A stretch of 36,584 nt of DNA. Source: an uncultured Flavobacteriales bacterium. Lineage in GTDB: Bacteria; Bacteroidota; Bacteroidia; Flavobacteriales_D; Sanyastnellaceae. Below, piece after piece: positions 1 to 36,584 of the stretch; position 1 is the first letter of the stretch, and every line of letters begins with the position of its first letter. Where the stretch lies: the NCBI GenBank assembly GCA_938085425.1, contig CALKGQ010000037.1, positions 1 to 36,584 on the forward strand, written 5' to 3'. A program made the translations under genes and the position numbers. Under the pieces are notes generated by a model that saw only the letters and a list, made by a program, of their open reading frames with translations, was not told the origin of the DNA and made no database searches.

Positions 1-1
1 T

Positions 2-3000
2 TCATTCGAAGTGACGCAAGCAAGTGCTTCTTCATTCGAAATCAACGATGCCAGCAACCCATTCTTTGGTCAAACCAACTTCCAAGTTGGTGACGACTGC
101 ACATTCAGCAGCTTGTATGCTGGGGTGAATGGAGTGGTGACAGTGTCATGGGAAGACATCGACTCAGGAGCATCTACATGCCTTGCGTTGGACAGCGTCA
201 TCCTTGACCGTACCTACACTGCTGTGGATGCATGCGGAAATTCAGCACAAGCCACGCAGAAGGTGATTTTGGTCGACACAACAGCACCTGTTTGGGCGAA
301 CGACTCTTACCATGAGCCCGCTCCTACGACTTGTGATATGGCGTTGCTCGACCAGATGAATGATGCCGAATACATGCAGATTCCTGGAATGGCATCTGAC
401 ATTTGTGACGAGCACTTGGACTACGAAGTATCTGCTGTTCTGATGAGTGGTGGTTGCATCGGCACCTGGTACCGTACATGGACTGCCACCGACGATTGTG
501 GCAACGTGTCAACAGCGGAGCAGTTTGTGTCCTTGATCGATACAACTGCACCTGACTTTGACAGTGTGCCTGCGGACATCACCATCGGCTTGAACGAATT
601 CTGCGACGCCAACTATGTGGTGGAAGTCACTGGTGGGGAGGCAACTGCCTCCGACAACTGCGACGTGTGCTTTGACCAAAACCTGGTCATCGGATACACT
701 GAAGCTGAAGCGGTCTTTACTTGTGCTGGTGACGACGACAACCTCGAAGGCAACCGTTACATCGAGCGCACTTGGACCGTCACCGATCAGTGTGGCAACA
801 GCCGAGACAGCATCCAAACCATCACGCTTGTGGACACCATTGCCCCAACCGGCACGGCACAAGATGCGATTTTGGACTGCGCAGAATACCGCGACACCCC
901 CGACCAATTGTTTGGAGTCGTGGATTATGCCGACAATTGTGATTCTGATGTCGCCATCACATGGGACGTTGCAGAAGACGTGGTTGAAAGCATCAACGCT
1001 GAAATCGACAACGCCTTGGTGAACCCAGAGACTGCAGGATGTTACACAGTCACTCGTACCTACCACTTGGTTGACGACTGCGGCAACGTGTCCAGCTTTG
1101 AGCAAACCCTCCACATTGTGGACAACACAGCCCCTGTGTACCAGGGTCCTGGTCAGCTCTTCATCCCTGCACACCTCTACGCTGAGGGCCTCTTGGCTCC
1201 CGACGAAGTATGGTCGTTCCCTGTGGGTGAAAGCACTGAATCTGGCTTCATCTATGAAGACGGTTCGACCGACGAGTTGATGAGCTTCCCCATCGGATAC
1301 ATTGACGACTGCAGTGACTTGTTCACTTGCACCGCTCAAGACTTCGAAGTGTCAGGAGGTTGTGCCGGAACGTTCGAGCGCGTGTTGACCATCACCGATT
1401 TGTGTGGCAACCAGTCTCTCGCTTCTGTCTACATCAACTTGGTGGACACGGTGAGCCCTTACTTCTCGTTCGTCCCAGAAAGCTATACCCTCGAGTGCGA
1501 TGAAGACATCGTGTTCTTGGATCCAGTGGCTGAGGATTGGGTCGACGAAGATGTGTTGGTTGTGGAAACACAGAGCATCATCCAAGGAGCTTACCCTGAG
1601 TCCTACCAGATTGTGCGTTCATGGGTGGCCCGTGACAACTGCGACAACCTCGCTATGGCATCACAGACCATCACCGTGGAAGACACAACAGCTCCGGAGA
1701 TTGTTGCTCCTGCTGACATCGTGGTGGAAAGCCGTCTCTTGGCGACGAACCTCACAGTCACCAACAACGACATCCGCGTTTGTGCAGCGGTCATTCCTGG
1801 TGGAAGCCCCAACGAAAGCGGAGACTACGTTTTGGTCGAGTCAGAGGTCTACAATGCATTGAGTGACTTGATGCAGGTGGGCGATGTGATCCGCATTGGC
1901 AATGCCCAGCGCACCATCACGAGCGTTCAAAACGCCAATGGTCCTGGCTATTCGCTCAAGCGCTTGCGCTGGAACTCCAACTTGCAGAATGTCACCACAA
2001 GTGCATCCAGCAAGATTGACTTGGTCGACAACGCGACGGCAACGGACAACTGTGACGGCAGCCCTGTTGTGACAGCGACTGGCATCCTGTCAGAAGTCGA
2101 GCACTGTGGAAGCACACACATCAAGACGTATGTGCGTGAATTCCAGGCGGTGGACAACGCAGGCAACATGTCCTCAGCGACTCAAACCATCCGTTTGATC
2201 GACGAGACTCTGCCCACCATTTCAGCACCTGCTGATGTGACACTGCAGTGCACTGCTCCGATCCCAACCACTCCTGCAGTGGCTGCGGACCAGATCTACT
2301 GTGACGAAAGCTTGGGTCTCGACACTTGGTACGAGGACTCGATCTCAGGTGACGACGACGAATGTGGTGTGGAATACACCATCACACGTACCCACTATGC
2401 AACTGCAGCGGCCTTGACCCTTGCAGACTCTTGTGAAGTGGACACCGTGATGGACGTTCAAATCATCAACATCGTTGATACCGTGGATCCGAACTTCACG
2501 AACACAGGTGGATTGAACAACAACGCGACAGTCCAAGTTCCTTACGACAACTTCTGTGGTGATGTGACGTTGGGTGATGTTGTTGACGCAACAGCCTCGG
2601 ACAATTGCGACACTCCAGTTGTTTGCGATCCAGTGGCGAATGCTGACGCGAACGCCTTGCTCGACGACATGAACATTCCTCACAGCCCAGATGACATCGC
2701 TTACTTGGTGGACATCGACGCTTCGGGAACCAACAACCCATTCCTCACGGGCGGCGCGTACACCGAAGGAAACATCACAACGCCAGCACCACTGGCCGAC
2801 GGTGAAACCTGCGACAACAACCCCACCCCGCACGGCATGCGCATGTTCAACTTCCTCGGAGGTGAATACTACGTGACCGATGCAGGAACAATGATCAAGG
2901 ATGAAGATGGCACCGCAACGGTGAGCATGGTCGTGTCCAGCGACGAAGGCTCGTTCGAAGTGGAAGCACAATTCGGAAACCTGATGAACTGGGTGGAGTG

Positions 3001-3736
3001 GTGCGCGACTCCTGGCATCGAAAGCTACAAGTCTGACTGCGGACTCGGTGACCACCTCGCGTGGGAGTACGCCATCCTCTTGGACGGTAGCATCACCGGT
3101 GTGGAAGGATCTGCTTTCGAAGGAACGGAGTTGAGCATGTCTCATCAACCGGCCAACGAATACTTTGGATTCCAATTCGGAGAAGGCGCCAACAACAAGA
3201 ATGGTGCGTACGGATTCAGCGGATGGTTCTACTACGGTGGAACGCTCGTTGTGGACGGAGAAGAAAGCAGTGCCATGGGCTCTGGTGACCTCTTCGGAGA
3301 CCTCGACTTCTTGACCCCATGGGAAACGGCACTCACTTACTGTGTTGTGGACTGTGCTGGCAATGACCGTCAGTTCTCCTACACTCTGGAAAGCACAGGC
3401 ATGATTCAAGACATCACTCCTGACGGAGGGGTGGAAGGTGAGCAAGATGCTGAGCCTACCGTGAGCAAGGACTTGATCGAAATCACATCGATTTACCCCA
3501 ACCCAACCGCATCACAAGCGATGTTGACCGTTGAGGTGCAAGAAGATGTGACCGCCAAGATCCAAATCATGACGATGGACGGTTCTTTGGTCAATCAAGT
3601 GTTCGACGGACTCTTGATCGAAGGATGGGCCACCAACTTGACACTCGACGTCAATTCACTGGAGTCTGGTTTGTACCAGGTCCGTGTAAGCTCGAAGAAC
3701 TTCGTGACGACGAAGAAGTTGCTCGTCATTGAGTAA
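2..3736 (+). CDS. Giant secreted HYR-repeat protein with T9SS type A sorting tail (5' partial)
   Basis: The reading frame is open to the left edge, so the true start lies outside the window and the GTG at 11 is only an internal codon. At least eight HYR/Ig-like units can be seen, each ending in the pattern D-x-C-G-N ... V/I-D-T-T-A-P (near 220-295, 478-552, 772-848, 1060-1135, 1387-1455, 1618-1695, 2140-2215, 2425-2490). Many cysteines suggest disulfides in an extracellular protein. Two stretches break the pattern: about 90 residues at roughly 1738-2025 and about 250 residues at roughly 2620-3320, with a glycine/aromatic-rich globular look. The last ~80 residues start with IYPNPT and end in KKLLVIE, the typical type A sorting domain read by the T9SS in Bacteroidota. 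Likely role is surface or matrix adhesion, which is inference. The gene ends at a strong terminator. Confidence 0.9.
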   Translation, partial: SFEVTQASASSFEINDASNPFFGQTNFQVGDDCTFSSLYAGVNGVVTVSWEDIDSGASTCLALDSVILDRTYTAVDACGNSAQATQKVILVDTTAPVWANDSYHEPAPTTCDMALLDQMNDAEYMQIPGMASDICDEHLDYEVSAVLMSGGCIGTWYRTWTATDDCGNVSTAEQFVSLIDTTAPDFDSVPADITIGLNEFCDANYVVEVTGGEATASDNCDVCFDQNLVIGYTEAEAVFTCAGDDDNLEGNRYIERTWTVTDQCGNSRDSIQTITLVDTIAPTGTAQDAILDCAEYRDTPDQLFGVVDYADNCDSDVAITWDVAEDVVESINAEIDNALVNPETAGCYTVTRTYHLVDDCGNVSSFEQTLHIVDNTAPVYQGPGQLFIPAHLYAEGLLAPDEVWSFPVGESTESGFIYEDGSTDELMSFPIGYIDDCSDLFTCTAQDFEVSGGCAGTFERVLTITDLCGNQSLASVYINLVDTVSPYFSFVPESYTLECDEDIVFLDPVAEDWVDEDVLVVETQSIIQGAYPESYQIVRSWVARDNCDNLAMASQTITVEDTTAPEIVAPADIVVESRLLATNLTVTNNDIRVCAAVIPGGSPNESGDYVLVESEVYNALSDLMQVGDVIRIGNAQRTITSVQNANGPGYSLKRLRWNSNLQNVTTSASSKIDLVDNATATDNCDGSPVVTATGILSEVEHCGSTHIKTYVREFQAVDNAGNMSSATQTIRLIDETLPTISAPADVTLQCTAPIPTTPAVAADQIYCDESLGLDTWYEDSISGDDDECGVEYTITRTHYATAAALTLADSCEVDTVMDVQIINIVDTVDPNFTNTGGLNNNATVQVPYDNFCGDVTLGDVVDATASDNCDTPVVCDPVANADANALLDDMNIPHSPDDIAYLVDIDASGTNNPFLTGGAYTEGNITTPAPLADGETCDNNPTPHGMRMFNFLGGEYYVTDAGTMIKDEDGTATVSMVVSSDEGSFEVEAQFGNLMNWVEWCATPGIESYKSDCGLGDHLAWEYAILLDGSITGVEGSAFEGTELSMSHQPANEYFGFQFGEGANNKNGAYGFSGWFYYGGTLVVDGEESSAMGSGDLFGDLDFLTPWETALTYCVVDCAGNDRQFSYTLESTGMIQDITPDGGVEGEQDAEPTVSKDLIEITSIYPNPTASQAMLTVEVQEDVTAKIQIMTMDGSLVNQVFDGLLIEGWATNLTLDVNSLESGLYQVRVSSKNFVTTKKLLVIE

Positions 3737-3766
3737 CCCTCCCACTGAGCTTGCGCCATGAAATTG

Positions 3767-3800
3767 GAAGGCCGTCCCCTGGGGGCGGCCTTCTTTTTTT
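3767..3800 (+). terminator. Rho-independent terminator of the HYR-repeat gene
   Basis: GAAGGCCG (3767-3774) and CGGCCTTC (3786-3793) form an 8-bp perfect stem; inner C and G runs can extend it. Seven T residues follow at 3794-3800. It starts 30 bases after the stop codon at 3736. Confidence 0.92.
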
Positions 3801-3821
3801 GTTCCTACTTATCTTGAGGAC

Positions 3822-4982
3822 ATGAAAACGAACGCTCCTTCTCTTGGGTTCATCCTTGCCCTATTGTTCACCACGATCCTCGTCACAAATGGTGTGGCCC
3901 AAAGTGATGGCACCTTTCCATACAACCCGGACTCGAATGGCAACCAAGCCATCGAAACGAATGACTTGATCGAATTTCTTACTGTCTTTGGATCTTCTTT
4001 CTTGCCCTCAGGTGTTTTGCCCGTCGAGGGAGGAGGAACTGGGGTCACGACAACGGACAGTGTGCGCCTTGTTTTGGGGGTGAGCACCTTCGCGGACGTG
4101 GTTCCCCTCGGAGGGGTGGGTCCAGAGGCTTCCATCACCGGTACATTGAACATCTCGCAAGCCCTCAGCCAAGGATCTGGCACGGTGGCCTCAGGCTCAT
4201 ACTCCCAAGCCCAGGGGAGAAACAGCACGGCCTCCGGTCCATTCAGTTTTGCCTCCAACCAAAACAGCACCGCTACAGGGGTTTGTTCCAGCGCGATTGG
4301 TGAAGGCACCTCGGCCCTGGCAACAGCCGCACACTCGCAAGGTTTTGGCTCCGTTGCAAGCGGCTTGGCGTCGCATGCAGAAGGGTACCAAACGGATGCC
4401 CTCAACAACTACAGCCATTCGGAGGGCTACCGCACAGAAGCGGCAAACACCTCAGCACATGCGGAGGGCTATCAAAGCACCGCCAATGGCCTCTACAGCC
4501 ACGCTGAAAACAGGAACACGCTGGCCTCTGCCACATGTGCACATGCCGAAGGAGAAGGCACCAGCGCCACTGCGGATGCGTCTCACAGTGAAGGATTCGA
4601 AACGTTGGCCAGCGGTTTTGCTGCGCATGCAGAAGGGTACCAAACCACCGCATCAGGATTGTACAGCCACGCCGCGGGCCGGGGATCGTCCGCAAGCGCC
4701 ACAAGCGCCTCCGCCATCGGGTACAACTTGGTGGCCGACCAGGAAAATGGATCTGTGGTGGGTCAATGGAACCTTGAAGGCCAAACCAATGTCCTCTTTG
4801 CCGTGGGCAACGGCGCCGACGCAGAAAGCCGGTCAGACGCACTTCAAGTCGATGCACTGGGCAACGTCACGGCCTCAGGAAAGGTCATTGCCTCCGGTCA
4901 AGATTTGCTCCAATTGATTTCCGCATTGCAAAGCCAAGTCGATTCTTTGCAAATGCAGTTGGACGCCCTCGGCGGAAACTGA
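3822..4982 (+). CDS. Secreted protein with YadA/Hia-type head repeats and C-terminal coiled coil
   Basis: A 386-residue protein with a clear signal peptide (about residues 1-27, ending NGVAQ). Residues ~35-55 hold a D/N-rich loop followed by DLIEFLTVFG, similar to dockerin-like calcium loops seen in marine Bacteroidota proteins (inference). From ~110 to ~303 there is a 14-residue-periodic array of S-x-A-x-G / H-A-E-G-Y-x-T-x-A-S-G units, the left-handed beta-roll signature of trimeric autotransporter heads. After it comes a segment like the region before S74-type tail-fibre domains (LFAVGNGADAESRSDALQVD), then a short heptad-like coiled coil at the very C-terminus. There is neither a YadA membrane anchor nor a recognisable T9SS tail, so the route to the surface is unclear. 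The ATG is preceded 4 bases upstream by a TATCTTGA box. Function is likely trimeric adhesion; the anchoring is unknown. Confidence 0.85.
   Translation: MKTNAPSLGFILALLFTTILVTNGVAQSDGTFPYNPDSNGNQAIETNDLIEFLTVFGSSFLPSGVLPVEGGGTGVTTTDSVRLVLGVSTFADVVPLGGVGPEASITGTLNISQALSQGSGTVASGSYSQAQGRNSTASGPFSFASNQNSTATGVCSSAIGEGTSALATAAHSQGFGSVASGLASHAEGYQTDALNNYSHSEGYRTEAANTSAHAEGYQSTANGLYSHAENRNTLASATCAHAEGEGTSATADASHSEGFETLASGFAAHAEGYQTTASGLYSHAAGRGSSASATSASAIGYNLVADQENGSVVGQWNLEGQTNVLFAVGNGADAESRSDALQVDALGNVTASGKVIASGQDLLQLISALQSQVDSLQMQLDALGGN
4150..4731 (+). repeat. 42-bp-periodic coding repeats of the YadA-like head
   Basis: The 14-residue protein units are reflected in DNA. A 21-base segment at 4373-4393 recurs exactly at 4625-4645, a distance of 252 bases, which is six 42-base units. 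Other units have diverged. This exact copy points to recent internal duplication or gene conversion between repeats. Confidence 0.75.
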
Positions 4983-4995
4983 ACTTCGTGAAGTT
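4982..4995. terminator. Short inverted repeat between convergent genes
   Basis: AACTTC (4982-4987) and GAAGTT (4990-4995) form a perfect 6-bp inverted repeat with a 2-base centre, starting on the last base of the stop of the YadA-like gene and just before the stop of the convergent aldehyde dehydrogenase gene. There is no T-tract, so a terminator role is only a suggestion. Confidence 0.25.
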
Positions 4996-5001
4996 GGCGT
5001 T

Positions 5002-6432
5002 CTACAGTTGAATGCAAATGTTTTGGGGCTCGGTGAAAAACTCGAGCGCCTCGAATCCTCCTTCGCGTCCAAGCCCCGAGGCCTTGACGCCGCCAAATGG
5101 GGTGCGCAAGTCACGAAGCAACCAAGTATTGACCCACACAATGCCCGAATCGATTTTGGCAGCCACACGATGGGCCCGCTTCAGGTCAGTGGTCCACAGG
5201 GTGGCCGCCAGTCCGTACACGGTGTTGTTGGCCAAGGCCAAGGCCTCCTCCTCCGTGTCGAAGGCCTGAAGGGTCACGACGGGTCCAAAAATCTCCTCCT
5301 GGTTGGTGGCACAGTTGGGGCCCAGACCCTCAATGACGGTCGGCGCGACAAAAAACCCATTTTCTCCACCCTTGGGGAACACCCTGTTTCCGCCACATAG
5401 CACAGAGCCGCCCTCATCGCGGGCCCTTTCGATGCAAGACAAAATCTTGCTCATGTGGCTTTCTGAGACCACCGCGCCCATTTTGGTGGCGAGGTCCAAG
5501 GGGTCTCCTGCCACCATTTTGGAAGCTTTGGCGACCAGCGCGTCTCGGAACGCGTCATAGATCGAGCGCTCCACCAGAATCCGAGAACCGCACAAACAAA
5601 TTTGGCCCTGGTTCGCGAAGGAACTGCGCAAGGTGGTCCGCAATGCCTCGTCAAAGTCTGCATCTGCAAAAACAATGGCGGGGTTCTTTCCCCCGAGTTC
5701 GAGGCTCATTTTCTTGAATTTGGGCGCCACATGGCCTGCAATGCGCGCACCTGTCTGGGTGCCGCCAGTGAAGGACACGGCGGCGATGTCGTCGTGTGTG
5801 ACCATGGCCTCGCCCACTTCTGGACCCAAGCCATGAAGGACGTTGAACACCCCTGGAGGAAAACCAGCTTCTTCCACCCAAGTGCTCAACAAATAGGCCG
5901 TCGCGGGGGTCAGCTCTGAAGGCTTGGCCACAACACAGTTGCCAGCGGCCAGTGCGGGTGCCACCTTCCAAGTGAACAGGTACAAAGGCAAGTTCCATGG
6001 GCTGATGCATGCCACGACCCCCAAAGGCTTGCGCAGGGTGTAGTTGATGGCTTCTCCTTCCATGGCATGGCTTTGGCTGGCAAAATGCTGGATGCCCGAG
6101 GCGTAGAACCTCAGGTTCTTTTCTGCGCGCGGGATGTCGACATGGGCCGCCAAAGACACCGGCTTGCCATTGTCGCGTGCCTCGGCCTCGGCCAACAGAG
6201 GGGCGTTGTCGCGCACGGCATCTGCCAAACGCTCCAAGCATGCGGCACGCTCGGCAGCAGGTGTCGAAGACCAAGCAGGGAAGGCACGTTTGGCGGCGGC
6301 CACGGCGCGATTGACCTCTTCCGGACCCGAACGAGGAATGGTGCCATACACTTCGCCAGTTCCAGGCGTCACATTGTCCAATGTCCGAACGGTCGTTTCC
6401 AGCACGCCGTTCACAAAATTCCGTACTTCCAT
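5002..6432 (-). CDS. Aldehyde dehydrogenase, ALDH8 / 2-aminomuconate (2-hydroxymuconate) semialdehyde dehydrogenase type
   Basis: A 476-residue NAD(P)-dependent aldehyde dehydrogenase of full family length. Visible motifs: SPWN with the oxyanion Asn at ~147, SFTGGTQTG (~220-228) of the cofactor fold, LELGGKNP with general base Glu ~245, and FANQGQICLCG with catalytic Cys ~279; the Glu-Cys spacing of 34 fits the family. The C-terminal WLLRDLRTPFGG...SGLGREGG and the ICLCGSR active-site loop resemble ALDH8A1/2-aminomuconic semialdehyde dehydrogenase of the kynurenine route and XylG/DmpC-type hydroxymuconate enzymes (family knowledge from memory). The ATG at 6432 was chosen because upstream in-frame starts run into the tRNA gene and because the family starts close to this point. 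It is a single-gene unit. Substrate is not provable from sequence; the HppD and HmgA genes at 24-26 kb show that aromatic catabolism exists in this genome. Confidence 0.88.
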   Translation of the reverse strand: MEVRNFVNGVLETTVRTLDNVTPGTGEVYGTIPRSGPEEVNRAVAAAKRAFPAWSSTPAAERAACLERLADAVRDNAPLLAEAEARDNGKPVSLAAHVDIPRAEKNLRFYASGIQHFASQSHAMEGEAINYTLRKPLGVVACISPWNLPLYLFTWKVAPALAAGNCVVAKPSELTPATAYLLSTWVEEAGFPPGVFNVLHGLGPEVGEAMVTHDDIAAVSFTGGTQTGARIAGHVAPKFKKMSLELGGKNPAIVFADADFDEALRTTLRSSFANQGQICLCGSRILVERSIYDAFRDALVAKASKMVAGDPLDLATKMGAVVSESHMSKILSCIERARDEGGSVLCGGNRVFPKGGENGFFVAPTVIEGLGPNCATNQEEIFGPVVTLQAFDTEEEALALANNTVYGLAATLWTTDLKRAHRVAAKIDSGIVWVNTWLLRDLRTPFGGVKASGLGREGGFEALEFFTEPQNICIQL

Positions 6433-6438
6433 GGTGGA

Positions 6439-6446
6439 CGAAGTTA
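6439..6446 (-). promoter_or_regulatory. Candidate -7 box of the aldehyde dehydrogenase gene
   Basis: On the minus strand TAACTTCG lies 6 bases before the ATG at 6432, close to the Bacteroidota -7 consensus TAnnTTTG (one mismatch). No clear -33 TTG at the usual distance. Confidence 0.35.
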
Positions 6447-6458
6447 CCTTGCCTTGTT

Positions 6459-6466
6459 TATCTTTG
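6459..6466 (+). promoter_or_regulatory. Promoter -7 box of tRNA-Gln
   Basis: TATCTTTG matches the Bacteroidota -7 consensus TAnnTTTG exactly and ends 17 bases before the tRNA 5' end, as expected for a short leader. The -33 element is not obvious. Confidence 0.6.
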
Positions 6467-6483
6467 CGCTGCCTTTGCGCAAT

Positions 6484-6554
6484 TGCCCCATGGTGTAATG
6501 GTAACACACCGGTTTTTGGTACCGTTTTTCCAGGTTCGAGTCCTGGTGGGGCAA
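6484..6554 (+). tRNA. tRNA-Gln (anticodon UUG)
   Basis: A complete 71-nt cloverleaf. Acceptor stem TGCCCCA (6484-6490) pairs with TGGGGCA (6547-6553), discriminator A at 6554. D stem GTGT/ACAC. The anticodon loop TTTTGGT carries anticodon TTG. T stem CCAGG/CCTGG closes the loop TTCGAGT. The U1-A72 pair fits bacterial tRNA-Gln. CCA is not encoded. The tRNA stands alone between two minus-strand genes. Confidence 0.97.
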
Positions 6555-6563
6555 CTCTCTCGC

Positions 6564-6594
6564 AAAAAAGCCATCCTCAACGGATGGCTTTTTT
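6564..6594. terminator. Bidirectional terminator between tRNA-Gln and the OmpA-family gene
   Basis: Perfect 13-bp inverted repeat: AAAAAAGCCATCC (6564-6576) and GGATGGCTTTTTT (6582-6594) with a 5-base loop. It gives a GC stem followed by six T on either strand, so it can end the tRNA transcript (+) and the OmpA-family transcript (-), whose stop is at 6619. Confidence 0.93.
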
Positions 6595-6618
6595 CATGCC
6601 CAACGATGTCGAATGGCT

Positions 6619-7620
6619 TCAATCTGAAATCAGCTCAAACAAACTGTCCAGGTTGGGTGCAAGGATCACCTCAATTCTCCGGTTCTTGCCTTTGTCTGCA
6701 GGGTCCACTGGATGGTATTCACTCTTGCCAGAAGCCGACAGCATGGAGGGATCCACCCCCGGGTTTTCCAGCAAAATACCCACCACGGCTGTCGCACGAA
6801 GTACGCTCAACTCCCAATTGTCTCTGGGGATGGTGTTGCTGCTCACCTTGTCTGTGTCGGTATGGCCTTCCACAACAATTTCCAAATCAGATTGCTCGGC
6901 GATGACCCCGGCCAAGCCTTGAAGGGCTGCCTGGCCTCCATCGTCCACCACTGCGCTGCCAGAGGGAAACAACAGCTGGGCCTCCATGCTGACATACACC
7001 TTTCCATTTCGCTGCTCCACATTCAATCCCTTTCCTTGGAATCCCAAAAGCGCATCTGACAACCTGGCCCTCAAGGCTTCTGCAGCCCGCTCTCTTGCCT
7101 CAAGCATGGATTCCAACTCTTCCACCCTTTGGCTACGGGCCACCAACAATTGTGATTTTTCGTTGAGGTCCTTTTCAAGCTGGTTCAGGGCATCCTCGCG
7201 CCGCTGCAATTCTTCACGAATCGCCATGACATCCTCCAAGAGCTGTCGATTTTCCTGAGCGATGTCGCTGAGTCGTCCTGAACTTTGATTGGTCAGAGCT
7301 TCGTTGAGCTCCGCCAGCCGAGCCACTTCTTCGCGGTACCGCTTGACATCTGCGCCCAGCTGCTGGGCCTCCTTTGTCAAGGTCTCTTGTTCTTGGGTCA
7401 GTCGGCCGAGACGTCCCTCGAGTTCCCTGCTGTTGACCTCGGCATCCTGACGGGCCAATCGCAATGCGGAATTTTCACCTTCGGCTTCGTCCAGTTGGAC
7501 TTGCAAGGCTTCATACTGTTGTGTGGTCACACAGCCTGTGACAGGCCCCAACATGGCCAAACCCAAGATCCAATTGGCGAAACAGGCAGAAGTTGGTCGG
7601 AAGGGAGAGGGAACATTCAT
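6619..7620 (-). CDS. OmpA-family lipoprotein with long coiled coil
   Basis: A 333-residue protein. A basic N-terminus, a hydrophobic stretch and the lipobox VTGC put the lipidated Cys at 30. Residues ~33-190 are an uninterrupted, charge-rich coiled coil (QYEALQVQLDEAE..., ELQRREDALNQLEKDLNEK...). Residues ~205-325 are an OmpA C-terminal peptidoglycan-binding domain: LLFPSGSA, VVEGHTDTD, NWELSVLRATAV and NRRIEVIL, including the usual Asp and Arg that hold diaminopimelate. Expected role is tethering the outer membrane to peptidoglycan or acting as a periplasmic spacer. The start codon at 7620 is preceded by a G-rich stretch (AGGGGG), one of the few Shine-Dalgarno-like sequences seen here. Confidence 0.9.
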   Translation of the reverse strand: MNVPSPFRPTSACFANWILGLAMLGPVTGCVTTQQYEALQVQLDEAEGENSALRLARQDAEVNSRELEGRLGRLTQEQETLTKEAQQLGADVKRYREEVARLAELNEALTNQSSGRLSDIAQENRQLLEDVMAIREELQRREDALNQLEKDLNEKSQLLVARSQRVEELESMLEARERAAEALRARLSDALLGFQGKGLNVEQRNGKVYVSMEAQLLFPSGSAVVDDGGQAALQGLAGVIAEQSDLEIVVEGHTDTDKVSSNTIPRDNWELSVLRATAVVGILLENPGVDPSMLSASGKSEYHPVDPADKGKNRRIEVILAPNLDSLFELISD

Positions 7621-7707
7621 GACCCCCTAAGTTCACGCCAAGACGGCGGCAATCCAGCCGTCGCCCTGCGCCTTATTCACAGCGAAATGTCGAAGTTCAG
7701 ACCCGAA

Positions 7708-8679
7708 TCAATCGATCGGCATGGCGTATTGTCCGCCGCTCACCGTGATGGTGTTGCCCAGAGCATCCTGCATGGAGCCCTGGAAAGTTCCGACGACATA
7801 TCCTCCAGACACGGGGTCGATGTAGTTGATTTGGAACGTGGTGTTGCCTCCTTGCAATGTGGTGTAGCTCCCACCATCTGTCGCAGTGTAGGCTCCGGCC
7901 TGAGGAAGGGAAGACGGATTCAAAGGAACCACCACGCCATTGGACCATCCATCGACGGGCTCGGCAATGACAAACCCAATCTGTGCGCCTGTCAAGCTCG
8001 TTCCTTGGATTTGCAGGTTGCTGCCCACAATGACCGCAGAAGCCAAAGCATCGCCCAGGTATTGGATGCCAAAAGAGGACCAAGAAATTTCAGCGGCGCA
8101 CGGTTCGCAGTTGGGTCCGCCGCAATCGATGTAATCCTCCAAACCGTCTTGGATGCCATTGGTGCAATCGCACAAACACTCGCATGGATCGCAGTTGTTG
8201 CCCCCACAATCAATGCCCGTCTCATCCCCATTCAACTCGCCATCGGTGCATGAAGGGCAAGGATCGCAGTCCACACCACCACAATCGACTTCTTGCTCGT
8301 ATCCATTCAGCAGCCCATCCCCGCACAATTCGGGGCAAGCAGGACATCCATCGCATCCACAATCAATGCCCGATTCGCCTTCGTCCAAGACCCCGTTGAA
8401 GTCTGTATCACAGGGCGCGCAGCTTCCTCCACAATCGACCCACTGCTCCCCGAGCAACGGGTTCCACTCCCCGTTCTCGCATGGATCGCATGGCTCGCAA
8501 ATCGGGCCACCACAGTCCACCAATTCTTCCCCATTGTTGAGGATTTCGTCGTAGCAATTCTCCCCGATCAAGTTGTCGTCGTTGAGGCAGCTGGTCAGCG
8601 AGATGGCCGACAGGCAAACCGCAGCGAAAGCCCAAACGAATCGGAAGGCGAAAGAAGAAGAGGGTTGGTGAGAGGTCAT
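7708..8679 (-). CDS. Cysteine-rich repeat lipoprotein
   Basis: A 323-residue protein with a lipoprotein signal (lipobox LTSC, Cys at 31). Residues ~40-190 contain six units of about 22-26 residues with the core N-G-x-E-x-x-V/I-D-C-G-G-x-x-C-x-P-C; the third unit reads DCGCDGCPAC. The DGxxNGxE part resembles calcium-binding loops and the paired cysteines suggest disulfide knots. Residues ~195-323 are cysteine-free, rich in S, T, G and beta-prone, and probably form a separate beta-sandwich domain. Such arrays occur in marine Bacteroidota and myxobacterial surface proteins (family knowledge); no enzymatic function can be assigned. A TATCTTTC box lies at 8700-8707 on the minus strand, 20 bases before the ATG. 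Confidence 0.85.
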   Translation of the reverse strand: MTSHQPSSSFAFRFVWAFAAVCLSAISLTSCLNDDNLIGENCYDEILNNGEELVDCGGPICEPCDPCENGEWNPLLGEQWVDCGGSCAPCDTDFNGVLDEGESGIDCGCDGCPACPELCGDGLLNGYEQEVDCGGVDCDPCPSCTDGELNGDETGIDCGGNNCDPCECLCDCTNGIQDGLEDYIDCGGPNCEPCAAEISWSSFGIQYLGDALASAVIVGSNLQIQGTSLTGAQIGFVIAEPVDGWSNGVVVPLNPSSLPQAGAYTATDGGSYTTLQGGNTTFQINYIDPVSGGYVVGTFQGSMQDALGNTITVSGGQYAMPID

Positions 8680-8692
8680 GTGCGTAGTTTTG
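8665..8692 (+). promoter_or_regulatory. Promoter of recJ
   Basis: TTG (8665-8667), 17 bases, then TAGTTTTG (8685-8692), matching the Bacteroidota -33/-7 pattern TTG ... TAnnTTTG. The ATG of recJ is at 8748, so the leader would be about 50 bases. The -33 element overlaps the 5' end of the divergent lipoprotein gene. Confidence 0.6.
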
Positions 8693-8747
8693 ACAAGGCG
8701 AAAGATACAACCGGAACAGAACTGGACTCAGCATCCCCCCAAGCAAC

Positions 8748-10466
8748 ATGGACAACCTCGAGTGGAAACCTTCCCAAGCCCCCGATTTGCAAACCGTGGG
8801 AAGCCTGTCCAAAGACACAGGTCTCAGCCCATTGGTTGCATCTCTTTTGATCCAAAGGGGGATGTCCACCTCGGAATCCGTCAAAGATTTTTTGGACCCT
8901 CGACGCGAAAAGCTTCACGACCCCTTCCTCATGAAGGACATGGACAGGGCCGTGGAAAGGATCATGCAGGCGGTGGAACGCAAGGAACGGATCATGGTGT
9001 ACGGGGACTACGACGTCGATGGCACCACCTCTGTGGCCATGGTGTCGTCGTTCTTCAAAGGGCTTCAGGTCCCCGTCGTGTCGTACATCCCCATGCGTTA
9101 CGGCGAGGGGTATGGCGTTTCTCCAAAAGGAGTGGAAAGGGCCAAAGTTTCAGGGTGCACCGTTTTGATCACCCTGGACTGTGGCACCAAGGATTTTGAA
9201 GCCTTGCAATTTGCCGCCGAGGCAGGGATCGACACCATTGTATGCGACCACCATTTGCCTGCGGACCAACTCCCGGTGACCCATGCTCTGCTGAATCCCA
9301 AACAGGAAGGTTGCCCCTATCCATTCAAAGAATTGTCCGGTGCTGGAGTGGCCTTCAAGTTCCTCACCGCATTGGTCAACCGCATTGGGTTGACCATGTC
9401 TTCAGTGTACGACCATCTCGATTTGCTTGCCTTGAGCATCGGCGCCGACCTCGTGGACATCACCGGAGAAAATCGGATCCTTGCCCACCACGGCATGCGC
9501 AAGCTTCGAAAAACCATGCGCCCGGGCATTCGGGCGATGCTGCACGTTGCCAACATCGACCGTGTCCCCAACACCGTCCGGGACATCAGCTTCACGCTCG
9601 GACCGCGCATCAACGCCGCAGGCCGGGTGGGACACGCCCTAAAAGCTGTGGAGCTCTTGATGGCGTCCGACGACAACACGGCCTATGAATTGGCGTATGA
9701 ACTTGAGTCCATGAACCAGGCGCGGCGCGATTTGGACGAAGACATGACCGAGGAAGCATTGGCCCAAATGGCCGAGCAACCGGCAGGTCGTTGTTGCACT
9801 ATAGTCTGCGGAGAAGGGTGGCACCGAGGTGTATTGGGCATCGTGGCCAGCCGTTTGGTGGAAGCTCGCTACCGACCCACCATTGTGTTGAGCGAAGAAA
9901 ACGGGTTGATGATGGGGAGCGCCCGCAGTGTCAAAGGGGTCGACATCCACGAGGCGTTGGAAGACTGCCGGTCGTACCTCGAACAATTTGGTGGCCACCC
10001 GATGGCCGCTGGCTTGACCTTGAGAAGCGACCAATTGCACGATTTTCAAATTGCCCTTGAGAAGAGCATCGCCCGACAAGTGGATGGGAGCATCCCGGCG
10101 CCAAGCATTTCGTACCACCTCGAAATCGACCTGAATGCCATGTCGCCTGAAGTCTTCGAAGAAATGGGGAAGTTGGCGCCGTTTGGCCCTGGAAACGGTC
10201 TGCCTGTCTTCATGGCGAGTGACGTTCGTGCCGCGCTGCCCCCACGGACAGTGGGGCACAGAGGGCGTCACTTGAAATTGATTTTGCAGACCTCTGACGC
10301 TCCCAAAGACCGGTTTGAAGCCATCGGATTTGGCATGGGCGACCGCCTGGAAGAAGTTCGGCAAATGAAGTCCATGGACGTGGCCTTCACCTTGGTTCAA
10401 AACACCTTCCGTGGACGAACTTCCATCAACATGCACATCCGCGCCATCCGACCGAGTGTGCGTTGA
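8748..10466 (+). CDS. recJ: Single-stranded-DNA-specific exonuclease RecJ
   Basis: A 572-residue RecJ, a 5'-3' ssDNA exonuclease used in recombination, base-excision and mismatch repair. DHH-domain motifs: YGDYDVDG (~85-92), TLDCG with Asp ~144, and CDHH (~166-169), then SIGADLVDITGENR. The linker to the DHHA1 domain carries RINAAGRVGHA. DHHA1 shows GGHPMAAGLTL with the substrate-binding GGH motif. The C-terminal OB-fold-like part continues to the end (FTLVQNTFRGRTSINMHIRAI). All expected metal ligands seem present, so the enzyme should be active. The gene ends one base away from the convergent dnaG stop. Confidence 0.97.
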   Translation: MDNLEWKPSQAPDLQTVGSLSKDTGLSPLVASLLIQRGMSTSESVKDFLDPRREKLHDPFLMKDMDRAVERIMQAVERKERIMVYGDYDVDGTTSVAMVSSFFKGLQVPVVSYIPMRYGEGYGVSPKGVERAKVSGCTVLITLDCGTKDFEALQFAAEAGIDTIVCDHHLPADQLPVTHALLNPKQEGCPYPFKELSGAGVAFKFLTALVNRIGLTMSSVYDHLDLLALSIGADLVDITGENRILAHHGMRKLRKTMRPGIRAMLHVANIDRVPNTVRDISFTLGPRINAAGRVGHALKAVELLMASDDNTAYELAYELESMNQARRDLDEDMTEEALAQMAEQPAGRCCTIVCGEGWHRGVLGIVASRLVEARYRPTIVLSEENGLMMGSARSVKGVDIHEALEDCRSYLEQFGGHPMAAGLTLRSDQLHDFQIALEKSIARQVDGSIPAPSISYHLEIDLNAMSPEVFEEMGKLAPFGPGNGLPVFMASDVRAALPPRTVGHRGRHLKLILQTSDAPKDRFEAIGFGMGDRLEEVRQMKSMDVAFTLVQNTFRGRTSINMHIRAIRPSVR

Positions 10467-10481
10467 TTCAAGGGAGAATCA
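10464..10481. terminator. Inverted repeat spanning the recJ and dnaG stop codons
   Basis: TGATTC (10464-10469) and GAATCA (10476-10481) form a perfect 6-bp stem with a 6-base loop. It covers the recJ TGA (10464-10466) and the dnaG TGA (10468-10470 on the minus strand). No T-tract on either side, so it is at best a weak or Rho-assisted bidirectional end. Confidence 0.35.
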
Positions 10482-12456
10482 CCGTGCCAAAATGCGCCAG
10501 AGTGTCCCGTATTTGCGTGTCGAGGTGCACCTTTTGGGCGAGCAAATCCCGCTCCATTTCCAGGGACAACCCATCTTCTTTGAGCTTGGCGGAAACTTCT
10601 TCTGAAGCCGTGCGCAAATCCATCAAGTGCAATCGACGGAGGGTTCCTTCCAACAATTCCATGAGTTGATCCCGCTCCACCGTGGGGTAGATCTTGTGTC
10701 TCTGCGACCAGTTGGGGCTGAGGACATGCTGCTGCACCATGGCACCTGCGACCTTCTGCTGAACCCCAACGTCATTGTCTTGGGCCAATTGCTCTGCGGT
10801 CAAAATCCGTTCGTGGTCCAGCTCCGAGGAAAAACGCTGCACCAAAGTTTGGTTCAGGGGTTCCTGCAAGGAAATCCGTTCTTCTTCCAGCCTGTGGATG
10901 ACCAGTTCTGCAAAGGGCACATCCAACAATTGGTCTTCCGAGCCCTCCTCTCCCTTCAAGCGCACAGACACCATGTCGGTGGCGTATTCCAGAAGGGCGC
11001 GCACCAAGTCATTTTCAATGGACGTTCTCGGCGCGATCCGGTCGACGGCCTGCACCTCTCCACCTGCAGGCGGGGGCGACGTGGGGGTGGGCGGCGTGCC
11101 TTGGGGCGAGGGAATCCTGCCGCTGGCCGACCGTTTGGCTGCTGCTTGCGATTGGGCATGCAACACCTTGGCCACCTCTGCGCCCAGCACTTCTTCCGAC
11201 AACCCAAGTTGGGATGCTGAAGATTGCAAATACACGGAGCGCTGGATGGTGTCTGGAATCGCCGCGATGGAGGAAACCACTGAACGGATCATGTCCGCCC
11301 GCTTCAAAGGATCGGTGCCAGCCTCGTCTGAAAGCAACTTCGCCTTGAACTGCAGGAAGTCCTGCGCGTCTTTGTGGATGGCGTCGTGCAATGCATCGCT
11401 CCCCACCTTTTTGGCATAGGTGTCTGGGTCGTCTCCGTCAGGCAACAAAACAACCTTGACGGCCATGCCTTCGGCAAGAAGCATGTCGATGCCGCGCAAG
11501 GAGGCCCGAATGCCTGCTGCATCCCCATCGAAAATCACGGTCACATTCTTGGTGAATCGGCGGATCAAATGAATCTGGCCCGTGGTCAGTGCAGTCCCGC
11601 TGGAGGCCACCACGTTTTCCACACCTGCCTGGTGCATCGCCATGACGTCGGTGTACCCTTCCACCAAAAAACACCGCTCCTCCTTGACAATCGCAGGCTT
11701 GGCCAGGTGCATGCCGTAGAGGACCTTGGACTTGTTGTACAAGATGCTCTCTGGCGAGTTGAAGTACTTGGCAACCTTTTTCTCGGTGCTGAGGGTCCTT
11801 CCGCCAAAGCCAATCACACGGCCCGTGACATCTCGGATCGGGAACATGACACGGCCTTTGAAAAAGTCCCACAACGAGCCGTCGTCGCGTTGCTTGCAAA
11901 GGCCAGCCTCCACCAACTTTTCTGCCGGATAACCAGCCGCCTGACCTGCCTGGGCCATGGCGTCCCAAGAATCAGGGCTGTAGCCAATCAAAAAGGTGTC
12001 CAGCACATCGTCTCTGAATCCCCGCTCCACGAAGTAGCTGCGACCAATGGCTTTTCCTGCATCGGTTTGCTGCATCTGCTCTGTGAACCACTTCTGCGCC
12101 CAAGCGACCACATTGCCCAAGCTCTCCTTGGCTGTGGACGCCGCGATTTCTTCTGGGGTAGGCGCCTTCTCCTCCACCTCAATGTTGTAGCGTCTGGCCA
12201 ACATCCGAAGTGCTTCGGGATAATTGACCTTCTCCAACTCCATGAGAAAGGTGACCAGGCTTCCGCCCTTGCCGCTTGAGAAGCACTTGAAAATGCCCTT
12301 GGCGGGCAAGACGTAAAAAGAAGGTGTCTTCTCGTTCGTGAAAGGACTTAGGCCCCGCAACGAACTTCCTGACTTCTTCAATTCCACGTAATCGCCGACC
12401 ACCTCTTCGATGACAGCGGCGTTCATGATTTGCTCGACGGTTTGTTCTGGGATCAT
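10468..12456 (-). CDS. dnaG: DNA primase DnaG with degenerate zinc-binding domain
   Basis: A 662-residue primase, which makes RNA primers for lagging-strand synthesis. The ATG at 12456 (MIPEQTVEQIMNAA) fits the family start; an upstream in-frame start would add eight unusual residues. The N-terminal CHC2-type domain is recognisable (GLSPFTNEKTPSF ... KGIFKCFSSGKGG), but the usual Cys, His, Cys, Cys ligands are Ser37, Thr40, Cys58 and Ser61, so zinc binding is probably lost. The catalytic TOPRIM core is intact: EGYTDV with the acidic Glu, IFDGDAAG and PDGDDPDTY. A low-complexity P/T linker (~450-470) leads to a DnaB-binding C-terminal domain. It is convergent with recJ; a TATCTTCG box lies 11 bases upstream of the ATG. 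Confidence 0.96.
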   Translation of the reverse strand: MIPEQTVEQIMNAAVIEEVVGDYVELKKSGSSLRGLSPFTNEKTPSFYVLPAKGIFKCFSSGKGGSLVTFLMELEKVNYPEALRMLARRYNIEVEEKAPTPEEIAASTAKESLGNVVAWAQKWFTEQMQQTDAGKAIGRSYFVERGFRDDVLDTFLIGYSPDSWDAMAQAGQAAGYPAEKLVEAGLCKQRDDGSLWDFFKGRVMFPIRDVTGRVIGFGGRTLSTEKKVAKYFNSPESILYNKSKVLYGMHLAKPAIVKEERCFLVEGYTDVMAMHQAGVENVVASSGTALTTGQIHLIRRFTKNVTVIFDGDAAGIRASLRGIDMLLAEGMAVKVVLLPDGDDPDTYAKKVGSDALHDAIHKDAQDFLQFKAKLLSDEAGTDPLKRADMIRSVVSSIAAIPDTIQRSVYLQSSASQLGLSEEVLGAEVAKVLHAQSQAAAKRSASGRIPSPQGTPPTPTSPPPAGGEVQAVDRIAPRTSIENDLVRALLEYATDMVSVRLKGEEGSEDQLLDVPFAELVIHRLEEERISLQEPLNQTLVQRFSSELDHERILTAEQLAQDNDVGVQQKVAGAMVQQHVLSPNWSQRHKIYPTVERDQLMELLEGTLRRLHLMDLRTASEEVSAKLKEDGLSLEMERDLLAQKVHLDTQIRDTLAHFGTVILP

Positions 12457-12467
12457 GGCGGGGTGGA

Positions 12468-12475
12468 CGAAGATA
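12468..12475 (-). promoter_or_regulatory. Candidate -7 box of dnaG
   Basis: TATCTTCG on the minus strand, one mismatch from TAnnTTTG, 11 bases before the ATG at 12456. No -33 TTG at the usual distance. It would give a leader of only a few bases. Confidence 0.35.
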
Positions 12476-12498
12476 TCCAAGATTTGGGGCTTTGCACG

Positions 12499-12527
12499 AA
12501 AAACGGCACCTCTCTCTGGGTGCCGTT
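12499..12527 (-). terminator. Rho-independent terminator of the candidate sRNA
   Basis: AACGGCACC (12502-12510) pairs with GGTGCCGTT (12519-12527), a perfect 9-bp stem with an 8-base loop. On the minus strand it runs straight into five T (A at 12499-12503). On the plus strand no T-tract follows, so its direction is minus, yet no minus-strand protein gene lies upstream of it. Confidence 0.8.
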
Positions 12528-12641
12528 CTCGATGAGGACTAAGTCTTCATCACCTGCTGCCTGCTGCTGCGTTCAGCGAAAAAGGGCTTTCACCTGATGT
12601 TCCAACCGGGGGTGCGAGCGTTCTCATGCCCCAGGAGTTTC
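12499..12641 (-). ncRNA. Candidate small RNA (~140 nt) between dnaG and the sensor kinase
   Basis: This is the only gap over 300 bases in the window (12457-12775). It has no convincing protein gene but carries a complete minus-strand transcription unit: promoter at 12647-12680, expected start near 12641, terminator ending at 12499. Predicted hairpins (plus-strand coordinates): A, 12606-12612 with 12629-12635 plus inner 12616-12618/12623-12625; B, 12548-12552 with 12595-12599, 12559-12561 with 12585-12587 and 12566-12569 with 12574-12577; C, 12531-12535 with 12547-12551 and 12537-12539 with 12543-12545, which competes with the outer stem of B; and the terminator hairpin. In the RNA both A and B are capped by the same AACG tetraloop. 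I do not see the SRP, tmRNA or RNase P signatures; a divergent 6S-like RNA cannot be excluded. The rest of the gap (12681-12775) holds nothing I can assign. Confidence 0.6.
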
Positions 12642-12646
12642 AAGGG

Positions 12647-12680
12647 CAAAACTAGAGTCACCAAGGCGACAGCATGTCAA
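12647..12680 (-). promoter_or_regulatory. Promoter of the candidate sRNA
   Basis: Minus strand: TTG (12678-12680, in a TTGACA context), 23 bases, then TAGTTTTG (12647-12654), an exact TAnnTTTG match with the same box sequence as in front of recJ. Confidence 0.6.
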
Positions 12681-12775
12681 GGAATCATGAACGGGATGTG
12701 AATGTTTGTTGGCGTTGGAGGCGCTTTCTGATTCCAATTTCTTGTGAACCGCAACTCCCTCCCGACCTTGGGGCC

Positions 12776-14062
12776 ATGAAAGGTCGCATGATCCCCTGGT
12801 TGGTGGGTTCCATGACCATTGCCATGATGGTGGTGGTGGCGGTGCAAGTGAGTTGGCTCGAGTCTTCTGCCAAACTCCGCAAGGAGGTCTTTGACCAAAG
12901 TGTGGAACAGAGCCTTCAAATTGTCGCCGGTTGGCTGACCGCCGTCCACTTGGATGAAGGCCAAGCTGAAGATCGCAGCTTGCTTCGCACCGATGAATTG
13001 GCGCCTGAGGAACGCAACATTGTCCGACGACTGGAGGCCTTGCCAATGGATTCGTTGCTGATGCTTGCCTTGCTGGAGCAAAACATCGATGCGAGGCCTG
13101 TTTTTGGTGCCTTCAACCGTTACAGCCAACCCGTCTTCTTGCCAGAAGAGGCCGAGCCCCTCCGTGACGTGTTGTTGCGAGAAGGGTATTCTGTGACCCT
13201 TGGAACCCTTCAATTGCGCATCCACTTCCCTCAATTGCCGAGGTACCTCATGGGCCAAATGCTTGGGGCCTTCGCATTGAGTGTAGGGATGATGCTCTTG
13301 ATCGCGGGGATGTTCGGCTACACCCTTGTGGCCATCCAGCGGACCAAACGATTGGACCGGTTGCAGCGGGACTTGGTGAACAATTTGACCCATGAATTGA
13401 AAACGCCCATTTCCAGCATAGGGCTCGCCTCCGAAGCGATGGCGGACCCTTCTTTTGACAGCGAAACGAAGAAGCATTACCTGGGGTTGATCCGAGAGGA
13501 GAACAAACGGCTCGGGGTGTTGGTGGAAAATGTATTGCGGGCAAGTCTTTCTGAATCCGGCGCCATGCGCTTGTACACCCAGCCATTGAACGTGCATGAT
13601 TTGGTGAAGGGCGTGGTGAAAAACATGGCCATGCAATTCCACAAACAAGGGGCGAAAGTGGAGTTGGACTTGGAGGCGTCCAACCCCAACCTCGAGTGCG
13701 ACCGCATCCATCTGACCAACGTCATGTTCAACCTCATCGACAATGCCATGAAGTATGCTGGAGAGGATCCACACATCGTCATCCGAACGCGTCAAAGCGA
13801 AGTCGGACTCTCTTTGGCCGTCCAAGACAACGGCATGGGCATCGCCAAAGAACATCTTGGCAAGGTCTTTGAAAGGCTGTATCGTGTCCCCACCGGAAAC
13901 GTGCACAACGTGAAGGGATTTGGTCTGGGCTTGAGCTACGTGAAAAATGTCATTGAGCGCCACGAAGGATCGGTCCAAATCGAAAGCACACCGGGGGAGG
14001 GCACAACATTGACCCTGAATTTGCCGTTTGAGCATCAACCTGACAAGACTGAAGAGACATGA
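12776..14062 (+). CDS. Two-component sensor histidine kinase
   Basis: A 428-residue membrane kinase. Transmembrane helix 1 at ~6-28, a periplasmic sensor region of about 130 residues without a known fold, transmembrane helix 2 at ~160-187. Cytoplasmic HisKA domain with NLTHELKTP, phospho-acceptor His ~206. HATPase domain: N-box NLIDNAMKYAG, G1 DNGMGIA, F-box VFERLYRV and G2 GFGLGLSYVKNVIERH. The ATG at 12776 was preferred over an in-frame start at 12674 because the signal-anchor begins right after it and because the upstream segment runs into the sRNA promoter region; a weak GACCTTGG box sits 4 bases before it. The gene overlaps the response regulator by ATGA. The signal sensed is unknown. 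Confidence 0.94.
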   Translation: MKGRMIPWLVGSMTIAMMVVVAVQVSWLESSAKLRKEVFDQSVEQSLQIVAGWLTAVHLDEGQAEDRSLLRTDELAPEERNIVRRLEALPMDSLLMLALLEQNIDARPVFGAFNRYSQPVFLPEEAEPLRDVLLREGYSVTLGTLQLRIHFPQLPRYLMGQMLGAFALSVGMMLLIAGMFGYTLVAIQRTKRLDRLQRDLVNNLTHELKTPISSIGLASEAMADPSFDSETKKHYLGLIREENKRLGVLVENVLRASLSESGAMRLYTQPLNVHDLVKGVVKNMAMQFHKQGAKVELDLEASNPNLECDRIHLTNVMFNLIDNAMKYAGEDPHIVIRTRQSEVGLSLAVQDNGMGIAKEHLGKVFERLYRVPTGNVHNVKGFGLGLSYVKNVIERHEGSVQIESTPGEGTTLTLNLPFEHQPDKTEET

Positions 14063-14757
14063 AAGACATCCGAATCCTCCTGTGCGAAGACGATCCCAGC
14101 TTGGGGAAACTCCTGACCGATTACCTCCGGGCCAAAGGTTTTGTGGCCACCTGGGCCCAAGACGGGGTCGAAGGCCTGAAGGCCTACCACCGCGAGACGT
14201 TTGATTTCATTGTGCTCGATGTCATGATGCCTCGGAAGGACGGCTTCCAGGTTGCGGAGGAAATCCGTTTGGACAGCAGAAGCATCCCCATCCTTTTCTT
14301 GACCGCCCGTTCCACCAAAGACGACACCCTCGAAGGGTTCAAAGTGGGGGCAGACGACTACATGACCAAGCCCTTCAGCATGGAGGAATTGGTGCTCCGG
14401 ATCCAGGCGATTTTGAGGCGCTCCGCCGCACTTCCTGAAGAAGGAGAAGAGGTCACTGAATTCAAGGTGGGGCTCTATGCATACGACTACAACACCCAGT
14501 CTTTGAACCTCAAGGGAGAGCCCCAAAGGTTGACCACCAAAGAGAACGAGCTGCTGTTCATGCTTTGCAAACACAAGAACGCCCTGTTGGAACGAAGCCA
14601 TGCGCTGCGCAACATTTGGGGGGATGCCAACTACTTCAACGGACGAAGCATGGATGTGTACATCGCCAAGCTGCGCAAACACTTGCGTGGAGACGATCGC
14701 ATTGAAATCCTGAACGTTCACGGGAAAGGATTCAAACTGGTGGCGCCAACCGACTGA
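14059..14757 (+). CDS. OmpR/PhoB-family response regulator
   Basis: A 232-residue transcription regulator, partner of the kinase whose stop it overlaps by four bases (ATGA), so the two are translationally coupled. Receiver domain 1-~120: acidic pocket CEDD (9-12), phospho-acceptor Asp54 in FIVLDVMMP, Thr in FLTA, Lys in TKPF. Linker ~122-135. Winged-helix DNA-binding domain ~136-230 with LTTKENELLFMLCKHKNALLERSHALRNIWG and the C-terminal wing VHGKGFKLV. The family binds direct repeats as dimers. Targets are unknown; the adjacent prs gene starts 33 bases downstream but has its own -7 box. Confidence 0.96.
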   Translation: MKDIRILLCEDDPSLGKLLTDYLRAKGFVATWAQDGVEGLKAYHRETFDFIVLDVMMPRKDGFQVAEEIRLDSRSIPILFLTARSTKDDTLEGFKVGADDYMTKPFSMEELVLRIQAILRRSAALPEEGEEVTEFKVGLYAYDYNTQSLNLKGEPQRLTTKENELLFMLCKHKNALLERSHALRNIWGDANYFNGRSMDVYIAKLRKHLRGDDRIEILNVHGKGFKLVAPTD

Positions 14758-14764
14758 GAATGCC

Positions 14765-14772
14765 TACCTTTG
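14765..14772 (+). promoter_or_regulatory. -7 box of prs
   Basis: TACCTTTG, exact TAnnTTTG match, 18 bases before the ATG at 14791 and just after the stop of the response regulator (14757). The -33 element is not clear. Confidence 0.5.
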
Positions 14773-14790
14773 CGGCCTCGAAGCGTCGCC

Positions 14791-15732
14791 ATGTCTGACA
14801 TGATCAAAATCCTCGCGGGATCGTCCTCCAAAGAATTTGGGGAACGTGTGGCCGCAGCTTACGGAACCAGTCTGGTCCCTGTTCGCACGCAGAAATTCTC
14901 CGATGGGGAGTTTGCGGTGAGCATTGAAGAGACCGTCCGGGGCAAAGAGGTGATCATCGTGCAGAGCACCTTCCCCCCTTCTGACAACTTGCTTGAGCTT
15001 CTGATGCTCATCGACGCAGCCAAACGCGCCAGCGCCAAGCGCATCGTGGCCGTGATGCCTTACTTCGGATTTGCCCGGCAGGACAGAAAGGACAAGCCAC
15101 GTGTGGCCATTGGCGCCAAGCTCGTTGCGAACATGTTGATGGCTGCTGGTGTGAACCGCATCATCACCATGGACCTTCACGCCGACCAAATCCAAGGGTT
15201 CTTTGAAGTTCCCGTGGACCACTTGTTTGGCTCCACTTTGTTCCTTCCTTGGATTGAGGAAAATGCCGCTCTCGACAACTTGTGCATTGCAACCCCTGAC
15301 ACGGGCGGAACCAAACGTGCCAACACCTATGCCAAGCATTTGGGGGTGGACATGGCCATTTGCTACAAGCAGCGCAAGGTGGCCAACCAAGTGGAGAGCA
15401 TGACGGTCATCGGAGATGTGAAAGACAAGCACGTCGTGCTTGTGGACGACATGTGCGACACGGCCGGCACCCTCACCAAAGCCGCGGACTTGATGATGGA
15501 ACACGGCGCACTGAGCGTCCGGGCCGTCTGCACGCATGCCGTCCTGAGTGGGCCTGCCTACGACCGCATCGCAGCGAGTTCCCTGAAAGAATTGATCGTG
15601 ACCGACTCCATCCCTTTGAAGGAGGACGCCAACACCTCAAAAATCACCGTGCTCCCTGTGCACGACATGTTCGCCCAAGTGCTTCAGTGCTTGATGCGCA
15701 ACGAATCCATTAGTTCTCAATTTACCATTTAA
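14791..15732 (+). CDS. prs: Ribose-phosphate pyrophosphokinase (PRPP synthetase)
   Basis: A 313-residue enzyme of normal length that makes PRPP from ribose 5-phosphate and ATP, feeding purine, pyrimidine, NAD, His and Trp synthesis. Visible: FSDGE near 42, the flexible loop YFGFARQDRKDKPR, MDLHADQIQGFF, and the PRPP-binding loop VVLVDDMCDTAGTL. The start MSDMIKILAGSS at 14791 matches the family; a TTG seven codons upstream overlaps the -7 box and is rejected. It is followed 9 bases later by rplY and then pth, a common bacterial order. Confidence 0.97.
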   Translation: MSDMIKILAGSSSKEFGERVAAAYGTSLVPVRTQKFSDGEFAVSIEETVRGKEVIIVQSTFPPSDNLLELLMLIDAAKRASAKRIVAVMPYFGFARQDRKDKPRVAIGAKLVANMLMAAGVNRIITMDLHADQIQGFFEVPVDHLFGSTLFLPWIEENAALDNLCIATPDTGGTKRANTYAKHLGVDMAICYKQRKVANQVESMTVIGDVKDKHVVLVDDMCDTAGTLTKAADLMMEHGALSVRAVCTHAVLSGPAYDRIAASSLKELIVTDSIPLKEDANTSKITVLPVHDMFAQVLQCLMRNESISSQFTI

Positions 15733-15741
15733 CAATACATC

Positions 15742-16383
15742 ATGAAAACTGCATCATTGAGCGGCTCCCTGAGAGGGGGCGTAGGGAAAAAAGATGCCGA
15801 CGCACTGCGAGCTGACAACCGGGTTCCCGGTGTCTTGTACGGCGGTGCCGAGCAAATCCACTTCAGCCTCTCTGAAGTTCAACTCAACAAGCTCGTCTTC
15901 AACCCAGACGTCTTCAAAATTGAATTGGACATCGACGGCAAAAAGACGGATTGCATCATCCAAGAAATCCAGTTTCACCCGGTGACCGACCGGGTCACAC
16001 ACATCGACTTGCTCGAAGTGATCCCCGGCAAGCCTGTGAAAGTGGAATTGCCTTTGCGTACCACAGGGCAAGCGATTGGCGTGTTCAACGGGGGTCGCCT
16101 CGAATTGAACTTCCGTCGCGTTCCCGTCCGTGGACTCATCGACTCTTTGCCAGAATGTCTCACCGTCAACATCGAGCCCTTGGACATTGGCGACAGTGCC
16201 CGGGTGAGCGACCTCAAGCTCGATGGCTTGGACATCCTTTTGAGCGACAACGCCCTGCTCGTGGCCTGCAAGCGGACACGTGCCGCCATGTCTGCTGACG
16301 CAGAAGGTGAAGAAGGTGCCGAAGGCGCTGAAGGTGCCGAAGGCGCTGAAGGTGGAGAGGGAAGCGAAGGAGGCGAAAGCTGA
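15742..16383 (+). CDS. rplY: 50S ribosomal protein L25/general stress protein Ctc
   Basis: A 213-residue long-form L25 (CTC/TL5 type): the 5S-rRNA-binding N-terminal domain (KTASLSGSLRGGVGKKDADALRADNRVPGVLYGG) and the second TL5-type beta domain (RVTHIDLLEVIPGKPVKVELPL ...). The last ~30 residues are an acidic E-G-A repeat tail of simple sequence. It lies between prs and pth, the usual context, and is very likely co-transcribed with them. Confidence 0.96.
   Translation: MKTASLSGSLRGGVGKKDADALRADNRVPGVLYGGAEQIHFSLSEVQLNKLVFNPDVFKIELDIDGKKTDCIIQEIQFHPVTDRVTHIDLLEVIPGKPVKVELPLRTTGQAIGVFNGGRLELNFRRVPVRGLIDSLPECLTVNIEPLDIGDSARVSDLKLDGLDILLSDNALLVACKRTRAAMSADAEGEEGAEGAEGAEGAEGGEGSEGGES
16312..16356 (+). 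repeat. 9-bp tandem repeat coding the acidic tail of L25
   Basis: Units GAAGGTGCC and GAAGGCGCT alternate (16312-16320, 16321-16329, 16330-16338, 16339-16347), followed by a partial unit at 16348-16356. Each codes Glu-Gly-Ala. The 18-base double unit is present twice exactly and could vary in number by slippage without frameshift. Confidence 0.8.
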
Positions 16384-16394
16384 TTTTCTGACCC

Positions 16395-16958
16395 ATGAAG
16401 TACCTCATGGTGGGTCTCGGCAACCCCGGGGCTGAATATGAGGACACCCGACACAACATCGGGTTCAAGGTGGTGGACACACTCGCCCAACGTCTGTCCG
16501 GATCTTTCGAGACCGGCAGACTGGGTGAGGTGTCCACCGTCCGCTTCAAGGGCCGCACGTTGGTCCTGCTCAAGCCTTCAACCTTCATGAACCTGAGCGG
16601 CAAGGCCGTTCGTTTTTGGATGGAAAAGGAGAACATCCCCTTGGACCGTGTTTTGGTCATCACCGACGACCTGCATTTGCCGTTTGGCCTGCTGCGCATG
16701 CGCGCCAAAGGCAGCGATGGAGGTCACAACGGACTCAAGGACATCCAAGCCGTGCTCAACACTTCGCAATACACACGGCTGAGGTTTGGCATTGGAGGAG
16801 ATTTCAGCCAAGGACAACAAGTCGATTACGTCCTGGGGGCATGGACCGAGGAGGACCGACGCACCATGGACGAACGACTGGATGCTGCTGCCAATGCAGC
16901 ACTGGATTTGACGACCATTGGATTGGCCAGGGCCATGAATGCCCACAACGGGAAGTGA
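16395..16958 (+). CDS. pth: Peptidyl-tRNA hydrolase
   Basis: A 187-residue enzyme that frees tRNA from prematurely released peptidyl-tRNA. Motifs: GLGNPGAEYEDTRHNIGF with catalytic His20, LLKPSTFMNLSG (Asn in the peptide-binding site), TDDLHLPFG with the catalytic Asp, and GSDGGHNGLKDI. Full length. Third gene of the prs-rplY-pth unit, 11 bases after rplY. Confidence 0.97.
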   Translation: MKYLMVGLGNPGAEYEDTRHNIGFKVVDTLAQRLSGSFETGRLGEVSTVRFKGRTLVLLKPSTFMNLSGKAVRFWMEKENIPLDRVLVITDDLHLPFGLLRMRAKGSDGGHNGLKDIQAVLNTSQYTRLRFGIGGDFSQGQQVDYVLGAWTEEDRRTMDERLDAAANAALDLTTIGLARAMNAHNGK

Positions 16959-16961
16959 TCT

Positions 16962-16984
16962 GGAAGCCAGAATCTCAAGCTTCC
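16962..16984. terminator. Inverted repeat between convergent pth and nadD
   Basis: GGAAGC (16962-16967) and GCTTCC (16979-16984) form a perfect 6-bp stem with an 11-base loop in the 30-base gap. No T-tract. Confidence 0.3.
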
Positions 16985-16988
16985 TGCC

Positions 16989-17624
16989 TCAGCCTTGCCC
17001 CCTCTCTTCGTAAAAATGGTTGTTCCCGATGTACGCCAAAACGGGGTCGGGAAGCAGGAATTGGACATCGTGACCAGCCATGATGGCGTCCCGGATGTAC
17101 GTCGAGCTGATGGCGATCATGGGAGCCTGTTGGATGTCGACGTGTGGGTGTTGGATCCAATTCTCCACCTCGGCCGTGCGCTGGGGCTCCCCCATCGTCA
17201 ACCGAGGGTAGATCAGCAGGCGGTGCTGCTCAAGCATCGACGCGTGGCCCTTCCAGGTGGAAAAGGACGCCAAATTGTCCTGGCCCATGATGATGCTGAA
17301 CGTCGTATCGGGGTTTTGGGCGCGCAGATGCTCCATGGTGTCCGAAGTGTAATTGGGCCGAGGCAAATCGAACTCGACGCTGGAGGCCTTCAACTTGGGA
17401 TGGTCCGCCAGCGCCAATTTGGCCATTTGAAGGCGATCTGCCTCCGGGATCATGTCCACCCCTTGCTTGTGCGGACTGCTCGGCGTGACGACCAGCCAGA
17501 CTTCGTCCAAGTCGGCCATGAAGAGCATGTGGTTGGCGATGACCAAGTGGCCCAAATGCACCGGATTGAAGGACCCGAAGTACAGGCCCACGCGGCGATT
17601 GGGGGTCGAAGGAGATTGTCCCAT
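16989..17624 (-). CDS. nadD: Nicotinate-nucleotide adenylyltransferase
   Basis: A 211-residue NadD, which adenylates nicotinate mononucleotide in NAD synthesis. N-terminal nucleotidyltransferase motif GLYFGSFNPVHLGHLVIA (the family (T/H)xGH), VTPSSPHK, IMGQDNLASFSTWKG, and the C-terminal ISSTYIRDAI. The ATG at 17624 lies two bases after the gmk stop; a TTG at 17630 overlapping that stop is possible but less likely. Third gene of a yicC-gmk-nadD transcript, an order common in Bacteroidota. Confidence 0.95.
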   Translation of the reverse strand: MGQSPSTPNRRVGLYFGSFNPVHLGHLVIANHMLFMADLDEVWLVVTPSSPHKQGVDMIPEADRLQMAKLALADHPKLKASSVEFDLPRPNYTSDTMEHLRAQNPDTTFSIIMGQDNLASFSTWKGHASMLEQHRLLIYPRLTMGEPQRTAEVENWIQHPHVDIQQAPMIAISSTYIRDAIMAGHDVQFLLPDPVLAYIGNNHFYEERGQG

Positions 17625-17626
17625 CT

Positions 17627-18229
17627 TCAATGGAATCCTTGGTCCAAAAAGTCCCCCACCATGTCCGATGCCTCTGACAAGGCCAACTCCAATTGGTCGT
17701 TGACCAAGCGCAAGTCAAAGGCGGAGGCCGACTGCATTTCCCTTTCTGATTTGGCCAAACGTTCCTCCAGGGACTCCTCGTTTTCCGTGCCCCGGCCGCG
17801 CAAACGATCCTCCAACACCCCCAAACTCGGAGGCATGACGAAGATGGACAAGGCGCTGTCGCCAAACACGGACTTCAGGGTTTGGCCCCCCACAACGTCC
17901 ACATCGAACAAGGGCGTTCGGCCATCCCGCCAGAGCCGTTCCACCTCACTGCAAAGGGTACCGTACGAGAGCCCTTCGTACACCTCCTCGTGTTCCACAA
18001 AGGCGCCTTCTGACAGCTTCTTCGAGAATTCCTCAGGGCTGAGAAAATGATAATCGACCCCATCCTTTTCGCCACCCCTCGGTGGCCGGGTGGTGGCGCT
18101 CACACTGAAGCCCAGCGCCAAATTGGGCTGGTCCATGAGGTGGCGCACAATGGTGGTTTTTCCCGCGCCTGAAGGGGCTGAGAAAATGATGGCGAGCCCA
18201 TCGCCTTGGGGTTTGGTTCCTGCAGGCAT
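17627..18229 (-). CDS. gmk: Guanylate kinase
   Basis: A 200-residue enzyme converting GMP to GDP. P-loop FSAPSGAGKTTI, GMP-binding segment SATTRPPRGGEKDGVDYHFLS, EYEGLSYGT-like region (HEEVYEGLSYGT), FDVDVVGG, and lid RLRGRGTENEESLEERL. Seven bases after yicC and two before nadD, so one operon. Confidence 0.97.
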   Translation of the reverse strand: MPAGTKPQGDGLAIIFSAPSGAGKTTIVRHLMDQPNLALGFSVSATTRPPRGGEKDGVDYHFLSPEEFSKKLSEGAFVEHEEVYEGLSYGTLCSEVERLWRDGRTPLFDVDVVGGQTLKSVFGDSALSIFVMPPSLGVLEDRLRGRGTENEESLEERLAKSEREMQSASAFDLRLVNDQLELALSEASDMVGDFLDQGFH

Positions 18230-18236
18230 GGCCGAC

Positions 18237-19109
18237 TCAGAGCACGTTGAGCACTTGCTCTTTGATTTTCTCGAGTTCGTCCTTCATCTGCACCACCACC
18301 TTTTGCAAATCGGCATCGTTGGATTTGCTGCCCAACGTGTTGATTTCACGCCCCATTTCCTGGGCCACGAAGCCAAGTTTTTTGCCTTGTCCATGGCCTG
18401 TGTTCATGATGTCACGGAAATAGACCATGTGGGCGCGTAGCCTGGTTCTTTCTTCGCTGACATCCATCTTTTCAATGTAGTACAGCACCTCCTGTTCGAA
18501 GCGCGTCGAGTCGATGACATTCCGGTCCACCGTTTCCTCCAAATTGGTCCGAATCCGCTCGCGCACCCGCTTCAATCGGGCTTCCAGCATGGGGTCCAAG
18601 TCCGCCTCCAAACCTTCAATGGTGGTCAGTCGCTCGGAGAAATCCGCATGCAACGTCGCCCCTTCGGTGTCGCGGAAAGCATCGAATTGATCGGCTGCTT
18701 CCAGCACCAGCGCATGGATGCCTGTCCATGATTCGTGGTTGAACGACTCTCGGGACGTCTGCATGGCATCTGGGAACTTCACTGCCGTGGCCAAAAGCTG
18801 GTCTGTCGGCTGGCCTGTGCGGTCCGCCAGGGCCTTGAGGGACGCCACGTACTGTTCAATGACGGGGGCATTGAGCTCGTGGCGGGCGTCGGAAGCATCG
18901 GCCTCAAAATGGATGGCCACGTCGCTTTTGCCCCGAACGATGCGCGCACCAAGCTCCTTTCGCAACGCCATTTCCTTCTCCTTCAAGACGGAGGGCATCC
19001 GCACGGAGAGGTCCAAATTTTTGCCGTTCAACGAACGGACTTCCACCGTGTATTTGCGGGAACCCACGGCACCTTCTGCCTTTCCATAACCTGTCATCGA
19101 TCGAAGCAT
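18237..19109 (-). CDS. yicC: YicC-family endoribonuclease
   Basis: A 290-residue protein of the YicC/YloC family. Start MLRSMTGYGKAEG is the typical N-terminus (MIxSMTGY/AF) and supports the ATG at 19109 over a start eight codons upstream. Conserved C-terminal block: ERTRLRAHMVYFRDIMN and GKKLGFVAQEMGREINTLGSKSNDADLQKVVVQMKDELEKIKEQ. In E. coli YicC is an RNase linked to sRNA decay (family knowledge). It heads the yicC-gmk-nadD unit, and a TATCTTCG box lies 4 bases before its ATG. Confidence 0.95.
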   Translation of the reverse strand: MLRSMTGYGKAEGAVGSRKYTVEVRSLNGKNLDLSVRMPSVLKEKEMALRKELGARIVRGKSDVAIHFEADASDARHELNAPVIEQYVASLKALADRTGQPTDQLLATAVKFPDAMQTSRESFNHESWTGIHALVLEAADQFDAFRDTEGATLHADFSERLTTIEGLEADLDPMLEARLKRVRERIRTNLEETVDRNVIDSTRFEQEVLYYIEKMDVSEERTRLRAHMVYFRDIMNTGHGQGKKLGFVAQEMGREINTLGSKSNDADLQKVVVQMKDELEKIKEQVLNVL

Positions 19110-19113
19110 GACG

Positions 19114-19121
19114 CGAAGATA
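19114..19121 (-). promoter_or_regulatory. Candidate -7 box of yicC-gmk-nadD
   Basis: TATCTTCG on the minus strand (one mismatch to TAnnTTTG) ends 4 bases before the ATG at 19109. Transcription from it would start at or next to the start codon. No good -33 TTG. Confidence 0.4.
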
Positions 19122-19158
19122 CCACCCCCGCACCGAGGAGCACCGCCCATGCCATCGA

Positions 19159-19193
19159 TTGGGTGTCTCCCTTGCGCTGCCGCGCTACCTTTG
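19159..19193 (+). promoter_or_regulatory. Promoter of the polyprenyl synthase gene, probably leaderless
   Basis: TTG (19159-19161), 24 bases, then TACCTTTG (19186-19193), an exact -7 match. Only TGGC separates the box from the ATG at 19198, so the mRNA should begin at or within a base or two of the start codon. Confidence 0.55.
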
Positions 19194-19197
19194 TGGC

Positions 19198-20217
19198 ATG
19201 TCGGAACCTCGAGCCAATTTGAAACGCGTGCAAGCCCTTTTGAAGGGGGACATGGATGCCTTCAAGCCCAAATTCCGTCAGTCGGTTTCCACCGACGTCG
19301 TCCTCCTCGACACCGTCATGCGTTACATCCTTCGACGCAAGGGCAAGCAAATGCGTCCCATGTTTGTGTTCTTGAGCGCACGCTTGCACGGAGGGGTGGG
19401 TTCCGATGGCCACGCCACCGACCGTGCCCACACCGCGGCGACCCTCATCGAACTCTTGCACACCGCAACTTTGGTGCACGACGATGTGGTCGACGAAAGC
19501 CCGCTTCGACGGGGCGTTTTCAGCATCCAAGCCCTCTGGAAGAAGAAAGTTGCCGTGCTTGTCGGGGACTACCTCCTGTCGCGCGGGCTTTTGGCAGCCG
19601 TGGATGCCGAGGCTTATGACCTGTTGAAAATCACTTCTCGCGCCGTGAGGGAGATGAGCGAGGGTGAGCTGCTCCAAATTGAAAAGGCACGGCGCTTGGA
19701 CATCACAGAGGAAGTCTACTTCGACATCATCCGTCGCAAGACCGCCTCCCTCCTCGCGGCGTGTTGTGCATGCGGAGCGGCGTCGGCTGGGGCGGACGAC
19801 GAGACCGTCCAGCGGATGTGGGGATTGGGCGAACGCGTGGGCCTCGCCTTTCAAATCCAAGACGACCTCCTCGACCTGGGCGAAGGCGACCTCACCGGGA
19901 AGCCCACCGGCCAGGACATCCGGGAACGCAAAATGACCCTTCCCCTCATCCATACCCTTGCCAAAGCCTCGCCCTCGGAACGTCGGCGACTCATCCGCTT
20001 GGTGAAACACAAGAGCGACGACCCCACGGCTGTCAAGGAAGTCATGGACACCATCCTCGCAGGTCCAGGCATGGAGCGTGCCCGGTCAGAGATGCGACGG
20101 CTCAAAGAGGAATCCCTCGCCCTTCTCGACGAGCTTGGCAGTCAGGATGCCGTGGGCGCGGAAGCCCGAGAGGCTTTGCGCGACCTCATCGGGTACACGA
20201 TCCAGCGGGTCCAGTGA
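19198..20217 (+). CDS. Polyprenyl (octaprenyl-type) diphosphate synthase
   Basis: A 339-residue trans-isoprenyl diphosphate synthase that elongates FPP/GPP with IPP units, most likely to make the menaquinone side chain. GKQMRPMFV for IPP binding, first Asp-rich motif HDDVVDESPLRRG, second motif FQIQDDLLDLGEGDLTGKPTGQDIRERKMTLPLI. The ATG at 19198 (MSEPRANLKRVQ) was chosen because the in-frame upstream stretch overlaps the promoter and codes an unlikely sequence. Single-gene unit divergent from yicC and convergent with the esterase gene. Chain length cannot be fixed from sequence. Confidence 0.93.
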   Translation: MSEPRANLKRVQALLKGDMDAFKPKFRQSVSTDVVLLDTVMRYILRRKGKQMRPMFVFLSARLHGGVGSDGHATDRAHTAATLIELLHTATLVHDDVVDESPLRRGVFSIQALWKKKVAVLVGDYLLSRGLLAAVDAEAYDLLKITSRAVREMSEGELLQIEKARRLDITEEVYFDIIRRKTASLLAACCACGAASAGADDETVQRMWGLGERVGLAFQIQDDLLDLGEGDLTGKPTGQDIRERKMTLPLIHTLAKASPSERRRLIRLVKHKSDDPTAVKEVMDTILAGPGMERARSEMRRLKEESLALLDELGSQDAVGAEAREALRDLIGYTIQRVQ

Positions 20218-20224
20218 CCTCTTC

Positions 20225-20238
20225 GAGCCCATGGGCTC
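20225..20238. terminator. Perfect palindrome between convergent genes
   Basis: GAGCCCATGGGCTC is a 14-base perfect palindrome, usable as a 5-bp stem with a CATG loop. It lies 8 bases after the synthase stop and overlaps the first two bases of the opposing esterase stop (20237-20239). No T-tract. Confidence 0.3.
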
Positions 20239-21754
20239 ACTCCCCAAGAATCACTTTGGAGGTTTGGATGCCGTTGGCGTTGCGTGCCACCAACAAGTAG
20301 ATGCCGTTGAAGGGTGTCAGATCCAAACGCTGACCACCTTGAAGCGGCCGGAGCATGCGCGTGCGTCCGGAGAGGTCCACCACTTGAAATTCACAGGCTT
20401 CGATGGCCAACAATTGCCCATCCTGCACCTGAAACAAGTCCCGCTCAGGACTTGGCGTCGGCTCCAAATCTGCCGTGCCGTCGCAAAACTGTCGCCAAAA
20501 ATCCCACATCTCCACCGCACTGCTCACGTCCATGTTGCCAAAGGCGCCAAACCAATCGTGCCCGCCGCCATTGACCCTGTACACCCTTGCTTGATACCCA
20601 TTGTCACCTCCGTGGTGGCGAATCAAGTCGACATCCGACCCATCTGTTGGGTCGAGGTTGGGCAGGGCCGTTTCTTCCACCTCGCTGCAATTGTTTTGGG
20701 CCGCCCACCATGCCACGATGGTCTCCACCCCCGGCTGTTGGCCCCAACCAAACTGCCAATTGTCCGTCCCTTCGTAGGCGATGGTCTCGTCCTGAGTGCC
20801 GTGCAGGTGCACCACAGGAACTTGTTCCACCGGAGCACACGCATTCCAATCGTTGTTCGACATGGTGCCTCCCACGGAGCCAATGCCACGAAATGTATCC
20901 GCCGCCCGGCAAGCCAGGCTGTAGCTCATGTAGCCTCCATTGGAATAGCCGCAGCTGTACGTGCATGCCGGTGAATGTCCGTGGTCCGCTTGCAGATGCT
21001 GTGCGAGCTGCACCAAGAACTCTGCATCTGTCTCTGTTCCCCAGTCAAAATTGGCGTTCCAGTGGTTGTTCCCTTGGCCATCGGGGAGTCCTTGTGGCCA
21101 AACCACCCCAAAACCCTCGGCCTCGGCCAATTCGCGGAATCCACTGAACGCGTACATCCCTTCAGCCGTCCCAAAGTACCCGTGCAACACAAACACCAAA
21201 GGCGCGCCTTCCTCCAAATTGGCTGGGGCGTAATAGATGTACTCCCGGGTGGTCACCACTCCATTGACCTCAGACTCGAACGTCTCCCCATAGACACAGC
21301 TTCCATCGTCCGTGTTGACCCCCTGAACGTAATTCAGGGCCTCTTCGTCCGCACATCCTTCCAGCACCGCTTCGCAACCCGAGTCCCCCAATTCAAAGGA
21401 GTAAAAACCATAACCACCGTCGTTCAAAGTGAACGGGTCATCGAATCCCGGTCCGGCACCCTCTGCAGTCACTGTGCCACCGTTCCATCCATCGCCCCAA
21501 GAGTCGAGGGCGAGCAGCACATAGCAGCCGTCCTCCAAACAAAGCAATTGTTCAGACACCTCATCGTCGGAGGCACCTTGGAAACTTGCCATCAACACAT
21601 CTTCCGGTTGGGCAACCAGGTACAATTCCCAAGCCATTTCTTCCCCCCACTCCGCCGTGGCAGAGAGCATGTTGACTTCTGTGAATGCGCATTGCGCCGA
21701 GGAACAAAAAGACGTTGCAAAAACGGCCGAGAAAAGAAGGAGAACTGATTTCAT
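20237..21754 (-). CDS. Secreted PHB-depolymerase/feruloyl-esterase-like hydrolase with T9SS tail
   Basis: A 505-residue multi-domain protein. Signal peptide 1-~22. Residues ~23-125 form the CLEDGCYVLLALDSWGDGWNGG domain frequent in Flavobacteriales secreted proteins; ~130-155 is a CADEEALNYVQGVNTDDGSCVY calcium-loop-like module. Residues ~160-450 are an alpha/beta hydrolase of the LpqC/PHB depolymerase (CE1-like) kind: HGYFGTAEGM (oxyanion region), nucleophile Ser271 in CGYSNGG, Asp322 in HGTQDET, His399 in NGGGHDWFG. The end (FQVVDLSGR ... GIYLLVARNANGIQTSKVILGE) is a T9SS sorting domain. Likely releases acids from plant or algal polymers or cleaves polyesters outside the cell; the substrate is open. 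The start at 21754 (MKSVLLLFSA) gives a clean signal peptide. Confidence 0.9.
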   Translation of the reverse strand: MKSVLLLFSAVFATSFCSSAQCAFTEVNMLSATAEWGEEMAWELYLVAQPEDVLMASFQGASDDEVSEQLLCLEDGCYVLLALDSWGDGWNGGTVTAEGAGPGFDDPFTLNDGGYGFYSFELGDSGCEAVLEGCADEEALNYVQGVNTDDGSCVYGETFESEVNGVVTTREYIYYAPANLEEGAPLVFVLHGYFGTAEGMYAFSGFRELAEAEGFGVVWPQGLPDGQGNNHWNANFDWGTETDAEFLVQLAQHLQADHGHSPACTYSCGYSNGGYMSYSLACRAADTFRGIGSVGGTMSNNDWNACAPVEQVPVVHLHGTQDETIAYEGTDNWQFGWGQQPGVETIVAWWAAQNNCSEVEETALPNLDPTDGSDVDLIRHHGGDNGYQARVYRVNGGGHDWFGAFGNMDVSSAVEMWDFWRQFCDGTADLEPTPSPERDLFQVQDGQLLAIEACEFQVVDLSGRTRMLRPLQGGQRLDLTPFNGIYLLVARNANGIQTSKVILGE

Positions 21755-21861
21755 TGGAATGTGTTCATTTTGGAAGAACCAATGAGCGCAAAATACATGC
21801 CAAATCCAATTGCCTTCACCGCATGACGGCACCCAGGAAGGCTTCCGCGTCGTCCACCCCC

Positions 21862-22779
21862 TCAACGGTTGCCTGCAACGAGCATTCGTTGGGTGCCGAG
21901 AAGTGCGCCATGCTTGTCGAAAGACTGGAGGATGTACATCCCCCTGCCCCAAGCGTGAACGTCCAGAATCTCCACCGCTGAGGTGATGGGGAAATGTCTG
22001 AACACCCTTCCCGACAAATCCCGCACCACCAAGGTGCCAGACATGGGGAGACCTGAAACCGTGACCTGGTGGGATGCCGGCTGGGGATAGATCGACCATT
22101 CACCATGCGACTGCATGCCACCGTCCATGCCAGAGGTTGGGGCACACTCCCCGGGCGTGAATGCTGTCACCCCGCCCGTGTAGGTGGCGTAACATGAGTT
22201 GCTGTAGGTGACGCTGTCGCACCCGCAAACAGGATCCCAAACCTCAACGCAAAACACCGATGGGTCCACGAGTTCAGGGTCGAAACACGAAACAGGTTGA
22301 CTCACGTCAACACCCGCACTCGCGCCAAGTGTCCATGACCCTTGAGGAGAGCCAGGAATGATCTCGGTCACCTCCCACACGAGGAAATCTTCAATCAGAC
22401 AAGCCCAAGGGTAGGCACTCCCGTTGTGAAAAACAGAGTCGTTGGTGTGCAACACGGAGACATACATCGTGTCCGTGAGGGGCATGTCGAAGGAAAAGCT
22501 CACAAAATTGTCGTCGACCAACGTCTCTTCATGCAAGACGTTCCCTTGCGAATCGGTGAATTCCCATTCCATGACGTTTTGTGAGCTTGGCCATGTCAAG
22601 TAACCACCGGGATGGTACAAGTTGATGGTGTTGGTGTTCGAGCACACGTTGCACACAAGTCCATGCAAATCGCAGTCGACCGATGTGGTGACCTGGGCAT
22701 TGGCAATGTCTGATCTGCCCATCATGGCAATCATCAATAACAAGGCACACAGAATTGGACAGTGGTGGTCGTTTCTCAT
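21862..22779 (-). CDS. Secreted protein with Kazal-like domain and T9SS tail
   Basis: A 305-residue protein with signal peptide (1-~29, ending DIANAQ). Residues ~30-170 are an unrecognised beta-rich, cysteine-containing domain. At ~175-212 the pattern C-x5-DPVCGCDSVTYSNSCYA-x3-GVTAFTPGEC is that of Kazal-type serine protease inhibitors. The final ~80 residues (WSIYPQPASHQVTVSG ... VVRDLSGRVF ... GMYILQSFD) are a T9SS sorting domain. It may inhibit serine proteases at the cell surface or simply be a small disulfide module; inhibition is inference. It lies 107 bases upstream of the esterase gene on the same strand; the gap shows no terminator. Confidence 0.87.
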   Translation of the reverse strand: MRNDHHCPILCALLLMIAMMGRSDIANAQVTTSVDCDLHGLVCNVCSNTNTINLYHPGGYLTWPSSQNVMEWEFTDSQGNVLHEETLVDDNFVSFSFDMPLTDTMYVSVLHTNDSVFHNGSAYPWACLIEDFLVWEVTEIIPGSPQGSWTLGASAGVDVSQPVSCFDPELVDPSVFCVEVWDPVCGCDSVTYSNSCYATYTGGVTAFTPGECAPTSGMDGGMQSHGEWSIYPQPASHQVTVSGLPMSGTLVVRDLSGRVFRHFPITSAVEILDVHAWGRGMYILQSFDKHGALLGTQRMLVAGNR

Positions 22780-22783
22780 GTCA

Positions 22784-22811
22784 CAAAGATGGAGCTTTTT
22801 AAACCGTCAAA
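22784..22811 (-). promoter_or_regulatory. Promoter of the Kazal-domain gene, probably leaderless
   Basis: Minus strand: TTTG (22808-22811), 16 bases, CATCTTTG (22784-22791), one mismatch to TAnnTTTG. Only TGAC separates it from the ATG at 22779. Confidence 0.45.
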
Positions 22812-22888
22812 TTCTGGAGATGCGGTCAAAACTGGTTATTCACAGGGACGAGAGGAGCAACTTCCTCGAGCGCGCGCCTGAAACAACC

Positions 22889-22923
22889 GTCGTGGAGATA
22901 GCTTGGTGGTTCCGTTCCACGAC
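22889..22923 (+). promoter_or_regulatory. Inverted repeat around a -7-like box upstream of the glucosaminidase gene
   Basis: GTCGTGGA (22889-22896) and TCCACGAC (22916-22923) form a perfect 8-bp inverted repeat with a 19-base centre that contains TAGCTTGG (22899-22906), similar to a -7 box. It could be an operator or a leader hairpin, 17 bases before the ATG at 22941. Confidence 0.35.
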
Positions 22924-22940
22924 CTCCAGAGCCAAGCACC

Positions 22941-24089
22941 ATGAAGCACCTTCTCTTGTCCCCCATCACCGTCACAGCCCGCACCCTGATGGGCTTGGGG
23001 TTTGCTGTTTTTCTGAATGCCTGCATGGTGGCAGCACCGGGAGCAACAGGACGTTTGGGAGACCCTAAGGGCGACGAGAAGGGGGCCAAGCCTGCCGCCA
23101 CACAAGAAACGTACATCGAGCAATGGCAGGACGAAGCGGTGATGCAAATGCAACGCTACGGCATCCCAGCCAGCATCACCTTGGCCCAAGGCATTTTGGA
23201 AAGTGGCAACGGGGTGAGTGAGTTGGCACAGCGGTCCAACAACCACTTTGGCATCAAATGCCACTCGACTTGGACGGGCAGACGAACGTACCACGACGAC
23301 GACGAGAAAGGCGAGTGCTTCCGGGTGTACAAGAATGCCAAGGACAGTTACGAGGACCACAGCCATTTTTTGCTTAGGGACCGATACGCCCGGCTGTTTG
23401 AGCTGGATCCAACCGATTACGAAGGGTGGGCGAAAGGCCTCAAGGCTTGCGGATATGCCACCGACCCTGCCTACGCAGACCGTTTGATCACCTTGATCGA
23501 CCGCCACGACCTACACCTGCTCGATGTCCCTGGGGGGTTGCAAGCGCGCACGGAACAGGAAGAGGTCAAGGACGAAGCCAACGGCGCTGGCCTTGACACC
23601 CCACGACGAACCGACACGCCGGACAAAAATGTCCGGGAACACGATGTCGTCCGACGCGCCAGTGCAGGGGGAGGGACCATGGAGATGGGCCGTGCCCATC
23701 GTGTCCGAACCACCGTCCATGGCGTGCAATTCGTGCACGTAGAGCACAGCGAGCCCATCCCAGATTTGGCGCGCAGTTTGGACATCATGCCTTGGCAAAT
23801 CCGCACGTACAACGAAGTCTCCAAGAGCCACACCTTTCAGAAAGGGGATCGCCTGTATTTGCAGCCCAAGAAAAGCCATGCGGCCACCTCTTGGCACACC
23901 GTGCGAAAGGGCCAATCGCTTTGGCAGATCTCCCAAATGCACGGCATTCGAACCCCCGCCCTCGCCCGGAAAAACAACCTCAAGCCCGATGCGCCGCTGC
24001 GCCCTGGCATGAAGTTGAGTTTGCAATGGCCCTTGAACAAAGAAGGCAAGTTGCCCTGGTGGGCCCGTGCCTTTGGGGCTGAAAAGTGA
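22941..24089 (+). CDS. Glucosaminidase-LysM lipoprotein (peptidoglycan hydrolase)
   Basis: A 382-residue protein. The hydrophobic N-terminus ends in LNAC, lipidated Cys ~28. Residues ~58-195 are a glucosaminidase (FlgJ/LytG, PF01832-like) domain: ASITLAQGILESGNGVSELAQRSNNHFGIKC with catalytic Glu ~87, and GYATDPAYADRLITLI. A charged, low-complexity linker follows (~200-235). Two LysM-like units end the protein: a weaker one at ~245-300 and a good one at ~309-352 (WHTVRKGQSLWQISQMHGIR ... LRPGMKLSL). Predicted to cleave or remodel peptidoglycan from the periplasmic face of a membrane. Single gene, followed by the hmgA promoter. Confidence 0.92.
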   Translation: MKHLLLSPITVTARTLMGLGFAVFLNACMVAAPGATGRLGDPKGDEKGAKPAATQETYIEQWQDEAVMQMQRYGIPASITLAQGILESGNGVSELAQRSNNHFGIKCHSTWTGRRTYHDDDEKGECFRVYKNAKDSYEDHSHFLLRDRYARLFELDPTDYEGWAKGLKACGYATDPAYADRLITLIDRHDLHLLDVPGGLQARTEQEEVKDEANGAGLDTPRRTDTPDKNVREHDVVRRASAGGGTMEMGRAHRVRTTVHGVQFVHVEHSEPIPDLARSLDIMPWQIRTYNEVSKSHTFQKGDRLYLQPKKSHAATSWHTVRKGQSLWQISQMHGIRTPALARKNNLKPDAPLRPGMKLSLQWPLNKEGKLPWWARAFGAEK

Positions 24090-24093
24090 TGCC

Positions 24094-24123
24094 TTGCGCG
24101 CGGAGCCGCCCTGCCTAACTTGC
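24094..24123 (+). promoter_or_regulatory. Candidate promoter of the hmgA-hppD unit
   Basis: TTG (24094-24096), 19 bases, then TAACTTGC (24116-24123), two mismatches from TAnnTTTG. Seven bases separate it from the ATG at 24131. Confidence 0.4.
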
Positions 24124-24130
24124 ACGTGAC

Positions 24131-25291
24131 ATGCCGTTTTACCACAAGCTGGGCAAGATTCCGCCCAAACGCCACACCCAGTTCCGCCAAGACAACGGGG
24201 AACTCTACCATGAGCAGCTCTTCGGGACCATTGGTTTCGTGGGCATGAGCTCCTTGCTGTACCACCGCCAACGTCCCACACAAGTGGTGGCCGTCCACGG
24301 CAGTGAAGACGTTCGGCCCGTCGCCGCCGTCGAGCGAAATTTGCTCAGCAGAAAGCTCGACGGTTGGGCCGTAAAAGCGGGCAAAGACTGGTTGGGGTCG
24401 CGGGTGCCCACCTTGTTCAACAACGACTGCACCGTTGCCCTCGCCGCGCCCCCCAAAGTCGACCGCGACGACATCTACAAAAACGCGGACCAAGACGAGG
24501 TGGTCTTTGTGCACCGAGGATCGGGGGTGTTGGAAACGATGTTTGGCAAGATTGCCTTCCAGCCGGGCGACTACCTCGTCATCCCCAGGGGGGTCATGCA
24601 TCGCTTTTGCTGGACCACAGAAGACAACCGTGCGCTGATCGTGGAAAGTGCATCTCCCGTGCTGACGCCCAAACGCTACCGGAACCACTTTGGGCAGCTT
24701 CTCGAACACAGCCCATACTGCGAGCGCGACATGCGCGCTCCAGAAGAATTGTGCGACGTTGAGAAGGAGGGCGAGGGGCCGTTCAAGGTGCGCATCAAAA
24801 AGGAGGGCATGCTCCACGACTACACCTACGCCAGTCACCCGTTTGACGTTGTCGGATGGGACGGGTACCACTTCCCCTACGCGTTCAGCATCCACGACTT
24901 TGAGCCCATCACTGGACGGGTGCACCAGCCACCGCCTGTGCACCAGACGTTTGAAACAGATGGCTTTGTGATCTGCAGCTTTGTGCCGCGGAAGTACGAC
25001 TACCATCCACTGTCCATCCCCGCCCCCTACAACCACAGCAACATCGACTCCGATGAAGTGCTGTACTACGTCGATGGCGACTTCATGAGCCGCACAGGCG
25101 TGGGACCCGGACAAATCACGCTCCACCCTGCCGGCATTCCACATGGTCCTCATCCGGGGACCTATGAGGGAAGCATCGGCAAGGAAAAAACAGAGGAGTT
25201 GGCCGTCATGGTCGACACCTTCCGCCCCTTGCAAGTCACCCAACAAGCCCTCGACCTGGAGTTGGAAGGCTACCATCAAAGCTGGCTGTAA
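24131..25291 (+). CDS. hmgA: Homogentisate 1,2-dioxygenase
   Basis: A 386-residue cupin-fold Fe(II) ring-cleaving dioxygenase converting homogentisate to maleylacetoacetate in tyrosine/phenylalanine breakdown. This is the shorter bacterial form (the mammalian enzyme is about 445 residues). Recognisable: VQTxxGxxD-type cupin loop as NADQDEVVFVHRGSG, GDYLVIPRGVMHRF, GYHFPYAFSIHDFEPITGRVHQPPPVHQTFET, and the metal site NHSNIDSDEVLYY (His302, Glu309) with HPAGIPHGPHPGTYEGS (His338). Directly followed by hppD, 24 bases later, which supplies its substrate. Fumarylacetoacetase and maleylacetoacetate isomerase are not in the window. Confidence 0.95.
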   Translation: MPFYHKLGKIPPKRHTQFRQDNGELYHEQLFGTIGFVGMSSLLYHRQRPTQVVAVHGSEDVRPVAAVERNLLSRKLDGWAVKAGKDWLGSRVPTLFNNDCTVALAAPPKVDRDDIYKNADQDEVVFVHRGSGVLETMFGKIAFQPGDYLVIPRGVMHRFCWTTEDNRALIVESASPVLTPKRYRNHFGQLLEHSPYCERDMRAPEELCDVEKEGEGPFKVRIKKEGMLHDYTYASHPFDVVGWDGYHFPYAFSIHDFEPITGRVHQPPPVHQTFETDGFVICSFVPRKYDYHPLSIPAPYNHSNIDSDEVLYYVDGDFMSRTGVGPGQITLHPAGIPHGPHPGTYEGSIGKEKTEELAVMVDTFRPLQVTQQALDLELEGYHQSWL

Positions 25292-25315
25292 ACCGCCAAC
25301 AAGACACCCTGAACC

Positions 25316-26452
25316 ATGGCCACTGATTCCCTTCCAGAACTTGACAAAATCGTTCCTGAAGCCCACGACTTCCTGCCTCTCCTTGGGACGGACCACGTGG
25401 AGCTCATCGTAGGCAATGCCAAACAGAGCGCCTATTACTACATGGCCGCTTGGGGCTTTCAGCCGCTCGCGTTCCGGGGATTGGAAACCGGGGCCAAAGA
25501 CCGGGTCAGCTATGTGCTTCGACAAGACAAGATCACCTTGGTGCTCACCACGCCACTTCAAGAAGGAGGCGAATTGAATGCCCACCTCGACAAACACGGG
25601 GACGGCGTCAAGACGGTGGCCCTCTGGGTCCCGGACGCGCGCAAAAGCTTTGAGGAGACGACCAAGCGCGGCGCCGAGGCCGAATTCGCCCCTGAAGTCC
25701 GAAGCGACGCGGACGGTGAGGTGGTGTTGAGCGCCATCAAAACCTACGGCGACACCGTGCACGTCTTCGTCGAGCGCAACGGGTACAACGGGGTGTTTTT
25801 GCCTGGCTACAGGGCCTGGACGCCCGACTTCCAACCTTCCCCCGTGGGGCTCAAGTTCATTGACCACATGGTGGGCAATGTGGGGTGGGGCGAAATGGAC
25901 ACATGGTGCAAATTTTACGCGGAGGTGATGGGGTTTGCACAGCTTGTGTCGTTCGACGACAAAGACATCAGCACGGAGTACACCGCCCTCATGTCCAAAG
26001 TGATGAGCAATGGCAATGGACGGATCAAATTCCCCATCAACGAGCCCGCAGCTGGCAGGAAAAAGAGCCAAATCGAGGAATACATCGACTTCTACCAAGG
26101 CGCAGGCGTGCAACACATCGCCGTCGCCACGGACGACATTGTGACCACAGTGACCGCCTTGAAGGAACGCGGGGTCGAGTTCTTGTACGTGCCCGAGAAT
26201 TATTACGACGACATTCTCGACCGGGTGGGTGAAATCGAGGAAGACCTCGAGCCACTCCGGGAATTGGGCATTTTGATCGACCGTGACGACGAAGGCTACC
26301 TGCTGCAACTCTTCACCAAACCCGTGGTGGACCGCCCCACGATGTTTTTTGAAATCATCCAGCGCAAAGGGGCCAAAAGCTTTGGCAAAGGCAACTTCAA
26401 GGCCCTCTTCGAAGCCATTGAGCGCGAGCAAGAAAACCGCGGCACCCTCTGA
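25316..26452 (+). CDS. hppD: 4-Hydroxyphenylpyruvate dioxygenase
   Basis: A 378-residue Fe(II) dioxygenase making homogentisate from 4-hydroxyphenylpyruvate. Two VOC-fold halves. Iron ligands: His184 in FIDHMVGNV, His267 in GVQHIAVAT, Glu346 in MFFEIIQR; C-terminal lid helix GKGNFKALFEAIEREQ as in active enzymes. Full length. Forms an operon with hmgA, order hmgA-hppD. Confidence 0.97.
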   Translation: MATDSLPELDKIVPEAHDFLPLLGTDHVELIVGNAKQSAYYYMAAWGFQPLAFRGLETGAKDRVSYVLRQDKITLVLTTPLQEGGELNAHLDKHGDGVKTVALWVPDARKSFEETTKRGAEAEFAPEVRSDADGEVVLSAIKTYGDTVHVFVERNGYNGVFLPGYRAWTPDFQPSPVGLKFIDHMVGNVGWGEMDTWCKFYAEVMGFAQLVSFDDKDISTEYTALMSKVMSNGNGRIKFPINEPAAGRKKSQIEEYIDFYQGAGVQHIAVATDDIVTTVTALKERGVEFLYVPENYYDDILDRVGEIEEDLEPLRELGILIDRDDEGYLLQLFTKPVVDRPTMFFEIIQRKGAKSFGKGNFKALFEAIEREQENRGTL

Positions 26453-26458
26453 CCCCAA

Positions 26459-28042
26459 GTGAGCAATTCGGTCCTCCTTTCCCTGCGTGACCTTCGGATC
26501 GCTTTTCATGGCGGCCAACCGGTGGTGAAAGGTGTGTCTTGCAACGTTTGGGAAGGATCGACCACCTGCATTGTTGGAGAATCCGGCTCGGGCAAAACCC
26601 TGACATCTCTTGCCGTCATGGGCCTCCTCCCTTCAGGCGGCGAGGTCGTGGGCGGCGAAGTCCATGGTCCTGACGGGACTTTGTGGGCAGGGCCAGGGCG
26701 ACAGGAAGCGCCCATAGGAAAGGAGGTGGCGATGATTTTTCAGGACCCCATGTCCTCCCTCAACCCGTCCATGAGGGTGGGGGCCCAAGTGGCTGAACCC
26801 CTCGAGCTCCACCAAGGAATCACAGGCAAAGCGGCGGAGGAAAAAGTGGCCCAATTGTTTGAAGAGGTGGACTTGCCTTTGGGGTCTGCACAGAAGTACC
26901 CCCACGAATTGAGTGGCGGCCAAAAGCAAAGGGTCATGATCGCCCTCGCCCTCGCCTGCAACCCCAAGGTCCTGTTGGCAGATGAGCCCACCACCGCCCT
27001 CGATGTGACGGTGCAGCGCGCCATCCTCGACCTGCTCAGGGAGCTTCGCGACGCCAGGGGTTTGGGCGTGTTGTTCGTGACGCACGACCTCGATGTGGTC
27101 AAAGACATCGCCGACCATGTCGTGGTGATGCGGCATGGTGAAATTGTCGAGTCCGGAACCTGCGCGGAAGTGATGCACTCCCCTTCCCACGCCTACACCC
27201 AAGAATTGCTTGCCGCGATGCCATCGCGCAAAGAGGGGCTCGACACCGCATCCATCCAAGACGCGCATCCACCCCTCATCGAGGCCCGGAACGTGGTGAA
27301 GCGGTTTGTGACCGACAAAAACATTTGGGGCCAACCCACCGCCCACTTTGAGGCCCTCAAGGGGGTGTCCCTTTCGATTGCACGAGGAGAACGGGTGGGC
27401 TTGGTGGGTGAAAGCGGTTCGGGCAAGTCCACCTTGGGCCGGGTGATGCTGGGCTTGGACCACGCAGACGGCGGCGAGGTGTCATGGAAGGGTGGGGCCG
27501 CAGAAGGACAGGCGTTCCGTCGTTCAGCCCAGCCTGTCTTTCAAGACCCGTTTTCCGCACTGAACCCACGCATGACCATTGGCGCCGCCCTCGAGGAAGC
27601 GGTGGGCCAGCGGCTCTCGAGCGACGGCCCCACCGTCCAGGAACTGTTGGAGGAAGTGGGGATGGCCGCCGAGGATGCCCACCGTCTGCCAGGGAGCTTC
27701 AGCGGCGGCCAGAGACAGCGCATCGTCTTGGCGCGCGCCCTCGCCTTGGCGCCGCAATTCCTGGTCCTCGATGAAAGCGTGGCCGCGCTGGATTTGAGGA
27801 TCCAGGCCGAGATTTTGGACTTGCTGCTGGAACTCTGTCAAAAGCGGGGACTCACCTTCCTGTTCATCAGCCACGACCTCAACGTGGTTGGTGCCATCTG
27901 CCACAGGGTGGCCGTGATGAAAGAAGGCCAAATTGTGGAAGAGGGCCCGGCGGAAGAAATGTTGAGTTGTCCACAACATCCATACACCCAACGTTTGTTG
28001 AAGAGCCGTCCAGGCCGCACAACCGAGGGCGCCGTGGCGTAA
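26459..28042 (+). CDS. Fused double-ATPase of a peptide/nickel-type ABC importer
   Basis: A 527-residue protein with two complete ABC cassettes, like YejF or GsiA (DppD-DppF fused). Cassette 1: Walker A GESGSGKT (~40-47), signature LSGGQKQR, Walker B VLLADEPTTALD. Cassette 2: Walker A GESGSGKS (~314-321), signature FSGGQRQR, Walker B FLVLDESVAALD. Oligopeptide-family C-terminal stretches (HPYTQRLL) end both halves. Start is GTG at 26459, six bases after the hppD stop; no in-frame ATG is nearby. No permease or binding protein is in the window, so partners must be elsewhere. Its link to tyrosine catabolism, if any, is unclear. Confidence 0.93.
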   Translation: MSNSVLLSLRDLRIAFHGGQPVVKGVSCNVWEGSTTCIVGESGSGKTLTSLAVMGLLPSGGEVVGGEVHGPDGTLWAGPGRQEAPIGKEVAMIFQDPMSSLNPSMRVGAQVAEPLELHQGITGKAAEEKVAQLFEEVDLPLGSAQKYPHELSGGQKQRVMIALALACNPKVLLADEPTTALDVTVQRAILDLLRELRDARGLGVLFVTHDLDVVKDIADHVVVMRHGEIVESGTCAEVMHSPSHAYTQELLAAMPSRKEGLDTASIQDAHPPLIEARNVVKRFVTDKNIWGQPTAHFEALKGVSLSIARGERVGLVGESGSGKSTLGRVMLGLDHADGGEVSWKGGAAEGQAFRRSAQPVFQDPFSALNPRMTIGAALEEAVGQRLSSDGPTVQELLEEVGMAAEDAHRLPGSFSGGQRQRIVLARALALAPQFLVLDESVAALDLRIQAEILDLLLELCQKRGLTFLFISHDLNVVGAICHRVAVMKEGQIVEEGPAEEMLSCPQHPYTQRLLKSRPGRTTEGAVA

Positions 28043-28069
28043 TTTGCCATTGCAATCACGCGAATTCCC

Positions 28070-28846
28070 ATGTCTGACTCCCTCGTTTTGAAATCCCTCG
28101 AGGACGGGATCCTCACCCTCACGGTGAACCGTCCAGACGCACTCAATGCCCTCAACAGGCAAGTCATTGACGCCCTTGCGGCGGCCATTGAAGCCGCACA
28201 GGACCAGGACGATGTCCGCGTTTTGGTCCTCACTGGATCGGGCGCTAAGGCCTTCGTGGCCGGCGCCGACATCAAGGAATTTGCGGACTTTGACAGAGCC
28301 CAAGGAGAAGACTTGGCGCGCCGGGGCCAACGCAATTTGTTCGACCGGGTGGAGCAAAGCAGAAAGCCTGTTGTGGCCGCAATCAATGGCTTTGCCCTTG
28401 GCGGCGGGTTGGAACTCGCCATGGCGGCCCACGTGCGCATCGCCTCGAGCAACGCCCGCATGGGCCTGCCCGAAGTCAGCCTCGGGGTGATCCCCGGGTA
28501 CGGCGGCACCCAACGTCTGGCCCAAATTGTCGGCAAGGGAAAGGCCATGGAAATGGTGCTGACGGCAGGGATGATCGATGCCGCATCCGCCTTGGATTGC
28601 GGGTTGGTGAACCAAGTGGTGGAACCTGAGCTCCTGCTGGAGACCGCGCAAGTGGTGGCGGCCAAAATGGCCAAGAACGCCCCCACTGCCTTGGCCGCGG
28701 CCATGGACAGCATCTTGGCCGGGTACGGCAAAGAGGGATACGACATGGAAATGGAGCGGTTTGGACAGTGCTTTGAGACAGAGGACTTCAAGGAGGGCAC
28801 AACGGCCTTCTTGGAGAAGCGCAAACCCAATTTTCCAGGAAAATGA
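28070..28846 (+). CDS. Enoyl-CoA hydratase/isomerase (crotonase) family protein
   Basis: A 258-residue crotonase, most like 3-hydroxybutyryl-CoA dehydratase/short-chain enoyl-CoA hydratase. CoA-binding [10 protein letters not shown], oxyanion-hole segments AGADIKEFA and [13 protein letters not shown], and [19 protein letters not shown]; both catalytic glutamates (in GGGLELA and GLPEVSLG) are present, so hydratase activity is expected. Role in beta-oxidation or butanoate metabolism is inferred. Its end overlaps dut by ATGA. TAATTTG at 28040-28046 could be an internal promoter. Confidence 0.93.
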
Positions 28847-29304
28847 GTGGGCCTTCGACCGTGACCGTCCCTGTGGTGGCCAACACCCCCCACGACCTCC
28901 CAAGCTACAGCACCCCGGACAGCGCGGGCCTGGACTTGCGTGCCAAACTTGACGCCCCCGTTGTTCTGGAACCTGGGCAACGCACCTTGGTTCCCACCGG
29001 ACTTCACTTGGCACTCCCTCAAGGCTTTGAAGCCCAAGTGCGGCCTCGCAGTGGCTTGGCCTACAAGCATGGTGTGACCGTGCTGAACAGCCCCGGAACC
29101 ATCGACGCCGATTACCGCGGAGATGTGGGGGTCATCCTCATCAACCATGGCCCTGACGCATTCACCGTGGAGAACGGCGAGCGGATTGCCCAACTCGTTT
29201 TGGCGCGCTACGAGCGTGTGGAGTGGGACCTCATCGAATCTGTGGAACAACTGCCCGCATCGGTCCGTGGACAAGGTGGGTTTGGACATACTGGAACGCG
29301 ATAA
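28843..29304 (+). CDS. dut: dUTP diphosphatase
   Basis: A 153-residue trimeric dUTPase with all five motifs: (1) DSAGLDLRA, (2) [10 protein letters not shown], (3) [23 protein letters not shown] with the catalytic Asp, (4) GERIAQLVL, (5) [11 protein letters not shown] at the C-terminus. Keeps uracil out of DNA and supplies dUMP. ATG overlaps the crotonase stop (ATGA). First gene of a Bacteroidota-type envelope cluster that continues to the EnvC-like gene. Confidence 0.97.
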
Positions 29305-29313
29305 CCTGACAAC

Positions 29314-30336
29314 ATGAACATCATCGTGCCCATGGCGGGCCGCGGAAGCCGCCTTCGCCCCCACACCTTGACCGTGCCCAAACCCTTGGTGCCGGTGGCA
29401 GGAAAACCCATTGTCGAACGGTTGGTCGAAGACATCGTCCGAACGGCCCACGACGGCGTCGACAACATCTGCTTTGTGACGGGTCGTTTTGGCGAAGACG
29501 CCGAGCGCGCCCTCGTGGAGGTGGCCGAGCGACTCGGGGCGAAAGGACACATCCGTTACCAAGACGAGCCCTTGGGGACGGCCCATGCCATTTTGTGTGG
29601 CAAGGACTTCCTTGACGGCCCAGTGGTGGTGGCCTTTGCCGACACGCTGTTCCGCGCCGACTTCACCATCGACCCCAACGCCGATGGGGTGTTGTTCTGC
29701 CAACGCATCGAAGACCCAAGCGCCTTTGGCGTGGTGGTGACCGACGGTGACGGCACCATCACCGACTACGTGGAAAAGCCCAAGGAATGGGTGGGCGACC
29801 TCGCCATGATTGGCATCTACGCCTTCAAAGACGGGGGCCGACTGAACCGTGAACTTCAGCACTTGATCGACCACGATGTGAAGCAAGGTGGCGAGTTTCA
29901 ACTGCCCGATGCCTTGCGCAACATGACGCAAGACGGCCTCCAATTCATCCCTGGCGAAGTCTCCGAATGGATGGACTGCGGCAACAAGGCTGTCACGGTG
30001 GACACGAACAGCCGCATCCTCCAAATCTTGGCAGAAGAAGGACGGTTGGACCCCGTTCCAGATTCGGCCCAGGTGGTCGACAGCGTCATCCTCCCGCCTT
30101 GTCACATCGCGCCAGACGTGGTCCTTGAGCGCTCCGTGGTGGGCCCCAATGTCACCCTCGGTCCTGGGACCGTGGTCCGAGACTCCAGGGTCAGCCACGC
30201 CCTAGTGGCGGGACAAACCACCCTTGAAAATGTGGTGGTGAAAGGCGCCATGGTCGGCGCCAAAGCGGCATGGCACGGCACCCCTTCCGATGCAAGCATT
30301 GGCGACTTCTGCACCATTGGAAACCCCCATTCATGA
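29314..30336 (+). CDS. Sugar-phosphate nucleotidyltransferase with left-handed beta-helix
   Basis: A 340-residue enzyme. N-terminal NTP-transferase fold: NIIVPMAGRGSRLRPHTLTVPKPLVPVAGKPI (G-x-G-S/T-R plus the sugar-phosphate Lys), ADTLF, VVVTDGDGTITDYVEKPKEW, and EWMDCGN. C-terminal hexapeptide-type repeats (VILPPCHIAPDVVLERSVVGPNVTLGPGTVVRDSRV...). Belongs to the glucose-1-phosphate thymidylyl/uridylyl or mannose-1-phosphate guanylyl group; the exact substrate cannot be told. Makes activated sugars for surface polysaccharide. Its stop overlaps the next gene by ATGA. Confidence 0.92.
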   Translation: MNIIVPMAGRGSRLRPHTLTVPKPLVPVAGKPIVERLVEDIVRTAHDGVDNICFVTGRFGEDAERALVEVAERLGAKGHIRYQDEPLGTAHAILCGKDFLDGPVVVAFADTLFRADFTIDPNADGVLFCQRIEDPSAFGVVVTDGDGTITDYVEKPKEWVGDLAMIGIYAFKDGGRLNRELQHLIDHDVKQGGEFQLPDALRNMTQDGLQFIPGEVSEWMDCGNKAVTVDTNSRILQILAEEGRLDPVPDSAQVVDSVILPPCHIAPDVVLERSVVGPNVTLGPGTVVRDSRVSHALVAGQTTLENVVVKGAMVGAKAAWHGTPSDASIGDFCTIGNPHS

Positions 30337-32063
30337 GGTGGTCCTGCGCTTGGATTCTATGGGTCTGCTTGGCCATGACGGGTTGCCGCATGGTGTCGTC
30401 GTTGTCTTCCAAAGGCGAAGAGAAAGACGTGCCCTTTGGCAAAGAAACCCAGCTGGCCTATTTCGAAGGCCAAGCGCATCTCCTCAAGGGAGACTTGGAA
30501 GATGCCTATGCCAAATTTTTAAGCTGTGCAGAAGCAGAACCCCAAGAAGGTGCCTTCCACTTTCAGCTGGGGAAAATTGACTTGGAATTGACGCGTCACG
30601 AGGCCGCTGAACTGCACTTTGACCGCGCCCTCGAATGCGATCCCACCAACACCTGGAGCCACTACTTCCGAGGCCAAGCAAGGCTTGCCCAAGGCAATGG
30701 ACCTGGAGCTGAAATGGATTGGCGGCCCTATGTGGCCTCCCGGCCTGGGGACCTGGAAGCATTGATGGGGTGTGCGGAACAGCTGCTGGCCGAAGGCCAT
30801 GTCCTGCCCTCGCTGTTGCTCATGGACCATTACGAGTCGAATGTGGGGCCCGACGAAGATGTGCGTTTGGAAGCCCTGCGCATCGTGCAACAGACTTCCG
30901 ACAACAAAGGCCTTGGCGCCTTTTTGGACCGGGCGCTGAAAGACTTTCCCGAGAGCGATCTCTTCCTTCTGCAGCACATCCGTTGGCAGATGTCCTCTGG
31001 GGACGTGGACCAAGCGGAGGCATCGTTGCGCGTGCTGACCCAAAGACGTCCCCAATGGGGTCTCGTGCAATTTGAATGGGCAGAACTCGCCACCCGCCGG
31101 GGCGATCTCGAGGGCGCCTTGCCCCATCTGAAAAAGGCCATGTCAAGTGACGATGTGGCCCTGGAAAGCAAACTGCGCGTGTTGCTCGGTTACGGCGTTC
31201 TGGCCCAAGAAGATCCGGCCTTTCATGGGCCGTACAACACGCTGCTCGACCTGATGATGGTGCACCACAGCGACGAAGCCACGGTGGTGGAGATGGCCTG
31301 CGACTGGGCGTACCAAAATGGCCGTCTCGAAGAGGCATTGGCTTGGGCACAGGACCTTCTTGCGCTGGCCCCAGGTGCCGTCGAGTCATGGACCAACCTC
31401 ATGGCCATTCGCGTCGACATGGGCCAATGGTCGGAGATGGCCCAAAATGCGGAGGACGCCGTCGCGCGCTTTCCTTTGAATCCATTGCTGCACTATTACC
31501 AAGGTCTTGCCCTGCGCGAAACCCAACGCTCCAAGCGGGCAGTGGAGGCCTACCGCTCTGGGCTTGCCGTGGTGCTCGACAGCCCTGTGCTCGAGGGAGC
31601 CTTGGCGTCTGCCCTGGCAAGTGCCTTGCGGGACCTGTCAGAATGGGAGGCCTCCGAAGAGGCCTTTGAACGCAGCCTCCGAGCGGTGGAAGACGTTTTT
31701 GTCTTGAACAACCACGCCTACTATCTGGCCACGCGTTATGCCCTGAACTCGGTGCAGGGACCGTCCAAACTGGAAAGGGCCTTGGAGTGCAGTACCAGAG
31801 CGGTCCAACTCCGTCCCGACGAAGGCAATTTCATGGACACCCATGCCCATGTCCTGTACAAACTCGGGCGCTTCGAAGAGGCGCTGACTTGGATTTTAGA
31901 CGCACAAGAACACGGCATGGCAGGCGACCCTGTCGCCCTCGAACACGAGGGGGACATTCGTTGGTCCTTGGGGGATCACGGGGGGGCGCATGAGGCATGG
32001 CAGGGAGCGCTCGACGCCGGGGGGGACCCAGATGTTTTGACGCCCAAATTGCAGCGCCCATGA
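30333..32063 (+). CDS. TPR-repeat lipoprotein
   Basis: A 576-residue protein, ATG at 30333 overlapping the preceding stop. Short signal with lipobox MTGC, lipidated Cys18. The rest is almost entirely helical TPR-like repeats (e.g. AYFEGQAHLLKGDLEDAYAKFLSCAEAEP, GAFHFQLGKIDLELTRHEAAELHFDRALECDP, NLMAIRVDMGQWSEMAQNAEDAVARFP, ANAHVLYKLGRFEEAL-like unit near the end). In Bacteroidota a protein of this kind regularly sits between the nucleotidyltransferase and the DUF4292 gene (family knowledge). Likely a scaffold in outer-membrane or LPS biogenesis; exact role unknown. Confidence 0.92.
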   Translation: MRWSCAWILWVCLAMTGCRMVSSLSSKGEEKDVPFGKETQLAYFEGQAHLLKGDLEDAYAKFLSCAEAEPQEGAFHFQLGKIDLELTRHEAAELHFDRALECDPTNTWSHYFRGQARLAQGNGPGAEMDWRPYVASRPGDLEALMGCAEQLLAEGHVLPSLLLMDHYESNVGPDEDVRLEALRIVQQTSDNKGLGAFLDRALKDFPESDLFLLQHIRWQMSSGDVDQAEASLRVLTQRRPQWGLVQFEWAELATRRGDLEGALPHLKKAMSSDDVALESKLRVLLGYGVLAQEDPAFHGPYNTLLDLMMVHHSDEATVVEMACDWAYQNGRLEEALAWAQDLLALAPGAVESWTNLMAIRVDMGQWSEMAQNAEDAVARFPLNPLLHYYQGLALRETQRSKRAVEAYRSGLAVVLDSPVLEGALASALASALRDLSEWEASEEAFERSLRAVEDVFVLNNHAYYLATRYALNSVQGPSKLERALECSTRAVQLRPDEGNFMDTHAHVLYKLGRFEEALTWILDAQEHGMAGDPVALEHEGDIRWSLGDHGGAHEAWQGALDAGGDPDVLTPKLQRP

Positions 32064-32962
32064 AGGCAACGGTGAAGTGGATGCTGTGCCTTTCCGTGTG
32101 GACCATGGCCACGGGATGCTTTTCCCTGAATCGCAACGCGGTGGCCACCTTGCCGGCACGAGAGGCTGAGGTGCTGCTGGACGACCTCGAAGCGCGGGAG
32201 GGAGAATGGAGCACTTTGGGGCTGCGCATGGAGTCCACCGCAAGCGCCATGGGACGCACCGGAACATTCGCTTTGAACGTTCGTTTGGCCAAGGACAGTG
32301 TCATCTGGATGAGCATCTCGCCCGCCTTGGGGGTGGAGGCTGCGCGCATCTTGCTGACGCCCGATTCGGTGCAGGTTTTGAGCAAACTCCCTGGTGCCCG
32401 CTTCGTGTTTCAAGGGAATTACACCATGCTCGAAGAAGCGATCCAAGCCCCCGTCAGCTTTGCGCTGGTCCAAGACCTCATTGTGGGCCAACCCCTGATG
32501 CTGGACCGAGAAATCGACACCTACGTGAGCAAGGTCCAGGACCAACAGTACGTCTTGCTGACGAAGACCGACCGCAACGTCCGGAAACTCGTCGGGAGCA
32601 ACGACAAGAACATTGCGCCGGACGACAGCTTGAGCATCATGGCCAAGGAAAAGAAGGCCGAGCGAATCTTGGGCAAAGCCGAGCAATCCTTGCTCGTCAA
32701 GAGGTATTGGATGGACGGAGAAACCATGGACCCGGTCAAAGATGTGATCGACGACTTGCTCAGGCAACGCACTGTACGGGTGAGAAGAAGCGACTTTGAC
32801 GACACGGAAATGGGACGGCTTCCCAGCACCGTGCGCATGACCGCCAAAGGGCCAGAGGGGCTTTTTGACGCCTTGATCTACACCAAAAGGCGCCGTGCAG
32901 GGCGCGCGTACGACTTCCCTTTCACCATCCCCGACGGTTTTGAACGGAGAACGGAACTCTGA
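32060..32962 (+). CDS. DUF4292 lipoprotein
   Basis: A 300-residue protein beginning at an ATGA overlap with the TPR gene. Lipobox ATGC, lipidated Cys20. The body shows the LolA/LolB-like pattern of this family: LDDLEAREGEWSTLGLRMESTASAMGRTGTFALNVRLAKDSVIWMSISPALGVEAARILLTPDSVQVLSKL, then RDYV-like strand repeats and a final VRM...FPFTIP. The fold suggests a periplasmic lipid or lipoprotein carrier (inference). Strictly Bacteroidota family, usual neighbour of the EnvC-like gene. Confidence 0.9.
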   Translation: MKATVKWMLCLSVWTMATGCFSLNRNAVATLPAREAEVLLDDLEAREGEWSTLGLRMESTASAMGRTGTFALNVRLAKDSVIWMSISPALGVEAARILLTPDSVQVLSKLPGARFVFQGNYTMLEEAIQAPVSFALVQDLIVGQPLMLDREIDTYVSKVQDQQYVLLTKTDRNVRKLVGSNDKNIAPDDSLSIMAKEKKAERILGKAEQSLLVKRYWMDGETMDPVKDVIDDLLRQRTVRVRRSDFDDTEMGRLPSTVRMTAKGPEGLFDALIYTKRRRAGRAYDFPFTIPDGFERRTEL

Positions 32963-32969
32963 ACCCTGC

Positions 32970-34187
32970 ATGGTCCCATGGCCGCGCATGGCCCTGGTGC
33001 TTTTGGGGGCCGTGTTGGCCACCACGCCCATGCGGGGACAGACGGACGACAAGGCGGCCCTGCAAAAAGAAAAGGACCGCATCACGCAACAATTGGAAAC
33101 CACGGAAAACCTATTGGGACAGGCCCGACGCAACCGCGCAGACGCTTCCTCCCAAGTGGGCTTGCTGGACCAGCAAATCCAACTGCGCAAGAAGCTGGTA
33201 CGACACCATGAGGCCACCATCCGCTCGCTGGAACGTTCCATGCGCGGGACGGACACCGAGTTGCAAACCCTCGAAGGACACGTGGCCGCCTTGAAGGACG
33301 AATACGCAAGCATGATCCAGCAAGCCTACCGGATGAAGTTGGGGAACAACCCGTTGCTTTTTGTGTTCGCAGCAGACGACTTCAATCAAGCCGCCATGCG
33401 CTTCCGCTGGGTGCAGTCCTACACGTCCATCCGCAAGGAACAGGTGGACCAAATCGAGTCCGCCCAAAGGGAATTGGGCGTGGTCAAATTGACCCTGGTC
33501 GAAGAGCGTTCCGACGTGCAGGTCGCGTTGCTGGACCAGCGCAAGGAACGGGACGCCTTGCAACAAGACCGCCAGGCCAGGACCTCCCTTGTGGAACAGC
33601 TGAGAGAGGAAGAGAAGCGGTTGCGCAAAGCCCAAAAGGCACAGGAAAAAGAACGCCAACGGCTGAGCAAGGAGATCAAGCGGTTGATCGAGGCGGAATT
33701 GGAAGCCGAACGTGCCTCGGCAGCCGGCGAATTTGCCCTGACCCCCGAAGGGAAAATCGTGTCTGAGGCCTTTGAAAAGAACCAACGAAGCTTGCCGTGG
33801 CCTGTGATGCGAGGGGTGGTCACACAGGGATTTGGCCGCCAGGCCCATCCGACGTTGAGCGGCATCACCATCGACAACAACGGGGTCGACATCACCACGG
33901 AAACGGGCAACCGTGTCCTCAGCATTTTCCGTGGCACGGTCTCCAGCGTCTTTCCGCTTCCCGGCGCAGGCACCAGTGTGATTGTGACGCATGGTGCCTA
34001 CCGAACCGTTTACACGAATTTGGCCGATTGTCCCGTCCAAAAGGGCCAAACCCTGGAACGAGGTTCCTTCTTGGGCAATGTTCGTGGGGCCGTCAACACC
34101 AACAGCGTCCTGCACTTTGAAGTTTGGAAAGTGGCCGGCGACGAACGACAACCTGTCGATCCACGCAAATGGCTGACACCTCGATGA
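32970..34187 (+). CDS. EnvC-like murein hydrolase activator (degenerate M23 domain)
   Basis: A 405-residue periplasmic protein: signal peptide 1-~23 (ends PMRGQ), long coiled coil ~25-265 (KAALQKEKDRITQQLETTENLLGQARRN..., REEEKRLRKAQKAQEKERQRLSKEIKRL), and a LytM/M23 domain ~285-400. The zinc site is degenerate: the HxxxD motif reads NNGVD (His to Asn) and the final HxH reads LHFEVW. It therefore probably activates amidases rather than cutting peptidoglycan itself, as known for EnvC. ATG at 32970 chosen because the signal peptide starts there; it lies 7 bases after the DUF4292 stop. Confidence 0.9.
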   Translation: MVPWPRMALVLLGAVLATTPMRGQTDDKAALQKEKDRITQQLETTENLLGQARRNRADASSQVGLLDQQIQLRKKLVRHHEATIRSLERSMRGTDTELQTLEGHVAALKDEYASMIQQAYRMKLGNNPLLFVFAADDFNQAAMRFRWVQSYTSIRKEQVDQIESAQRELGVVKLTLVEERSDVQVALLDQRKERDALQQDRQARTSLVEQLREEEKRLRKAQKAQEKERQRLSKEIKRLIEAELEAERASAAGEFALTPEGKIVSEAFEKNQRSLPWPVMRGVVTQGFGRQAHPTLSGITIDNNGVDITTETGNRVLSIFRGTVSSVFPLPGAGTSVIVTHGAYRTVYTNLADCPVQKGQTLERGSFLGNVRGAVNTNSVLHFEVWKVAGDERQPVDPRKWLTPR

Positions 34188-34249
34188 ACCACAATGGCAC
34201 GTTGAGGGGATTGTCAATGGCCTCTTCCCGCCCCAAATTGCACGCGTGA
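34184..34249 (+). CDS. Candidate 21-codon coupling mini-ORF between the EnvC-like gene and feoB
   Basis: ATG at 34184 overlaps the EnvC-like stop as ATGA; after 21 codons (MNHNGTLRGLSMASSRPKLHA) its TGA at 34247-34249 overlaps the feoB GTG as GTGA. Without it, this would be the only inter-cistronic step in the cluster where ribosomes would have to bridge 58 bases to a GTG start with no Shine-Dalgarno. It may serve translational coupling rather than make a stable peptide. Could be chance. Confidence 0.35.
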   Translation: MNHNGTLRGLSMASSRPKLHA

Positions 34250-36285
34250 AGCTCGCCCTCATCGGAAACCCCAACACGGGGAAATCGACCCTGTTCCAGC
34301 GACTGACCGGCAAGTCCGTGTCGGTTGGCAACTTGGCGGGGGTCACCATGAAGGCCTCCTCTGCGCTGTGCAAATGGTCTGGGGCCACCTCGTGGACGGT
34401 GCAGGACCTTCCTGGGCTGTACAACTTGCACGCCCAATCTGAAGACGGCCATGTGACCGAGCGCATCCTGCTCGATGTCCACCACCCTGACCGTCCGGAT
34501 GTGGTGGTGCTTGTGGCCGATGCCGCTTCGTTGCAAGGCCAACTTTTTTTGGTGCTTCAAGTCCGCGAACTGGGCATCCCCTGCCTGTTGCTCTTGAACC
34601 AAATGCACACCACCGGCCCATCGCGTCAGGCCCTGAAAACCCAGGCGGCGGATTTGGAAGAGGCATTGGACTTGCCCGTTCAGGTCATCAACGCCCAAGA
34701 CGATGACCCTGCCACATGGGTCGACGCCTGGACGCCCATCCTTGAAATGCCCAAGGCATGCGCTGCCATCCGCCCTGTGCCCGCCTCGTTGGAAGAAGGG
34801 GTTCGGATGCTGAGACCCCATGTGCCCGTCAGCACCCCTGGCCTTCTTTGCCACCTGCTCCGGATGAGGGAAATGCCCTCGTGGATAGGTCCTGAGGCGC
34901 AGCAGGCGTGGCTAGCCGCCAGGAGCTCCATGGACAGCGCGGCCGCCATGCAACTGGAAGAGGCCGGAGAACGCATGGGTCAAATCCGGGACATCCTTCC
35001 CTCGCCAGAACCCACGGTGACCCCGCAAACGGCCCAGCGACTCGACAACTTGTTGACCCATCCTGTATGGGGTTTGCTGGGATTTGGATTGATTTTCTTC
35101 GTCATGTTCCAGGCCATCTACAGTTGGGCCACAGTCCCCACCGACCTGCTGGACGGTTGGATGGCCACGGGAATGGACGCCCTGTCCAAGGCACTCCCCG
35201 ACACTTGGTGGCGCAGCCTTCTGATCGACGGGGTGCTCGCGGGATTGGCTGGCATCTTGGTGTTCTTGCCGCAAATCATGATCCTATTTGGGTTCACTGC
35301 AGTGTTGGAGCACAGCGGCGCCATGGCACGTCTTGGCTACGTCGGGGATCGATTTCTGCGGCGCTTGGGGCTAGGAGGAAGAAGCGCTGTCAGCTTGGTC
35401 GGAGGCATGGCCTGTGCCATCCCTGCCGTGATGGCCGCACGTGCCTTGCCCGACCGAAGGGAACGGCTTTTGACCATTCTCGTCACGCCCATGATGACCT
35501 GTTCCGCGCGGCTTCCCGTGTATGCCTTCCTCATTGCCTTTGTGGTGCCCGACGGAACGGTGGCGGGGTTGAACCGTCAGGGTTTGTTCCTGTACACCCT
35601 CTACCTCTTGAGTTCAGGAGCCACATTGGCCATGGCCTGGGTGCTGCATCGCATGCTCCCGGCCCAAGGCGAGCGAAGAGAAATCGCAGAAGAATGGCCC
35701 GCCTACCGTCTCCCTCGGATTTCTTTGGTGGTGGGGAACATGCTTCGTCAAGGGTCCGTGTTCCTCCGCTCTGCTGGCCAAGTCATCTTGGTGCTGAGTG
35801 TGGTGCTTTGGGGCCTCGGCTTCCTCGGGTCAGGCTCCTTTGAGGAGCGACAGGCCATGGCCCCCTCCGAACGGCTTGAAACGAGCGTCCTCGGGGCCAT
35901 CGGCGACGCCATTGAACCGGTGGTCACCCCCCTGGGTTACGACGGGCGACTTGGCATTGCAGTGTTGACCTCCTTTGCGGCACGCGAAGTTTTTGTCGGT
36001 ACCGTGCAAACCCTTTACCCTTCCTCCGACGGCTCGACCCCAAAGGTGAGTGAACTGAAAGCACGTCTGGCACAGGAGCGACATCCGCGCACGGGACGGC
36101 CACTTTTGACCACGGCCTCGGCGGCGTCGCTCATTGTCTTTTACATGTTTGCCATGCAATGCATGAGCACGGTGGCCATCGTGCGTTCCGAACTCAAAAG
36201 CTGGAGCTGGGCGGTGGGACAGGCCGTGGGACTGACGTTGCTGGCCTACGTGCTGGCATGGCTCACCCATGTGGCACTTTCCTGA
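34246..36285 (+). CDS. feoB: Ferrous iron transport protein B (FeoB) with altered G4 motif
   Basis: A 679-residue inner-membrane Fe(II) transporter with N-terminal G domain. G1 GNPNTGKS (7-14), G2 GVTM (Thr34), G3 DLPG (54-57). The usual G4 NxxD reads N118-Q-M-H121, so the guanine-specifying Asp is missing. A helical GDI-like region follows (~150-265). Transmembrane part from ~275: Gate 1 GGMACAIPAVMAARAL with the conserved Cys, TPMMTCSARLPVYAFLIAF, and Gate 2 TSFAAREVFVGTV; last helices to 679. GTG start at 34246 places MKLALIGNPNTGKS at the family N-terminus; no closer ATG. feoA is not upstream but downstream on the other strand. Confidence 0.95.
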   Translation: MKLALIGNPNTGKSTLFQRLTGKSVSVGNLAGVTMKASSALCKWSGATSWTVQDLPGLYNLHAQSEDGHVTERILLDVHHPDRPDVVVLVADAASLQGQLFLVLQVRELGIPCLLLLNQMHTTGPSRQALKTQAADLEEALDLPVQVINAQDDDPATWVDAWTPILEMPKACAAIRPVPASLEEGVRMLRPHVPVSTPGLLCHLLRMREMPSWIGPEAQQAWLAARSSMDSAAAMQLEEAGERMGQIRDILPSPEPTVTPQTAQRLDNLLTHPVWGLLGFGLIFFVMFQAIYSWATVPTDLLDGWMATGMDALSKALPDTWWRSLLIDGVLAGLAGILVFLPQIMILFGFTAVLEHSGAMARLGYVGDRFLRRLGLGGRSAVSLVGGMACAIPAVMAARALPDRRERLLTILVTPMMTCSARLPVYAFLIAFVVPDGTVAGLNRQGLFLYTLYLLSSGATLAMAWVLHRMLPAQGERREIAEEWPAYRLPRISLVVGNMLRQGSVFLRSAGQVILVLSVVLWGLGFLGSGSFEERQAMAPSERLETSVLGAIGDAIEPVVTPLGYDGRLGIAVLTSFAAREVFVGTVQTLYPSSDGSTPKVSELKARLAQERHPRTGRPLLTTASAASLIVFYMFAMQCMSTVAIVRSELKSWSWAVGQAVGLTLLAYVLAWLTHVALS

Positions 36286-36304
36286 TCGATCAAAAGGGGG
36301 GACT

Positions 36305-36318
36305 TGGCCTTTAGGCCA
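36305..36318. terminator. Short hairpin between convergent feoB and feoA
   Basis: TGGCC (36305-36309) and GGCCA (36314-36318) form a 5-bp stem with a TTTA loop that includes part of the feoA stop (36311-36313). No T-tract directly after it. Confidence 0.25.
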
Positions 36319-36562
36319 CTTCTGTCGCGTCGGCCGCCACACGGACCCAAAGGTGGGCTGCGGCTTCTTTCCGTACGGCGAGGGTGCGGCCACAGGTGCA
36401 AATGGCCATGGGGCCACCCGCTGGCGCCACGTGCCGAACCTCCACAGAGGATCCGATGCAACATCCCATCTGGACGAGTGCCATCACCTCTTCAGGGGTG
36501 TCGACACGTTCGATCACCCCGCATTCCGCCGGGCCCAGATCTGACAAACGCTTCATCTCCAT
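36311..36562 (-). CDS. feoA: FeoA-family SH3-like protein, cysteine-rich
   Basis: An 83-residue single-domain FeoA: KRLSDLGPAECGVIERVD, MALVQMGCCIGSSVEVRHVAPAGGPMAI, GRTLAVRKEAAAHLWVR match the family (LxxLxxGxxxxI ... LxxMGxxxGxxVxVxxxAPxGgPxxixxxgxxLalRxxxAxxixV). FeoA helps FeoB import Fe(II) on the cytosolic side. Odd: five cysteines (14, 34, 35, 55, 57), including a CC pair and a CxC, in place of the usual LGIxPG-type residues. Convergent with feoB, 25 bases apart, not in one operon. ATG at 36562 with a second possible ATG at 36556. Confidence 0.85.
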   Translation of the reverse strand: MEMKRLSDLGPAECGVIERVDTPEEVMALVQMGCCIGSSVEVRHVAPAGGPMAICTCGRTLAVRKEAAAHLWVRVAADATEVA

Positions 36563-36567
36563 GTGTG

Positions 36568-36575
36568 CAAAAATA
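36568..36575 (-). promoter_or_regulatory. -7 box of feoA, probably leaderless
   Basis: TATTTTTG on the minus strand, exact TAnnTTTG match, 5 bases before the ATG at 36562. The -33 region is cut by the window end. Confidence 0.5.
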
Positions 36576-36584
36576 CATGGTCCC

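Follow-up and report, generated by a model that had tools for sequence, protein, structure and literature searches.

The spacer upstream of dnaG in an uncultured Flavobacteriales bacterium very probably harbors an independent small RNA gene, encoded on the minus strand of the window (the whole 36,584-nucleotide stretch of DNA that was analyzed) at positions 12642-12499. The sequence-only reading of this DNA had proposed such a gene, and it recurs at the same place in nine of the 11 genomes of the genus, in the spacer that separates dnaG from a divergent, RprY-like two-component system. Comparison across relatives points to a conserved gene that stands independently, equipped with a promoter, hairpins, and a terminator of its own, and ties the hexamers on the RNA side of the promoter region to the RNA. 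The reading that we favor, with somewhat better than even confidence, is a conserved small regulatory RNA gene that is activated by the neighboring regulator and acts in trans by base pairing without Hfq.

The gap spans the dnaG ATG (12456) to the kinase start (12776), and the features assigned to it are collected in Table 1. The start of the RNA was set by the −12 to −5 placement of TAnnTTTG given for Flavobacterium psychrophilum in the available part of the source (PMC9723704).

Table 1. Features of the dnaG–kinase region, in window coordinates
Feature	Positions	Strand	Remarks
Small RNA gene (very probable)	12499..12642	-	start inferred from the -7 box; end is the last T of the terminator
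dnaG (DNA primase)	10468..12456	-	Pfam DNAG_N, Zn_ribbon_DnaG, Toprim
Sensor histidine kinase	12776..14062	+	HisKA, HATPase_c
OmpR/PhoB-type response regulator, RprY-like	14059..14757	+	Response_reg, Trans_reg_C
-7 promoter box TAGTTTTG of the RNA	12647..12654	-	exact TAnnTTTG
RNA-side hexamers TTCATG-N5-TTGACA	12675..12691	-	11-base phase
Box CCAACA-N4-TTCACA between the divergent units	12697..12712	-	anchored form in RNA-bearing and RNA-less loci
P1 apex, AACG cap, GAG-AACG-CTC	12616..12625	-	AACG-capped counterpart in 4/9 genus members
P2 hairpin, AACG loop, GCTG-AACG-CAGC	12566..12577	-	loop invariant in 9/9; pair changes on both sides
Linker with CAGGU, proposed pairing region	12552..12565	-	GCAGGT invariant in 9/9 genus members
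P3 hairpin	12531..12551	-	stem differs yet fully paired in all nine genus members
Intrinsic terminator	12499..12530	-	12-bp fold; near-identical in 9/9 genus members
Promoter-like box of dnaG, TATCTTCG	12468..12475	-	in 11/11 genus genomes, with or without the RNA

Distribution and structure of the RNA

The window taken by itself makes a modest case. The predicted fold of the RNA shows the terminator hairpin and the hairpin at 12531-12551, with a folding z-score of −1.60 (15 of 200 shuffles folded equally well); extending the stretch slightly gave z −2.02, and removing the terminator gave 0.07. The stem-loop and five T that end at 12499 are present as had been described, and this terminator is absent from the output of a simple terminator scan of the window, which returned six matches against 3.2 expected, a weak excess. 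Since the fold is weak and the scan missed the terminator, the case rests on relatives.

The gene dnaG was found in all 11 genus genomes and in 99 of the 101 in the family sample, and relatives of the kinase lie divergent to it in loci of the genus and of three others, g4, g13, and g14. A first covariance model, covering P2, P3, and the terminator, was trained on six of the nine genus copies; the three members held out score 57-60 bits. Across 114 family genomes, the nine genus copies were recovered with this model at E values of 1.1e-22 to 2.8e-10, the next match standing at 8.4e-5, so that the covariance search beside dnaG that had been suggested with the sequence-only reading finds the RNA at the same place in the genus. 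The dnaG spacers of the remaining genus genomes, G003 and G004, lack it.

A diverged form of the RNA occupies the same place in 11 of the 22 genomes of g4. Nine are strong copies, with E values of 1.5e-33 to 1.1e-20 under a second covariance model (R2); the copy in G126 is diverged (E 4.4e-7), and that in G085 (E 4.1e-4) looks like a decayed one. G085 scores lower than two R2 matches that were left uncounted (G123:C14 and G073) and owes its inclusion solely to its position beside dnaG and its resemblance to the RNA. The absences recorded in G125, G127, G129, and G130 are those returned by model R2, their loci being uninspected. Genus g13 contributes one weak candidate, in G022, that was reported by neither covariance model. 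Weak matches to R1 and R2 at other places in the family were not taken for the RNA; of those to R2, L260-L264 were inspected. Among 399 sampled genomes of the order, no strong R2 match falls outside g4. Nine genomes from outside the family also gave R2 matches (E 2.6e-6 to 9.9e-4); these were rejected, as tblastn detected no kinase, regulator, or dnaG in the eight loci inspected; the ninth, in G238, was not inspected. The absence of the RNA from G003, G004, and half of the g4 genomes indicates that it is dispensable.

Paired changes, which had also been named as a check, support the view that the hairpins are kept in both genera. Among six genus sequences, 10 of 27 pairs changed on both sides (mean of shuffles 5.2, with 3 of 500 reaching this count), and among nine g4 sequences, 9 of 21 did so (shuffle mean 3.5; 1 of 500 as high), counts that are not probabilities because the sequences are related and the structures were drawn from them. 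The alignments used were made from sequence only, with A7 and A8 left out, and controls with slid partners gave 3-5 both-side changes in the genus and 2-6 in g4. The count of further pair types was unremarkable, with 51 of 500 (genus) and 33 of 500 (g4) shuffles as high.

Of the two AACG caps previously described, both are present in the window; the P2 loop is invariant in all nine genus members, as is the linker GCAGGT, whereas the P1 cap, read by eye, is limited to four (G000, G005, G007, and G010). The P3 stem, fitted by hand, is different and fully paired in each of the nine. A hairpin followed by a T run ends the RNA in all nine genus and all nine g4 members, and the terminator loop in g4 is AACG in every one. 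The g4 counterpart of the GCAGGT linker, the 14-base GGTTTTAGGTTCGG, is invariant in the nine members while the surrounding stems change. Predicted ensembles leave this linker mostly unpaired in four members (G069, G097, G131, and G120); in the remaining five it is paired in part or in large part, the latter in G123, G013, and G124. The proposed structure switch fared less well: two competing 5-bp stems can indeed be written in the window, but the alternative stem reaches 5 bp in only two of the nine genus members (G000 and G007), with 3-4 bp in three and fewer than 3 bp in four. The switch was rejected for this lack of conservation.

Phased hexamers and the neighboring regulator

The exact TAnnTTTG box noticed earlier stands before the RNA, and the TTG seen 23 bases upstream of it is the start of the hexamer TTGACA at 12680-12675. 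What had been overlooked is that this TTG is part of an array of phased, TTCACA-like hexamers that precede the RNA promoter. The last hexamer lies 20-21 bases from the −7 box in all 20 RNA-bearing loci (offsets of 12-29 were tested), and the box itself is exact in 12 of these, carries one mismatch in seven, and carries two in one. This fixed arrangement argues for a promoter belonging to the RNA itself.

The box CCAACA-N4-TTCACA, which reads TTAACA in g4, occurs in its anchored form in the 20 RNA-bearing and in 14 RNA-less loci, while nine g14 loci contain no anchored form. Its presence in RNA-less loci suggests that it is probably part of the kinase promoter region, where it is probably the core site of the regulator. 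Beyond the box, at an 11-base phase, RNA-bearing loci of the genus contain two more hexamers, and those of g4 and g13 contain one. Among loci with the RNA, 17 of 20 have a first RNA-side hexamer that scores at least 3 of 4, as against 1 of 14 among loci without it (Fisher 9.5e-6, with no correction for relatedness); lowering the threshold to 2 of 4 changes these proportions to 20 of 20 and 8 of 14. The nine g14 genomes without the anchored box and G085 were left out of this test, and G022 was entered as RNA-bearing. In the window itself, TTCATG scores 2 of 4 and TTGACA 4. Across the 11 genus genomes, the three-hexamer pattern is matched exactly at seven places, every one of them at the RNA locus, compared with three matches in all for the reversed control; the genome of the window has no match to it, even with one mismatch allowed.

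OmpR/PhoB-type regulators bind direct repeats at such a phase and activate from them. The best model for the response regulator encoded here is RprY (NF051850), with 320.9 bits against a curated cut-off of 370, and as the score falls below the cut-off the protein is called RprY-like only. No NCBIfam model scored above cut-off for the sensor kinase among the best 25 of its 88 matches. The TTG-containing array is probably the site of this regulator, and the hexamers upstream of the RNA promoter provide a link in sequence between the RNA and the divergent two-component system, to which a regulatory connection had been suggested.

In genus g10 (L175 and L177), the kinase and regulator genes share the strand of dnaG and precede it rather than diverging from it, and inspection of the region upstream of the kinase by eye revealed no such hexamer box in these two loci. 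A second conserved tandem site, GTAACA-N5-TTTACA-N5-TTAACA, occurs near locus position 1500 in five genus genomes (L130, L132, L142, L143, and L127), where it directly precedes the start of a protein of ∼200 residues with a signal-like start; as it belongs to a different gene, it was set aside in the present analysis.

Proposed mode of action and alternative explanations

We infer that the RNA is transcribed, that the RprY-like regulator binds the phased hexamers upstream and so switches on the RNA promoter, and that the product acts by base pairing. The RNA would fold into hairpins, with the CAGGU linker between P2 and P3, and end at its own terminator; the linker would then pair with mRNAs in trans, free of Hfq. 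RNAs of this sort most often act through a conserved, exposed linker that pairs with mRNAs, and Hfq was not found in the 11 genus genomes. A search of 22 g4 genomes for near-perfect complements of the 14-base linker revealed no trans target: exact complements are limited to the RNA gene itself and one coding-like place in G114, and those with one mismatch are scattered and no commoner than in the reversed control. The linker may yet pair with targets through short or wobble matches.

The conserved loops also lend themselves to a different function, in which the AACG loops and CAGGU hold or titrate an RNA-binding protein, for example one with an RRM domain. The recurrence of AACG in P2 across the genus and in the terminator loop across g4 is consistent with such a role, as is the presence of RRM_1 proteins in 10 of the 11 genus genomes. 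However, AACG may merely be a stable tetraloop (a background test of how common AACG loops are among hairpins in general had too few hairpins to tell), and protein binding is considered unlikely as the main function. One elaboration, which we regard as a long shot, is an Hfq-less Flavobacteriales circuit in which the RNA, driven by the two-component regulator, would titrate an RNA-binding protein of the RRM type through AACG hairpins and CAGGU, a Csr-like logic built from other parts.

The sequence-only reading also overlooked that dnaG lies downstream on the same strand, and a leader of dnaG therefore had to be ruled out. An attenuator in the 5' leader, with the terminator governing read-through, would fit the shared strand, the 41 bases between the end of the terminator and the dnaG ATG in the window, and the fact that the RNA precedes dnaG wherever it was placed. 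Against this, TATCTTCG lies between the terminator position and the dnaG start in all 11 genus genomes, the RNA-less G003 and G004 among them, at 19-37 bases from the start in ten and 99 in G001. Likewise in g4, all 19 rows, with the RNA or lacking it, have an exact TAnnTTTG box 24-30 bases ahead of the dnaG start. Because a promoter-like box of dnaG persists whether the RNA is there or not, and because the alternative stem is not conserved, a simple leader was rejected, and the attenuator reading is quite improbable, although read-through into dnaG may still occur.

The remaining candidates, known RNAs and a small protein, fit poorly. At gathering score, tRNA-Gln is the only Rfam family in the whole window; within the gap matches are at chance level, and none falls inside the RNA in the loci of ten relatives. 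A sub-threshold JUMPstart match (26.2 bits, gathering 35) was recorded outside the RNA in the dnaG-side flank region, at L251:1836-1868. That this is a housekeeping RNA in diverged form (6S or SRP RNA, for example) is very improbable: in favor of it, no 6S RNA scored above cut-off in the 11 genus genomes, but the 6S model (RF00013), whose inclusion in the Rfam scan had been suggested, has no match at the RNA even at E 10, with two weak ones elsewhere (E 2.9 and 3.7). SRP RNA (RF00169) is found elsewhere above cut-off in eight of the 11 genomes, at G000:C14:20180-20278 in that of the window, and the RNA forms several hairpins rather than one rod and is missing from relatives. With neither covariance model matching at the RNA, both families were rejected. 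That the RNA encodes a small protein has next to no chance: the window contains a closed 25-codon ATG frame, but a closed frame of at least nine codons is missing from 11 of 18 members, a similar one (10 codons) occurs only in G013 and G124, and no frame common to all members was found, on which grounds this candidate was rejected.

Relation to known systems

To our knowledge, few small RNAs of Bacteroidota have a known regulator. The favored regulatory RNA combines a probable regulator next door, natural presence and absence among close relatives, and a 14-base invariant linker in one genus, features that make its control and targets directly testable. The RprXY system of Bacteroides fragilis and the RprY of Porphyromonas gingivalis provide the closest named counterpart of its regulator, RprY being the best-scoring model here, yet below the curated cut-off. 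Binding of RprY to its own promoter has been reported in P. gingivalis (PMC3646045), and rprX/rprY are listed as essential in B. fragilis (PMC4072883), which would lend interest to an RNA arm of such a system. The accessible portions of the open-licence literature on RprXY give neither a small RNA partner nor a binding motif of RprY. No such RNA is described in the consulted portions of open-licence main texts on RprXY, Bacteroidetes small RNAs, and Flavobacteriales dnaG, PMC11697453 and PMC6032018 included.

Two orphan intergenic small RNAs of the same phylum, as described in the available parts of their sources, resemble this RNA in being both orphan and intergenic: MasB of Bacteroides thetaiotaomicron, activated by the transcription factor Cur (PMC10994844), and Rfp18 of F. 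psychrophilum (PMC9723704). Unlike this RNA, they carry no mention of RprXY or dnaG in those parts, a comparison made by description and not by sequence.

Taken as a whole, the RNA looks like a new family of a familiar kind. MicF and OmrA/OmrB are trans-acting small RNAs under the response regulator OmpR. This RNA differs from them in that no Hfq was found here and in that its gene adjoins that of the regulator, the sequence relation having been compared through Rfam alone; like them, it is a short RNA with its own promoter and terminator, an OmpR-type operator (putative here), and a conserved linker.
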